Assembly: GCA_026391945.1 (NCBI GenBank)
Contig: JAPLDA010000102.1
Coordinates: 1-54,104, forward strand
Length of the DNA: 54,104 nt
DNA from: Bacteroidota bacterium
GTDB taxonomy: Bacteria; Bacteroidota; Bacteroidia; AKYH767-A; 2013-40CM-41-45
Direction: 5' to 3'
Shown: positions 1 to 54,104 of the stretch, in pieces
Layout: every line of letters starts with the position of its first letter
Position numbering within the stretch: the first letter of the stretch is position 1
Made by a program: the position numbers and the translations under genes
The notes under the pieces: model-generated
Databases searched by the model: none
Seen by the model: the letters and a program-made list of their open reading frames with translations, nothing else
What the model was told of the DNA's origin: nothing

Positions 1-1
1 C

Positions 2-328
2 AGTTTTGCGGTGATCCTGTTGCTGACGGTCACGTTGTTCCGGATCATCAACAACGATGCGGTGATCAGGAATCTTTTCAAAGTGGCCAGCTATACGTAC
101 GGACCGCTGCTCGGACTGTATGCCTTCGGTTTTTTCATGAAGGTAAAAGTCCGCGATCCGCTGGTACCGGTGGTTTGTCTGCTCTCTCCAATCATCTGCT
201 GGATCATCAATGATTATTCACCGGTTTGGTTCAACGGGTATAAATTCGGATTTGAATTGCTGATCCTGAACGGAGCGATTACATTTTTTGGATTGTTGTT
301 GTTGAGTAAAAGGAAGGTGGTGGCGTAG
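2..328 (+). CDS. Sodium:solute symporter (SSS family), C-terminal fragment
   Basis: This is the end of a membrane transporter gene that enters from the left; the reading frame is open from base 2, so there is no true start here. About 108 residues are visible, with three hydrophobic segments and a short basic tail (KRK). The stretch containing YTYGPLLGLYAFG followed by a basic loop and a VPVVCLLSPIICWIIN helix matches the C-terminal helices of Bacteroidota SSS-family Na+-coupled symporters. Known members import sugars, amino acids or other small solutes with Na+; the substrate cannot be read from this fragment. The family assignment comes from recalled sequence similarity. Confidence 0.7.
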   Translation, partial: SFAVILLLTVTLFRIINNDAVIRNLFKVASYTYGPLLGLYAFGFFMKVKVRDPLVPVVCLLSPIICWIINDYSPVWFNGYKFGFELLILNGAITFFGLLLLSKRKVVA

Positions 329-448
329 ATGATTTCTACGAAATACCTGCCTGCCTGCCGGCGAATGGGTACGGAAATATGAATGCTGCTTTCATTGCTA
401 AATTACTTACCGAACCACTTTTGTAATTCAATTTGTCTGTTCAAAAAA

Positions 449-531
449 CTCACCATGGAGACACGGAGGGCACGAAGAAACACAGAGATGTCTCCGTGCA
501 TCTCTGTGTTCTCTGCATCTCCGTGGTAAAA
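449..531. repeat. CACGGAGG-family inverted repeat, copy 1
   Basis: A left arm beginning CACCATGGAGACACGGAGGG is followed at once by a right arm reading as the degenerate reverse complement (ending CTGCATCTCCGTGGT), so the transcript could fold into a long imperfect hairpin flanked by A-rich tracts. The same words recur at 700-776 and 42898-43003. Confidence 0.7.
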
Positions 532-699
532 AAAAATATGCAAGAAATTGAGCGAAACGTTTTATTGTGGCGCTGCCATTTGTTCTGTTGATAAAGATGT
601 TTATTAAATAGATTCATCAACAGGAAGCCCGGTAAGGGTTTCTGTAGTTTTGCGGAGAGAAGGAATTAGTAAGTACCGTTTAAATTTATTTCAAAAAAA

Positions 700-776
700 C
701 TCACCACGGAGACACGGAGGACACAAAGAAACATGGAGGTTTCTCAACGAATCTCATTGTTCACTTCGTTGTAAAA
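700..776. repeat. CACGGAGG-family repeat, copy 2 (decayed right arm)
   Basis: The left half (CTCACCACGGAGACACGGAG) is nearly identical to copy 1, including the preceding run of A. The right half has diverged (only pieces such as CTCATTGTTCACTTCGTTGT remain), which suggests a decayed copy. Confidence 0.6.
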
Positions 777-813
777 GAAAAATCAATTATTAAAGAAGTC
801 GATTAACACATCA

Positions 814-1773
814 ATGAAAAAAATCAGTATCGTTTTGTTTTTAATTATTTTTTGTTGTCGTGGCAGTTTTGCCTCTTTTATTCAACCGGCGGATTCAGCG
901 GGTGTGAAATCAGTGAATGGAAAACAACTGATCGAACACAGGATAGAAGCTCATGAAGGATGGTACAGCATTGCCCGGAAATACGGAATCTCGTATGCTG
1001 CCCTTCGTCTCGCCAATAAAGATTCCAGTGATAAACTTTCCGTCGGACAAATTATTCTTGTGCCGACTGACAAAGAGAAAAATAATTCGCCGGGTAAAGA
1101 AAAGAATTATATCCAGGATAAAAAGAAAGAAAACAAAGAAGCCGTTTACCATGTAGTGAAACCGAAGGAAACGGTATTTGCCATCGCAAAAAAATATCAT
1201 GTGAAAGCGAATGACCTAAAGAAGTGGAACGATCTGTCGGCGGGCGGATTGAAAATCGGGGAGAAACTTATTGTCGGATATAAGAAGACTACGGTTCACG
1301 AAGGCAACGACGATGCTATTGTGAAATTGACAAAAGAACTTCCGTTGAATGATGAAATAAAACAGGCTCATTCAGAAAATGCGAAACACGATTCATCCGT
1401 TGTCATTATACATAAAAAAAATTCCGTAGAAAATAATACTACTGTAGATACCCAGTCCGTCATAAAAAAATCCGGATTTGCTCCTGGAAGAAAAGAAGTT
1501 TCAGAACAAGGCGTGGCGACATGGATCGATGATGAAAACATCAACCCGCATAAATATTTTGCCTTGCACCGGACGGCCAACATCGGCTCCATCATCAAGG
1601 TAACGAACCGGATGAACAAGCGTTCCATTTTTGTAAAAGTCGTTGGCAAACTTCCTGACACTGGCGACAACGACAACGTCATCATTAAAATTTCAAAAGC
1701 ATCGGCTGAAAAATTGGGAGTCAGGGATCAGCGGTTTCAATGTGCGCTGTCGTATGGGGTGACGGAGAAGTAA
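814..1773 (+). CDS. Secreted LysM-repeat protein with RlpA-like double-psi beta-barrel domain
   Basis: An N-terminal signal peptide (about residues 1-20, ending RGSFA) is followed by two LysM modules. The first is at about residues 41-86 (EGWYSIARKYGISYAAL, then LSVGQIILVP), the second at about 111-156 (KETVFAIAKKYHV, then LKIGEKLIVG). After a low-complexity linker rich in N, K and S comes a C-terminal domain of about 90 residues (FALHRTANIGSIIKVTNRMN, then VKVVGKLPDTGDN) of the double-psi beta-barrel type seen in RlpA-like proteins. LysM modules bind peptidoglycan, so the protein is expected in the periplasm or outer envelope, possibly in cell-wall remodelling. Catalytic activity of the barrel cannot be judged. 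It converges on suhB with only 13 nt between stops. Confidence 0.85.
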   Translation: MKKISIVLFLIIFCCRGSFASFIQPADSAGVKSVNGKQLIEHRIEAHEGWYSIARKYGISYAALRLANKDSSDKLSVGQIILVPTDKEKNNSPGKEKNYIQDKKKENKEAVYHVVKPKETVFAIAKKYHVKANDLKKWNDLSAGGLKIGEKLIVGYKKTTVHEGNDDAIVKLTKELPLNDEIKQAHSENAKHDSSVVIIHKKNSVENNTTVDTQSVIKKSGFAPGRKEVSEQGVATWIDDENINPHKYFALHRTANIGSIIKVTNRMNKRSIFVKVVGKLPDTGDNDNVIIKISKASAEKLGVRDQRFQCALSYGVTEK

Positions 1774-1786
1774 GATTTACTGAGTT

Positions 1787-2590
1787 TTATTTTCCTTTTT
1801 CAAACTTCGACCGGATCACCTCCAGCAGTTCATCATAAACCAGTTTATTGGAGGCGATGATTTCTTTTCCGAAGATGAAATTATTTTCTCCCGAAAAATC
1901 GGAAACTTTTCCGCCGGCTTCTTTCACGATAACGGCTCCGGCCGCGATGTCCCAGGCGTTCAGTCCGTATTCATAAAATGCTTCGAAGCGGCCGCAGGCC
2001 ACGTAGGCCATGTCCACAGCAGCGGAACCAAGTCTGCGTAATCCATGCGTATGATGCATGAGGTGATCGAATACGTCCATGTATTCTCTCATCCTCGAAT
2101 AATCGGAATAAGGAAAGCCGGTGGCGAGCAACCCTTTTTTCAATTCGTGAACGGGTGAAACGGAAATTTTGTTCCCGTTCAGAAAGGCTCCGCCGTTTTC
2201 ATACGCATAAAAACATTCGTCGAGGTTGACTTCATACACTACACCCAAAATAAGATGAGCTTCTCTCATCAACGCAATGCTGACGCAGAAGCAAGGAACT
2301 CCGTGAATGAAGTTCGTGGTCCCGTCAAGCGGATCAATGATCCAGTTGTAGGTGATCCCTTTTTCGCTCGATGTGTTTTCTTCGGTGATGAAACCGGCTT
2401 CGGGGAGAATTTTTCGTAAGGCATCCACCAGTTTTTGTTCGGCCGTTTTATCCACATACGAAACGAGGTCGTTGTGGCCTTTGTATTCAATGGAAGAGGA
2501 TGAAAATGTTTTGCGTTCCGCGCGGATAAAATTTCCTGTTTCTTTAGCGGTTGCACGAACAGCTTCGCATATTTTCTGAAGATCAATCAT
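1787..2590 (-). CDS. suhB: Inositol-1-monophosphatase family protein (SuhB-like)
   Basis: A 267-residue protein of the usual length for the Mg2+-dependent inositol monophosphatase family. The metal-binding motif DPLDGTTNF is at residues 86-94, preceded by the acidic pair EE at 70-71, and the second motif WDIAAGA is in the C-terminal part. Members hydrolyse inositol phosphates and related sugar or nucleotide phosphates; the Escherichia coli homologue SuhB also acts on RNA polymerase. In bacteria lacking inositol the physiological substrate is often unclear. The start ATG is preceded on the coding strand by CACCTTTG, close to the Bacteroidota -7 box TAnnTTTG, which would give a very short leader. 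Confidence 0.9.
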   Translation of the reverse strand: MIDLQKICEAVRATAKETGNFIRAERKTFSSSSIEYKGHNDLVSYVDKTAEQKLVDALRKILPEAGFITEENTSSEKGITYNWIIDPLDGTTNFIHGVPCFCVSIALMREAHLILGVVYEVNLDECFYAYENGGAFLNGNKISVSPVHELKKGLLATGFPYSDYSRMREYMDVFDHLMHHTHGLRRLGSAAVDMAYVACGRFEAFYEYGLNAWDIAAGAVIVKEAGGKVSDFSGENNFIFGKEIIASNKLVYDELLEVIRSKFEKGK

Positions 2591-2616
2591 GCGTCAAAGG
2601 TGTGAAAATATTTTTG

Positions 2617-2704
2617 TTTCACGCAGAGGAAGCAGAGGACGCAGGGAAGAGATTTGAGGTGTTACTCTGCGAACTCCGCGCCCCTGCGTACTCAGCATGA
2701 AATG
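2617..2704. repeat. ACGCAGAGG-family inverted repeat, copy 1
   Basis: The left arm TTTCACGCAGAGGAAGCAGA (continuing GGACGCAGGGAAG) faces a right arm containing CTCTGCGAACTCCGCG, CCCTGCGTA and CATGAAAT. It sits between suhB and lgt. Related elements are at 37843-37928 and 42709-42838. Confidence 0.6.
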
Positions 2705-2732
2705 ATTGATCTCTGTAATCTTGTAAAGAAAT

Positions 2733-3890
2733 CTAAACACGGATTTGATTTCTTCTGAAAAAATAAATTCCAAAACCACCGGTAAGAATTAAAAGCAATG
2801 AAATCAGTTGTGCCTGTGTGAAATCAATTCCTGCAAGATGGTATTTGGTGTTCACGCGGATCAGTTCAATGAAAAAACGTTCGATGCCATTGAGGAAAAG
2901 ATAAATGGAAACCATCATTCCCGGCGCGGAGATTTTTTTACGGATGCTCCAGAGAAAGAAAAACAAAGCGATACAGGCAATGCTCTCATACAACGGAGTG
3001 GGGAAGACGGGAGGATTCAGCATGAAACAATGCCGGCCTTCGCAACCCGGAATCGGAATCGGAATTCCTTCATTCACGACGTTGTGTGCATAACGAAAAT
3101 TCCAGAACCAGTCAGGTAGAAAGCTCATCCAGCCTGGCTTTGCAGCGGTGTTGGGAATTCCCCAGTCACCGTCGCCGGCAACCTGGCAGCCGATGCGGCC
3201 AAAACCATAAGCAAGCATGAGTCCCGGACCGGATGCATCAAAAAGATGCAATGGATGCAATCCGTTTTTTTTTCCAAACCAGATCACGGCAATCGCGCCA
3301 ACGATGAGTCCGCCGTACATGGTAAGCCCGCTGAAAGAAAGCAGTGCATCCACAGGGTCTCTGAAAAAATCATCGAGGTTTTCCAGGTTGTGAAAAACTT
3401 TTGCGCCAAGCAAACCGGCGACTGCAGCAATCATCGTAATGCTGCCGACCATTTCGTACGGATGAATTTTTTCTTCCACCCATACAGGAGTTGCTTTCTT
3501 CGTTTTTTCTTTTTCCCTGTATTTGAAAAAAGCGGATATGCCGGCGATGACTATTCCGCCGATGTAACTTCCTTTGCCTGAAAGCAAGGCCTCCTGCGGG
3601 TTCGCAACAAGATCGTTGTAATTAAAAATGAAATAAATAATTTTAAAACCAATGATGAAACCAATGGCCGCCGAGAAAATAAGTTCTGAAATTTTTGCCG
3701 GTTCTCCCACCAGTGTTTTCCTGTTGAAAGGATGGAGCAAGCCGAGGTTTTCTTTTCTTCTCAACTCCAGGGTGAGTGTATAAGCTCCCAGCAAAAAAGA
3801 AATGGCGACAAAAAAACCGAACGACTGAACAGGCAGGGGAATGTTGATTCCAAAAAGATCTTTCAGTAAATCGGAAATGGTTGGGTACAC
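2733..3890 (-). CDS. lgt: Prolipoprotein diacylglyceryl transferase
   Basis: An integral inner-membrane enzyme that transfers diacylglycerol from phosphatidylglycerol to the lipobox cysteine of prolipoproteins, the first step of lipoprotein maturation. Several hydrophobic helices are visible, and the family signature lies in the middle (GRIGCQVAGDGDWG), including the conserved Arg and Gly residues of the Lgt signature. The later segment FPTPLYESIACIALFFFLW is also typical. At 385 residues it is longer than E. coli Lgt (about 290), mostly because of a cytosolic charged loop near residues 60-150, which is common in Bacteroidota. It lies 39 nt downstream of mtaB on the same strand, so the two may be co-transcribed. 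Confidence 0.93.
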   Translation of the reverse strand: MYPTISDLLKDLFGINIPLPVQSFGFFVAISFLLGAYTLTLELRRKENLGLLHPFNRKTLVGEPAKISELIFSAAIGFIIGFKIIYFIFNYNDLVANPQEALLSGKGSYIGGIVIAGISAFFKYREKEKTKKATPVWVEEKIHPYEMVGSITMIAAVAGLLGAKVFHNLENLDDFFRDPVDALLSFSGLTMYGGLIVGAIAVIWFGKKNGLHPLHLFDASGPGLMLAYGFGRIGCQVAGDGDWGIPNTAAKPGWMSFLPDWFWNFRYAHNVVNEGIPIPIPGCEGRHCFMLNPPVFPTPLYESIACIALFFFLWSIRKKISAPGMMVSIYLFLNGIERFFIELIRVNTKYHLAGIDFTQAQLISLLLILTGGFGIYFFRRNQIRV

Positions 3891-3929
3891 TTTGTTGTTA
3901 TTAGAATAAAGAATTAAGAATAAAGAATA

Positions 3930-5258
3930 TTAGTGTGCGAACGACATTGAATCTGCAAGTTCGCAAATCATGTTTCCATCGTCGTCTATTTTTACCAGTT
4001 TCACTTGTTGGAGTTGGTTTGCCAGTGAAGCATCGAACGGAAATTTAATACGGATGTAATTCTCGGTGTATCCATGAATCATTCCTTCCTTTTCCTCACT
4101 TTCAAACAACACCGTTTTTTTTGTTCCGAAATGTTGTTGGTAAAAATGATTTATTTTTTTCTGCGAAAGAATCCGCAGCATTTTATTTCTCTTTTTTCTT
4201 TCATTCACCGGAACCACTTCACGTATGTTTAGCGCTTCTGTGTTGTCGCGTTCGGAATAGGTGAAAACATGCAGGTACGATACATCCAATGATTGGATAA
4301 ATTGATAAGTCTCCAGGAAATCATTTTCCGTTTCTCCGGGGAAACCGGTAATGACATCAGCGCCGATGCAGGCATGGGGCATCAACGATTTTATTTTTTC
4401 GACACGGTTGAGGAATACTTCGCGCAAATACCTTCTGCGCATCAGTTTCAGAATTTTATCGGAACCGCTTTGCAGCGGAATGTGAAAATGTGGAACGAAT
4501 TTTTTTGAAGCGGAAACAAATTCAATGATTTCGTCAGAAAGAAGATTCGGTTCAATGGATGAAATCCGGAACCGTTCAATGCCGTTTACCTGGTCCAGTT
4601 CTCTCACAAGGTCAAAGAATGTTTCTTTTCCTTCTTTGTTTTTTTGGATTTCGAAATCACCGATGTTCACTCCCGTCAACACAATTTCCCTGATCCCGGT
4701 GGAAGCGATTTTTTCTGCCTGCTTCACGACGTTCGAAACGGAATCACTCCTGCTGGAACCGCGTGCAAGCGGAATCGTGCAATACGTGCAGGAATAATCA
4801 CAGCCATCCTGCACTTTCAGGAAGGCGCGTGTACGGTCGCCGAGCGAATACGAGCTGACAAAAAAATCAGCAGACTCTACTTCGCAGGAATGAACTTCAG
4901 CGATTTGTTTTTTATTAATATGGTCGAGGTAACGGATGATGTTGAATTTTTCCGTCGCGCCCAAAACCAAATCAACCCCATCCATGGAAGCAATGACTTC
5001 CGGTTTAAGCTGGGCATAGCAACCGATGACAATCACAAAAGCTGCCGGGTTCTGAGCCAATGCTCTTCTCACAATCATCCTGCATTCGCGGTCGGCATTT
5101 TCCGTTACGGAACAGGTGTTGATCACATATACATCAGCAGCATGCTCAAACTCCACCTTGCTGTAGCCATGATCCTTCAGTTGACGGGCAATGGTGGATG
5201 TTTCAGCAAAATTGAGTTTGCAGCCAAGCGTATGAAAGGCGACTGTAGGGTTGTTCAT
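3930..5258 (-). CDS. mtaB: tRNA t6A37 methylthiotransferase MtaB
   Basis: A radical-SAM methylthiotransferase converting t6A37 of tRNA to ms2t6A37. The N-terminal UPF0004 domain supplies the auxiliary cluster cysteines (C13 in HTLGCKLNFAET, C49 in INTCS, C80 in VIGC). The radical-SAM cluster motif is C153-x3-C157-x2-C160 (CDYSCTYC). A C-terminal TRAM-like region follows. HTLGCKLN rather than the MiaB-type NTYGCQMN favours MtaB over MiaB. Length (442) is normal for the family. An exact -7 promoter box lies a few bases before the ATG. Confidence 0.93.
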   Translation of the reverse strand: MNNPTVAFHTLGCKLNFAETSTIARQLKDHGYSKVEFEHAADVYVINTCSVTENADRECRMIVRRALAQNPAAFVIVIGCYAQLKPEVIASMDGVDLVLGATEKFNIIRYLDHINKKQIAEVHSCEVESADFFVSSYSLGDRTRAFLKVQDGCDYSCTYCTIPLARGSSRSDSVSNVVKQAEKIASTGIREIVLTGVNIGDFEIQKNKEGKETFFDLVRELDQVNGIERFRISSIEPNLLSDEIIEFVSASKKFVPHFHIPLQSGSDKILKLMRRRYLREVFLNRVEKIKSLMPHACIGADVITGFPGETENDFLETYQFIQSLDVSYLHVFTYSERDNTEALNIREVVPVNERKKRNKMLRILSQKKINHFYQQHFGTKKTVLFESEEKEGMIHGYTENYIRIKFPFDASLANQLQQVKLVKIDDDGNMICELADSMSFAH

Positions 5259-5265
5259 CGGGCTG

Positions 5266-5273
5266 CAAAGATA
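5266..5273 (-). promoter_or_regulatory. Bacteroidota -7 promoter box for mtaB (TATCTTTG)
   Basis: Read on the minus strand this is TATCTTTG, an exact match to TAnnTTTG, ending 7 nt before the mtaB ATG. Transcription would start almost at the start codon, giving a leaderless or nearly leaderless mRNA. No clear -33 TTG is seen at the expected distance. Confidence 0.5.
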
Positions 5274-5346
5274 TTTTTTTCAGAAGAATAACAGAGGAGA
5301 ATTTTGTTTCAATATCGTCTCAATACAAACTGCTCATAAATTGTCT

Positions 5347-5395
5347 ACGAATTACGAATGGTTCGAATTACGAATTCGGCCAACATTCGTAATTC
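5347..5395. repeat. ACGAATTACGAAT direct/inverted repeat cluster
   Basis: The motif CGAATTACGAAT occurs twice in direct orientation and once inverted (ATTCGTAATTC), so the stretch can form a hairpin. It lies between mtaB and the thioredoxin-like gene. No gene or known site explains it. Confidence 0.5.
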
Positions 5396-5431
5396 TTAGA
5401 TTGGAATTTGATCGTTCATAAAGAGTCGTTG

Positions 5432-6475
5432 CTACCGCTTCGGGTTCCTCGCATCCGAATAGTCTTTCCACGATTGTTTTTTATAGGCATCCTCACCATA
5501 GAAATGAATGATGTCATTCAGAAATACCGGTTGAATGTAAGAGGGAATGGCATCCACCGGCTTCAGGTCTTCGTCGAGCACGATCATCGTAGGAAACACC
5601 AGGTTGTTCCGCGTGAAAGCCAATGCCAGCTGGTGAAACGGCATTTGAGCATTGCGTGGATTGACGAACGCCTGGCCCTGGAACACAATCGTATCCGTCG
5701 TTTCAGGATTGAAGTCAATTAAGTCGTATTTGTTTTTAAGATAGGCCATGCATGAATCACTGGTAAAAGAAGTTCGCTGCATCACGCGGCAGGAGTTGCA
5801 CCAATCGGTGTGAATGAAAACGAGTGTTTTCTTTTGTTTCTTTTCCGTGTGCGCAAAGGCATCTTTCGGATTCAGCCATACCAGTTGTTTTATTTTTTCT
5901 TCCGTTGCCGAATCAAAAAATGCTTTTTCAAATTGGGCGCTGAACTCCTCGAAAGGAGCATTCCTCGAAACATTTTCAAGAACGAAAAATAGCATGGGTT
6001 CCATTTTTCTCTGTTCAAGATAGCCGGAGGCAACCATGTTGAGAACGAATTCGTTTTTGGATTTGTCGAAGTTGTTCAGGAAAAGAGTAGTGGGGTAAAG
6101 AAGTTTTTCCTGCATCATTTTAATGGCAAGCGCATTGGTCTTTTTTTCGCCGTTGCCGACAGGCCCGTATTTTTTCCCGAGGTATTCAACCGTGTCTTTC
6201 GTTTCGGCATTGAATTTTACAGGATAGAAATTGTTGTTGATGTACTGTGAAAGCATTTCATCCGAATACGTAGTCTGCATCATACGTTTGCACCAGCCGC
6301 ACCAGTCGGTGTAGAAGTCAATGAGGATGGGCTTTGGCCGTGATTCGTATTTCTGCATGGCTTCACTGAGCGTCATCCATTTGACAAGACTTTGTTCCGT
6401 TTGAGGAAGCAACTGCGCCCGGCTGGCAAAGGCTGAAACACTAAAAAGCAATAAAATAATGATCCTGAATTTCAT
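5432..6475 (-). CDS. Exported protein with two thioredoxin-like domains
   Basis: A signal peptide (about residues 1-20, ending ASRAQ) precedes two tandem thioredoxin-fold domains. The first carries C59-G-W-C62 in a DFYTDWCGWCKRM context, characteristic of the thioredoxin_7/DUF255-like group; the second carries C226-N-S-C229 in FIHTDWCNSCRVM. Each domain has the later cis-proline region (LLYPTTLF and LVFPTMIV). The protein is expected in the periplasm, where it could reduce or isomerise disulfides; partner proteins are unknown. The different dipeptides between the cysteines suggest different redox potentials in the two domains. An exact -7 box lies just before the start. Confidence 0.82.
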   Translation of the reverse strand: MKFRIIILLLFSVSAFASRAQLLPQTEQSLVKWMTLSEAMQKYESRPKPILIDFYTDWCGWCKRMMQTTYSDEMLSQYINNNFYPVKFNAETKDTVEYLGKKYGPVGNGEKKTNALAIKMMQEKLLYPTTLFLNNFDKSKNEFVLNMVASGYLEQRKMEPMLFFVLENVSRNAPFEEFSAQFEKAFFDSATEEKIKQLVWLNPKDAFAHTEKKQKKTLVFIHTDWCNSCRVMQRTSFTSDSCMAYLKNKYDLIDFNPETTDTIVFQGQAFVNPRNAQMPFHQLALAFTRNNLVFPTMIVLDEDLKPVDAIPSYIQPVFLNDIIHFYGEDAYKKQSWKDYSDARNPKR

Positions 6476-6479
6476 GGTT

Positions 6480-6487
6480 CAAAGGTA
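6480..6487 (-). promoter_or_regulatory. Bacteroidota -7 promoter box (TACCTTTG)
   Basis: On the minus strand TACCTTTG matches TAnnTTTG exactly and ends 4 nt before the ATG of the thioredoxin-like gene, implying a leaderless transcript. No -33 element is evident. Confidence 0.45.
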
Positions 6488-6677
6488 CGATTGAAAGTGA
6501 AATAATGATGGCTTCTCCCGTGCTTTTATGCGTAAGTGAATTCAGGAATCATGTGCGTGAATAATGCCCGGGGAAAAAATCGATTTGCAGGAGTTGTTTT
6601 TTATTTTTTTCTTTATAAAGAATTCTGAAATGAAAACGAATCAGCCAGTATTATTCTAACCTTAAACACAAAAACAA

Positions 6678-7190
6678 ATGGAAACAATTGACTCAACTGA
6701 ATCAACAGCGCCGGTGGAATATGCCGGGTTCTGGCTGCGCTTCGTCGCCTATATCATTGATGGAATTATTTTGTATACCGTACACATGATCGTATTGGTA
6801 CCCGTTTTCACGCTGATGGGAATCACTGCATTTACAAACCATGAAAGTTTCAGGGACCTGTCGGATGCGGAAGCCACGGGAATGGTGATGGGAATCATCG
6901 GTGCATTAGGTGCTTTGATACTGGTGTTCGCCATACTGGGCTGGTTGTATTTTGCATTGCTGGAATCCTCTTCGAAACAGGCAACTGTTGGCAAGATGGC
7001 CTTGGGCCTGAAGGTAACGAACATGAACGGAGAAAGAATATCTTTCCTCCAGGCTACAGGAAGGTTTTTCGGTAAAATAGTTTCCGGGATGATCCTTTAC
7101 ATTGGATTTATGATGGCAGGTTTCACCGAGAAGAAACAGGCCTTGCATGACATCATGGCCAACTGCCTCGTAGTGAAAAAGAGCCGGTAA
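6678..7190 (+). CDS. RDD family membrane protein
   Basis: A 170-residue integral membrane protein with the RDD signature: an early GFWLRFVAYIIDG motif (Arg and Asp flanking helix 1), a long second hydrophobic stretch (about residues 72-96), QATVGKMALGLKV between helices, and a final helix followed by QALHDIMANCLVV. Three or four transmembrane segments are predicted by eye. Some RDD proteins act as Na+(K+)/H+ antiporters, but most are uncharacterised, so I assign no substrate. The ATG follows an A-rich stretch (ACACAAAAACAA), usual for Bacteroidota initiation. Confidence 0.85.
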   Translation: METIDSTESTAPVEYAGFWLRFVAYIIDGIILYTVHMIVLVPVFTLMGITAFTNHESFRDLSDAEATGMVMGIIGALGALILVFAILGWLYFALLESSSKQATVGKMALGLKVTNMNGERISFLQATGRFFGKIVSGMILYIGFMMAGFTEKKQALHDIMANCLVVKKSR

Positions 7191-7277
7191 GAGTTAACAT
7201 TCACCCTGCATCTTGTATCTGTTGCCTGATCGAAGGCAATGGATTAATTTTTATTCACTTTATTTAATCGCCATACC

Positions 7278-8099
7278 TTGAAAACAGAACTTCCTGAAAT
7301 CGCCATCCTCGGAGGAGGAAACATCGGACTTTCACTTGCAAACGGATTGGTTCGCTCCGGAAAATACAAGGCCGCCGACATCACCGTTACCCGTCGCAGC
7401 AATGAACATCTTTCTGAAATTTCCAAACTGGGATTTTCTGCTACCACCGACAATCGTGCTGCCGTAACCGGCGCAGGGTTGATTGTGATTGCCGTGCTTC
7501 CACAGCAACTGAATGAACTCATGAAAACCATTGCTCCGGCAGTGGATGAGAAAAAGCAGGTGATTGTTTCAGTGGTTTCCGGTGTAACAACCGGTGACAT
7601 CTGCCGGCAGCTTGGGAAAAATGTGCAGGTCGTAAGAGCCATGCCGAATACGGCCATCGCCATCGGTGAATCGATGACGTGCATTTCCTCATCGGGAACA
7701 TCCGCTGAAAATTTACAAATTGTAAAATCACTTTTTGAAACGGTGGGGAAGGTGATTGAAATTCACGAAGAGCTGATGACGTCAGCCACGGCTTTGAATG
7801 CCTGTGGAATTGCCTTCTTTCTTCGTGCCATCCGGGCTGCGTCGCAAGGTGGTGTGGAGATTGGCTTTCATGCTGATGAAGCGCTGCAGATGGCAGCGCA
7901 AACGGCGAAAGGTGCGGCATCGCTGATTTTGAAAAATCATTCTCATCCTGAAAATGAAATTGACAAGGTCACATCACCGAAAGGATGCACCATTGCCGGA
8001 CTCAATGAAATGGAACACGAAGGATTCAGTTCTGCGCTGATCAAAGGAATCATCACCTCTTCAAAAAAAGCAGGTGAACTGTATACGAAGGAAAACTGA
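7278..8099 (+). CDS. proC: Pyrroline-5-carboxylate reductase
   Basis: Reduces 1-pyrroline-5-carboxylate to L-proline with NAD(P)H, the last step of proline synthesis; cytosolic. The N-terminal Rossmann motif is AILGGGNIGLSLANGL (about residues 8-23). The central VRAMPNTAIAIGESMT and the C-terminal dimerisation domain with TSPKGCTIAGL (near residue 235) are hallmark ProC motifs. Length (273) is normal. The start is TTG; no in-frame ATG lies between it and the upstream region at a sensible place. The gene converges on the downstream surface-protein gene, with 1 nt between the two stops and no visible terminator. Confidence 0.93.
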   Translation: MKTELPEIAILGGGNIGLSLANGLVRSGKYKAADITVTRRSNEHLSEISKLGFSATTDNRAAVTGAGLIVIAVLPQQLNELMKTIAPAVDEKKQVIVSVVSGVTTGDICRQLGKNVQVVRAMPNTAIAIGESMTCISSSGTSAENLQIVKSLFETVGKVIEIHEELMTSATALNACGIAFFLRAIRAASQGGVEIGFHADEALQMAAQTAKGAASLILKNHSHPENEIDKVTSPKGCTIAGLNEMEHEGFSSALIKGIITSSKKAGELYTKEN

Positions 8100-8100
8100 A

Positions 8101-9450
8101 TTATATTTTAGTCACTTTCGAACTTACTTTCTGCTCTCCGAAAATCAGGTTGAGCGTGTAGGTTCCGCTTTCCAGGTTGTGTTGATCCCTGAACACATGC
8201 ACATTTTTTCCCTGCGTCACCTGGTACGTTTCGGAACTTCTTATTTTTCCTTTCGAATCTGTAAGCTGAATCCACACCCTTCCGTCGGCGGGAATGAAAT
8301 ACGATACATCGAATGATTTATTGAATGGCAACGGGCTGATGCGTTCGATGCTGAGTTCTTTTTTAACAGAGAGTTTGATCGCCGACAGCGGATGAACCAC
8401 GAATTTTCCGTCACGGAAATTCTGGCGCAACCTGTAATAATAGATCGTTGCCGAAGAAGCAGGTTTGTCGGTGTACACATATTCATCACCGTCGGCCAGG
8501 TTCGGATTTGCTTTGATGGTTGCAATCGTTGTAAAATCCGTTCCGTTGATGGAACGTTGCAATGCAAAATAATCAGCATGATCATTTGCTGCCGATGACC
8601 AGTGAATTTTTACTCCCTGTCCGTCGGATTCAATCATGAAATTCACCAGTGATTCTGCCAATGGAACGAGCGAACCCGTTGAACGAATTACGAGGTTGTC
8701 AAAAACCGGTATGTCTTTTCCGCCGCCGTTCATCTCTTTCCCGATGATGATATTGCCCGCATTCTTCCAGTACATCGAGGTGAGCGGTGATCCGGAAGAA
8801 CTCCAGACGATGATGTTGTTCACGAAAATTTCTCCTTTCCCGTTCAACGGGTCATAGATGAACCGGTAATTCCTGAACACGTCATCCACGGGAATTTCAT
8901 AATCGGTGGAAGCCGTTACGGATTCATAACCTCCTTTTTTGTTGTCGACACGGTAAGCGATGGTGATGAAACCTTTGTTCATACCAAAGTTGAATGAGCT
9001 ACCGCGTGAAAAGAAATTCCCGGAACTTTCATTCCGGCGGTAGTCGATGCTGATGTCAATGCCATCCTGGTCGAACAGGGGAGACGACGGTATCACCAGG
9101 TGAATGTCTTTTCCGTTTGTACCGGGAGCCAGCCCGCGCGTGGACGATCGTCCGCCCGGTGCTGCATGGGCAGCGCTGCTTGCGGAGATGGCATCCGGGC
9201 CTAACGTGGAATGTGTAACCGGATCTTTTTCCCAGGTGAATTCACTGATGATTTCACTGTTGCGGTTTAGCTGGTTGCCGCCATTGTCGCCGTTTCCTGA
9301 AGCTCTCGTATGGGATAGCTGAGTCATGTTCAGGTACACCAGCCAGCCGGTGACGAGCGTGAGTACAATGGACAATGCCCCAACTACCATCAGCAACTTT
9401 CCGCTGAGCTTCAATTTGATCCTGTTTCTTTGTCGTAATTTTTTATTCAT
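8101..9450 (-). CDS. Membrane-anchored surface protein with LamG-like and T9SS-type C-terminal regions
   Basis: A 449-residue protein. Residues 1-40 form a very basic start (RQRNRIKLKLSGK) and one hydrophobic helix, the same module as in the neighbouring genes. A Gly/Ser/Asn-rich spacer follows, then a region of about 150 residues that resembles a LamG/jelly-roll fold (SIDYRRNESSGNFFSRG through VFDNLVIRSTG). Next is the Bacteroidota pre-sorting segment (VKIHWSSAANDHADYFALQR, YYYRLRQ) and a C-terminal beta-domain ending GTYTLNLIFGEQKVSSKVTKI-like, consistent with a T9SS type A sorting domain. It is the last gene of a five-gene run, 63 nt after the previous one. Function is unknown; surface exposure is inferred from the domain layout. 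Confidence 0.75.
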   Translation of the reverse strand: MNKKLRQRNRIKLKLSGKLLMVVGALSIVLTLVTGWLVYLNMTQLSHTRASGNGDNGGNQLNRNSEIISEFTWEKDPVTHSTLGPDAISASSAAHAAPGGRSSTRGLAPGTNGKDIHLVIPSSPLFDQDGIDISIDYRRNESSGNFFSRGSSFNFGMNKGFITIAYRVDNKKGGYESVTASTDYEIPVDDVFRNYRFIYDPLNGKGEIFVNNIIVWSSSGSPLTSMYWKNAGNIIIGKEMNGGGKDIPVFDNLVIRSTGSLVPLAESLVNFMIESDGQGVKIHWSSAANDHADYFALQRSINGTDFTTIATIKANPNLADGDEYVYTDKPASSATIYYYRLRQNFRDGKFVVHPLSAIKLSVKKELSIERISPLPFNKSFDVSYFIPADGRVWIQLTDSKGKIRSSETYQVTQGKNVHVFRDQHNLESGTYTLNLIFGEQKVSSKVTKI

Positions 9451-9513
9451 TCCGGCTTCAATATAATTTTAACGGTGATCCAGTAGGCATAAATTGATAC
9501 TGGTTTCTTTCAT

Positions 9514-12189
9514 TTAATTCTTCACAATTTTCTGAAGGAACTTTTTATCCTGGTAAAAAAGAATGACATAATAAATTCCCGACTGGAGATTCTGGAAGTC
9601 GATGAACTCGTATTGGTTCATTCCGTCATTGGCGGTGATCGTTTCTTTTTTTATTGTCTGACCGGATGAGTTGATCAGCTGAAAATCCACGGCTGCCGAC
9701 GTTTTCAGGATAAAGGATACCGTAAAACTTTCATGGAAAGGATTCGGAGTTACGGAAGTGATTTTGAGTTCTGCATCATCTTCTTTCGTATTGTTCTTTA
9801 CGGTCGTGATTTCTGAATAGGTGAAATGTCCGTTGTAATCGGTTTGCTTCAGCCTGTAATATGAATAACCCTGCAATGGATTTTCATCAACATCTGAATA
9901 GTACAGGGCTACCGTGCTGTTGCCGGCTCCCGGTTTCCTGAGCAGCGGATCAAAATGAGTTCCGTCCGATGATCGTTCAATGGTGAAATAATCATTGTTC
10001 AGTTCAGAGGCTGTTGCCCAGGTAAGATCCACTTTGTTTTCTTCAAGCTTCGATTTGAAATAAATCAGCTCAATCGGCAAGGATCCTGCGGCGGAATAAC
10101 CGATGCCGATATGCGAGTTGTTGAAATTGGAAAACGCAGAACGCTTCGCAGTAACCACTCCGCTGTTTACGCCCTGTGTGCCGTTGCTGTGTGTGCCGAC
10201 GGATTGCCATGCAGAAGTTGCATTTTGCCTTACCAAAATCGTGTACGACTGCGGCGACGGACCAGAATTGGATTGACCGTTTTCATTCGCAGTCACCGCA
10301 TACGTTCCGCCGGTCATCGCTGTATTCGCAGCAAGTGTCCAGTAACCGTAGTCGAGCATGTTGTCAACCGTTGTTCCATTCACGGCAACACCGGTGAGCG
10401 GGCCGCTGAGCGGATTCGTGTTGACGAAAGACGCGAGGATGTTGGTGAACCCGGTGGCGCTGCTCAGCGTGACGTTCAGCAGTTCGGAACTGGAAGAAGT
10501 TCCGATAGGGAAATCATACGATCCTGTTCCGTTTACATTCCTTCGTAAATTTCCGACAATGTAATTGGTGGCAGAATAACCCGTAATGGCAGAAGGAGAA
10601 GTGTTGGAGACTTGTATGGCCTGTGAACCGGCAATCAGTTTTCCGCTGGTCAGCGCCAACACTCCGGAGATATTGATTTCTTCATTGGATGAAAAAGTCA
10701 CACCGGATGCATTGTTGATGGTGAGATTGTGAACATTTTCCGGAAGGCCGTTGCCGGTTACCTGGGCGGCTGTTCCGTTGTATGTATAATTACCTCCTGA
10801 ACTTAAAGAGATGGATCCGGTGACCTGTATATTTCCCGTCGTTCCGTTTTCTGATATTCCATTTGGTGAGCCGATCAGAATTCCTCCCCCGCTGTTCAAT
10901 GTAAAATTATTTCCGAGGAGAATGTTTGTTCCGAGGTCGAGAATCGTTCCGCTGTTCACGGTATAATTCATACTGCCAGTAACGGTATTTCCAGATGCAA
11001 CGAATGTCTGGATTCCTGTTTTGCTGAAATTAAATTGTGCAGTGGTATTGATGTTCCCTGTAACGCTGATGGTTCCACCGGTATGAGCATAATTTCCGGA
11101 AAGGTTAATGGTGCCGGTCGCATTGTTTCCACTTGCAGAAACAAAACTGCCTGCCGACAAACTGTAGTTTCCTGCGACATTCAAGGTGCCGACAGCATTG
11201 GTTGAACCAGCGAGAGCGATCGTGCCACCTGTTTGTGAATAATTTCCTGAAACGGTTACCGTTCCGGTGCTGTTGTTTCCTTCAACAACAAGCAATGATC
11301 CGCCCGACAGATTATAATTTCCCGAAATTGTTATTGAACCGCTTGCATTGGTTGAACTGGTAAGAGAGAGGGTTCCGCCGGTGACAGATAAATTTCCGGC
11401 TACTGCAAGCGTCGCTGTACCGGTTCCTAAGTAGACTTCTTTGGTTCCGGTATTGGAAATGGTCAGGTCACCATTCATCGATGTCACTCCTCCGCCTAAA
11501 TTGATGTTGGCTGTTTGCGAAGGACAGTTCCAGGTGAAATTGTAAAATGACTGAAGCCCGGTTGGCGCTGTTGCACAGGTTGTGTAGCCGACGATTTCAC
11601 AAGTTGAACCGGTACTCCATGTTGCCACTGGAATGGCTCCTGCAGTGGTGGTAAAATTATGCTGGTACTTTCCGCCGTTCTCAAAAATGATGTTCGCATT
11701 CGCATTGATCGTAACGGTTCCGGAATTTTTAAATATTCCGGATACATCAAAATCAGTCCCGGCGCCATTGGCAATGGTTAGTGTTTTTCCGGAAGCCAGA
11801 TCCAGTTCACCGCCCGAACTGATCACCAACTGGTCAATGGATGCATTCGCACTTACCGTGACGATGTGGCCGCTCTGTATGGTAACAATTCCGCCAGCTA
11901 TAGTCGGTGCTGCGGTGGCAGCAACCCAGGCGGTTCCATTGTATTTTTGCCACGTGGCAATGGTACTCCAGTTTCCTGATGCAGCGGATCGGAAATCACC
12001 GCTGGAGGCAGCAAACGTATTTTGAGAATTCGATAAGTTAAAGAATACAAACAAACCGGCGGTGACCAGCAGGCATGTTGCCGCCGCTACCACCACGACT
12101 TTTCTTACAGAGAGCTTTGTACGTGTTCTCATCACCAGCCGTGATTTTTTCCGGCCTCTTGTATTATTCCTTAGTTGCCTTGATCTCAT
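9514..12189 (-). CDS. T9SS-sorted beta-solenoid surface protein
   Basis: An 891-residue protein. The N-terminus is long and basic, then KLSVRK and a hydrophobic helix ending GLFVFFNLS. A module starting SAASGNWSTIATWQKYNG and continuing TIQSGHIVTVSANASIDQL resembles the first strands of G8/autotransporter-like beta-helices. Five repeats of exactly 25 residues lie at about 259-383. The C-terminal part has LPIELIYFKSKL, the ELNNDYFTIERSSDG segment, YYRLKQTDY, and a terminal T9SS type A sorting domain (VTPNPFHESFTVSF, SGIYYVILFY). It is probably exported and attached to the cell surface as an adhesin- or matrix-like protein. The start at 12189 could be replaced by the internal Met at residue 20. 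It begins 4 nt after the upstream gene. Confidence 0.82.
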   Translation of the reverse strand: MRSRQLRNNTRGRKKSRLVMRTRTKLSVRKVVVVAAATCLLVTAGLFVFFNLSNSQNTFAASSGDFRSAASGNWSTIATWQKYNGTAWVAATAAPTIAGGIVTIQSGHIVTVSANASIDQLVISSGGELDLASGKTLTIANGAGTDFDVSGIFKNSGTVTINANANIIFENGGKYQHNFTTTAGAIPVATWSTGSTCEIVGYTTCATAPTGLQSFYNFTWNCPSQTANINLGGGVTSMNGDLTISNTGTKEVYLGTGTATLAVAGNLSVTGGTLSLTSSTNASGSITISGNYNLSGGSLLVVEGNNSTGTVTVSGNYSQTGGTIALAGSTNAVGTLNVAGNYSLSAGSFVSASGNNATGTINLSGNYAHTGGTISVTGNINTTAQFNFSKTGIQTFVASGNTVTGSMNYTVNSGTILDLGTNILLGNNFTLNSGGGILIGSPNGISENGTTGNIQVTGSISLSSGGNYTYNGTAAQVTGNGLPENVHNLTINNASGVTFSSNEEINISGVLALTSGKLIAGSQAIQVSNTSPSAITGYSATNYIVGNLRRNVNGTGSYDFPIGTSSSSELLNVTLSSATGFTNILASFVNTNPLSGPLTGVAVNGTTVDNMLDYGYWTLAANTAMTGGTYAVTANENGQSNSGPSPQSYTILVRQNATSAWQSVGTHSNGTQGVNSGVVTAKRSAFSNFNNSHIGIGYSAAGSLPIELIYFKSKLEENKVDLTWATASELNNDYFTIERSSDGTHFDPLLRKPGAGNSTVALYYSDVDENPLQGYSYYRLKQTDYNGHFTYSEITTVKNNTKEDDAELKITSVTPNPFHESFTVSFILKTSAAVDFQLINSSGQTIKKETITANDGMNQYEFIDFQNLQSGIYYVILFYQDKKFLQKIVKN
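11041..11415 (-). repeat. Five in-frame 75-bp repeats coding 25-residue solenoid turns
   Basis: Residues about 259-383 of the host gene consist of five 25-residue units of pattern GT-x-V-x-GNY-x-x-TGGT with an Asn/Ser-rich end. Unit length is constant, as expected for one coil of a right-handed beta-solenoid. Nucleotide similarity between units is moderate, so this is an older expansion. Confidence 0.75.
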
Positions 12190-12193
12190 GGTT

Positions 12194-14656
12194 TTATTTT
12201 AGGTTATTTTTAATGACCTTTTGTGAGATCATTTGGTTGCCGCTTGTCAGTGTCACAACATAAACTCCTTTCGGGAGCGTGTTACGTTCAGTGAAATCAT
12301 ACTGGTTCAAACCATCGTTGGCCCGGATAACATCTTTGAAAAATAATTGTCCGCTTGAATTCACCAGTGTAAATGCAACATCCGCTGTTTCATGCATGAT
12401 AAAATTCACTGTGAATTTTTCATCGAAAGGATTCGGGTAAACAGCCGTAATCTTCAGCGACTGTTCAGGATCATTCCCTGGTTTGTATTTGATGGTTTTT
12501 ATTTCTGAATACGTAAACCGGCCGTCATAATCGGTTTGCTTCAGCCGGTAATAGGAATAACCGGTCATGGGTTTTTTATCCACGTCAGAATAATGAATCG
12601 TGACCGTGCTGTTGCCGGCGCCTCTTTTCCGGAGTACCTCTTCAAACTGTTTACCGTCGGATGAACGTTCCACAGTAAAATAATCGTTGTTCAGTTCTGA
12701 AGCTGTAGCCCAGGAAAGATTGACGACATCTTTGTTTAACTCCGCATTGAAAAATATGAGTTCAATCGGCAGTGATCCGGCTGAAGAAAAACCAATACCG
12801 AAATGCGTGTTGTTGAAATTTGGAAAAGAAGAACGCGATGCCGTCACCACCCCGCCTGCAACACTTTGTGTTCCGTTGTTATGTGTTCCGATGGATTGCC
12901 AGGCTGATGAAACATTTTGTCTCGACAGCACAGTGTACGACTGAGTAGTAGGGCCAGGATTGCTTTGTCCTCTTTCAACCAGCGTAACATCATACGTTCC
13001 GCTGCTCATGGTGGCATTGGGTGTCAATGTCCAGTAACCGAAATCGAGCATATTGTCAACCGTTGTTCCGTTGACGGTGATGCCGCTTAACGGCACAACA
13101 ACAGGATTGGTGTTGACAAACGTTCCGAGGATGTTTGAAAATCCTGCAGCACCGGATAAATTTACCGTGGCCAATTCATAATTTGAAGTGGTTCCCAGGG
13201 GAAAAACATACGAGCCTGTTCCGCTGACGCTTCTTCGTAAATTTCCGGAAACATAATTCGATGATGAATAGCCGGTGATGGCTGAAGTAGCAGTATTCGT
13301 GATGCTCACTTCATTCGATCCTGTCAAAAGAATTCCGGTGGTAAGATTCAGGATATTTGAAACAGCGACAGTTGATGTCAAAGTCACATTGGAACTGTTG
13401 CTGATCGTGAGGTTGTGAACGGTTGCCGGAATACCGTTTCCGGTTACCTGTGCAGTAGCACCGTTGAAAGTAAAGTCGGCGCCGGTGCTGTAAGTCCTGG
13501 TTCCTGTGACCTGTATGCTGCCGGATGCACCGGAACTCGTAATTCCGTTTGCGTTGGCTGTCGTGATCGCTCCGCCTGAGTTCAGGTCGAATGTTCCGGT
13601 GGATCCGTTAATGATGTTGGTTCCGAAATTTACATTTGCTCCCGACAGGATGGCAAAGTTGATGGCTCCTGAAAATGTTGCTCCTGAATTTGAAAATGCC
13701 TGCACGGATGTTCCGTTGAAATTAACGGCTCCGCTTCCTCCGCCTTTTTGAAAAGTTCCGCCGGTAAGCGTAACATTCCCTGCCAGGTTCAATACTGTTG
13801 CACCACTGAAACCATTCAACGTAAAAGTTCCGCCGCTTTGAATGAAATTTCCGGAAACCGTGAGGTTCGCATTGGCACTCCAGGCGAGTTCCACATCGCC
13901 AGCGCCAGTGCTCACAATGTTCAGGTCACCGAGTACCGTTGTAAGTGATCCGCCCAGGCTTACACCGGTTCCGCTTATCTGGCCCGGACAATTCCATGTA
14001 AAGTTGTAGAAGTTCTGGGTAAGGCCATTCAGTGTGCTGTTGTAACTGGTGTACCCGATGATTTCACACGTGGAACCTGTGTTCCATGTTGCCACCGGAA
14101 CAGTTCCGCTGGTTGTTGTGAAATTGTGCTGGTATTTTCCGCCGTTTTGAAAGGCCATGGTTGAGCTCAGATTTTGAGTTACCGTTCCGGCATTTTTAAA
14201 TATACCGGTCACATCAAAATCGGTTCCGGCACCATTTGCAATCGTCAGTGTCTTTGCACTGTTGAGTATGACAGTGCCTCCTGAATTGATCACCACCTGG
14301 TCAACCGTAACGCTGGCAGTAATCGTAACTGTATTTCCTGTTTGAATGGTGATTACTCCGTCAGCGCTCGTAGGAGTGGAGATAGCGGCCACCCAACTGG
14401 TTCCATTGTAACGTTGCCAGGTGGTTGTGCTGCTCCAGTTTCCTGTGGCTGCAGAACGGTAATCACCGGTTGCAACGGCCAACACTTTTTCAGGATTCGA
14501 GAAATTAAAAAACAAGATCAATCCTGAAACAAGGAGAACAATTGCACAGGAGGCAACCAGCAGGATTGTTTTTCCGCTGAGCTTGTTACGGTTTCTCATG
14601 CCCATTTTATTCCTTCGGTTGCCGGAATTTAATGGCTTATGTAAATTGATTTTCAT
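12194..14656 (-). CDS. T9SS-sorted beta-solenoid surface protein, paralogue
   Basis: An 820-residue paralogue of the 9514-12189 product. The basic start leads to RNRNKLSGKTILLV and a helix ending GLILFFNFS, then GDYRSAATGNWSSTTTWQRY and TIQTGNTVTITASVTVDQV. The middle is a Gly/Thr/Asn-rich solenoid, less regular than in its neighbour. The C-terminal region repeats the neighbour's order: LPIELIFFNAEL, ELNNDYFTVERSSDG, YYRLKQTDYDGRF, then VYPNPFDEKFTVNF and GVYVVTL of the T9SS sorting domain. The pair most likely arose by tandem duplication. The gene is 11 nt from the upstream gene and 4 nt from the downstream one. The role at the cell surface is inferred; there is no enzymatic motif. Confidence 0.82.
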   Translation of the reverse strand: MKINLHKPLNSGNRRNKMGMRNRNKLSGKTILLVASCAIVLLVSGLILFFNFSNPEKVLAVATGDYRSAATGNWSSTTTWQRYNGTSWVAAISTPTSADGVITIQTGNTVTITASVTVDQVVINSGGTVILNSAKTLTIANGAGTDFDVTGIFKNAGTVTQNLSSTMAFQNGGKYQHNFTTTSGTVPVATWNTGSTCEIIGYTSYNSTLNGLTQNFYNFTWNCPGQISGTGVSLGGSLTTVLGDLNIVSTGAGDVELAWSANANLTVSGNFIQSGGTFTLNGFSGATVLNLAGNVTLTGGTFQKGGGSGAVNFNGTSVQAFSNSGATFSGAINFAILSGANVNFGTNIINGSTGTFDLNSGGAITTANANGITSSGASGSIQVTGTRTYSTGADFTFNGATAQVTGNGIPATVHNLTISNSSNVTLTSTVAVSNILNLTTGILLTGSNEVSITNTATSAITGYSSSNYVSGNLRRSVSGTGSYVFPLGTTSNYELATVNLSGAAGFSNILGTFVNTNPVVVPLSGITVNGTTVDNMLDFGYWTLTPNATMSSGTYDVTLVERGQSNPGPTTQSYTVLSRQNVSSAWQSIGTHNNGTQSVAGGVVTASRSSFPNFNNTHFGIGFSSAGSLPIELIFFNAELNKDVVNLSWATASELNNDYFTVERSSDGKQFEEVLRKRGAGNSTVTIHYSDVDKKPMTGYSYYRLKQTDYDGRFTYSEIKTIKYKPGNDPEQSLKITAVYPNPFDEKFTVNFIMHETADVAFTLVNSSGQLFFKDVIRANDGLNQYDFTERNTLPKGVYVVTLTSGNQMISQKVIKNNLK

Positions 14657-14667
14657 AGATGCCGGGA

Positions 14668-17600
14668 TTATTTTTTAATTATTTTTTGTGTTATTTTTTT
14701 GTCGTTGTAAAGGATGGTCAGGATGTACATCCCGGGTGTTAAACCGGTTTGATCCGTGTATTCGTAACGGTTGCTGCCGGCTTCAGCATTCATGTCTTCA
14801 GCATTCACCAGTTGTCCTCCCGTTGTACTCAGTCGTACATTCACCGGTCCGGCTTTGTCGGTTCGATACACCACATGAAAAGAATTTTCGAATGGATTCG
14901 GACCGATATCCTCAATGACAAAATTGTCGGCTTTGATATCGTGTATATTCACTGACTTGATTTCCGAGTACGTAAAATGGCCGTCATAATCAGTTTGTTT
15001 TAAGCGGTAATACGAAGTTCCTTCGATAGGATTTTTGTCGATGATGCCGTAGTTCAACGTGATGTTGCTGTTGCCTGCTCCCGGAATTTGCTGGATACTT
15101 TCAAAGTTTATTCCGTCCCGGCTTCTCTCTATATCAAAATGGTCGTTGTTTATTTCTGCTGCCGTGATCCAGTTGATCTTCACTTCATTTCCTTCCGCCT
15201 TTGCCTGGAACAAAGCGAGTTTGATTGGCAGCGGGTTGGAATGACTGATGATGACCAGGTGCGAAAAGGATGATATGCCGCTGGCCGAAACCCTGCCCGC
15301 TGCGCTGGTACTGCCGGTTCCATTACCGGTTGGTTGACCCCAGTCGCTTCCTGTCCACGGAAGAATGGCAAGTGAACCTGTTTTGTTTACCGGTGACAGC
15401 GTATTTTCCGCAGCGTCATAAGTGAGTGTAATGTCTGCTGTGAATCCCGGGGCGGAAATGTTCCACCAGCGGTCGATCACATCCGTCACGGAAATATCGT
15501 TTCCGTTGATCGCCATGTTTACCGGTTGTGTACTGTTAGCGATGAGCGGGTAAGGCTGGTTGTCGGTAGAAGAGGTGGCGCGCGTTGAAACGGAAACATC
15601 TCCGCCGAAACCTGATACAGGAGTGAAGTCAACAGGAATGTAAGTACCTGCATTCACACCGAATGGGAAAGTATGAGTGCCGGAAACAAGATGTTTCCAG
15701 TTGATGATGCTTGTGTTATTGGCAGCGTTCATCTCGCTTTTGATATACCCGCCGGTTCTTGAAATGGCTGAAGGAATTCCTGACTCAACGGAAAGTGTAT
15801 ACCCATTCAGGTTCAGTTCGCCATGAACCAGTTCGAGCCGCGTTCTTACAAAAACATTCGATGATACAAGAGCCGTGTATTCCGTGTTGTCTGTTCCGTT
15901 AAAATTGATGCGTAGAATTCCGTACTGGTGCTGGCTGAGTGTTGCAATTCCCGCTCCTGTTCCGGAGATCGCCTGGTTGTCGGAACCGTTGTATTCCACC
16001 ACGCTGTTTGCATCCAGGAAAAAATTCATGTTGTTTGCCGCGCAGATGCTTGCGGCATTGCTGCCGTCATACAAACCACGCGCACGATACGTCCGGAGAA
16101 TTCCACCGGAGTCGACACGCATCCCGCAATAGGTTCCCATGCTGTTCGATACAACTTGTCCGCTGTTGATGTTGAGTGCTCCGCCGGCAGCGATTCTCAG
16201 GAAATCATTGGATGCCGTAGTGTGTGCCATCACCTGTAAATTTCCCGATGCAATGTTGAGGATGCAGTTGGCTGCTATGGTTTGTTTTACCTGTTGGATA
16301 AAATGTGAATTGGCAAGCCTGCTGAATTGAATGGTTCCGTTTCTCCTGTAGTTAAGCTGACCGAAAACGGTTCCTGTTCCGGCGACAGCATGAGTGATCA
16401 ACCCGTTTCCTGAAATGGTATAATGTGGTCCGGAAATATTCAGTACATGCGTTGCGCAAACAGGAGAGGAGTTGTTGTCATAAGTCAGCGTTCCGTTGGA
16501 TTGTGTAAAATCTCCGTTCACCGATAACGAGACCACCTGTGAAGAAGGTACCGATGTGTTGTTATGAAAATAAATTCCGCCGCCGCTTTGGTTCAGTGAA
16601 CCGTTCACATTCATGGCCGTGGCTCCTGTATCGCCTTTGATGGAAAGACTTCCCGATGAAACGGAAACATTTCCGTTTACCGATACTGCCGTGGCTCCGC
16701 CGTTGTGAGATAGGAATGTATTGCCACCGTTGATGAGGAGGTCGCCGCCGATGGCAATGGAAAGATCATGCGATGCCGCCGATGTTCCGTAATTGAAACT
16801 CGACAGCGTTCCATTCACCTGTACATTTCCGTTGACGATCACGTTTTCGGTTCCGGATGAAGCAGCACTGGTGAATTCAGAAGTGCCGGTTCCGTTGATC
16901 GAAAGGTTTCCGCCGATCGTCATGTTCAGCCGTGCATTGTTCATGGTGGAGCCGATGGACGAGAGCGAAGTCCCCCTGAATTTATCAGCAGCATTTGAAA
17001 AATTAATATTGAAATTATTGGTGATGTTGATGGAGCAAAGTCCGCCGGATGAATGACAGGCCGTTTGTCCCATGAAAATTCCTCCGTTCAAAACAAGGTT
17101 GCCAAAGGATGCGGAGAACGTTCCTGAATTCAGCGTCGTCACATTATAGAGAATGCGCGTATCGCCTGTTGACTGCGAGAATGTTCCGGCTACGTTGAAG
17201 GCAGCATTGCCGTTACTCACAGCACCCACTCCCGAGTTGTTGATGATTTTTACGTTTCCCAGGTTGGTAAAATTTCCGTTTACATTCACGGTGATGTTTC
17301 CGTTACCGTCATTCAATCCGTAAAAAATTCCACCGGTGTTGCTGATGCTGTTCGTGGTGATGGTAAACGATGAAGGATGAGTTCCGTAGTGTCCGTAAAA
17401 AATGGAGTTCACGGAAGTCAGTACAATGTTCCCGATAGTGGTGGTAGTGATGTTTCCCGATTTGTCTAAGGTCACCCAGCCCTGGTCAACGGTAAGGGTT
17501 CCTGTTACCGGGTGAGCCTGGAAGCCGTTGTCCTGGTTCCATTCCACGATGGTGTTGGAAACAGAAGGAGAGTTCAGCGTGAGGTTTCCGAAACTTCCGG

Positions 17601-18147
17601 TGATCACGGTGCTGAGAGGTATCAGGTAGTTGTACCATTTTTTGATGATGAGTGTGCTGGTGGGAGAAAAATTTTCTGATCCGTTCGTAAACAGCGAAGC
17701 TCCTGCAAGCGTATTGTTTCCCGGCTGCCATGTAAACGACGAGCCGGCTCCGAGTGTAAATAGCACTCCGGGAAGTGTCAGGCTGATGTTTCCGCCGTTC
17801 ATCGTTACGGCGCCATTCACAGAAAAAATTCCGCTGATGGAAAGGATGCTTGAGTTCGTCCAGGTGAGTGTTCCGCCTGTCGAAACCGTTACAGCATGTA
17901 CCTGTTGATTGGCATTGACCGTGATGGTATGCCCGGCGCCAATGGTGACGTTATCCGATGCAGCCGGAACACCAGCCGGGCTCCAGCAGGTTGGTGAATT
18001 CCAGTTTCCCGATGCCACGGTGGTTTTGTTGCTTGCATGGAGAACAGGCATGTTGAAAACAAGCAGGGCAATCCATGTACAGATCAACCGGATTTTTATT
18101 TTGTATGGGAAATTTTTCAGCATTTTTTTTCGTGGTGTTGGTAACAC
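14668..18147 (-). CDS. Large T9SS-sorted beta-solenoid surface protein
   Basis: An 1159-residue protein. Unlike its neighbours it has an ordinary signal peptide (helix ending NMPVLHAS). The mature part begins TTVASGNWNSPTCWSPAGVP followed by VTIGAGHTITVNANQQV, the same G8-like opening. A long solenoid of INGN/VSGNFTQ-type strands fills residues about 100-900. The C-terminal part has LPIKLALFQAKAEGNEVKI, EINNDHFDIERSRDG and YYRLKQTDYDGHF, and ends with a T9SS type A sorting domain (IGPNPFENSFHVVY, GMYILTILY). The Met at residue 9 (position 18123) is preceded by a run of A and may be the real start. It follows the 99-residue gene by 18 nt. Confidence 0.82.
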   Translation of the reverse strand: MLPTPRKKMLKNFPYKIKIRLICTWIALLVFNMPVLHASNKTTVASGNWNSPTCWSPAGVPAASDNVTIGAGHTITVNANQQVHAVTVSTGGTLTWTNSSILSISGIFSVNGAVTMNGGNISLTLPGVLFTLGAGSSFTWQPGNNTLAGASLFTNGSENFSPTSTLIIKKWYNYLIPLSTVITGSFGNLTLNSPSVSNTIVEWNQDNGFQAHPVTGTLTVDQGWVTLDKSGNITTTTIGNIVLTSVNSIFYGHYGTHPSSFTITTNSISNTGGIFYGLNDGNGNITVNVNGNFTNLGNVKIINNSGVGAVSNGNAAFNVAGTFSQSTGDTRILYNVTTLNSGTFSASFGNLVLNGGIFMGQTACHSSGGLCSINITNNFNINFSNAADKFRGTSLSSIGSTMNNARLNMTIGGNLSINGTGTSEFTSAASSGTENVIVNGNVQVNGTLSSFNYGTSAASHDLSIAIGGDLLINGGNTFLSHNGGATAVSVNGNVSVSSGSLSIKGDTGATAMNVNGSLNQSGGGIYFHNNTSVPSSQVVSLSVNGDFTQSNGTLTYDNNSSPVCATHVLNISGPHYTISGNGLITHAVAGTGTVFGQLNYRRNGTIQFSRLANSHFIQQVKQTIAANCILNIASGNLQVMAHTTASNDFLRIAAGGALNINSGQVVSNSMGTYCGMRVDSGGILRTYRARGLYDGSNAASICAANNMNFFLDANSVVEYNGSDNQAISGTGAGIATLSQHQYGILRINFNGTDNTEYTALVSSNVFVRTRLELVHGELNLNGYTLSVESGIPSAISRTGGYIKSEMNAANNTSIINWKHLVSGTHTFPFGVNAGTYIPVDFTPVSGFGGDVSVSTRATSSTDNQPYPLIANSTQPVNMAINGNDISVTDVIDRWWNISAPGFTADITLTYDAAENTLSPVNKTGSLAILPWTGSDWGQPTGNGTGSTSAAGRVSASGISSFSHLVIISHSNPLPIKLALFQAKAEGNEVKINWITAAEINNDHFDIERSRDGINFESIQQIPGAGNSNITLNYGIIDKNPIEGTSYYRLKQTDYDGHFTYSEIKSVNIHDIKADNFVIEDIGPNPFENSFHVVYRTDKAGPVNVRLSTTGGQLVNAEDMNAEAGSNRYEYTDQTGLTPGMYILTILYNDKKITQKIIKK

Positions 18148-18165
18148 AATTCAGTGACCGGAAAT

Positions 18166-18465
18166 TTATTGGGTGATGGAAGTTGGAGCCAGTGGCTTTG
18201 CCTGCTTCACATGCATCGCATTTGGATTGACCGAAGCCTGCGGATTAATTTCAGGTGCAGGAATACTTTTTTCTGTCGTAAACACCTGGTCGGAAACCAT
18301 GATCACATTCAGGTTGGTTGCCTTGCTCTGGTCCACGCGCGACAGGTTGAAAAAAATGGTGAGCCCGATCACCATGCAGGTCATTGCTGATGCAACTAAA
18401 ATGATCGTAGTTCTTCGTGATAGCTTTTGACGCTGACGTTGACGCATATGGTTTCGTTTTTTCAT
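18166..18465 (-). CDS. Small membrane protein carrying the cluster's shared N-terminal module
   Basis: A 99-residue protein of unknown function. Residues 1-20 are strongly basic (RQRQRQKLSRRT) and 21-42 hydrophobic, ending GLTIFFNLS, nearly the same as the N-termini of the products of 9514-12189 and 12194-14656. The remaining 55 residues are proline-, valine- and asparagine-rich with no recognisable domain. The predicted topology is one membrane helix with a short extracytoplasmic tail. It is the first gene of the five-gene run. It may be a small partner of the large proteins, or the remnant of a large paralogue that lost its C-terminal part; the sequence does not decide between these. Confidence 0.65.
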   Translation of the reverse strand: MKKRNHMRQRQRQKLSRRTTIILVASAMTCMVIGLTIFFNLSRVDQSKATNLNVIMVSDQVFTTEKSIPAPEINPQASVNPNAMHVKQAKPLAPTSITQ

Positions 18466-18765
18466 CGTTGATCCGGTACGGACACTATGATAGTTGGTAT
18501 GTTTGTACGTTCAGCAGAGATTTAGGTGGAAGAAATCAACGATGAATGCAAGCCCGGAAATGTCAGTTGTAAGATTTTCGCAAAGAGGGAATGGAATCGT
18601 AAACGCAGCGTGTGAATAAATCAACCCATCAGCATAAGAAGAAACCGGGAGGAGAAAATACGTGATTTGAACTGTTGCCAGAAATGTAAGATTCCCGGCT
18701 GACGTAAACAAAAAACCCTGCAAGGGGGATTGCAGGGTCTTTTTCTATGGGCAAATTGCAAATTG
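18466..18765. other. Intergenic region upstream of the surface-protein run
   Basis: This 300-nt gap holds the terminator of the sigma-54 activator gene at its right end. I find no exact TAnnTTTG box and no sigma-54 type -24/-12 element on the minus strand before the 99-residue gene, so the promoter of the run is not identified. Confidence 0.5.
18709..18743 (-). terminator. Rho-independent terminator, possibly bidirectional
   Basis: The arms ACCCTGCA (18715-18722) and TGCAGGGT (18731-18738) form an 8-bp stem with an 8-nt loop. It is followed by a T-run on either strand (AAAAAA to the left, CTTTTTCT to the right). It lies just after the stop of the sigma-54 activator gene, separating it from the surface-protein run. 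Confidence 0.85.
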
Positions 18766-19935
18766 TTAATCGTTCACGAAGACAAGATCTTCGGCTGTGA
18801 TGGTTCCGTTTTCCGCGAGTATGGCTGCACGTTCAATCACTGCTTTCAGTTCACGAACATTGCCGGGCCATTTGTAATCCATCATGGCTTTCACGGCATC
18901 TTTGGAAATCGTTACAGGCTGAATGCGGTTCTCTTTGCAGAAATCACTGAGGAAACTTTTCGACAGCATGATCACGTCATCACCACGCTCAAAAAGAGGA
19001 GGGAGGTGAATGAGAAATCCCTGCAAACGGTAAAACAAATCTTCACGGAAACGTCCTTCTTTCACTTCCACAGCGAGGTTCTTGTTGGTGGCTGCAATCA
19101 CGCGCACATCGAGTTTGATGGGTTTGTTGCTGCCGATCCTGGTCACTTCTTTTTCCTGGAGCACACGCAGTAATTTCGTTTGAAGAATGGGATCCATTTC
19201 ACCGATTTCATCCAGGAAGATGGTACCTTCATTGGCTTCTTCAAACTTTCCGATTCTCCGGTCGCGTGCATCCGTGAAGGCTCCTTTTTCATGGCCGAAC
19301 AATTCACTTTCAATCAGGTCTTCAGGAATGGCGCCCATGTTCACCGTCACAAATGGCTTGCGCGCACGCGGCGAATTGTAGTGGATGGCCCGTGATACAA
19401 GTTCTTTTCCTGTACCGCTCTGGCCGGTTACCAGCACCATGATGTTGCTCTTTTCCACTTTCTGGATCAGCTTCAGCGTCTTTAAAACAGCGGAGCTGTT
19501 GCCGAGAATATTTGTGTACCTGTTCCGGTCGATGATCTGGTCTTTCAGCGTTTCATTTTCCTTTTTCAGGTTTACATTTTTGCAAAGGTTCCTTACGGAA
19601 TTTTCGAGGTTTACAATGGCGTTTTCATTCTTGATGATGTAATCTTCCGCGCCTTTTTTGTAGGTCTCCACTACGACATCCAGTTTTTCCTGTCCGGATA
19701 CAATCACGCACTGGATGTTGTCGTTGTAGTTTTTTATTTTTTCCATCAGCTCCAAACCATTCATTTCAGGCATGAGGTAATCGATGGAAACGATGTCGGG
19801 ATTGAGGTGAAGGTTGTTGAGGCATTCCACCGGCGAAAGAAAATGTGTTACATCTACATTCTCCAGTTTCTCAATGGCTTTCTTGATGAGGTTTCCCAGG
19901 AACTGGTCGTCATCAACAATGAATATTCTGATCAT
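18766..19935 (-). CDS. Response regulator with sigma-54 activator ATPase, lacking a DNA-binding domain
   Basis: Residues 1-120 are a receiver domain (acidic cluster DDD 8-10, phospho-acceptor D52 in SIDYLMPEMNG). Residues about 140-370 are a sigma-54 AAA+ domain: Walker A GQSGTGKE at 171-178, Walker B TIFLDE at 238-243, and FREDLFYRL further on. The loop that contacts sigma-54 reads GAFTDA (218-223) instead of GAFTGA. The protein ends shortly after VRELKAVIERAAILAENG, so the usual Fis-type helix-turn-helix is absent (389 residues against about 450 for NtrC-like proteins). Known HTH-less activators work from solution on the RNA polymerase. It is 139 nt downstream of a hybrid histidine kinase, its likely phosphate donor. 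Confidence 0.88.
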   Translation of the reverse strand: MIRIFIVDDDQFLGNLIKKAIEKLENVDVTHFLSPVECLNNLHLNPDIVSIDYLMPEMNGLELMEKIKNYNDNIQCVIVSGQEKLDVVVETYKKGAEDYIIKNENAIVNLENSVRNLCKNVNLKKENETLKDQIIDRNRYTNILGNSSAVLKTLKLIQKVEKSNIMVLVTGQSGTGKELVSRAIHYNSPRARKPFVTVNMGAIPEDLIESELFGHEKGAFTDARDRRIGKFEEANEGTIFLDEIGEMDPILQTKLLRVLQEKEVTRIGSNKPIKLDVRVIAATNKNLAVEVKEGRFREDLFYRLQGFLIHLPPLFERGDDVIMLSKSFLSDFCKENRIQPVTISKDAVKAMMDYKWPGNVRELKAVIERAAILAENGTITAEDLVFVND

Positions 19936-20074
19936 GGTATTTGGTTTATGGTATTGTCAGTTTCTTTTTAGAAAAATTCGGGTTAAATGTTTCGTGGCTC
20001 ACTTGTTATTTGCCGGTAATCTCGCGCAGGATCTTACACTTTCAGCAGATGAAAATCCGGCTTGACCGTACTGA

Positions 20075-22615
20075 TTATTTCATCCCGGTTAGTTCTTCCT
20101 CTAATTCGGCGAATGCCGACTGGCTCGATTGTTTGACGTTTGAGATCAGCTCCGGAATTTTTTCCAGGTTTGTTTTTGAATCACTGCACGATTCAATTTC
20201 GGCAAGCAGTTTCTGGGTGTCACCGAGTCCCATGTAGCTGTACGAAGGTTTGATCCGGTGTGCGATCAGCCGGAGTTCTTCCCAGTTTTGCTTTTTGAAA
20301 CACTCATTCATTTCTTCCAACGCTCCCGGCGTATTCTTCAAAAACATTTCAATCATCTCGACGATGAATTCATCGTTGCCGTCGGCTATCTGTTTCAGGT
20401 AGGTCAGGTTGATTTTGTTTTCTTTCATTGGGGGAATGATTGGATTCTCTTTTATTTCTCTTTCACTTTCTTTATTTAACGTTACATCCGCTGTTGGATG
20501 GATATCCTCATTCTTCGCTTCCATGGATGCGTGTACCGGTTCATTCGCTGAATGTACAGATGCATTCTCCTGTGTCGAAGTATTTTCATTCTCCATGTTT
20601 ACGGAAGTATTTTCCTGTATCGAAGTATGTTCATTCGCCGCACCAGTGTTCTCATCCGTTTTTACAGGCAGGTTTAACGTTTCCGTTTTTGCCAGGTGAA
20701 CGAGATCAAGAATTTTTTTCTTGAGGTCAGCCGGGTTGAAAGGTTTGGATATGTACTGGTTCATGCCGAGGTCAAAACATTTTTGTTTTTCCATGGGAAC
20801 AGCATGGGCAGTCATGGCCATGATCGGAACGCTCCGATATGGTTCACCGAGTTCGCTGCGGATTTTCTGGGCGGCCGTATAACCATCCATTTCCGGCATC
20901 TGGATATCCATCAGCACGATATCGTATTGTCCGGCCTGCAGTTTTTCCATGGCGATTCTTCCGTTGCCCGCGATTTCAACATGGGCATCCCAGTCTGTCA
21001 GAACTTTTTTCACAATCAACTGGTTGATGGCGTTGTCTTCCGCCACGAGGATGCTCAGGCCGCTGAGTGTGTCACTGGTTTCTGATGGAAGAATGGATTG
21101 TTTGATTTCATTGGCTGCGATTTCATACGTGAGGTGGAAAAAGAATGTAGTGCCTTCTCCAGGTTTGCTTTTCACGCCGATGGTACCGCCCTGCAATTCG
21201 ATCAGTCGTTTTACAATGGTGAGCCCTAGCCCGGTTCCGCCGAATTTGCGCGTAGTGTCGCTGCTGGCCTGCGTAAAACTTTCGAAGATGCTGCCAAGGC
21301 TTTCTTTCGGAATACCGATCCCCGAATCTTTTACTTCGATGTCGAGGGTTACATTTTTATCACGCTTACTCCGGAGCGATAAGTTCATGGAGACCTCTCC
21401 GTGTTCGGTGAATTTTATGGCATTGCCGACGAGGTTGTTCAGGATCTGGCTGAGACGGGTAGGATCGCCGCAAAGCGACGACGGTATGCTGGAATCAATG
21501 TTTACGTTGATGCTGATTTTCTTCTCGTCGGCTTTTGCTTTAAACAACTCCATCGTATGGTGGGTAATCTCATGGATGGAGAATGGAACTTTTTCAAAGT
21601 TCATTCTTCCGGCTTCTATCTTCGAAAAGTCGAGGATGTCGTTGATGATGACGAGCAGGTTGTCGGAAGAAGTCTTGATGGACTTCATGTACCCGTATTG
21701 TTCCTCGTTGAGTGTTGTTTTCAATAAGATATGTGTCAGGCCGATGATTCCGTTCATCGGTGTGCGGATTTCATGACTCATGTTCGCAAGGAATTGTTCC
21801 TTGATGACAGCTGCTTCTTCAGCCAGTTGTTTCGCCTTCTTCAGTTCCTGTTCAGCGCGCTTGTGATCGGTGATGTCGGATGATACACCGATGATACCGG
21901 TGATGTTATTGTCCTTGTCGCGAACAGGAGCATAATAGGCCTGGTGATACTGTCCCTGCAATTCAAGAATGGCGCTTACTTCCTCACCTTTCATCGTTCT
22001 GTCAAAAATATCGATCACCTCCGGAAACAGCTTTGCAAAATGATGGATGTCCTGGCCGATGATCCGGCTTTTGTCGGCACCGAGTGCTGCCACACCTTTT
22101 CCTTCAAAGAGGGTAAATATTCCGTTCTTGTCGAGTGCGAAGAGAATGATCGGCGAATTGCAGACGATGGTCTGAAGCTGCTTCTGCGCCTCATCCAACA
22201 TCCGTTGCATCCGTTCTTTTTCCCTTTCGGATTCTTTGAAACGAATTACGTAACGCAGGCTTTGCGAAAGTCCTTCCGGGGAGAGGAGGTTCTTCGGAAT
22301 GTAATCGGAAGCCCCGCTCTTCATCGCTTCTACCGCCACTTTTTCATCGCCGTGCGATGTGACGATGATAATCGGGGAATTATTTCCATGCTCACGAATG
22401 GATCTAAGCAATTCAAGCCCTGTGCCTCCCGGTAAATTATAATCGAGGAAAATGCAATCGTAGTCTTTGCCGATCGTTGCTTCCATGCCGGTCTCATGAT
22501 CTTCGGCAAACGTCACCTCCACATTGATTCCGGACGACTTCAACGAGCGCTTCATGATCATGCGATCGAGTTCATCATCTTCTACCACGAGAATTTTTAA
22601 CAGTTGGTTATCCAT
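20075..22615 (-). CDS. Hybrid histidine kinase (REC-PAS-HisKA-HATPase-REC-HPt)
   Basis: Domain order in 846 residues: receiver (D58 in FLDYNLPGG), a PAS-like sensor at about 150-255 (ILFALDKNGIFTLFEG, YYAPVRDKDNNITGIIG, then SSDITD), HisKA with H281 in NMSHEIRTPMNG, HATPase (N box around 403-410, SGIGIP 441-446, FGGTGLGL 468-475), a second receiver (D570 in VLMDIQMPEMDG), a low-complexity linker at about 660-720, and a C-terminal HPt domain with H786 in LIAHRIKPSYS. No transmembrane helix is seen, so it senses cytosolic signals. The intact phosphorelay residues suggest transfer from H281 to D570 to H786 and then to a separate regulator, most likely the sigma-54 activator encoded next. Confidence 0.92.
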   Translation of the reverse strand: MDNQLLKILVVEDDELDRMIMKRSLKSSGINVEVTFAEDHETGMEATIGKDYDCIFLDYNLPGGTGLELLRSIREHGNNSPIIIVTSHGDEKVAVEAMKSGASDYIPKNLLSPEGLSQSLRYVIRFKESEREKERMQRMLDEAQKQLQTIVCNSPIILFALDKNGIFTLFEGKGVAALGADKSRIIGQDIHHFAKLFPEVIDIFDRTMKGEEVSAILELQGQYHQAYYAPVRDKDNNITGIIGVSSDITDHKRAEQELKKAKQLAEEAAVIKEQFLANMSHEIRTPMNGIIGLTHILLKTTLNEEQYGYMKSIKTSSDNLLVIINDILDFSKIEAGRMNFEKVPFSIHEITHHTMELFKAKADEKKISINVNIDSSIPSSLCGDPTRLSQILNNLVGNAIKFTEHGEVSMNLSLRSKRDKNVTLDIEVKDSGIGIPKESLGSIFESFTQASSDTTRKFGGTGLGLTIVKRLIELQGGTIGVKSKPGEGTTFFFHLTYEIAANEIKQSILPSETSDTLSGLSILVAEDNAINQLIVKKVLTDWDAHVEIAGNGRIAMEKLQAGQYDIVLMDIQMPEMDGYTAAQKIRSELGEPYRSVPIMAMTAHAVPMEKQKCFDLGMNQYISKPFNPADLKKKILDLVHLAKTETLNLPVKTDENTGAANEHTSIQENTSVNMENENTSTQENASVHSANEPVHASMEAKNEDIHPTADVTLNKESEREIKENPIIPPMKENKINLTYLKQIADGNDEFIVEMIEMFLKNTPGALEEMNECFKKQNWEELRLIAHRIKPSYSYMGLGDTQKLLAEIESCSDSKTNLEKIPELISNVKQSSQSAFAELEEELTGMK

Positions 22616-22809
22616 AGCTTGAAATTGATTAAGCGCCGGCTGTATGCCGGTGAGTGATTCTTCTTACTATGACGGTATCTCTTAGTTGCTGAAAAAAAAG
22701 GGAAAACCTTTCAGAAATCTTGCAGAATGAAGGCGTGCATCAGCCTGCACTAACAGAAAATTTCGCCCGGGTTTTTATGGTTTCATTTTCACCGGAAAGT
22801 GGGGAATAA

Positions 22810-22839
22810 AAAAAGGCCTGCGTTTCCGCAAGCCTCTTT
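22810..22839 (-). terminator. Rho-independent terminator
   Basis: AGGCCTGCG (22814-22822) pairs with CGCAAGCCT (22827-22835), one mismatch, 4-nt loop. On the minus strand the stem is followed by a T-run (AAAAAAA on the plus strand). It lies 23 nt past the stop of the T9SS protein gene at 22858. Confidence 0.8.
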
Positions 22840-22857
22840 CTTCAAAATTATTTTTTA

Positions 22858-24237
22858 TCAGTAGGCGACTTCAAAACTTTTTACAGAAGTAGTCTTTCCG
22901 TCTTTCACGATGCTGATCATGTAACTTCCTTTCAGCAGGGAAGCATTGTTCACCACCACGGCATTCAAGCCTTCATGGAGTTGAATGTTTTTTGAAAGAT
23001 AAACCTGCTGCCCGATCATGTTCGTAATAACGATATCTGATTTAGTGGAAGTATTCGAATTGATTTCAACAGTGAAGTTTCCGTTGTTCGGATTCGGGTA
23101 AACATTTCTCACACCTTCGTTTTTCAGGGTGCTGATACCGGCAACGGTGTTGGTCACATTCAATCGAAGGGTGATGTCGTTGCTGAACGTAGACAATCCG
23201 AATGGCTCGTTTATGCGAAGAGCAAGAATGTAAGGAGCCGTACGTGCCTGTGTTACATCCGGAGTCCAGGAAATGGTTCCTTCGGAAACGCCGGCGCTGT
23301 TGATCACGGAGAACTGAGCCGGGTTATTCGTGAGCAGGAATGGCTCGCCTCTCGAAAACATGTCAAGCGACTGGAAGTCGGGATCGAGTACGGTAACAGT
23401 AACTGTGAATGGTGAATTCGGATTCACGTCATACACAAATCCTGAATTCGGTGATGTATTGGAAACGGAAGAAACCTGCAAACGCTGGTTGGAGCTGCTG
23501 ATCACAATGATCTGCATGTCTCTCCTGATTTGTCCGATCTGCACGCCATTCCGGAATTCATTCACGAGAACTGAAACTTCATAATGTCCCACTGCAATTG
23601 GCAGGAAGGAAACTACACCGGTAACAGGATCCATGGCGAAAGGCATGCTAGTATCAGAAAGAGGAACCACATAACCTGGTACATACACACCGGCACTGGT
23701 CACCGGAGTGTCAAGTGCCCATGCGATGCTGTCGCCGTCAGCATCAAAAGGAAGCGGGTTGTAGGTGAACGGAGTTCCGATCTGTGCGATTGGAATCGGA
23801 GGGTTCAGGAACACAGGAGATGAATTGGTTGAATCAGCCCAGAGGTTGTTGTACAAATGGAAAGAATAGTTGCATGGATTCAGGATGTTGAGGATGGCAC
23901 AGTTGCGGCAGCAGTCCTCGTACCACATGGAATAATTTCCGGCAGCAGTGAACGTGATGGTATCCACGTAAGAGTATTCTTCCACGCCGTTTCCGAAAAC
24001 AACAGGACCGTTGAGGTTGATGGTTCTTACCGCCGACCAGGCTCCCGAAGAATCTGAATAATGAAAGGTAGCCGTGGTGTACATCGGAACGCCGAGTGTA
24101 TCGCGGTAAGCGGTAACCGTTACTTCATAGGTAAGTCCGCCGATGTTGCGGGAAGTCATCTGGCCGCCCATCAGGTGAGAGGCGCGGGATGTAAGCGCAA
24201 TCATGCAAACAAATAATACGAGTAATAATTTTTTCAT
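22858..24237 (-). CDS. T9SS-sorted secreted protein with cadherin-like repeats
   Basis: A 459-residue protein with a signal peptide ending LTSRAS. The mature N-terminus HLMGGQMTSRNIGGLTYEVT resembles a Bacteroidota extracellular family whose members open with a similar MGG motif and often lead gliding-associated proteins. A cysteine cluster (DCCRNCAILNILNPC, near residues 110-125) may form disulfides. Two cadherin/dystroglycan-like beta domains follow (PFTYNPLPFDADGDSIAW, ISWTPDVTQ). The C-terminal 75 residues are a T9SS type A sorting domain (NVYPNPNNGNFTVEI, GSYMISIV). It is predicted to be exported and surface-attached. It has its own promoter and terminator, so it is transcribed as a single gene. 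Confidence 0.82.
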   Translation of the reverse strand: MKKLLLVLFVCMIALTSRASHLMGGQMTSRNIGGLTYEVTVTAYRDTLGVPMYTTATFHYSDSSGAWSAVRTINLNGPVVFGNGVEEYSYVDTITFTAAGNYSMWYEDCCRNCAILNILNPCNYSFHLYNNLWADSTNSSPVFLNPPIPIAQIGTPFTYNPLPFDADGDSIAWALDTPVTSAGVYVPGYVVPLSDTSMPFAMDPVTGVVSFLPIAVGHYEVSVLVNEFRNGVQIGQIRRDMQIIVISSSNQRLQVSSVSNTSPNSGFVYDVNPNSPFTVTVTVLDPDFQSLDMFSRGEPFLLTNNPAQFSVINSAGVSEGTISWTPDVTQARTAPYILALRINEPFGLSTFSNDITLRLNVTNTVAGISTLKNEGVRNVYPNPNNGNFTVEINSNTSTKSDIVITNMIGQQVYLSKNIQLHEGLNAVVVNNASLLKGSYMISIVKDGKTTSVKSFEVAY

Positions 24238-24275
24238 GGATTTATTTTTTAGTACAGTGTTTAGGAATAGATCAT

Positions 24276-24306
24276 CAAACGTACTTCATTCATTTTGAAA
24301 ATACAA
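24276..24306 (-). promoter_or_regulatory. Complete Bacteroidota -33/-7 promoter
   Basis: On the minus strand TTG (24304-24306), 20 nt, then TACGTTTG (24276-24283): both elements and spacing fit the Bacteroidota housekeeping promoter. The -7 box ends 38 nt before the ATG at 24237, giving a leader of roughly 30 nt. Confidence 0.65.
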
Positions 24307-24344
24307 GCCTCATGAATAAAAAAAATGGTCACGTTATGAACCGC

Positions 24345-24366
24345 TGAAAAAATGCGATTTCGCACT
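24345..24366 (-). terminator. Weak terminator candidate after the (p)ppGpp synthetase gene
   Basis: On the minus strand TGCG-AAAT-CGCA is followed by TTTTTT. The stem is only 4-5 bp, so this is tentative. Its position between the stop at 24403 and the next promoter is appropriate. Confidence 0.3.
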
Positions 24367-24402
24367 TGTTTTGATAGTTAAAAAAATGCCGTTTTTTGAA
24401 GG

Positions 24403-26631
24403 TCAGGAGTTGTTTTTCTGGCTCGTATCAATCCTGCTCACGGTTAATATTCCCTGTACGTCTTTCAGCTTTTGAATCAGCTTGGTGAGGTGATGCGTGT
24501 CGTGTACAAACAGCATGATGGTTCCTTCGAAAATTCCATCGATGCTTTCGATGCTGATGGATCGCATATTCACTTTCAGTTCGCTCGAAATGACTTTGGA
24601 AATTTTACTCACCACACCCACCTGGTCGATGCCGGTGATTTTGATCCCGGCAAGGAAAGCAATCTGCTGTTGGTTCGTCCATTTTGCTTTTACAATCCGG
24701 TAGGCGTAGTTGCTCATCAACTGAATGGCATTCGGGCAATTCACACGGTGAATTTTTATTCCCTCGTTGATGGTGATGAATCCGAACACGTCGTCGCCGG
24801 GGATCGGGTTGCAGCAGGGAGAAAGTTTGTAATCGATCCGCTCGAGGTTCTCACCGAGTACCAGCATGTCGGAAGAACCGCGTACATGTTTTACGATTTG
24901 TTCGAGCGAATGCGGCTCAACACGATGCGTGACTCTTGCTTTGATGCTGCCTTTGTCTTCTGCAAAATCCTTCAGATCCTGAACGTCGATGGCTCCTTTG
25001 GCAATGCGGTAAAAAAGTTCAAGGCTCGTCGGAATTTTATAATAGGCGAGGAGTTCGTTGATGTTGTCGGTGTTGAAATGGATTTTCAGGTGACGGAATT
25101 TGCGTTCGAGAATTTCCTTGCCGTCTTCGGCCACGCTTTTCTTTTCTTCCTTCAGCGCATTTTTGATTTTTGATTTTGCCTTGGCAGTCACCACGTAATT
25201 CAGCCAGTCTTCCTTCGGAGTCTGTTTGTTGGACGTGAGAATTTCCACCTGGTCGCCGCTCAGCAGTTTGTGACTGAGCGGAACCAGTTTGTGATTCACC
25301 TTGGCGCCGATGCACTTGCTGCCGATGTCGGTATGAATTTCAAAAGCGAAATCGAGTGCCGTTGCATTGGAAGGAAGTGTGATGAGTTCGCCGGTAGGAG
25401 TGAAGACGAAGATTTCGTCGGAGAAAAGATTCAGTTTGAATTCATCCACAAAATCCATGGCATCCGCTTCCGGGTTGTCGAGCAGTTCACGGATGCGATG
25501 GATCCATTCATCGAGTGCTGTTTCGGCCGCCGACTCTTTGTATTTCCAGTGAGCGGCATATCCTTTTTCGGCAATTTCATCCATACGCTTCGTACGGATC
25601 TGAACTTCCACCCACTTCCCGGAAGGGCCCATCACCGTGGTGTGCAGCGATTCATAACCATTCGCTTTCGGCGTGGAGATCCAGTCGCGCAAACGATCGG
25701 GATTCGGATGATAGAAATCGGTGATGATGGAATACGCTTTCCAGCACATGGCCTTTTCATCGTCGAGGTTGGTATCGAGGATCACACGAATCGCAAAGAG
25801 ATCATAAATCTCTTCAAACGATACACCTTGTTTTTTCATCTTCACCCAGATGGAGTGAACGGATTTCGATCGTCCCTTTATTTCATATTTGCATTCCTGC
25901 TTGTCGAGTTCTTCTTTGATCGGCTCAATGAATTCATTGATGAACTTCGTTCGTTCGCGTTTGGTTTGCTGCAATTTTTCTGAAAGCTCGTTGTAAATTT
26001 CCGGCTCCGTGTATTTCATCGCCAGGTCTTCCATTTCAATCTTGATGGAATACAAGCCGAGGCGGTGGGCGAGCGGGGCGTAGAGGTAAGCGGTTTCGGA
26101 AGCGATCTTCAGTTGCTTGTCGCGCGGCATCGAATCGAGCGTACGCATGTTGTGCAGGCGGTCGGCGAGTTTGATGAGGATCACGCGCACATCATCGGAA
26201 AGTGTGAGCAGCATCTTCCTGAAATTTTCCGCCTGCAGCGAGGATCCCTGGTCGAAGACTCCGGCAATTTTAGTGAGGCCGTCGATGATGGATGCTACTT
26301 TTTTTCCGAATGTTTTTTCAATGTCATCAAGCGTAAGGTGTGTGTCTTCCACCACGTCGTGCAGCAATGCACAAACAATGGCCGTGGTGCCGAGACCGAT
26401 TTCTTCGGCAACAATCAGTGCAACGGAAAGTGGGTGGAGGATGTACGGTTCGCCGGTTTTCCTCCGCATGTCTTTGTGAGCCTCCAGCGCAATATCAAAA
26501 GCCAACCGGATTTGTTTCTTGTCTCCTTTGTCGATGTTGGGTTTGCATGCACGCAACAGGGCACGATAGCTTTTCAGGATGGTTTCCTTTTCGGCATCGG
26601 CGTTGTAAACGGGTGTTTCGTGATCTGACAT
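24403..26631 (-). CDS. Bifunctional (p)ppGpp synthetase/hydrolase, RelA/SpoT family
   Basis: The 742-residue protein carries the full long-RSH order. The HD hydrolase domain has HDVVED at residues 91-96, including the Glu-Asp pair needed for hydrolysis. The synthetase domain includes KGRSKSVHSIWVKM and RDWISTPKANGYESLHTTV. A TGS domain (IFVFTPTGELITLPSNATAL), a helical/zinc-finger region (YKLSPCCNPIPGDDVFGFIT) and a C-terminal ACT domain follow. It makes and degrades the stringent-response alarmone. Both active sites look intact, as is usual in Bacteroidota with a single long RSH. It starts 39 nt after the fumarylacetoacetase-like gene and may share its transcript. Confidence 0.95.
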   Translation of the reverse strand: MSDHETPVYNADAEKETILKSYRALLRACKPNIDKGDKKQIRLAFDIALEAHKDMRRKTGEPYILHPLSVALIVAEEIGLGTTAIVCALLHDVVEDTHLTLDDIEKTFGKKVASIIDGLTKIAGVFDQGSSLQAENFRKMLLTLSDDVRVILIKLADRLHNMRTLDSMPRDKQLKIASETAYLYAPLAHRLGLYSIKIEMEDLAMKYTEPEIYNELSEKLQQTKRERTKFINEFIEPIKEELDKQECKYEIKGRSKSVHSIWVKMKKQGVSFEEIYDLFAIRVILDTNLDDEKAMCWKAYSIITDFYHPNPDRLRDWISTPKANGYESLHTTVMGPSGKWVEVQIRTKRMDEIAEKGYAAHWKYKESAAETALDEWIHRIRELLDNPEADAMDFVDEFKLNLFSDEIFVFTPTGELITLPSNATALDFAFEIHTDIGSKCIGAKVNHKLVPLSHKLLSGDQVEILTSNKQTPKEDWLNYVVTAKAKSKIKNALKEEKKSVAEDGKEILERKFRHLKIHFNTDNINELLAYYKIPTSLELFYRIAKGAIDVQDLKDFAEDKGSIKARVTHRVEPHSLEQIVKHVRGSSDMLVLGENLERIDYKLSPCCNPIPGDDVFGFITINEGIKIHRVNCPNAIQLMSNYAYRIVKAKWTNQQQIAFLAGIKITGIDQVGVVSKISKVISSELKVNMRSISIESIDGIFEGTIMLFVHDTHHLTKLIQKLKDVQGILTVSRIDTSQKNNS

Positions 26632-26670
26632 CAGGATGATTTAACAATTCACAAGATACTAAAAAGGCAG

Positions 26671-27711
26671 TTATGATTTTGATTTTTTAAGAGCAAGAAT
26701 GGAGAAATCAGTATCCGCTTTCCGGATGGTATTTGAAAGTTTTCCGAGGCCTTCGATTTCCATTTCCACCACATCACCGGGCTGCAGCCATTGTGTTGGG
26801 TAGTTCGGATCATTCAGCAAGCCGGTTCCGTTGAGTTCGAGGAAACAACCGGTGCCAACCGTTCCGGAGCCGATCACATCGCCGGGGAGAATGTCCACTC
26901 CATAAGCACAGCGTTCAATGATCTCCGCAAAAGTCCAGTCCATGTCGGCGAGATTTCCTGAACTCACCTGTTTCCCATTCACAAAACATGTCATCGCCAG
27001 GTTGTACCGGTTGCCGGAGTGATTTTCTTTTGCCGGAACTTTAAAAGGTTCGAGTTCATCCGGCGTCACCAGCCACGGACCGATGACTGTAGAAAAATCT
27101 TTTCCTTTCGCCGGCCCGAGGTTGAGCAGCATTTCTTCCATCTGAAGAGTACGCGCACTCAGGTCGTTCATGATCATATATCCGGCAATGTATTCATCCG
27201 CTTCTGCCGCTTTGATATTTCTTCCTTTTTTACCGATCACCACGGCGGCTTCCAGTTCGAAATCGAGTTTCTGAAAATGATCGGGCATGCATTCGATATC
27301 GCCAGGGCCCTGTATCGCATTGTGATTGGTAAAATAAAAAATCGGGTATTGGTCGAACTCGGTGATCATCTCCACTTTCCTGTTTCTTCTTGCCGCTGCC
27401 ACATGTTGCCTGAATGCATACCCATCGCGGCAGGAGGAAGGGTGGGGAACGGGAGCAAGCAGGTTCACGTTTTTTATATTCCCGGCTTCCATCAGTTGAT
27501 GATGGATTTCGGATTTCGGATTTTGAATTTCCCGGTCAAGCTGTTTGGCAATGCTCATTCCTTCCTCACCGGATTTCAGAAAGTCAGCCATGTTATCAGG
27601 CAGCGGATTTTTTGAAATGAGTTTTGAGTTTTCGGGAAGATTATAAATGACTGAATCAGCAAGAATGCCGAGATGCTCTTTTCCTTTTTCGAGATAACTG
27701 ACAAGTTTCAT
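26671..27711 (-). CDS. Fumarylacetoacetate hydrolase family protein (probable fumarylacetoacetase)
   Basis: A 346-residue FAH-fold protein. The core motifs are present: RDGYAFRQHV, the metal-binding acidic segment DFELEAAVVIGKKGRNI, then YMIMNDLSARTLQ, KGKDFSTVIGPWLVTPDEL, and ILPGDVIGSGTVGTGCFLELNG near the C-terminus. Fumarylacetoacetase splits fumarylacetoacetate into fumarate and acetoacetate, the last step of tyrosine breakdown. Homogentisate dioxygenase is encoded 3.3 kb away on the opposite strand, which supports this substrate over other FAH-family substrates. The -7 box at 27734-27741 and an inverted repeat beside it lie just upstream. Confidence 0.82.
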   Translation of the reverse strand: MKLVSYLEKGKEHLGILADSVIYNLPENSKLISKNPLPDNMADFLKSGEEGMSIAKQLDREIQNPKSEIHHQLMEAGNIKNVNLLAPVPHPSSCRDGYAFRQHVAAARRNRKVEMITEFDQYPIFYFTNHNAIQGPGDIECMPDHFQKLDFELEAAVVIGKKGRNIKAAEADEYIAGYMIMNDLSARTLQMEEMLLNLGPAKGKDFSTVIGPWLVTPDELEPFKVPAKENHSGNRYNLAMTCFVNGKQVSSGNLADMDWTFAEIIERCAYGVDILPGDVIGSGTVGTGCFLELNGTGLLNDPNYPTQWLQPGDVVEMEIEGLGKLSNTIRKADTDFSILALKKSKS

Positions 27712-27733
27712 TTGTTGTAAAGGATGTAAGGCG

Positions 27734-27762
27734 CAAAAATATAAAACGGATCGGATGATCCG
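27734..27762 (-). promoter_or_regulatory. -7 box with adjoining inverted repeat upstream of the FAH-family gene
   Basis: On the minus strand TATTTTTG (27734-27741) matches TAnnTTTG, 22 nt before the ATG. Immediately upstream of it lies a perfect palindrome, CGGATC-GGAT-GATCCG (27747-27762), sitting between the -7 and -33 positions. A dimeric repressor site there could control tyrosine catabolism; this is inference. No -33 TTG is seen. Confidence 0.4.
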
Positions 27763-27811
27763 GATAAAGTTTTCATGGAAAGTTAAAAAACAAAAACACG
27801 CTGCATGGAGA

Positions 27812-27848
27812 AAAAAAAAGAGCTGCGATTTCTCACAGCTCCTTTTCG
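27812..27848 (-). terminator. Rho-independent terminator
   Basis: GAGCTG (27820-27825) pairs with CAGCTC (27836-27841); on the minus strand the stem is followed by nine T. It lies 24 nt beyond the stop of the beta-solenoid gene ending at 27873. Confidence 0.75.
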
Positions 27849-27872
27849 TTTCATGTTCGTTTTAATAATGCG

Positions 27873-30638
27873 TTATTCTTTTCCGATCACCAGTTTCTGC
27901 CGGATGGTTTCTTCCGTATTCGTTGCCGTGATGATGAACATGCTGCCCATCCTGCAAAATTCATGATCAATGCTGAGTTTCAGGTCGCCGAAATTTTCAG
28001 ATGACGTGGTTGCCGACGGAATTATTTTTCCCGTGACATCCTGAACAGTGATTTGATAAGTACTCAAATCGTTGCCTGAGTATTCCAGGTTAACATCTTT
28101 CCCATTGGATGGATTCGGGTAAACGTTGAAGATGCTTTTGTTCTTGTTGAGAATGCTGACCGGGGTGAAACACGTGAAATGCCCGTCGTAATCCGTTTGC
28201 CTGAGCCTGTAATAAGATGTTCCTGCCAGCGGGTTCCTGTCGGTGTATGAATAAGAATGTGTAACCGTTGAATTGCCGGCTCCGTCAACAGTGGCTATGG
28301 CATCGTAATGCACATTGTCTTTGGAACGTTCAACGGTGAAGTAATCGTTGTTGATTTCCGACTGCGTCGTCCAGTTTACATCCACATATTTTCCATTCAG
28401 CCGGGCATCGAAAGCCGACAGTTCAACAGGAAGCGGGTTGCCGCCGCCCGGAGGGTTGCCCAATGCAAAATACGTATGGAAGTTGTTGAAGGTACTCGAC
28501 AGTATGTTTCCGGTTCCGTTGGCTGTTGCCACTCCGCCGAAGTTTTGCCATAAGGCCACACCGTTGTCATGTGCAACAAGCAAGGTGTTTTTATTAGCCA
28601 CGCCGTCATCCAGGTCATAATACATCTGGATTCTTCCGGTGGAGAAATTGGCAACGTTCTGCCTGGTGAACATCACGTAACGCACATTCGATACGTTGGC
28701 AATGGTTCCCGGAAGACCGTATGGAAGTGCTGTTGCAGGCGAATTGATTATTTCAGCACGGTACGTTACGGAAGTTGCATTGCTGTGTTTGATGGTAAGA
28801 ACCACGGGGCGGTACTTGGTACTTTTACCAACAGGGAAGGTTTTCGCTGTGGATGTTAGGGTTGCCCAGGTGTGAACCATCGGCCCGTCGACGTATGAAC
28901 TGGCGCTGCCGATGTTTGCATTGGCGGCACTCTGGCAGGTAAGGATATTGGTATTGGTGGTGAGCAGTTTTCCGTTCACCATCGAGAGAAAGTTACTCAC
29001 ATTCGCCGCTTTGTTCAAAGTAATGTTGCTGGAATTGTTGATGACAAGATTGTAAAACGTCGTCACGCTGATGCCGCCGATAGCCTGTGCACCGCTGGTG
29101 TTGAAGGTCACCGTTCCAAGACGTGCTGTGAAAGTTCCGTTGTTGTAAATGGCATCTGTACCGTTTGCAGTGCCTAACAAGGTCATCTGTTTGGCATCAC
29201 CAACAGTACCGCTGATGGAACGGACGTCAAATGTTTTTCCGATGTCGATGTATAGGCTGAGCAAAATGAAATTCGTTGTGGTGGCCGCTGAGGTAGCTAA
29301 GCTGATGGCGGATGCATTGTTGCCGGTGATTTTGAAATTCGGGTACGTTGCCGTAGCATACGGTTTGAAATTAAATATTTTTCCTGCAGCCGTTGAGGCA
29401 TTTCCATATACGATGGTACCTCCGGTTGTAGTGACGGTTCCGCTGGTTCCGCAAATGGCTGCGTCAATGGTGGCAGCACCGGCGATGTTCGGCGACTGAA
29501 GCGTGATGGTTCCCCCGCTCATCTGGAAAGAACTTCCCGCCACATCGTTGATATAAAACACCTGCCTGTTGGTGCCGGTAGTTCCGTTGTTGAGCAGGAT
29601 TGTTCCTCCTGTCATCTTGAAACTAAAGGGTTCTGTTGTGGATGAGGTTCCATAGGTGATGCCTCCGTAAACAGTGAGCGTACCTGCTGAAACTTCAAGG
29701 TAAGGAACAGGAGCGCCGTTCTGATCGGAGCGTAATCCCTGTAATCCTGCCGTTGTGCCGATTTTTACGTTTCCGCCGTTCACATACAACTGTCCCTGTA
29801 AATACACATTGTCGGCGGCCGAAGCGAACCACATGGTTCCCACCGGAACTTTAAATGTCATGGTGGGCCCGATGGTAAACGTAGCTACCGTCGGGTTGAT
29901 GCTGTAAGTGCCGGCATTGTTGTGAATATAGGTACCGGTGTTTCCGACGAAACTTTTGATTCCGTTTTCGAATGAAACCGTTTGCACATCCAGGGTATTG
30001 GCCTGTGCTGTTTTATTTAATGTAACGGTGTTGAGATCCCATGCGCCCGATCCGTTGATGGTGCTGTTGGTCGCTGTGTTGAAAGTTAAATTGACTACTT
30101 GTCCGAGGTTGACATAAAAGTCAACAATACCGAAGTTGGAAAAATTACTTCCCACATTCACCGTATGAGTACGGGCAACGGTGGTATTGTACCAGAATTT
30201 GGCTCCTGTATTCACCGTGATGTTCCCGGTAACGGTAACAGCGAAATTGGCTGTGGATTTGAATTCAAGAATTCCGGAAGCTCCTTGTCCCACGTTGATG
30301 GTCGCACAATTCACGGCTGACGTGATGAACACCGTATACCCATTCCCGATGTTGGCGATATCGCCGGCAACCGGGAAGGTTCCTGTATTGGTGGCATTTC
30401 CGTAAGTGACGGTCGACCAGGTCGTGTTCACATTCCAGTTTCCTCCGCTGGTTCTTGAATAATAGGTTGTGGCCTGTGCATCGCTGATGAGCAGGATTGC
30501 AAAAATCAAAATGGCAGCAACGCCACCGGTATGCTTCCTGGTACTTCCCAGGACTTTCCCGACGGATTTTTTTGCTGCTTTGATTTGGTTGAGTACTGCA
30601 GTGAATTCAATCATCACCTGAAGTTTTGATTTTTTCAT
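27873..30638 (-). CDS. T9SS-sorted beta-solenoid surface protein between the tyrosine-catabolism genes
   Basis: A 921-residue protein from the chosen start; the frame is open 14 residues further (to 30680), but the internal ATG at 30638 has A-rich upstream bases (TATCTTAAA) and begins MKKSKLQ. An unusually long N-region (about 45 residues, basic) precedes a helix ending LLISDAQA. The mature part opens YYSRTSGGNWNVNTTWSTV, the same G8-like start as the proteins at 9.5-18.1 kb, then a beta-solenoid of about 600 residues. The end carries LPVELSAFDARLNGKYVDV, EINNDYFTVERSKDN, YYRLRQTDYDGHF and a terminal domain starting VYPNPSNGKDVNLEY. It lacks the KLS...FFNLS module of the main cluster. It has its own terminator. 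Confidence 0.8.
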   Translation of the reverse strand: MKKSKLQVMIEFTAVLNQIKAAKKSVGKVLGSTRKHTGGVAAILIFAILLISDAQATTYYSRTSGGNWNVNTTWSTVTYGNATNTGTFPVAGDIANIGNGYTVFITSAVNCATINVGQGASGILEFKSTANFAVTVTGNITVNTGAKFWYNTTVARTHTVNVGSNFSNFGIVDFYVNLGQVVNLTFNTATNSTINGSGAWDLNTVTLNKTAQANTLDVQTVSFENGIKSFVGNTGTYIHNNAGTYSINPTVATFTIGPTMTFKVPVGTMWFASAADNVYLQGQLYVNGGNVKIGTTAGLQGLRSDQNGAPVPYLEVSAGTLTVYGGITYGTSSTTEPFSFKMTGGTILLNNGTTGTNRQVFYINDVAGSSFQMSGGTITLQSPNIAGAATIDAAICGTSGTVTTTGGTIVYGNASTAAGKIFNFKPYATATYPNFKITGNNASAISLATSAATTTNFILLSLYIDIGKTFDVRSISGTVGDAKQMTLLGTANGTDAIYNNGTFTARLGTVTFNTSGAQAIGGISVTTFYNLVINNSSNITLNKAANVSNFLSMVNGKLLTTNTNILTCQSAANANIGSASSYVDGPMVHTWATLTSTAKTFPVGKSTKYRPVVLTIKHSNATSVTYRAEIINSPATALPYGLPGTIANVSNVRYVMFTRQNVANFSTGRIQMYYDLDDGVANKNTLLVAHDNGVALWQNFGGVATANGTGNILSSTFNNFHTYFALGNPPGGGNPLPVELSAFDARLNGKYVDVNWTTQSEINNDYFTVERSKDNVHYDAIATVDGAGNSTVTHSYSYTDRNPLAGTSYYRLRQTDYDGHFTCFTPVSILNKNKSIFNVYPNPSNGKDVNLEYSGNDLSTYQITVQDVTGKIIPSATTSSENFGDLKLSIDHEFCRMGSMFIITATNTEETIRQKLVIGKE

Positions 30639-31039
30639 TTTAAGATATGGTATGTATGAGTGTTCAAATGGAAATCGCATATTATAATCCGAATCAATTT
30701 ATCGAAATTGAAGTCTTAAAGTTTGCCGCACTTCAGTCAGAATCATGCATTGTAAGGTTTCAACCAAAACCTTCCTTTTTTTCAGAAGTTTCTGATTGGG
30801 ATCTTTGAGAAATAAAAAAAATGAAGATTCCTGTTTTGTACGCTGCTGTAATATCATGGCTGAAATTACCCGGTTATTTTCCTTCACCTTTCCCGCTGAG
30901 GATTTTTGGGTGATGCATTACATTATTTCATTCATTTCTATTTATGATGTGACGGAACAAAGGGCTTGTTTCATATTTCCTTTTTCTATGATGAGATTGA
31001 TAATAAATACATAATTTTGACGCTTCAAAAAAACGAACG
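30639..31039. other. Divergent intergenic region before homogentisate dioxygenase
   Basis: This 401-nt gap between diverging genes should contain promoters for both. A -7 box for the plus-strand gene is visible at its right end; none is clear for the minus-strand gene. Short frames here lack any recognisable protein features. Confidence 0.5.
31012..31019 (+). promoter_or_regulatory. Bacteroidota -7 box for hmgA (TAATTTTG)
   Basis: TAATTTTG matches TAnnTTTG exactly and ends 20 nt before the ATG at 31040. No TTG is seen 19-21 nt upstream. Confidence 0.45.
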
Positions 31040-32197
31040 ATGCCTCATTATTTTTCTCTTGGAAACATTCCGCATAAACGTCATACTCAGTTCCGGAAGC
31101 CCGATGGGAACTTATATGCCGAAGAACTTGTTTCCACGCATGGATTTTCAAGTGTGTATTCACTGATCTATCATTGTCATCCGCCGACGATGATCAAAGC
31201 GGTGGGAGAAAGTTATTCGGTGGTTCCGAAAATTGCATTTCAGAAATCGTTGAGGCATGAGAGCTTTGAAGGATTCGACATCAAACCCGCCGATGATTTT
31301 TTAGAAAGCAGGGTCCCCGTGCTGGTGAACAACGACCTTCATATTTCTTTGGCTGCTCCGCGGAAATCACTCACCGGTTATTTTTATAAGAATGCTGATG
31401 CCGATGAAGTGATTTTTGTTCATGAAGGCACCGGGACATTAAAGACCATTTATGGTTCCATCGAATTCGGATATGGCGATTACCTTGTGATCCCGAGAGG
31501 TACCATTTACCAGGTGCAACTAAACACAGCCGATAATCGTCTTCTGATTGTTGAGTCATTCAGCGCGATCGAAACTCCGAAAAGGTACCGGAATCAATAC
31601 GGGCAGTTCGAAGAACATTCTCCGTTCTGCGAACGCGATGTCAGGGTGCCTGCCAATCTTGAAACTCACGATGAAAAAGGAGATTTCAAAGTCATGATTA
31701 AAAAGGAAGGAATGATGTATCCTTATGTATATGCCACCCATCCGTTTGATGCCATCGGTTGGGACGGGAATCATTATGCATGGGCGTTTTCGATTCACGA
31801 TTTCGAACCGCTCACCGGCAGGGTTCATCTCCCGCCGCCTATCCACCAGACTTTTGAAGCACACAATTTTGTGATCTGTTCATTTGTTCCAAGGCTGTAC
31901 GATTATCATCCTGATGCGATACCGGTTCCTTATAACCACAGCAACGTGGATTCTGATGAAGTGCTGTATTATGTGGATGGTGATTTCATGAGCAGGAAAT
32001 CCGTTACGCGGGGAATGATAACTTTGCATCCCGGCGGCATTCCTCATGGCCCGCATCCGGGTACCGTTGAAAAAGGAATCGGGCAAAAAGAAACCAAAGA
32101 ACTCGCCGTCATGATCGATACATTCCGTCCGCTATGCGTTACGGAAGAAGGAGTTAAAATCATGTCGAAGGATTATTATAAGTCATGGCTTGAATAG
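31040..32197 (+). CDS. hmgA: Homogentisate 1,2-dioxygenase
   Basis: An Fe(II) ring-cleavage enzyme turning homogentisate into maleylacetoacetate in tyrosine and phenylalanine degradation. The opening MPHYFSLGNIPHKRHTQF matches bacterial HmgA. The cupin core includes ADEVIFVHEGTGTL and YGDYLVIPRGTIYQV. The iron-site region contains PYNHSNVDSDEVLYYVDGDF and the later HPGGIPHGPHPG, which supply the expected His and Glu ligands. Length (385) fits the shorter bacterial forms. The partner FAH-family gene lies on the other side of a surface-protein gene. Maleylacetoacetate isomerase and 4-hydroxyphenylpyruvate dioxygenase are not in the window. Confidence 0.93.
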   Translation: MPHYFSLGNIPHKRHTQFRKPDGNLYAEELVSTHGFSSVYSLIYHCHPPTMIKAVGESYSVVPKIAFQKSLRHESFEGFDIKPADDFLESRVPVLVNNDLHISLAAPRKSLTGYFYKNADADEVIFVHEGTGTLKTIYGSIEFGYGDYLVIPRGTIYQVQLNTADNRLLIVESFSAIETPKRYRNQYGQFEEHSPFCERDVRVPANLETHDEKGDFKVMIKKEGMMYPYVYATHPFDAIGWDGNHYAWAFSIHDFEPLTGRVHLPPPIHQTFEAHNFVICSFVPRLYDYHPDAIPVPYNHSNVDSDEVLYYVDGDFMSRKSVTRGMITLHPGGIPHGPHPGTVEKGIGQKETKELAVMIDTFRPLCVTEEGVKIMSKDYYKSWLE

Positions 32198-32247
32198 CAG
32201 CCTGTTAACAGAATTGTTTATATCCTCGAATCAATGTGAATTATCTA

Positions 32248-32279
32248 TTTGCAAAATCAATAATAAAATATCATTTTTG
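32248..32279 (+). promoter_or_regulatory. Putative -33/-7 promoter of the 1777-residue T9SS protein
   Basis: TTTG (32248-32251), a 20-nt spacer, then CATTTTTG (32272-32279), one base off TAnnTTTG. It would give a leader of about 45 nt before the ATG at 32330. Confidence 0.45.
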
Positions 32280-32329
32280 GAAATTCTAACTAATCGTAAT
32301 CGTCATAATCTAACCACACCATCCATCCA

Positions 32330-35300
32330 ATGAAAAGAATACTACTTACTCTCATTTCGTTGTTCGCTTTATCATTCAGCTATGCCCAGACAACTGTGTT
32401 TCACGAAGATTTTGAAGTCGTTGACAGTGTCACGTCAAGCGGAAACCCAACCTGGTTCCAGGAATCGCTGGTACAGGTAAGCGGCAGCCATTGTATGCGG
32501 GATACTATTCTCCTTGGTGATACGGCATACCTGACCTCCAATACATTTAGTACCATTGGATTTAACAGCGTTCAGATGGATTTCTGGCACATCTGCAAGA
32601 TATCATTTGCCGACAAAGGAACCATTGAAGTGTCGAATGATAACGGAGTAACGTGGACCCAATTAACAAGTACTCAGTACTTATCCACTTCTGGTTTCTC
32701 AACAAGTAATAATTTCAGTTCATATGCTTATGGACTTTCCTCCTCCGGATGGGATCCATTTAATGATTTATCAATCCCTGATAATACATGGTGGAAGCAT
32801 GAAGTATTTGATTTGTCATTATTAATTCCTAATTCAGCACAGGCTAAGATCAGGTTTGAAATTTTTGATGGCAATTCAAGTGGAGGGGATGGCAATTACG
32901 GATGGGTAATTGATGATATCAATGTCATAGCAGCTCCACATGAGTTAATAGGACCCACTATTGTATGGTCGCCTCCGGTGTTGTCGGGAAATATTTATAG
33001 CCTTGGACCTTTTAGCATTAAAGATACGGTCACTGATGCATCAGGTGTTTCTTCTGCCAATTTATTTTATTCAATTAATGGCGGAGCGTTTACTCAGGTA
33101 GCGATGTCGATATTATCCGGTAGTGTGTGGCAGGGGATTATTCCGACGGTGAACAATGGAGATACTATTTGTTATTACGTTCAGGCTACTGATATCTGGG
33201 GTAATTCATCGGTGTTGCCTTCAGCCGGTACCAATTGCATGTACGTTTCTTCCGGAATTTCATTTCCTTATATCGAAAACTTTGACATCAATACCACTTT
33301 GTGGACTTCATCCAGTACGAGCGGAAGCAGTTGGCAGTTGGGAACGCCAAGTTTCGGTGCAACCAATTCGGCGCATTCGAATCCGAATGCATGGGATATT
33401 GATCTTGCAAGCGGCTATCTCGACAATACGTATACCACCCTTACCTCTCCGGTTTTTAATTTTAATAACATCAACAATCCTATTTTGTCTTTCTGGAGGA
33501 ATCATAATTGTGAGGGTAACTGGGATGGAACACGACTGGAATATACGACGGATGGCGGTTTAACCTGGCAGTTGCTGGGTATTTATAATGACCCGCAGGG
33601 AACCAACTGGTACAATTATACCAACATCAATTCAAATCCGGGTCCGGCGTGGTCTGGTAATTCCAATGGTTGGATTCAGTCAACTTACAGACTTGGATGC
33701 CTTTTCAGTTCTTTCATAAGTGTTCAATTCCGGTTCTTGTTTACATCTGATCCATCAGTTAACCTTGATGGATTCTCTATCGATGATTTTTCCATTACAC
33801 TTGCTTTGCCTCAGGATATTGGTGTAACGGCGATCCTGCAACCAGGCGGATCAGCGCCAGCAGGAACAAACGATTCAGTTCGGGTGATCATCAGAAATTT
33901 TGGAAGTCAGCCGGCAACAGGCTTCCCGGTTAATTATTCAATAAATGGAGGAGCGCCGGTTTCTCAATTTTATGCAGGCACTTTGCAGCCTTGTGGCGCC
34001 GGAGATACCATTTCATTTACAGCATTGTATTCAGTACCTGCCGGAGCATATTCCATTTGCGCGTTTACATCGATGACCGGTGACGGCAATGCATCCAATG
34101 ATTCAACGTGTAAAAGTTCTCAGGGTATACCGTTGGTTACTTTGTCTTATAATGATGATTTCGAAACCCCTCCTTCATTATGGTACGACAGTTCTGCCGC
34201 AGGTACAAGTTGGGAGCTCGGTACTCCGAATTTTGGCGTGACTAATTCAGCTCATACTCCAGTAAATGCATGGGATATTAACTTAAATTCTGCTTATGGA
34301 AATAATGCGAGGGCAATATTGACTTCTCCGATTTTTAATTTTAACAATGTCATAAATCCTGTCTTGTCTTTCTGGAGGAATCACTATTGCGAAGGCAATT
34401 GGGATGGAACAAAACTTGAATATACGACGGATGGCGGTTTAACCTGGCAGTTACTTGGTGTTTATAATGACCCACAGGGAATGAACTGGTACAATTATGC
34501 AAATATTAATTCTAATCCGGGTCCTGCATGGTCTAATAATTCCAATGGTTGGATTCAATCAAGCTACAGACTCGGCTGCCTCTTTAGTTCTTTCGGAAAT
34601 GTTCAGTTCCGGTTTGTGTTTACTTCTGATGGAAGTGTCACATATGATGGATTTACTATTGATGATTTTTCTATTACACTTGCATCCCCGCAGGATATCG
34701 GTGTAACAGCTTTTTTACAACCCGCTGCGACAGCTTTGGCCGGAGCATCCAATTCGGTTCAGGTTATTATCGCGAATTTCGGAAGTCAGCCTGCAACAGG
34801 TTTCACCGTTAATTATTCAGTAAACGGCGGTGCTCCTGTTTCGCAATTATATTCAGGTACCTTGCAGCCTTGCGATATCGATACAGTTTTGTTTACAGCC
34901 CCTTACTTTGTCCCGACAGGAACGTATTCAATTTGTGCTTTCACAACTCTGGCAGGTGATGGTAATACATCTAATGATTCTATCTGTAAAAATTTTCAGG
35001 GTATACCTTTGATCACTTTACCATACACTGATAATTTTGAAACCCCTCCTTCGCTATGGTACGATAGTTCTGCCGCCGGTACAAACTGGGAATTAGGTAT
35101 TCCGAATTTTGGAGCAACGAATTCTGCCCATTCTCCGGTAAGTGCATGGGATATTAACCTGAATGCTGGGTATGGAAACAATGCGAGATCAGTATTGACA
35201 TCACCGTTTTTTGATTTCACTTCTCAGGTGAATGCCAAACTTTCATTCTGGATGAACAGGAACATCAGTACCGGCGATGGCGCCTGGATTGAATATTCCA

Positions 35301-37663
35301 TTGATACAGGATTAACATGGCAACGTTTGGGTATTGTAGGAGATCCGGATGCACTCAATAATTACTGGTATAACAATGCCAGTATCAATTTTACCGGATT
35401 GCCAGGATGGGACGGAAATTCTAACGGATGGGTAAAATATACTTATATTCTTGGTGTTCCGTTTAATAATGCCGGAACAGGAGTTCAATTCAGATTTATC
35501 TTCTATTCAAATGGCTTTACAACGTCTGACGGAATTTCAATTGATGATATTGCGATCACTCCAGCATCACCAATAGATCTGGGAGTCGTTTCAATTAACC
35601 AGCCTTTCGGAACCAATGCTTCAGGAGCTTCTGCAAGTGTAGATGTAACCATAAAAAATTTCGGTACTTCAACGGTTACCAATTCCGACATCGCCTACAA
35701 GATCAATGGAACACTCGTGGCAACAGAACCATGGACTGGTTCGCTTACACCTTCTTCAACTACAACATTTACTTTTTCAACCCAGTTTACAGTTCCAAGC
35801 GGTCAATATGATCTTTGCGCATTTACTTCCCTGAATGCGGATGGCGATCACATCAATGATACAACCTGCGCGACGAGAAACGGTATTCCATCACTTGGAG
35901 CACCCTACTTTGATGATTTCGAAGGTCCGATTTATTTCTACAGCCTTTCTCCAACAGAATGGCAGTACGGTGTTCCGTCTTCTTCTGTTATCGATTCAGC
36001 ATACAGTCCTGTAAATGCATGGAAGACCAACCTTTCAGGAGATTATTCTGCCAACGATGATATCTATCTATACTCTCCATACTTCGATTTTACCGGTGCT
36101 TACCAGCCAGAGTTAAGATTCTGGCATTGGTATGATTTCGAACAGACTTTTGATGGTGGCCGCGTGGATATATCAACGGACGGCGGATTTACCTGGAATC
36201 AGCTTGGTAGTGTTGGTGATACAGCCGCCACCAACTGGTACACATTGCAAAGTCTGACTTCCTCTGGAAAGCCAGGTTGGACAGGTGTTTCCGGAGGTTA
36301 CATCCAATCCGTTTACAGGCTTCATTCTTTGCAGAACTGGCATGGTGGATTGATTCAGTTCCGGTTCAATTTCAGTTCCGATGGATCAGTAAACCATAAT
36401 GGATGGGCGATTGATAACTTCGAAATTTACAGTCCATTTCCAAATGCTGCTCCTATAGCTATTTCTCCGGTTTTCAATCCTTTTTACCCAACTGGAGCAG
36501 CCACGGAAGCAGATTCGGTTCTTATCAAGAATCAAGGCTCGCTTGAGATCAGTTCATTAGATGTAAGCTTATCGATTGATGGAACCATCATGACGACCGA
36601 TAACCTTGTTTACTCACCTCCACTGGCGCCAGGAGCATCAAACTGGCATACATTCTCGTCATTGTGGCATCCTTCTCTCGGCGGCCACCAGATCTGTGCG
36701 ATTACTTCCAATCCGAATGCTACGCCTGACATCAATCCTTACGACGATACATTGTGTGTATACGGAGGTATTTTTGATTCCGTCACGGTGACACAGTCTG
36801 CTCCGTATTGCAACGATTTTGAAAACGGCAACGGCTATCCAGGATGGATTCCATTGAATGCTTTCAGTTATGTCTTGTATGATTCTGACTGGCAGTTGGG
36901 TACTCCTGCTAAAACAGTTCTCAATTCTGCACACAGCGGTTCGAAATCATGGGTGACCAAACTCACCGGTGATTATACCGCCCGCGATTCTTCCGGCGTG
37001 TTCAGCCCTGTGTTTGCTGTGGATACCACTACCTGTTATGAATTGAGTTTCTGGCACAAGTTCGATACAGAAAATTTCCAGGATGGAGGTACAGTTGAAT
37101 TCTCTATTGACAACGGAGTATCATGGCACATTGTAGGTTTCGCATACGAGTCAAACTGGTTCAATTCATTATACATCACCGGCCTTGTAGGAGGTCCTCC
37201 TACACCAGGCTGGAGCGGCAATACAGGCGGGATATGGTGGAATGCAAAACACAACATCAGGTTTACTCACCCGGGACATGTGATCTTCCGTTTCCGTTTT
37301 GGTTCTGATATGACGACGCAAAGCGAAGGCTGGACGTTCGATGATGTCTGCTTCCAGAAAATCGGGGCATGCACCATTGGCATCAATGAAATCGTCGGAC
37401 ATTCGGTTTCTCTTGATCAGAACTTCCCGAATCCTGCATCCGACATCACGTATTTCACCTATTCAATTCCGGAACATGGAAAAGTGAAATTGTATGTGAC
37501 CGATGTGCTTGGAAGAACCATCAACATACTCGTCAATGAATCACAGGGCGAAGGCTTACATGCTGCCCAGATGAATGTGAAAGACCTGGCGAACGGCATG
37601 TATTACTACACACTTGAATTCAACGATCAGAAAATGGTCAGGAAATTTGTAGTGGCTAAATAA
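32330..37663 (+). CDS. Giant modular T9SS-sorted surface protein with MAM-like and CARDB-like repeats
   Basis: A 1777-residue protein with a signal peptide (residues 1-19, ending FSYAQ). Six MAM/jelly-roll-like modules start at about residues 20, 312, 605, 897, 1191 and 1491. Each opens with an aromatic-acidic motif (YIENF, YNDDFE, YTDNFE, YFDDFE, YCNDFE) and has a W-QLGTP or similar segment, LSFW, and WDG-type turns. From the second module on, each is followed by a CARDB-like domain of about 90 residues (DIGVTAILQPGGSAPAG, VIIRNFGSQPATGF). The end is a T9SS type A sorting domain (LDQNFPNPASDITYF, GMYYYTLEF). Such modules usually mediate protein or carbohydrate binding, so adhesion is a reasonable inference. 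Promoter and terminator flank it as a single gene. Confidence 0.85.
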   Translation: MKRILLTLISLFALSFSYAQTTVFHEDFEVVDSVTSSGNPTWFQESLVQVSGSHCMRDTILLGDTAYLTSNTFSTIGFNSVQMDFWHICKISFADKGTIEVSNDNGVTWTQLTSTQYLSTSGFSTSNNFSSYAYGLSSSGWDPFNDLSIPDNTWWKHEVFDLSLLIPNSAQAKIRFEIFDGNSSGGDGNYGWVIDDINVIAAPHELIGPTIVWSPPVLSGNIYSLGPFSIKDTVTDASGVSSANLFYSINGGAFTQVAMSILSGSVWQGIIPTVNNGDTICYYVQATDIWGNSSVLPSAGTNCMYVSSGISFPYIENFDINTTLWTSSSTSGSSWQLGTPSFGATNSAHSNPNAWDIDLASGYLDNTYTTLTSPVFNFNNINNPILSFWRNHNCEGNWDGTRLEYTTDGGLTWQLLGIYNDPQGTNWYNYTNINSNPGPAWSGNSNGWIQSTYRLGCLFSSFISVQFRFLFTSDPSVNLDGFSIDDFSITLALPQDIGVTAILQPGGSAPAGTNDSVRVIIRNFGSQPATGFPVNYSINGGAPVSQFYAGTLQPCGAGDTISFTALYSVPAGAYSICAFTSMTGDGNASNDSTCKSSQGIPLVTLSYNDDFETPPSLWYDSSAAGTSWELGTPNFGVTNSAHTPVNAWDINLNSAYGNNARAILTSPIFNFNNVINPVLSFWRNHYCEGNWDGTKLEYTTDGGLTWQLLGVYNDPQGMNWYNYANINSNPGPAWSNNSNGWIQSSYRLGCLFSSFGNVQFRFVFTSDGSVTYDGFTIDDFSITLASPQDIGVTAFLQPAATALAGASNSVQVIIANFGSQPATGFTVNYSVNGGAPVSQLYSGTLQPCDIDTVLFTAPYFVPTGTYSICAFTTLAGDGNTSNDSICKNFQGIPLITLPYTDNFETPPSLWYDSSAAGTNWELGIPNFGATNSAHSPVSAWDINLNAGYGNNARSVLTSPFFDFTSQVNAKLSFWMNRNISTGDGAWIEYSIDTGLTWQRLGIVGDPDALNNYWYNNASINFTGLPGWDGNSNGWVKYTYILGVPFNNAGTGVQFRFIFYSNGFTTSDGISIDDIAITPASPIDLGVVSINQPFGTNASGASASVDVTIKNFGTSTVTNSDIAYKINGTLVATEPWTGSLTPSSTTTFTFSTQFTVPSGQYDLCAFTSLNADGDHINDTTCATRNGIPSLGAPYFDDFEGPIYFYSLSPTEWQYGVPSSSVIDSAYSPVNAWKTNLSGDYSANDDIYLYSPYFDFTGAYQPELRFWHWYDFEQTFDGGRVDISTDGGFTWNQLGSVGDTAATNWYTLQSLTSSGKPGWTGVSGGYIQSVYRLHSLQNWHGGLIQFRFNFSSDGSVNHNGWAIDNFEIYSPFPNAAPIAISPVFNPFYPTGAATEADSVLIKNQGSLEISSLDVSLSIDGTIMTTDNLVYSPPLAPGASNWHTFSSLWHPSLGGHQICAITSNPNATPDINPYDDTLCVYGGIFDSVTVTQSAPYCNDFENGNGYPGWIPLNAFSYVLYDSDWQLGTPAKTVLNSAHSGSKSWVTKLTGDYTARDSSGVFSPVFAVDTTTCYELSFWHKFDTENFQDGGTVEFSIDNGVSWHIVGFAYESNWFNSLYITGLVGGPPTPGWSGNTGGIWWNAKHNIRFTHPGHVIFRFRFGSDMTTQSEGWTFDDVCFQKIGACTIGINEIVGHSVSLDQNFPNPASDITYFTYSIPEHGKVKLYVTDVLGRTINILVNESQGEGLHAAQMNVKDLANGMYYYTLEFNDQKMVRKFVVAK
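33263..36799 (+). repeat. Four in-frame repeats of about 880 bp inside the giant surface protein gene
   Basis: Module starts are 293, 292 and 294 residues apart, with a last interval of 300. The first two copies are strikingly alike in DNA as well: the GAATATACGACGGATGGCGG block starts at 33539 and again at 34418, exactly 879 nt apart. Later copies are more diverged, so the 33.3/34.1 kb pair is the most recent duplication or has been homogenised. Confidence 0.85.
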
Positions 37664-37682
37664 ATCAACTGAATAAAATTAG

Positions 37683-37711
37683 AAAGGCTGCTCTTTTGGG
37701 CGGCCTTTTTT
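37683..37711 (+). terminator. Rho-independent terminator
   Basis: AAGGCTGC (37684-37691) pairs with GCGGCCTT (37700-37707) through a G-T pair, followed by TTTTT. It lies 20 nt after the stop of the giant surface protein. Confidence 0.8.
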
Positions 37712-37842
37712 GTTTCATGCAAGAAGGGAGTGGGAGAAATGGGAAAGGGTGAAACGCAGAATCGGGAAAATGAAAATGGGAGAATCGGAGAAAGGGAGAA
37801 AAGAAATATCGGTTGAAATTTCTCAGAGTTCGCTGCGGAAAA

Positions 37843-37928
37843 AAGTTTCACGCAAGGCTCGTAGGGAAGAAATTGATTTCACGTGATTACTCTTCGGCCT
37901 CTTCTTCTCAGCGCTCCGCATGAAATTT
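37843..37928. repeat. ACGCAGAGG-family inverted repeat, copy 2 (diverged)
   Basis: The left arm AAAGTTTCACGCAAGGCTCG and the right arm CTCTTCGGCCTC...CAGCGCTCCGCATGAAAT keep the layout of copy 1 at 2617, with AGTTTCACGC at one end and GCATGAAAT at the other. It lies between the giant surface protein and glyA. Confidence 0.5.
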
Positions 37929-37957
37929 TTTCTTTTGAAATAAATGGAACTTAAATG

Positions 37958-39232
37958 CTATTTGTACAACGGGAATTTTTTTGCCATCGTATTCACTTTT
38001 TTCTTCACGGCTTCGATGACTTTCTCATTCTCATTGTTCATCAGCACTTCGTCGATGAGGTCAACGATTTTTACCATGTCTTTATCCTTTAATCCGCGCG
38101 TGGTCATCGCCGGCGTTCCGATCCGCATACCGGAAGTAACGAACGGCGACTTATCATCAAAAGGAACCATGTTCTTGTTGACAGTGATGTCTGCTTTCAC
38201 CAAGGTATTCTCCGCCAGTTTGCCGGTGAGATTTTTAGAGCGAAGATCAATCAGCATCGAATGATTGTCGGTGCCGCCTGAAATCACTTTGTATCCTTTG
38301 TCCATGAAAGCCTGCGCCATCGCTCGCGCATTCTTAATCACCTGCACGCAGTACTTCATGTAATCTTCCGACAAATCTTCGCCGAAGGCAACGGCTTTCG
38401 CGGCGATCACATGCTCGAGCGGGCCGCCCTGCGTTCCCGGGAATACGCCGCTGTCGAACAGGCTGCTCATCATTCTGATTTCGCCCTTCGGTGTTTTCAG
38501 ACCAAACGGATTTTCAAAATCTTTTCCCATCAGGATCATTCCGCCACGCGGACCGCGTAAGGTTTTGTGAGTGGTTGTCGTTACAACATGGCAATGGGGA
38601 AGAGGATCGCTCAGCAACCCGCGTGCAATCAGTCCGGCAGGATGTGCAATGTCGGCCATCAGCAAAGCGCCGCAGGCATCGGCAATTTTTCTTAGCCGCG
38701 GAAAATCCCAGTCGCGCGAATAAGAAGATGCTCCTGCAATGATCAGTTTTGGTTTTTCCTGCATGGCCGTTTTTTCCAGTGCAGCGTAATCCACGCGGCC
38801 GGTGTCAGGATGCACGCCGTAAAAAGATGTCTGGTATAACTTCCCCGAAAAATTTACCGGTGAACCGTGCGTGAGGTGTCCGCCATGAGAAAGATCGAAG
38901 CCAAGAATTTTATCTCCGGGTTTCAGGAGAGCAAGCATCACTGCCGCATTCGCCTGTGCACCGGAGTGTGGTTGTACGTTTGCCCATTCAGCATTGAACA
39001 ATGCTTTCGCCCGGTCGATGGCCAGTTGTTCCACTTCATCAACCACCTGGCAGCCGCCATAGTAGCGCTTTCCGGGGTAACCTTCAGCATATTTGTTCGT
39101 GAGACAGGAACCCATGGCCTGCATCACCTGTTTGCTGACGAAATTTTCTGAAGCGATCAGTTCGATGCCATGTTCCTGCCTCGCCTGTTCTTTTTTGATG
39201 AGATCAAAAATCTGTGTGTCTTTATTCAACAT
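37958..39232 (-). CDS. glyA: Serine hydroxymethyltransferase
   Basis: A PLP enzyme converting serine and tetrahydrofolate to glycine and 5,10-methylene-tetrahydrofolate, the main source of one-carbon units. The PLP lysine is K223 in [13 protein letters not shown]; other family blocks are [10 protein letters not shown] (24-33), [13 protein letters not shown] (48-60), [11 protein letters not shown] and [10 protein letters not shown]. Length (424) is normal. It is convergent with the giant surface protein gene and 53 nt downstream of the nucleotidyltransferase gene on the same strand. Confidence 0.97.
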
Positions 39233-39285
39233 AAAATAAATGGTTTATTTTTTTGTTTCGATTGAGAAATTCATTTCAAAAAAAA

Positions 39286-40281
39286 TCATCCGAAATCTAT
39301 TTCCGTGTTGTCGCCGAGGTTCAGCGACTGGCTCAGTCCGTGCAGCGAAGCATCGCTGCCGATGATCGACTGGTGCAGCACGGCATTCTGCAGTTCGGAA
39401 AACGAACCGATGATGGAATCTTTCAGGATGGAATAGTTGATGATGGAATTGTCGCCGATGGATACATTCGGACCAATGATGGAATTGCTGATCCGGCAGT
39501 TTTCGGCAATGCTTACCGGCGGAATGATGATCGTGTTTTCAAAACTATTTTTCGGGTGAAACTCACCAAGTGTTTTCTTCAGCAGCACGGCATTCGTTTC
39601 GAGCAGGCTTTCTTTTGTGCCGCAGTCGTACCAGTTCTCCACGGGAAATGTTTTGAGCAGCACACCTTTTTGTATCAGTTTCATGATGCCGTCGGTGAGC
39701 TGGAACTCTTCGTATGTGCGGACGTTCTGGTTGATGTTTTCCTCCAGCGCTTCCATGAGCAAAGCCGATTCTTTTATTTTATAAAGTCCGACCAAAGCCA
39801 GATTCGATTTCGGGATCGGAGGCTTCTCCACCAGGTTCCTGATGAACCCGTCGCTGTCGAGTTCCGCCACGCCGAAACTCCGCGGGTCATCCACTTTCTT
39901 TACGCCGAGCGCTGATTCATTTTGCTGAAGAATTTCTTTCAGGTCGATGTCGAAAACGGTGTCGCCGAGAGCGATCACGATTTCATCGCCTTCAGCCAGA
40001 TGATCTTTCGCCAGCCACACGGCATGGCCGATTCCTTCGCGCGGTTCCTGCAGGACGAATTTTTTTTCGATACCGGGATAATTGGATTTCACATAGTCTT
40101 CGATTTTATCACCGAGGTAGCCGACGATAAAAATGAATTCCCGGATACCGGCTTTGATGAGGTTATCAACGATGTGAGCCAGTATCGGCTTGCCTGCAAC
40201 GGGCACGAGTGCCTTCGGCTGCGTGTGCGTATGTGGCCGTAAGCGGCTTCCGATGCCTGCAACAGGTATGATTGCTTTCAT
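39286..40281 (-). CDS. Sugar-phosphate nucleotidyltransferase with left-handed beta-helix tail
   Basis: The N-terminal catalytic domain begins MKAIIPVAGIGSRLRPHTHT followed by PKALVPVAGKPIL, the nucleotide-binding signature of glucose-1-phosphate thymidylyltransferase/uridylyltransferase-like enzymes. ALGDTVFDID carries the metal-binding Asp. The C-terminal segment (about residues 255-331) shows hexapeptide-like repeats (ISNSIIGPNVSIGDNSII), giving a left-handed beta-helix. It should join a nucleoside triphosphate and a sugar-1-phosphate to an NDP-sugar for envelope polysaccharide synthesis; which nucleotide and sugar cannot be decided. No dTDP-rhamnose genes lie nearby. Confidence 0.87.
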   Translation of the reverse strand: MKAIIPVAGIGSRLRPHTHTQPKALVPVAGKPILAHIVDNLIKAGIREFIFIVGYLGDKIEDYVKSNYPGIEKKFVLQEPREGIGHAVWLAKDHLAEGDEIVIALGDTVFDIDLKEILQQNESALGVKKVDDPRSFGVAELDSDGFIRNLVEKPPIPKSNLALVGLYKIKESALLMEALEENINQNVRTYEEFQLTDGIMKLIQKGVLLKTFPVENWYDCGTKESLLETNAVLLKKTLGEFHPKNSFENTIIIPPVSIAENCRISNSIIGPNVSIGDNSIINYSILKDSIIGSFSELQNAVLHQSIIGSDASLHGLSQSLNLGDNTEIDFG

Positions 40282-40671
40282 GGATAAATCAGGTGCGCGT
40301 TTTAAAGTGATAAACGAAAAGGCGAAAGTAACTCTTTTTTATAAAAACGGATTTTGTTTGGTAATTTTGGGTGGATTTGGTTGATTGAGTTGAGTAAGTT
40401 GATTGGGTTGATTGAGTTGATCGAGTTGAGCGAGTGGATTGAGTGGATTGGGTTGATGGAGGAATTGAGTTCAGAGCCGCCTGGTCTGATGGTCAGTCGT
40501 CTTAATACTGGGTTTGGGATTTAGATTGAATATTAAACCGGCGCGAATCCCAAAAGGGTTTCATGTTACTCAACAGACTGATCGAATTATTCTTTCATGG
40601 TTTCATTCATTATATTGTGAACTCTTTAGGGGTTTCTCCGAAAACCAAATCCCAAAATCCTAAATAAAAAA
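40282..40671. other. Intergenic region with pentamer array and a hairpin
   Basis: No gene is seen in 390 nt. It holds the TTGAT/TGAGT array (listed separately) and a 9-bp inverted repeat TTTGGGATT (40513-40521) / AATCCCAAA (40556-40564). The words CCAAATCC and CCTAAAT near 40645-40665 recur at 43040 and 43135. Confidence 0.5.
40379..40460. repeat. TTGAT/TGAGT pentamer array, phased at about 10 nt
   Basis: About 80 nt made almost only of the pentamers TTGAT, TGAGT, GATTG and GGTTG in shifting order, e.g. TTGATTGAGTTGAGTAAGTT. It is a degenerate tandem array. The reverse-complement form occurs at 43040-43161, and both orientations occur at 45979-46170. Confidence 0.75.
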
Positions 40672-41628
40672 ATGACCAATCGCATCACCGATCTTTTTCA
40701 AATCAAATACCCGATCATACAGGCCGGCATGATCTGGTGCAGTGGATGGGAACTTGCTTCAGCAGTGAGCAACGCCGGTGCATTGGGACTCATCGGCTCC
40801 GGTTCGATGTATCCCGATATTCTTCGTTCGCATATTCAAAAATGCAAAGCAGCTACCGACAAACCTTTTGGTGTGAACGTCCCGATGCTGTACCCGAATA
40901 CCGAAGAACACATGAAGATCATCATCGAAGAAGGCGTGAAGATCGTTTTTACTTCCGCCGGAAATCCCGCCACGTGGACGAAGATGCTGCAGTCGAACGG
41001 AATCAAAGTCGTGCACGTGATCGCCAATACAAAGTTTGCAAAGAAAGCGGAAGATGCCGGCGTGGATGGCCTCGTGGCCGAAGGTTTCGAAGCCGGCGGC
41101 CACAACGGTCGAGAAGAAACCACGACGATGGTTTTGATTCCCATGATCAGGGAAGCCACCGAACTTCCGTTGATTGCAGCAGGAGGAATCGGGAACGGAA
41201 CATCCATGCTCGCCGCCATGGCTCTCGGCGCGGAAGGAGTTCAGATGGGAACACGGTTCGTCGCTTCTCCCGAATCCAGCGGGCATGAGAATTTTAAAAA
41301 GCGTTTGCTCGAAACGAAAGAAGGCGATACGATCCTCACGATGAAACAACTCACGCCCGTTCGGTTGATTAAAAATAAATTTTATTCATTGGTGCAGGAA
41401 GCCGAACAGCGCGGAGCAAGTGCGGAAGAAATGAAAACTATTTTAGGAAGAGCGCGTGCAAAGGCCGGCATGTTTGAAGGCAACCTCGATGATGGTGAAC
41501 TGGAAGTGGGGCAGGTGTCGGCGGCCATTCACAACATCAAACCCGCCGGTGAAATTGTGGAAGAGGTGTGGAATGAATTCATTACCGCAAAAAATAACTT
41601 GTGTTCCGAATGGAACGGCTTAAAATAA
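40672..41628 (+). CDS. FMN-dependent nitronate monooxygenase / FabK-like enoyl reductase family protein
   Basis: A 318-residue TIM-barrel flavoprotein. It opens TDLFQIKYPIIQAGMIWCSG, has the FMN phosphate site AAGGIGNG followed by GAEGVQMGTRFVAS, and carries H144 in AEGFEAGGHNG. This His-containing motif is shared by nitronate monooxygenases, which oxidise nitronates to carbonyl compounds, and FabK, which reduces enoyl-ACP in fatty-acid synthesis. Length and motifs fit both, so I give the family only. It is followed 22 nt later by a small T9SS protein gene on the same strand. Confidence 0.8.
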   Translation: MTNRITDLFQIKYPIIQAGMIWCSGWELASAVSNAGALGLIGSGSMYPDILRSHIQKCKAATDKPFGVNVPMLYPNTEEHMKIIIEEGVKIVFTSAGNPATWTKMLQSNGIKVVHVIANTKFAKKAEDAGVDGLVAEGFEAGGHNGREETTTMVLIPMIREATELPLIAAGGIGNGTSMLAAMALGAEGVQMGTRFVASPESSGHENFKKRLLETKEGDTILTMKQLTPVRLIKNKFYSLVQEAEQRGASAEEMKTILGRARAKAGMFEGNLDDGELEVGQVSAAIHNIKPAGEIVEEVWNEFITAKNNLCSEWNGLK

Positions 41629-41650
41629 TATTTACTCAAATCTTAAAGTC

Positions 41651-42568
41651 ATGAAAACGAAAAAAAAATTATGCAACGGAAAAATATTCCTGTTTGTTTT
41701 TTTGATATTTTTATTTGCTGCATCATCTATAAGCCACGGCCAGGTGATCATCCAGGGGCCTCATAATTCTGCCAATGTAACGGAAGAATTTCCCGGATGC
41801 CTGTCGTGTCCTGGATCCGACTGGCTCAACTTCAGCAATGCCGGTTTACCCGACGGCAACTTTACGGAAGCCGTTCTCGCCCAGTACCCGTTTTGTTTTC
41901 AGAGCAACTGCTACCATTCGCGCGGGCTGAAGGCTTCCGATTTTGCATTTGCCATTCCTTCAACGGCAACCATTACCGGCATCAAAGCGGAAGTATTGAG
42001 GAAAGCATCGAATGCTACTTCCATCCGGGATACGGTGGTGCAACTGATGTCGAACTTAAGTGCAGCCGGGAGCAATAAAGCTTCGTCAACTTTCTGGCAG
42101 ATCAATTCTGCCTATGAAAGTTATGGTGACTCATCGGATCTGTGGGGAGTTTCCTGGGCTCCGGGAGATGTGAACTCAACCGGCTTTGGCTTTTTCTATA
42201 AACCGAAGAATGTGAATTCCGGAATTTCAAACGTCACGGCTTACGTGGATCATGTGCGACTGACGGTTTATTACCTGTCAGCAACGGGAATCATGGAGCA
42301 CCAGTCGTCGGATGATTTATTTTCTGTTTATTACCAGCAGCAGGAACATGCCATCATCATCCGGATGAATCAGACAGGGATAAAAAATGTTGTGGCAAAA
42401 ATTTACGATGCAGCCGGGCAACTGGTTGATGAACGAATGATTGAAAATATTTCACCGGGAATTTCCACTTCTGAAATCAATTGTGAAAAATATTCCGCAG
42501 GAATTTATCTTGTGAAACTGGAAAATTCCGAAACGAATTTTTTGAAAAAAATAGTAATTGATAAATAG
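41651..42568 (+). CDS. Small T9SS-sorted secreted protein
   Basis: A 305-residue protein. A basic start and hydrophobic core form a signal peptide ending about SISHGQ (residue 31). The mature region has cysteine pairs (GCLSCPG; FCFQSNCYHS) and a beta-rich domain of about 150 residues (ASDFAFAIPSTATITGIKAE; VTAYVDHVRLTVYYL), a pattern found in Bacteroidota extracellular proteins without known activity. The C-terminal 75 residues are a T9SS-type sorting domain (AKIYDAAGQLVDERMI, AGIYLVKLEN, KKIVIDK). Its role is unknown. Confidence 0.78.
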   Translation: MKTKKKLCNGKIFLFVFLIFLFAASSISHGQVIIQGPHNSANVTEEFPGCLSCPGSDWLNFSNAGLPDGNFTEAVLAQYPFCFQSNCYHSRGLKASDFAFAIPSTATITGIKAEVLRKASNATSIRDTVVQLMSNLSAAGSNKASSTFWQINSAYESYGDSSDLWGVSWAPGDVNSTGFGFFYKPKNVNSGISNVTAYVDHVRLTVYYLSATGIMEHQSSDDLFSVYYQQQEHAIIIRMNQTGIKNVVAKIYDAAGQLVDERMIENISPGISTSEINCEKYSAGIYLVKLENSETNFLKKIVIDK

Positions 42569-42708
42569 GAAAAGAGAATAATGGGCTTACTTGTCATTCA
42601 ATTTGTTCGGCAAAAAAAAACTTACATGGAGGCAAGGAGAACATGGAACTTCATTGGATTGTAATTTATGAATGAAATGAAAGTTCTCATTTAATTTATG
42701 AAATAGAT

Positions 42709-42838
42709 GTTTCACGCAGAGATTTCTATGATAGGAAACAAGAACAATTTCTAAATTGATAGAAATTTTTCCCCTGCGTTCTCTGCTCCCCTGCGACCCC
42801 TGCGTGAAACAAATTCAGAAAAATAAATTTCACGCGGG
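42709..42838. repeat. ACGCAGAGG-family inverted repeat, copy 3
   Basis: The left arm TGTTTCACGCAGAGATT is matched by a right arm with CCCCTGCGTTCTCTGCTCCC and ending CCCCTGCGTGAAAC. The outer ends GTTTCACGCAG and CTGCGTGAAAC are exact reverse complements. A further half copy (TTTCACGCGGGG) follows at 42828. Confidence 0.7.
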
Positions 42839-42897
42839 GTGCGATGAGAAATTCAAATGAGTCACTTTATATAAGCAAATGCTTCACAACAGAAAAC

Positions 42898-43003
42898 CTC
42901 TGTGCATCTCCATGTCCTCCGTGCCTCCGTGGTGAATTTACCTGGGTTTATGTTAAAATATTTTTACCACGGAGGCATAGAGGGCACAGAGAAACACAGA
43001 GCT
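42898..43003. repeat. CACGGAGG-family inverted repeat, copy 3
   Basis: The left arm (42898-42933, CTCTGTGCATC ... CCTCCGTGGT) and the right arm (42966-43003, ACCACGGAGGC ... AACACAGAG) are imperfect reverse complements over about 36 nt with a 32-nt spacer. The outer and inner ends match exactly. Confidence 0.75.
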
Positions 43004-43039
43004 AAGGCGCAAAGTGACGCAGGGGAAAATTTCATCACC

Positions 43040-43161
43040 AAATCCTAAATCAACTCACTCCACTCAGTCAACTTAATCGACCCAATCAACAATGTCAATC
43101 CAATCCAACCACTCAACTCAATCCACCCATCACTCAAATCCTAAATCCCCAAATCTCCCAA
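43040..43161. repeat. Pentamer array, reverse orientation
   Basis: A run of CAATC, CAACT, ACTCA and ATCCA words (for example CAATCCAATCCAACCACTCA), the reverse complement of the array at 40379. It runs up to the stop of rarA. Confidence 0.7.
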
Positions 43162-44445
43162 TCAATATCCATACTTCTCCTTCCACCGTCTCTTTAAAAA
43201 ATCCCGTGTTTCATTTTCGCGTACATTGTTTCCCGGGTCGTAAAATTTGGTGCCGGAAATAGTTTCAGGAAGGTATTCCAGGTTGATGAAATTATCTTCG
43301 TACTGGTGAGCATACTTGTAATCTTTTCCGTAACCGAGTTCTTTCATCAGTTTGGTCGGAGCGTTACGGATGTGAAGCGGCACCGGTAAGTCACCGGTCT
43401 TTTCGATGTTCGCCATCGCCTCTTCAATGGCTATGTAACTCGCATTGCTTTTCGGAGAAGTGGCGAGATATACGGCGGCCTGAGCAAGAATAATTCTGCC
43501 TTCAGGATAACCGATTTTATTCACGGCATCGAAGCAGGCATTTGCAATCACCAACGCCGTCGGGTTGGCAATGCCGATGTCTTCGCTGGCAAGGATCACC
43601 ATTCTTCTTGCGATGAACAACGGATCTTCTCCGCCTTTAATCATCCGCGCCAGCCAGTACACAGCAGCATTCGGATCGCTGCCGCGCATGGATTTGATGA
43701 AGGCAGAAATGATGTCGTAATGTTGTTCTCCTCCTTTGTCGTACAAAGCAATTTTCTCCTGCGCCACATGCAACACGAGTTCATCGGTGATGATGATTTC
43801 ATTTTCTGTTTCTGAAGTGGCTGTAACCAAATCCAAAAGATTCAGAAGTTTCCGTGCATCACCGCCGGAAAGCCGCATCAGCGCTTCGGTTTCCTGTATG
43901 ATGATTTTTTTTCTTTTGAGATCAGGATCGTTTGAAAGGGCATGCTTCAGAATTTTTTCCAAATCATCTTTCGATAGTTCTTTCAATACATACACCTGGC
44001 AACGGCTCAGCAAAGCGGAGATGACTTCGAAGGAAGGATTTTCAGTAGTCGCGCCAATCAGCGTCACGATTCCTTTTTCAACGGCACCCAATAATGAATC
44101 CTGTTGAGATTTGCTGAAGCGATGAATTTCATCAATGAAGAGAATCGGGTTGCCCGGAACTTCTTTCAGCTCACCGGCATATTGCTGTGCACGTTCAATC
44201 ACATCGCGGACATCTTTCACTCCGGAACTCACAGCGCTCAGTGTATAAAAGGGTCTTCTTAATTTTCTTGAGATGATGGATGCAAGCGTGGTCTTGCCGA
44301 CGCCCGGCGGTCCCCATAAAATCATCGAAGGAATATTTCCTGCTTCAATGGCTCTTCGAAGTGCAGAACCTTTGCCGATCAGCTGTTCCTGCCCGATGTA
44401 ATCATCGAGTGAAACAGGTCGCATACGTTCAGCTAAGGGATTCAT
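43162..44445 (-). CDS. rarA: Replication-associated recombination AAA+ ATPase RarA/MgsA
   Basis: A clamp-loader-like AAA+ ATPase acting at stalled replication forks. Walker A GPPGVGKT is at residues 45-52; Walker B ILFIDEIHRF at 101-110; sensor 1 IGATTENPSF follows. The C-terminal MgsA region includes HYDIISAFIKSMRGSDPNAA and LARMIKGGEDPLFIARR, both diagnostic. Length (427) is normal. It starts 18 nt after the aldolase-like gene and may be co-transcribed with it, without an obvious functional link. Confidence 0.95.
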   Translation of the reverse strand: MNPLAERMRPVSLDDYIGQEQLIGKGSALRRAIEAGNIPSMILWGPPGVGKTTLASIISRKLRRPFYTLSAVSSGVKDVRDVIERAQQYAGELKEVPGNPILFIDEIHRFSKSQQDSLLGAVEKGIVTLIGATTENPSFEVISALLSRCQVYVLKELSKDDLEKILKHALSNDPDLKRKKIIIQETEALMRLSGGDARKLLNLLDLVTATSETENEIIITDELVLHVAQEKIALYDKGGEQHYDIISAFIKSMRGSDPNAAVYWLARMIKGGEDPLFIARRMVILASEDIGIANPTALVIANACFDAVNKIGYPEGRIILAQAAVYLATSPKSNASYIAIEEAMANIEKTGDLPVPLHIRNAPTKLMKELGYGKDYKYAHQYEDNFINLEYLPETISGTKFYDPGNNVRENETRDFLKRRWKEKYGY

Positions 44446-44463
44446 GTAATTTATTTTGAAGAA

Positions 44464-45918
44464 TTAATTTGATTTCGTGATGGCTGCTTTTCTTCTTCCT
44501 TCGAGAATTTTGAAGAATGATCTCATCCGTATTTCTTCAATGGAAAGTCCGGTGACTTTTAATTCTTCTTCGCTGATGGCGCCGGAGTTCAGCGCGCGCA
44601 GGAAAAAGTTCAGCAGTCCCTGCCCGGTTGCAGCATCATCAAAGATATCTCCTGAAAGCGTTGCCTGTGCAGCTTTGCCGATGAAATGATGAAGCCGGAC
44701 TGCCGCATCTTCGAAGCTGCTCAGGAAAAAAGTATAGACAGCTGCATAACGCATCGGTAACTGCGCCGGGTTGAGATCCCACCCCTGGTAGAAACCGTTT
44801 TTGAGTGAGTGCATCGTATGGCTGTAACAAAGTTTCCATCCTCGGTGCACCACGATTTTATTTTCTTCCTGTTGTTCTTTCGTGAGGTTGTCGCCCCGGT
44901 GCGGACCAACAGGCATAACATTCGTGGCGCCGTCGGAAAGATAAATCCCTGTTCCACCCAAGGCCACCTTCGTCATGTGATGAGCGAAATCACAAACGGG
45001 ATGATCCATCGTCTGGTATTTTGCCGTGATGTTGCACGATGCCGTGTAATCATACGTTCCGAAGTGTGCAGCGATGCATCTTCCTTCACCCGCAGCGATG
45101 AGTGCACGCAGCGGATTTTTTCCGTCCTTGTCCATCACAGCCTGCGTGGCTTCCACCATCATTTCCATTTTTAATGTTCCGGATGGCAGCGAATGTTTCT
45201 TCTCGATGATTTCAAAAAAATGAACCAGTGCTTTGATCTGTTCAGGGATCGTCACTTTAGGAAGCATCACCACGAAATGTTCCGGCAGTTTTCCTTTCGT
45301 CTGTTCAAACAGCGTGGTCAGAAAAATATCAAGCGTCCGTACGCCGCGCTGCTTCAGGTCTTCGGTGAAAGGTTTGATGCGAATGCCGATGAAAGGAGAA
45401 ATGGTCTGGTCGTTCATTCCTTTGGCGAGTTCCAGTGCTGCATTCACGGCCGTGTTGTCTTCTTCTTCATCCGAGCGGTTTCCGAATCCGTCTTCGAAAT
45501 CAATACGGAAATCTTCGACGGCTTCCCGCTCCAGTTTGCTGATGATCTTATTGTAAACAGTATAAGGCAGCCAGGCCGGGTTCCTTTTTCTTTCGAGCTC
45601 ATTCAAATTTTTCAGGTGATCAGAAAGTTCTTTTATTTTTTTCTCATCTACCGGAAGTCCGCTGTGGCCGTCAAGTTCAAGGACTCTTGCCAGCACGGTA
45701 AAATCAGGAGCGAAGTTTTTTAAACTTCTTTGGGCAATGTCACCCATTCGTTTGGTGCTGTCGGATTTAAAAAGATTGGCTCCGCCATAAACCGTATGAA
45801 CAGGCTGGCGATCGGGCTTGTCGCCGGAATAAATTTTCTGAAAGGCAAGATTGGCTGAGCGAAGTTCGTTCAGGATATTTTCTTTTTCGTCGCTTGTAAT
45901 GGTTGTCTTTATGGGCAT
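44464..45918 (-). CDS. HpcH/HpaI-type aldolase / citrate lyase beta-like protein (probably DUF6986)
   Basis: A 484-residue protein of the phosphoenolpyruvate/pyruvate TIM-barrel superfamily. DFEDG at residues 140-144, LPKVT around 229, the likely metal-binding Glu in MEMMVEATQA (251-260) and AHFGTYDYTAS (about 284-294) parallel CitE and malate-synthase-like enzymes, which form or break C-C bonds next to carboxylates, often with glyoxylate. The family is usually listed as uncharacterised (DUF6986, from memory). It is 256 nt downstream of uraH on the same strand. Since allantoate breakdown ends in glyoxylate, use of glyoxylate is a reasonable but unproven inference. Confidence 0.72.
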   Translation of the reverse strand: MPIKTTITSDEKENILNELRSANLAFQKIYSGDKPDRQPVHTVYGGANLFKSDSTKRMGDIAQRSLKNFAPDFTVLARVLELDGHSGLPVDEKKIKELSDHLKNLNELERKRNPAWLPYTVYNKIISKLEREAVEDFRIDFEDGFGNRSDEEEDNTAVNAALELAKGMNDQTISPFIGIRIKPFTEDLKQRGVRTLDIFLTTLFEQTKGKLPEHFVVMLPKVTIPEQIKALVHFFEIIEKKHSLPSGTLKMEMMVEATQAVMDKDGKNPLRALIAAGEGRCIAAHFGTYDYTASCNITAKYQTMDHPVCDFAHHMTKVALGGTGIYLSDGATNVMPVGPHRGDNLTKEQQEENKIVVHRGWKLCYSHTMHSLKNGFYQGWDLNPAQLPMRYAAVYTFFLSSFEDAAVRLHHFIGKAAQATLSGDIFDDAATGQGLLNFFLRALNSGAISEEELKVTGLSIEEIRMRSFFKILEGRRKAAITKSN

Positions 45919-45978
45919 GGCTTTTTGTTCAATATTCTTAGTTCAAAATTTAATGAGAGATTGTTTCATGGTGCTACA

Positions 45979-46043
45979 GTTGATTGTGTAAATTAAGTTG
46001 ATTGGTTGATTGGTTGACTGAGTTGATTGGTTGATTGAGTTGA
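45979..46043. repeat. Pentamer array, forward orientation
   Basis: TTGATTGG/TTGACTGAG words in tandem (for example GTTGATTGGTTGATTGGTTG), the same family as at 40379. About 56 nt later an opposite-orientation array follows. Confidence 0.7.
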
Positions 46044-46099
46044 AGGCCTTTTGTTCTGGTTTTTTCATTTGTCAATTGTCGTCCGATAGTCTGTTGATT

Positions 46100-46170
46100 T
46101 AACTAACGACTTCACTACTCAAATACTCACGCACTCAAACACTCTTTCACTCACACTCTCAAATACTACC
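46100..46170. repeat. Pentamer/decamer array, reverse orientation
   Basis: ACTCAAATACTCACGCACTC and further ACTCAAAC, TTTCACTCAC and CTCTCAAATACT words at about 10-nt spacing. It lies just past the uraH stop and faces the array at 45979. Confidence 0.55.
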
Positions 46171-46174
46171 TTAA

Positions 46175-46516
46175 TCAACTTCCCCGGTAAGTTGAATAAC
46201 CGTACGGACTTAGCAATAACGGAACATGGTAATGACTTGCATCCGTCACTTCAAAAACAATCTGCACCAAAGGATAAAAACATTTGATATCCTGTTTGCT
46301 GAAATAGGAAAGAGTTTCAAACGTGAGACGGTACTTTCCCGTTTTGAGAGTCTGGTCTTTTTTCAGGAGGTCGGCAATTCTCCCGTCTTTATTGGAAATT
46401 CCTTTTGCGAAGGCAAGCCACTTTCCTTTTGGTCCCGGTTTTTCGAGCAACACTGAAATTCCTTCCGCAGGTTTTCCTTTGGATGTATCGAGGATGTGGG
46501 TGGTAAGCTGACTCAT
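46175..46516 (-). CDS. uraH: 5-Hydroxyisourate hydrolase (transthyretin-like)
   Basis: Hydrolyses 5-hydroxyisourate, the product of urate oxidation, to OHCU. The N-terminal motif LTTHILDTSKGKPA (with H7) and the C-terminal tetrapeptide YRGS, which distinguishes hydrolases from true transthyretins, are both present. Length (113) is exactly that of the family. No signal peptide is seen, so it is cytosolic. It overlaps uraD by 4 nt (ATGA), indicating translational coupling. It is the last gene of the purine operon. Confidence 0.96.
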   Translation of the reverse strand: MSQLTTHILDTSKGKPAEGISVLLEKPGPKGKWLAFAKGISNKDGRIADLLKKDQTLKTGKYRLTFETLSYFSKQDIKCFYPLVQIVFEVTDASHYHVPLLLSPYGYSTYRGS

Positions 46517-47016
46517 GAGATTAATTTTTGCAGCCGGAGCTTTGTGATTTTATGTTGTTCTTCTGAAGCGATTTTTAATTCTGTAATTCGGTCGTTGCTT
46601 AACCTTTGTGTTAACATCGACAACATTTCGTCTGCACTTTTGGAAGTGGCGCATATAATGAAAATAAATCCGAATTTGTTTTCATACTCTCTGTTCCCTT
46701 CTGCAAGATGTTCAATTGTTTCGCGCGAAGCGACATGAATCGACGCCTGTTCATTTCCTGCCAGTTCTTTGGTTGAAGCGAATTTTTTTTCCAGGTTTGC
46801 GATGTCACCGATTTTAGGATGATGGGAGAAGGCTTCGAGCAAATCTTTTTCTGTGACATCTTCCCAGGCCGCATCTGACTTCGTGAAAAGATCTTCCTGT
46901 CTCAGAAACGGCTTTGACGAAATCATTTTGTTCACCCATGAAGAAGAACCGCAGCACTTCTGCAATTCAGCTTTCAAAGTGAAATCGTCCAGGATATTTA
47001 GTTCTGCGATGGTCAT
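46513..47016 (-). CDS. uraD: OHCU decarboxylase
   Basis: Decarboxylates 2-oxo-4-hydroxy-4-carboxy-5-ureidoimidazoline stereospecifically to (S)-allantoin. The catalytic signature HPKIG (H66 onward) and the C-terminal FGFIFIICATSKSADEML block identify the family; length (167) is normal. The gene starts 2 nt after alc and overlaps uraH. With uraH it ensures that only the S isomer of allantoin is formed, the substrate for the encoded allantoinase. Confidence 0.96.
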   Translation of the reverse strand: MTIAELNILDDFTLKAELQKCCGSSSWVNKMISSKPFLRQEDLFTKSDAAWEDVTEKDLLEAFSHHPKIGDIANLEKKFASTKELAGNEQASIHVASRETIEHLAEGNREYENKFGFIFIICATSKSADEMLSMLTQRLSNDRITELKIASEEQHKITKLRLQKLIS

Positions 47017-47018
47017 AT

Positions 47019-48035
47019 TTATTTGATTCTCCCGAATAACCTCAGCCTGCTGATGCCTCCGTCAGGATACATGAACAAACGAATGTGAGTGAACGGTTCT
47101 GAGGAAGTAATTTCTTTTTCAAAATGATGTTCATGATCAGCCTGTAACTTTTGTTTTGGTAAAAACTCTTTCCAGGTGATGGAAGATGATGTAATATTTA
47201 TTTCATCCTCCATCGTTATCATGCATCCTTCGATGGAACATGCATCCGGATAATTTCCTTTGAAGTGACAAGTATCAACAAGTATTTTATCAATAGAACC
47301 TGTATGCGCCAGCCGGATAATCACCCAATCCCTGTTGCCGGGAGTTCGGTTTCGTTTTGTTTCCCATCCATCGCCCATGTTGATGCCGCGTCCTGGCATC
47401 AGCAGGTTATCCATGTGACTAAAGAACATGTCGTTGCAGAGAATGGCTTTCGCACCGATCAAGGCGGAAGCGAGATCAACCGTTTCATCTTTTTTTACTT
47501 CATTCCAGTTTTTGTAAACATCGCCATATACTTTCAATCGCGCTACACCGCCGTCTGGAAAAATATTCAGGCGAAGATGAGTGAAAATATTTTCGTTTTT
47601 GATTTCAAAAAAATTCTGACTGCCTGGATTCAACGGAGATTTTGGTAGGATCTCCATCCATTTTGTACCCGGTAAATTCAATATTTCTTCTGTTGCATTC
47701 GTATCTGAAACAACTGCTTCAATGGAAGCAAACGGCGGATGATTGCCCAGGAAATGATGGGTATCGATATCCACTCCTTTAATTTTTCCCGGAGTACCGA
47801 GTTTCAGGATGCACCAGTCATTTCCCGGAGTTCTTTTCCGACGCGATTCCCATCCATCCATCCATTTGCCGCGATCGGTATATTTATCAGGAATAAAAAT
47901 TCCGCGGCCGTCTTTGATGAGGTTTTCTTTTTCAGCAAAGAAATCGTCGCTGCAGGAAAGCACTTTCGCTCCCAGTTTTTCAGCAGCGAGGTTCAGCAAT
48001 TGAGTGAAGGATGGTTTCGAAGTATCCGGGATCAT
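47019..48035 (-). CDS. alc: Allantoicase
   Basis: Hydrolyses allantoate to (S)-ureidoglycolate and urea. The 338-residue protein has the two homologous jelly-roll repeats of the family: the first with GWESRRKRTPGNDWCILKLG and the second with GWETKRNRTPGNRDWVIIRL, each followed by a D-T/CH-F-x-GN-x-P segment. It overlaps the end of allB by 4 nt. Its presence, instead of an allantoate amidohydrolase, means nitrogen leaves as urea rather than ammonia at this step, so urease or excretion would be needed; neither is in the window. Confidence 0.95.
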   Translation of the reverse strand: MIPDTSKPSFTQLLNLAAEKLGAKVLSCSDDFFAEKENLIKDGRGIFIPDKYTDRGKWMDGWESRRKRTPGNDWCILKLGTPGKIKGVDIDTHHFLGNHPPFASIEAVVSDTNATEEILNLPGTKWMEILPKSPLNPGSQNFFEIKNENIFTHLRLNIFPDGGVARLKVYGDVYKNWNEVKKDETVDLASALIGAKAILCNDMFFSHMDNLLMPGRGINMGDGWETKRNRTPGNRDWVIIRLAHTGSIDKILVDTCHFKGNYPDACSIEGCMITMEDEINITSSSITWKEFLPKQKLQADHEHHFEKEITSSEPFTHIRLFMYPDGGISRLRLFGRIK

Positions 48036-49381
48036 GAATGTCGTAAGATTATTTTTCCTTTTGGCGAAGATACGAATGAACCACGGTCATACACCAATTC
48101 GCCGTTCACGTAGGTTTGTTCAGTCACACCGTAAAGTTCCGATCCTTCATAAGGTGTTATTTTATGACGATGAAGGATCATTTCTTTTTGCAGCATAAAT
48201 TTTTTATCAGGATTCCAGGTGACGAGGTCGGCATCAAATCCTTTTTCAATTTTTCCTTTTGAATTTTCCAGCGAGAGGAATTTTGCAATGCGGCTGCTCA
48301 TCAGCCGTGAAAGGTCTTCCAATGAAAAATTATTTTTCCTGAACAACGTCCACATCACCGGCAATGAAAACTGCAGGGAAGAAATTCCGCCCCACGCCTC
48401 AAATAAATTTCCGGTTTCAATTTTTTTCAGTGCCGGCGGAGCAGGGGAGTGGTCGGTAATGACGAAGTCAATGATTCCGTCTTTCAATGCATGCAACAGT
48501 TTTTCATTGTTTACCTTTTCACGAATCGGTGGCGCGCATTTGTAACGCGTGTCGGCATCGGGAATGGATTCTGCATCAAAAAAAAGATAATGCGGACAGG
48601 TCTCAACGGTTAACGGCAATCCTTTTTTTCTTGCTGCTTCCAGTTGCTGAATTGATGATGATGACGAAAGATGAACGATGTGGATTCTCAGTTTGTACTT
48701 TTCACAAAGGACAATCATCATCCTGATCGCCTCGTCTTCCCATGATTTCGGACGGGAGCCGAGAAACGCCCGGTATGACTTAGGATTCTCCTTAAACTTT
48801 AATTGCCCCTCGTGTGGTGATTCCAGTTCAGCATGAACGAGCAATGGAATATTTTTTAGTGAAAGCAAAGGAGCGATTTTTTCAAGATCGTTCTGCGATA
48901 CATTTGGGAAATCATCAATACCGGAATGAGCGAGGAAAATTTTGAAACCGAGTACGCCGGCATCAAACAACGGCTGAATGTCATGTTCATTTCCAGGAAT
49001 GATTCCTCCCCAGAATCCGCAGTTCACATAGAGTTTATCGTTTGCTGCAGTTATTTTTTCTCTGAATGAATTTACGTTGGTTGTAACAGGAGAAGAATTC
49101 AGCGGCATGTCAACGAGCGAAGTAATTCCTCCCGCCGCCGCTGATCGTGTGGCTGTTTCAAATCCTTCCCAACCGGTTCGTCCCGGTTCATTGATGTGAA
49201 CGTGCGAATCAATCAAACCCGGCATGAGTACTGAATCACCGGCTTCAACAAGGTTCATGGATACGGATGCTTTTCCCGGAATCACATTGGAAATAATTCC
49301 ATCCTCTATCATAACCGTCGCTTCAATGATTCCTGAAGGAGTGATCGTCCGGTTACTGTGTATGGCAAATTTATTTTTCAC
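48032..49381 (-). CDS. allB: Allantoinase
   Basis: A metal-dependent cyclic amidohydrolase opening allantoin to allantoate. The binuclear metal site is visible: H60-x-H62 in DSHVHINEPGR, the lysine to be carboxylated K147 in GFKIFLAHSG, later His residues in LLVHAELE and IVHLSS, and the Asp in ITDHSPAP. NEPGRTGWEGF is characteristic of allantoinase rather than dihydroorotase or hydantoinase. The start codon is GTG; no in-frame ATG lies at a better place. It begins 46 nt after puuD. Confidence 0.94.
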   Translation of the reverse strand: MKNKFAIHSNRTITPSGIIEATVMIEDGIISNVIPGKASVSMNLVEAGDSVLMPGLIDSHVHINEPGRTGWEGFETATRSAAAGGITSLVDMPLNSSPVTTNVNSFREKITAANDKLYVNCGFWGGIIPGNEHDIQPLFDAGVLGFKIFLAHSGIDDFPNVSQNDLEKIAPLLSLKNIPLLVHAELESPHEGQLKFKENPKSYRAFLGSRPKSWEDEAIRMMIVLCEKYKLRIHIVHLSSSSSIQQLEAARKKGLPLTVETCPHYLFFDAESIPDADTRYKCAPPIREKVNNEKLLHALKDGIIDFVITDHSPAPPALKKIETGNLFEAWGGISSLQFSLPVMWTLFRKNNFSLEDLSRLMSSRIAKFLSLENSKGKIEKGFDADLVTWNPDKKFMLQKEMILHRHKITPYEGSELYGVTEQTYVNGELVYDRGSFVSSPKGKIILRHS

Positions 49382-49427
49382 GGTGAATTTTAGTGCAGCG
49401 GTTTTTAACTTTTAACTTCCGACTTCT

Positions 49428-50846
49428 CTACTTCAACTTCCCTCCCTGTTCAATCCACCGTCCGATCAGTTCACGTTCTTCTTCAGTGATGCCGGATTTG
49501 TTGGCTTGTGGCATCGTCTTCGTCTGAACGGCTCTGAAATAAATTCTGTCCTTATGTTTTGCAATCTGATCCGGTGTGTCGAACATGATTCCGTTCGGAG
49601 CAATTTTTTGCACATCATCTGTTGGTTTCAACGAATGACATTGCGTGCATCTTTTCTGTATCACTGGCTGAACCTGTAAAAAAGAAACCGGCGCTGAATT
49701 TTTTCCACTGAATTTATTGGATGACGGAGCTGTGATGATGATGATAGCGAGCAATGAGATAACTGCGAACGGTATGATCCATCGCGCATGCTGACCTTTT
49801 TCATGAAGGTTGATGTAATGCCTCACGGCAACACTTGCAAGGGTAAGTCCAGCCAGCACAGCCCAGTTGTATTGATTTCCGAACGTGGAAGGAAAGTGGT
49901 TGCTGATCATGATGAAAATCACCGGTAGCGTGATGTAATTGTTGTGCAGCGACCGGAGGCCTGCATATTTCCCAAGGTTTGGATCGAGCGGTTTGTTTTC
50001 TCGTGCTGCTTTTACCAATGCTTTCTGCGAAGGAATGATGGTGAAAAAAACATTGGCCGCCATGATGGTTCCGAGCAAAGCACCGACATGCATGAACGCC
50101 GCTCTTCCGCTCAGCATCTTGCTTAGAAAAAAAGAGATGAGTGTCACGATCAAAAAGCCAGTCAATGCAAATAATTTTTTATTATGAAGCAGAGATGTTC
50201 TGCAAAGGAGATCGTACAAAACGTATCCGAAAACCAGCGTGCAAATTCCGATGCTGATCGCTGCAGCAGAACTGATGGAACGAACTGCAGGATCGATCAT
50301 GAAAGCATTTGCATCGAGGTAATAGACGAGAATCAGCAGGATGAAACCGGTGACCCAGGTGAAATAAGCTTCGTACTTGAACCAGTGAAGATTCTCAGGG
50401 ATTTCTTTCGGAGCTACTTTGTATTTCTCCACGTAATAAAATCCGCCGCCGTGAATCGCCCAGAGGTTGCCGGCTAATTCATCACGAAGGTTTTCTGTTC
50501 GGTTCAAACTGTTTTCAAGGAAGATGAAATAAAAGGAAGCGCCGATCCAGGAAATTCCCAGCACCACGTGAGCCCATCGCACTACGAGGTTCAGCCATTC
50601 CTGGATGTGGGCTTCAAGTCCGGCTGACACGACCATCCTGTATCCAAAATAAATGAAGAACAGTGAACAGGCGAAAATGAAAAACAGGTTTTTGTAATTC
50701 ACGATACTTTCAGCTGATTCTTCTGATAGTATTTTACTGCTGTTACTTTTTTCAATAACACGAACCAGATTATTTAAAATGATTGCAACGGCCAGTGAAC
50801 AGGCGGATAAAAACAGCATCAGAAAATCCAGTTTGTTTAGAATCAT
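49428..50846 (-). CDS. puuD: Membrane urate hydroxylase PuuD with fused cytochrome c domain
   Basis: Oxidises urate to 5-hydroxyisourate. About nine hydrophobic segments span residues 1-370; the family block WAHVVLGISWIGASFYFIFLEN and the GGGFYYVEKY and LRSHNNYITLP-like segments are typical of the PuuD membrane domain. The C-terminal 90 residues form a cytochrome c: C400-TQ-C403-H404, with M445 in KTMPQ as likely sixth ligand. Known PuuD passes electrons through this heme to the respiratory chain and does not make H2O2, unlike soluble uricase. One nucleotide separates it from xdhB. No separate uricase gene is present. Confidence 0.94.
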   Translation of the reverse strand: MILNKLDFLMLFLSACSLAVAIILNNLVRVIEKSNSSKILSEESAESIVNYKNLFFIFACSLFFIYFGYRMVVSAGLEAHIQEWLNLVVRWAHVVLGISWIGASFYFIFLENSLNRTENLRDELAGNLWAIHGGGFYYVEKYKVAPKEIPENLHWFKYEAYFTWVTGFILLILVYYLDANAFMIDPAVRSISSAAAISIGICTLVFGYVLYDLLCRTSLLHNKKLFALTGFLIVTLISFFLSKMLSGRAAFMHVGALLGTIMAANVFFTIIPSQKALVKAARENKPLDPNLGKYAGLRSLHNNYITLPVIFIMISNHFPSTFGNQYNWAVLAGLTLASVAVRHYINLHEKGQHARWIIPFAVISLLAIIIITAPSSNKFSGKNSAPVSFLQVQPVIQKRCTQCHSLKPTDDVQKIAPNGIMFDTPDQIAKHKDRIYFRAVQTKTMPQANKSGITEEERELIGRWIEQGGKLK

Positions 50847-50847
50847 A

Positions 50848-53163
50848 TCAGTTGCCTTTTATTTTTTTTCGGATGTCTTCGATAGAGAGAAGAATGACTT
50901 CGTTGGTTGCCGGTAACTGAAAGAACGGTTCATGCTGATGATTGCCCACAGCAGAAATTGCATCTTTGATCGCCAGCCAGGTGCTGAAGGCCAGCATCAG
51001 CGGTGGCTCAGCAACGGCTTTGCTTTTCCTGATGGCATTCGGGTTCGGAACATTCTGCAGTAAGTTCACGCGGAAATCGGCAGGGATATCCTGCACCGAA
51101 GGAATCTTATAGGTATCCGGTGAATGATTGAGCAGGTTTCCTTTTTCATCCCATTTAATTTCTTCCGTTGTACACCAACCCATGCCTTGTATAAAGCCAC
51201 CTTCAACCTGTCCAAGATCGATTCCGGGATTGATCGAATCACCGACATCATGCAAAATATCCGTGCGGAGATTTTTATGAGATCCCGTCAACGTATCCAC
51301 CAACACTTCACTCACCGACATTCCGAATGAATAATAGTTGAAAGGCTTTCCCCACCCTTTTAATTTGTCCCAACCAATGTCCGGTGTTTTATAAAAACCG
51401 GTGGCGCTTAAACTGATTTGGTTGAGATGACATATGACCATCGCTTCATCAAATGCAATCTTGCGGTCGGGATAAAGCGAATCGATGATGGTGTTGTTTT
51501 GAAAAATAAGATGATCAACCGTTGTTGGTTTCTCGGGACGGATTTTAGAAAATTCAGCAGCGAGTTGTTTCCCGATTCGTGATTTTAATTTTTCGATGGC
51601 ATCTTTCACGGCCATGCCATTCAGATCAGTTCCTGCAGATGCCGCTGTGGCAGACGTATTGGGGACTTTGGAAGTATTGGTTGCATTCACTTTGATCTTG
51701 TCGATGGTAACTCCGAGCTCGGCAGCAGCGATCTGCCGGATCTTCGTATTCAGTCCTTGTCCCATTTCCGTTCCGCCATGATTCACGAGTACCGTTCCAT
51801 CTTTGTAAATATTCACCAGCGCACCGGCCTGGTTCAGGAATGAAGTGGTGAAGGAGATTCCAAACTTGACAGGAGTGATGGCCATTCCTTTTTTATAAAA
51901 CTCATTTTTGCTGTTGAACAGTTCAACTTCCTTTTTTCTTTTTGCATAGTCAGACGTTTCCATCAGTTGATCATACAACAAATGCAAACGATTGAGTTCA
52001 ACTTCCTGTCCGTAATGAGTGATGTTTTCTTTTTCAGTTCCGTAAAAATTCAGCTTTCGTATTTCAGCGGGATCTTTTTTCAGGAAACGTGCAATCCTGT
52101 CGATGACAGTTTCCATTCCCGCCATTCCCTGTGGTCCGCCGAAACCTCTGAAAGCCGTATTGGAAGGTAGATTGGTGCGGTATGCTTTCCCCGTCACCGA
52201 CATATCCGGAATGAAATAAGCATTGTCGGCATGCAACATGGCGCGTTCAAGAATGGCCATGCTGAGGTCGGTTGTGTATCCGGCATCGGCATTCAGTTCA
52301 AACTTTACCGCGAGGAGTTTTCCATCCTCATTAAACCGCGCTTCATAACGAATCAAAAACCGGTGACGCTTCCCGGTTATTTTCTGATCATCATCCCTGG
52401 ACAAACGGATTTTAACCGGGCGTTTGGTTGCATGACACAATAAAGCTGTCCATGCAGCCGCATGATTCGCCTGTGTTTCTTTTCCGCCGAATGCACCCCC
52501 CATTCTTCTCGTTTCTACCACGACTTCATTTTTCGCAATGCCAAGAACTTCAGCAACGATGGCCTGTGTTTCGGAAGGATGCTGCGTGGAAGAAAAAACG
52601 TTTATCTCTTGATGTTCACCCGGAATGCACAGGCAGGATTGCGTTTCAAGATACCAGTGTTCCTGCGCTCCGGTTTCAAGTTCTCCGCGGATCGTATGAA
52701 AAGAATTTTTCATCGCTGTTTCCGCATCTCCGCGATTCATCGTGCGTGCAGGTGCAAGGAGTGTATTTTTTTCTATAGCCCGCCGAAGTTCGAGAACCGC
52801 TTCCAAAGGTTCGTATTCGATGACCACCAGTTTTTCTGCTTCGATGGCGATCTCTTCATTCTCTGCTGCGATCAGCACAATGGCTTGTCCGACGCAATGC
52901 ACTTCCTTGATGGCGAGACAAACTTCATCGTGAATCACGGGTCCCATTTGGTTATGGCCGGGAATATCCTGGTAACAAAGCACAGCATGTACTCCTGGCA
53001 GCTGCTTCGCTTTGGTAAGATCGGGCGATTTTATTTTTGCATGCGCATGACGGCTGTACACAACCCTGCCTGTGAGCAAACGGGAATTTACAGGCATGTC
53101 ATCGATGTACACCGATTGACCGGTTACATGTTTAGAAGCGCTATCGTGTGGAATGTTTTTCAT
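50848..53163 (-). CDS. xdhB: Xanthine dehydrogenase, molybdopterin-binding subunit
   Basis: The large subunit oxidising hypoxanthine and xanthine to urate at a molybdenum cofactor. The 771-residue protein shows QEHWYLE (167-173), GGAFGGKE (222-229), AFRGFGGPQG (337-346, with R339, the conserved substrate Arg) and GGTEMGQGL. The catalytic general base is E719 in AVAEPPLML, where most relatives have AVGEPP. All expected active-site residues are therefore present. Xanthine rather than another purine or aldehyde substrate is supported by the Arg and by the urate genes that follow. It overlaps xdhA by 4 nt (ATGA). The cofactor-insertion gene xdhC is not in the window. Confidence 0.95.
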   Translation of the reverse strand: MKNIPHDSASKHVTGQSVYIDDMPVNSRLLTGRVVYSRHAHAKIKSPDLTKAKQLPGVHAVLCYQDIPGHNQMGPVIHDEVCLAIKEVHCVGQAIVLIAAENEEIAIEAEKLVVIEYEPLEAVLELRRAIEKNTLLAPARTMNRGDAETAMKNSFHTIRGELETGAQEHWYLETQSCLCIPGEHQEINVFSSTQHPSETQAIVAEVLGIAKNEVVVETRRMGGAFGGKETQANHAAAWTALLCHATKRPVKIRLSRDDDQKITGKRHRFLIRYEARFNEDGKLLAVKFELNADAGYTTDLSMAILERAMLHADNAYFIPDMSVTGKAYRTNLPSNTAFRGFGGPQGMAGMETVIDRIARFLKKDPAEIRKLNFYGTEKENITHYGQEVELNRLHLLYDQLMETSDYAKRKKEVELFNSKNEFYKKGMAITPVKFGISFTTSFLNQAGALVNIYKDGTVLVNHGGTEMGQGLNTKIRQIAAAELGVTIDKIKVNATNTSKVPNTSATAASAGTDLNGMAVKDAIEKLKSRIGKQLAAEFSKIRPEKPTTVDHLIFQNNTIIDSLYPDRKIAFDEAMVICHLNQISLSATGFYKTPDIGWDKLKGWGKPFNYYSFGMSVSEVLVDTLTGSHKNLRTDILHDVGDSINPGIDLGQVEGGFIQGMGWCTTEEIKWDEKGNLLNHSPDTYKIPSVQDIPADFRVNLLQNVPNPNAIRKSKAVAEPPLMLAFSTWLAIKDAISAVGNHQHEPFFQLPATNEVILLSIEDIRKKIKGN

Positions 53164-54104
53164 CGCTTACCATTCTCCGTTGTTTCACTCCAGAATTTGA
53201 TCAGCAGGTTTCGCGCGGCAAGTTTTCTGAATTCCGCTCCTGACCGTGCATCAGAGATGGGAGAGAACTCGTTGTAAATAATTTCAGATGCTTCTGTTGC
53301 CGTTTCCCGGTTCCATGATTTTCCGTCCAGGAATTTTTCCGCATTCTCAGCCCTCATTGTTTTGGCAGCCATTCCGCCATACGCCAATATGCAACTGGTG
53401 ATTTTTTTGTTTTCAATCTGGAGCATGAAACCGGCATTTACCGTGGAAATGTCAAGGTCTTTTCTTTTTGAAATTTTGTATGACTTGTGAATGGAATTTT
53501 TTCCGGGAAGAGGAATGGTGATGCCGGTAATCAGCTCATCGGCATTTATTTTTGTGCGACGGTAACCGGTGATGAACTCATTCATGTTGAATTTTCTTTT
53601 GCCATGAATGCTTTGAAGATGAACAACAGCATCGTATGCGATGAGAACAGGAATCGTATCGCTGATAGGAGAAGCAGAGCCAACATTTCCTCCAAGTGTG
53701 GCAAGCGAACGGATTTGTCTGGAACCGAAAACATTCAGCATTCCGGAGAGTGCGGGGAATTCATTTTCCAGTTTCACCCTGATGTCTTCCATGTTCATTC
53801 CTGCACCAATGAAAACAGAGCCATCGTATTTTTTATATTGTTTTAATTCAGTGATAGCAGAAAGATCGATCAACCCGGGAAGTACCTGGTGTTTTTTTGT
53901 GACGAGGAGTGAAATGTCTGTGGCGCCATTGATCAGCAGTGCTTCGGGATTTTTACTTTTAATCAGCATTGCTTCTTCCAATGATCCCGGCTGAAAATAA
54001 TGCTGTTGTTCCGTTTGAATGTGAAGCGATGATTTTTCTTTCCGTATTTTAAGAATCAGTTTCCGGATTTCTTTTTCTTTTTCATTGAACTGGTCGGAAT
54101 GAGG
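53160..54104 (-). CDS. xdhA: Xanthine dehydrogenase, FAD-binding subunit (N-terminus outside window)
   Basis: The frame is open to the right edge, so the true start lies beyond it. The visible 314 residues give a linker, then YFQPGSLEEAM, the FAD domain with INGATDISLL and SLATLGGNVGSASPISDTIP, and the C-terminal CO-dehydrogenase-flavoprotein domain (DLDISTVNAGFML, YGGMAAKTMRAENAE). It takes electrons from the molybdenum subunit to NAD+ or another acceptor. In XdhA the [2Fe-2S] domain precedes this part; a stretch rich in K and E at the edge fits the linker between them. A TTG at 53981 is an internal codon, not the start. Confidence 0.94.
   Translation of the reverse strand, partial: PHSDQFNEKEKEIRKLILKIRKEKSSLHIQTEQQHYFQPGSLEEAMLIKSKNPEALLINGATDISLLVTKKHQVLPGLIDLSAITELKQYKKYDGSVFIGAGMNMEDIRVKLENEFPALSGMLNVFGSRQIRSLATLGGNVGSASPISDTIPVLIAYDAVVHLQSIHGKRKFNMNEFITGYRRTKINADELITGITIPLPGKNSIHKSYKISKRKDLDISTVNAGFMLQIENKKITSCILAYGGMAAKTMRAENAEKFLDGKSWNRETATEASEIIYNEFSPISDARSGAEFRKLAARNLLIKFWSETTENGKR

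Follow-up and report, generated by a model that had tools for sequence, protein, structure and literature searches.

Four of the five adjacent proteins considered here, encoded in the window (the whole 54,104-nucleotide stretch of Bacteroidota DNA that was analyzed), begin with a shared N-terminal module, which on sequence comparison appears to be a strongly conserved export signal, not described before, that is found repeatedly across Bacteroidota. With moderate confidence, the module is interpreted as a dedicated long Sec signal peptide on a set of cell-surface proteins, probably within a programme regulated by the adjacent two-component system. T9SS research has centered on the C-terminal domain (CTD), with the N-terminal signal treated as generic, and a conserved, distinct N-terminal signal tracking one regulator through several Bacteroidota families would imply that cargo sorting takes place as early as the inner membrane. 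The module also provides a searchable signature (a basic stretch, [KR][LM]S, 20–21 hydrophobic residues, and N/Q-x8-A), together with a candidate regulator.

Organization of the gene run and architecture of its products

Five minus-strand open reading frames (G1–G5) lie head to tail at 8101–18465, separated from G1 to G5 by 18, 11, 4, and 63 bases. G1 (18166..18465, minus strand) encodes a small protein of 99 residues, comprised of the module (residues 1–49, MKKRNHMRQRQRQKLSRRTTIILVASAMTCMVIGLTIFFNLSRVDQSKA; 18319..18465, minus strand), in which Ala49 is the predicted −1 residue, and approximately 50 further residues that are moderately conserved in the family of the window (f1). G2 (14668..18147, minus strand) encodes a solenoid-type T9SS protein of 1159 residues, which has an ordinary signal peptide instead of the module and whose start codon is likely the ATG at 18123. 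G3 (820 residues; 12194..14656, minus strand) and G4 (891 residues; 9514..12189, minus strand) are duplicates with 52% identity, both with module and T9SS CTD, and G5 (449 residues; 8101..9450, minus strand) consists of the module, a ConA/LamG-type jelly roll (residues 67–258), an FN3-like domain, and a T9SS CTD. The hydrophobic helix ends in FFNLS in G1 and G4, FFNFS in G3, and YLNMT in G5, which agrees with the sequence-only reading of this DNA, where four of five adjacent proteins had been described as starting with basic residues, then KLS, then one hydrophobic helix, which in three of them ends in FFN(L/F)S. The likeness is beyond chance: the blastp match between G1 and G3, counted over the module alone, has an E value of 7e-8, and a profile built from the four modules of the window recovered a fifth copy in the same genome at 5.5e-16, with the next non-member at 0.33.

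Directly upstream of G1–G5 is the gene for a response regulator (18766..19935, minus strand), preceded in turn by that for a hybrid histidine kinase with REC-PAS-HisKA-HATPase-REC-Hpt organization (20075..22615, minus strand). A terminator-like hairpin (18715..18738), with a T-run on both strands, stands between the regulator gene and G1, and G1–G5 therefore probably form their own transcription unit.

The T9SS CTD (TIGR04183) was detected above the cut-off in G2, G3, and G4 and was absent from G1; G5 scored 20.7 bits against a cut-off of 23, and its orthologues align through the CTD. In the structural model of G3, a helix (residues 28–53) is followed by many short strands (residues 61–386), a β-sandwich, an FN3-like domain, and the CTD (approximately residues 735–817), which resembles that of NucA. 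Residues 61–386 are predicted to form a β-helix on the basis of the strand pattern and a single VIA-align row, in which these strands align with the HK620 β-helical tailspike (Z 9.8); Foldseek matches to G3 were mostly to FN3 domains. By homology, G2 and G4 are probably solenoid-like. G5 contains a jelly roll of the LamG/ConA type, with an FN3-like domain behind it, and no solenoid; kinship with neurotoxin binding domains, calreticulin, or neurexin was rejected, the fold matches reflecting only the common ConA-like jelly roll. The earlier view of three large β-solenoids with T9SS sorting domains requires correction in that the CTD occurs on all four large proteins, one of which is a jelly roll.

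Approximately 150 T9SS CTD stretches were counted in the 3.1 Mb of the whole genome, and the module is present on just a handful of its T9SS proteins. Elsewhere in the window (27873–30680), a T9SS protein of 935 residues, whose start codon may be later, has a hydrophobic segment from approximately residue 52 and a long N terminus without the module.

Features of the module and its predicted cleavage

The module comprises a basic stretch, [KR][LM]S, approximately 21 uncharged hydrophobic residues, Asn or Gln, eight residues, and [ST]-x-A. Among 94 module proteins, the −1 position is Ala or Gly in all 88 readable modules, a count biased by the inclusion of the Ala in the profile that collected the members, to which the following counts from G5 and the small genes are less subject. 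The G5 orthologues, gathered by whole protein, retain the Ala in 24 of 27 and the Asn in 25 of 27, and in the small proteins the Ala at the position of Ala49 is the best-conserved residue (20 of 21). The −3 position of the readable modules is Ser or Thr in 66 and Ala, Val, Ile, or Met in the other 22, and Asn or Gln lies nine residues ahead of −1 in 69. In one genus, the helix of G5 is interrupted by an Arg and the Ala is replaced by Gly.

Classical signal peptides have shorter h-regions. The module shares with type I (Sec/SPI) signals, such as those of ordinary T9SS cargo, a basic n-region, a hydrophobic core, and small residues at −3 and −1, and it replaces such signals in homologous proteins; its uncharged run, with a median of 21 residues (IQR 20–21), exceeds the short h-region of type I signals (roughly 7–15 residues) and the 14 residues found in the same loci among ordinary T9SS proteins. 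Hydrophobicity (KD19) is 2.28 in the module versus 1.78 in ordinary signal peptides, and the median number of Lys and Arg residues upstream of the helix (25 residues) is 8 versus 2. Most Bacteroidetes signal peptidase I substrates have Gln at +1, the Q-rule (PMC5837995), and given this rule the presence of Gln in only 6 of 88 modules counts against an ordinary signal peptidase I substrate. Because it is longer, more hydrophobic, more basic, and better conserved, and rarely has Gln at +1, the module is distinct from an ordinary signal peptide. The earlier remark that it is unlike an ordinary cleaved one agrees with these differences.

Other signal classes were considered and rejected. A twin-arginine signal is contradicted by the confinement of RR to several small proteins, with SGK, SVR, and SGK in G3, G4, and G5, respectively; the +1 Cys of a lipobox never occurs among the 88 modules; and the G|FxxxE that precedes the helix of type IV prepilins is absent from the module alignment.

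The small-x-Ala at a fixed distance, together with the replacement of an ordinary signal peptide by the module in homologous solenoids, is the reason for which the module is read, from its sequence, as a long cleavable Sec signal; its conservation and its distance from ordinary signal peptides point to a function that probably depends on the sequence. In G2, the homologue of G3 and G4, the ordinary signal peptide ends at approximately the same distance before the start of the solenoid. It must be weighed against this that an uncharged segment of 21 residues has the length of a membrane anchor and that the predicted cut lies approximately nine residues beyond it. The module could accordingly be an uncleaved signal anchor, a stalk holding the protein at the inner membrane by its helix, with [ST]-x-A serving another role; the strict run of 20–21 residues, the strong sequence constraint, the greater conservation of the module than of the rest in the small proteins, and the general departure from the Q-rule would all suit such a tether. 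It is nevertheless unlikely, because nearly all members have the small-x-Ala at a set distance, the module substitutes for an ordinary signal peptide in homologous solenoids, and three of the four module proteins here bear a T9SS CTD, a domain that directs proteins across the outer membrane and could not easily do so with its carrier tethered to the inner membrane. Of the two possibilities raised at the outset, a long targeting signal or a stalk, the distinct and conserved N-terminal signal is therefore retained, and the stalk is disfavored by the fixed small-x-Ala and the position of the G2 signal peptide.

A long cleavable signal could still owe its likeness among these proteins to plain descent, as ordinary signal peptides of recently duplicated genes with no special function. 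The duplication of G3 and G4 and the presence of the small-x-Ala site fit such an origin, and a plausible site, the first half of what the sequence-only reading had named as its own refutation, is found in nearly all members. The second half, recent duplication, is contradicted: for 34 of 35 modules, the closest relative sits on a protein of the same type, usually in another genome, and the module is therefore old. Across 120 species pairs, it retains 32% identity versus 17% for the ordinary signal peptide that G2 carries in the same operon, nearly twice as much, with the mature parts at 44% each. As the module moreover recurs on unrelated proteins in several families and tracks one regulator, simple recent descent is highly improbable. 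Within genera, the dN/dS of the module is ∼0.05, and that of the closest pair of G1 is 0.09. As evidence on cleavage, evolutionary rate is mixed: compared with the LamG domain, the module is less conserved at a distance and about equally constrained within genera. In the small proteins, it is better conserved than the remaining residues, as would be expected if the helix itself matters.

Distribution and association with a response regulator

Searching Bacteroidota with a profile of the module, much as had been proposed, located it well beyond the original run: module proteins occur in 11 of 11 genomes of family f1, in most genomes of the sister family f5, and among T9SS proteins of several further families. 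In the class sample, 37 of 395 genomes have it, on many different T9SS proteins. One class-wide match of the module profile (A3), in genome G225, looks spurious, and a second class search (A7) matched mainly the FN3 part and was left out of the distribution counts. A search of named genomes with solenoid P0002 gave matches to the CTD region only, with the module in none of the 21 loci.

In the genome of the window, contig 93 carries a second small module gene (108 residues) followed directly by a G2-like solenoid (1144 residues; L008:7612-11379), so that the pair of small gene and G2 solenoid is present twice. The recurring order in f1 is response regulator, small module gene, G2, sometimes more solenoids, and G5; in f5 it is REC, histidine kinase, response regulator, small gene, G2, and G5, with some f5 genomes having only the regulator and G5. 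Orthologues of G1 are found at the same place in both families, followed by G2 orthologues of ∼1030–1245 residues. In the f5 orthologues of G5 (L121–L139), the module is kept and the protein ends cleanly before the T9SS CTD; the module is therefore not tied to T9SS. The link between module and T9SS is consequently looser than the sequence-only reading had it: G3–G5 carry the CTD, and the small proteins, the f5 G5, and a module-LamG protein of 460 residues in family f7 are all without it.

After G5 in these f5 loci, the next genes often encode an MscL-like protein and a conserved secreted protein of ∼310 residues. Family f7 (L195–L198) has repeated pairs of a secreted protein of 160–190 residues and a module protein of 460–590 residues with DUF2341 and LamG.

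The response regulator combines REC with a sigma-54-type AAA+ domain and lacks a DNA-binding domain, with no HTH in nine of nine orthologues read from several families. Its AAA+ loop is GAFTDA in the window and in the other regulators read from f1 and f5, and GAFTGA or GSFTGA in more distant orthologues. Identification as an NtrC-type sigma-54 activator was rejected: the AAA+ domain is present, but there is no C-terminal HTH and the f1/f5 loop is GAFTDA. RpoN was found in 10 of 10 genomes tested, and a search for sigma-54 promoters upstream of 22 small genes and five G5 genes gave no consistent candidate.

Orthologues of this short response regulator (E up to 1e-168), separable from longer paralogues, are present in 39 of the 395 class genomes and are accompanied by the module in 31 of these (p 1e-32; p 1.6e-8 at the level of families). 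When the four families from which the regulator profile had been built were left out, leaving a total of 355 genomes, an approximate figure, eight genomes had both and seven and five had one of the two alone (p 1e-9; family-level p 2.6e-5). The family-level values are the fairer ones, because genomes within a family are related. Module gene and response regulator are adjacent in several families, and f5 also has a histidine kinase upstream of the regulator. Seven loci were examined from regulator-bearing genomes without a profile-level module match, and five of these have a module-like T9SS protein beside the regulator (f6 L226, f10 L227, and f57 L228–L230). In several genomes of f18, f60, and f62, the regulator lies away from the module genes, which, like the lack of a sigma-54 promoter signal upstream of the small genes, counts against the favored reading.

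The following mechanism is proposed. The basic n-region, [KR][LM]S, and helix of approximately 21 residues would lead precursors to the inner-membrane translocon by a route more specific than that of ordinary T9SS cargo, a targeting step that, judging from the high hydrophobicity, is probably co-translational and by SRP. The precursor would be briefly anchored before the only type I signal peptidase cleaves it behind [ST]-x-A; each f1 and f5 genome has one signal peptidase I gene, and a second enzyme thus need not be assumed. Mature proteins with a CTD (here G3–G5) would leave through the T9SS, and those without one (G1, and G5 of f5) would stay or act in the periplasm, with the histidine kinase and the short response regulator setting the timing of production. 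A shared conserved signal and one regulator suggest a dedicated route for the placement of surface proteins. Genomes G012–G015 of family f3, which lack the module, have two tandem signal peptidase I genes versus one in module-bearing families.

Comparison with known sorting systems

No model in Pfam or NCBIfam matches the module above its cut-off, and literature searches returned no description of it. The closest analogies appear to be YSIRK signal peptides and PEP-CTERM/PrsR, although the module departs from the defining features of both. YSIRK/GXXS signal peptides mark a subset of Gram-positive surface proteins and steer their secretion to a site, the septum (PMC5962339). The module resembles them in being long and basic, in having a conserved motif that immediately precedes and enters the hydrophobic part, and in marking a subset of surface proteins, and differs in that its alignments contain no YSIRK or GXXS motif, its hosts are Gram-negative with T9SS, its N/Q-x8-A is fixed, and its helix is longer. 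The NCBIfam SdrC and SdrD models each touch one module, at E 0.002–0.008 only. The ESPR of type V autotransporters places an extra charged and hydrophobic part ahead of a normal signal peptide; it is likewise an unusually long signal sequence on large β-helical surface proteins, whereas the module has one n-region and one helix.

PEP-CTERM/exosortase shares its phylogenetic profile with PrsK/PrsR, a histidine kinase and a sigma-54-type response regulator (PMC1569441). In both cases, a short tag of helix and basic cluster is found on diverse proteins and tracks a sigma-54-type response regulator with a histidine kinase, and polysaccharide-like genes (GT2, CotH, YaiO) are nearby in several f1 genomes. 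The module differs in being N-terminal, with mirrored order, no PEP motif, and no link to exosortase, and its response regulator, unlike PrsR, has no DNA-binding domain, with no shared upstream sigma-54 site found. In f1 loci L073–L077 and L241, genes for GT2, HEAT-repeat, CotH-kinase, and YaiO-barrel proteins immediately precede the response regulator gene, a cluster that looks like one for polysaccharide synthesis.

Processing might also be dedicated: [ST]-x-A lies nine residues clear of the membrane, and an enzyme distinct from signal peptidase I might cut there, possibly in response to a signal, which would couple release to the two-component system. The departures in length and from the Q-rule agree with such processing, as does the tie to a regulator of its own, a trait shared with PEP-CTERM; it is improbable in that no candidate protease was found in the order, where module-bearing families show no additional signal peptidase I and the exosortase-like genes fail to track the module. 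Short exosortase-like frames were found in 11 of 42 genomes of the order and are absent from most module-bearing genomes. More broadly, there is a tentative case for an undescribed Bacteroidota N-terminal sorting system that mirrors PEP-CTERM, with a helix tag, its own cut site, its own histidine kinase and DNA-binding-less regulator, and perhaps a processing or targeting partner of its own. Such a system would determine when or where a chosen set of lectin-like and solenoid surface proteins is placed.

The genome of the window itself has two short exosortase-like frames (∼185–190 residues), with a distribution that does not track the module, at G000:C8:6591-7025 and G000:C9:23993-24403.
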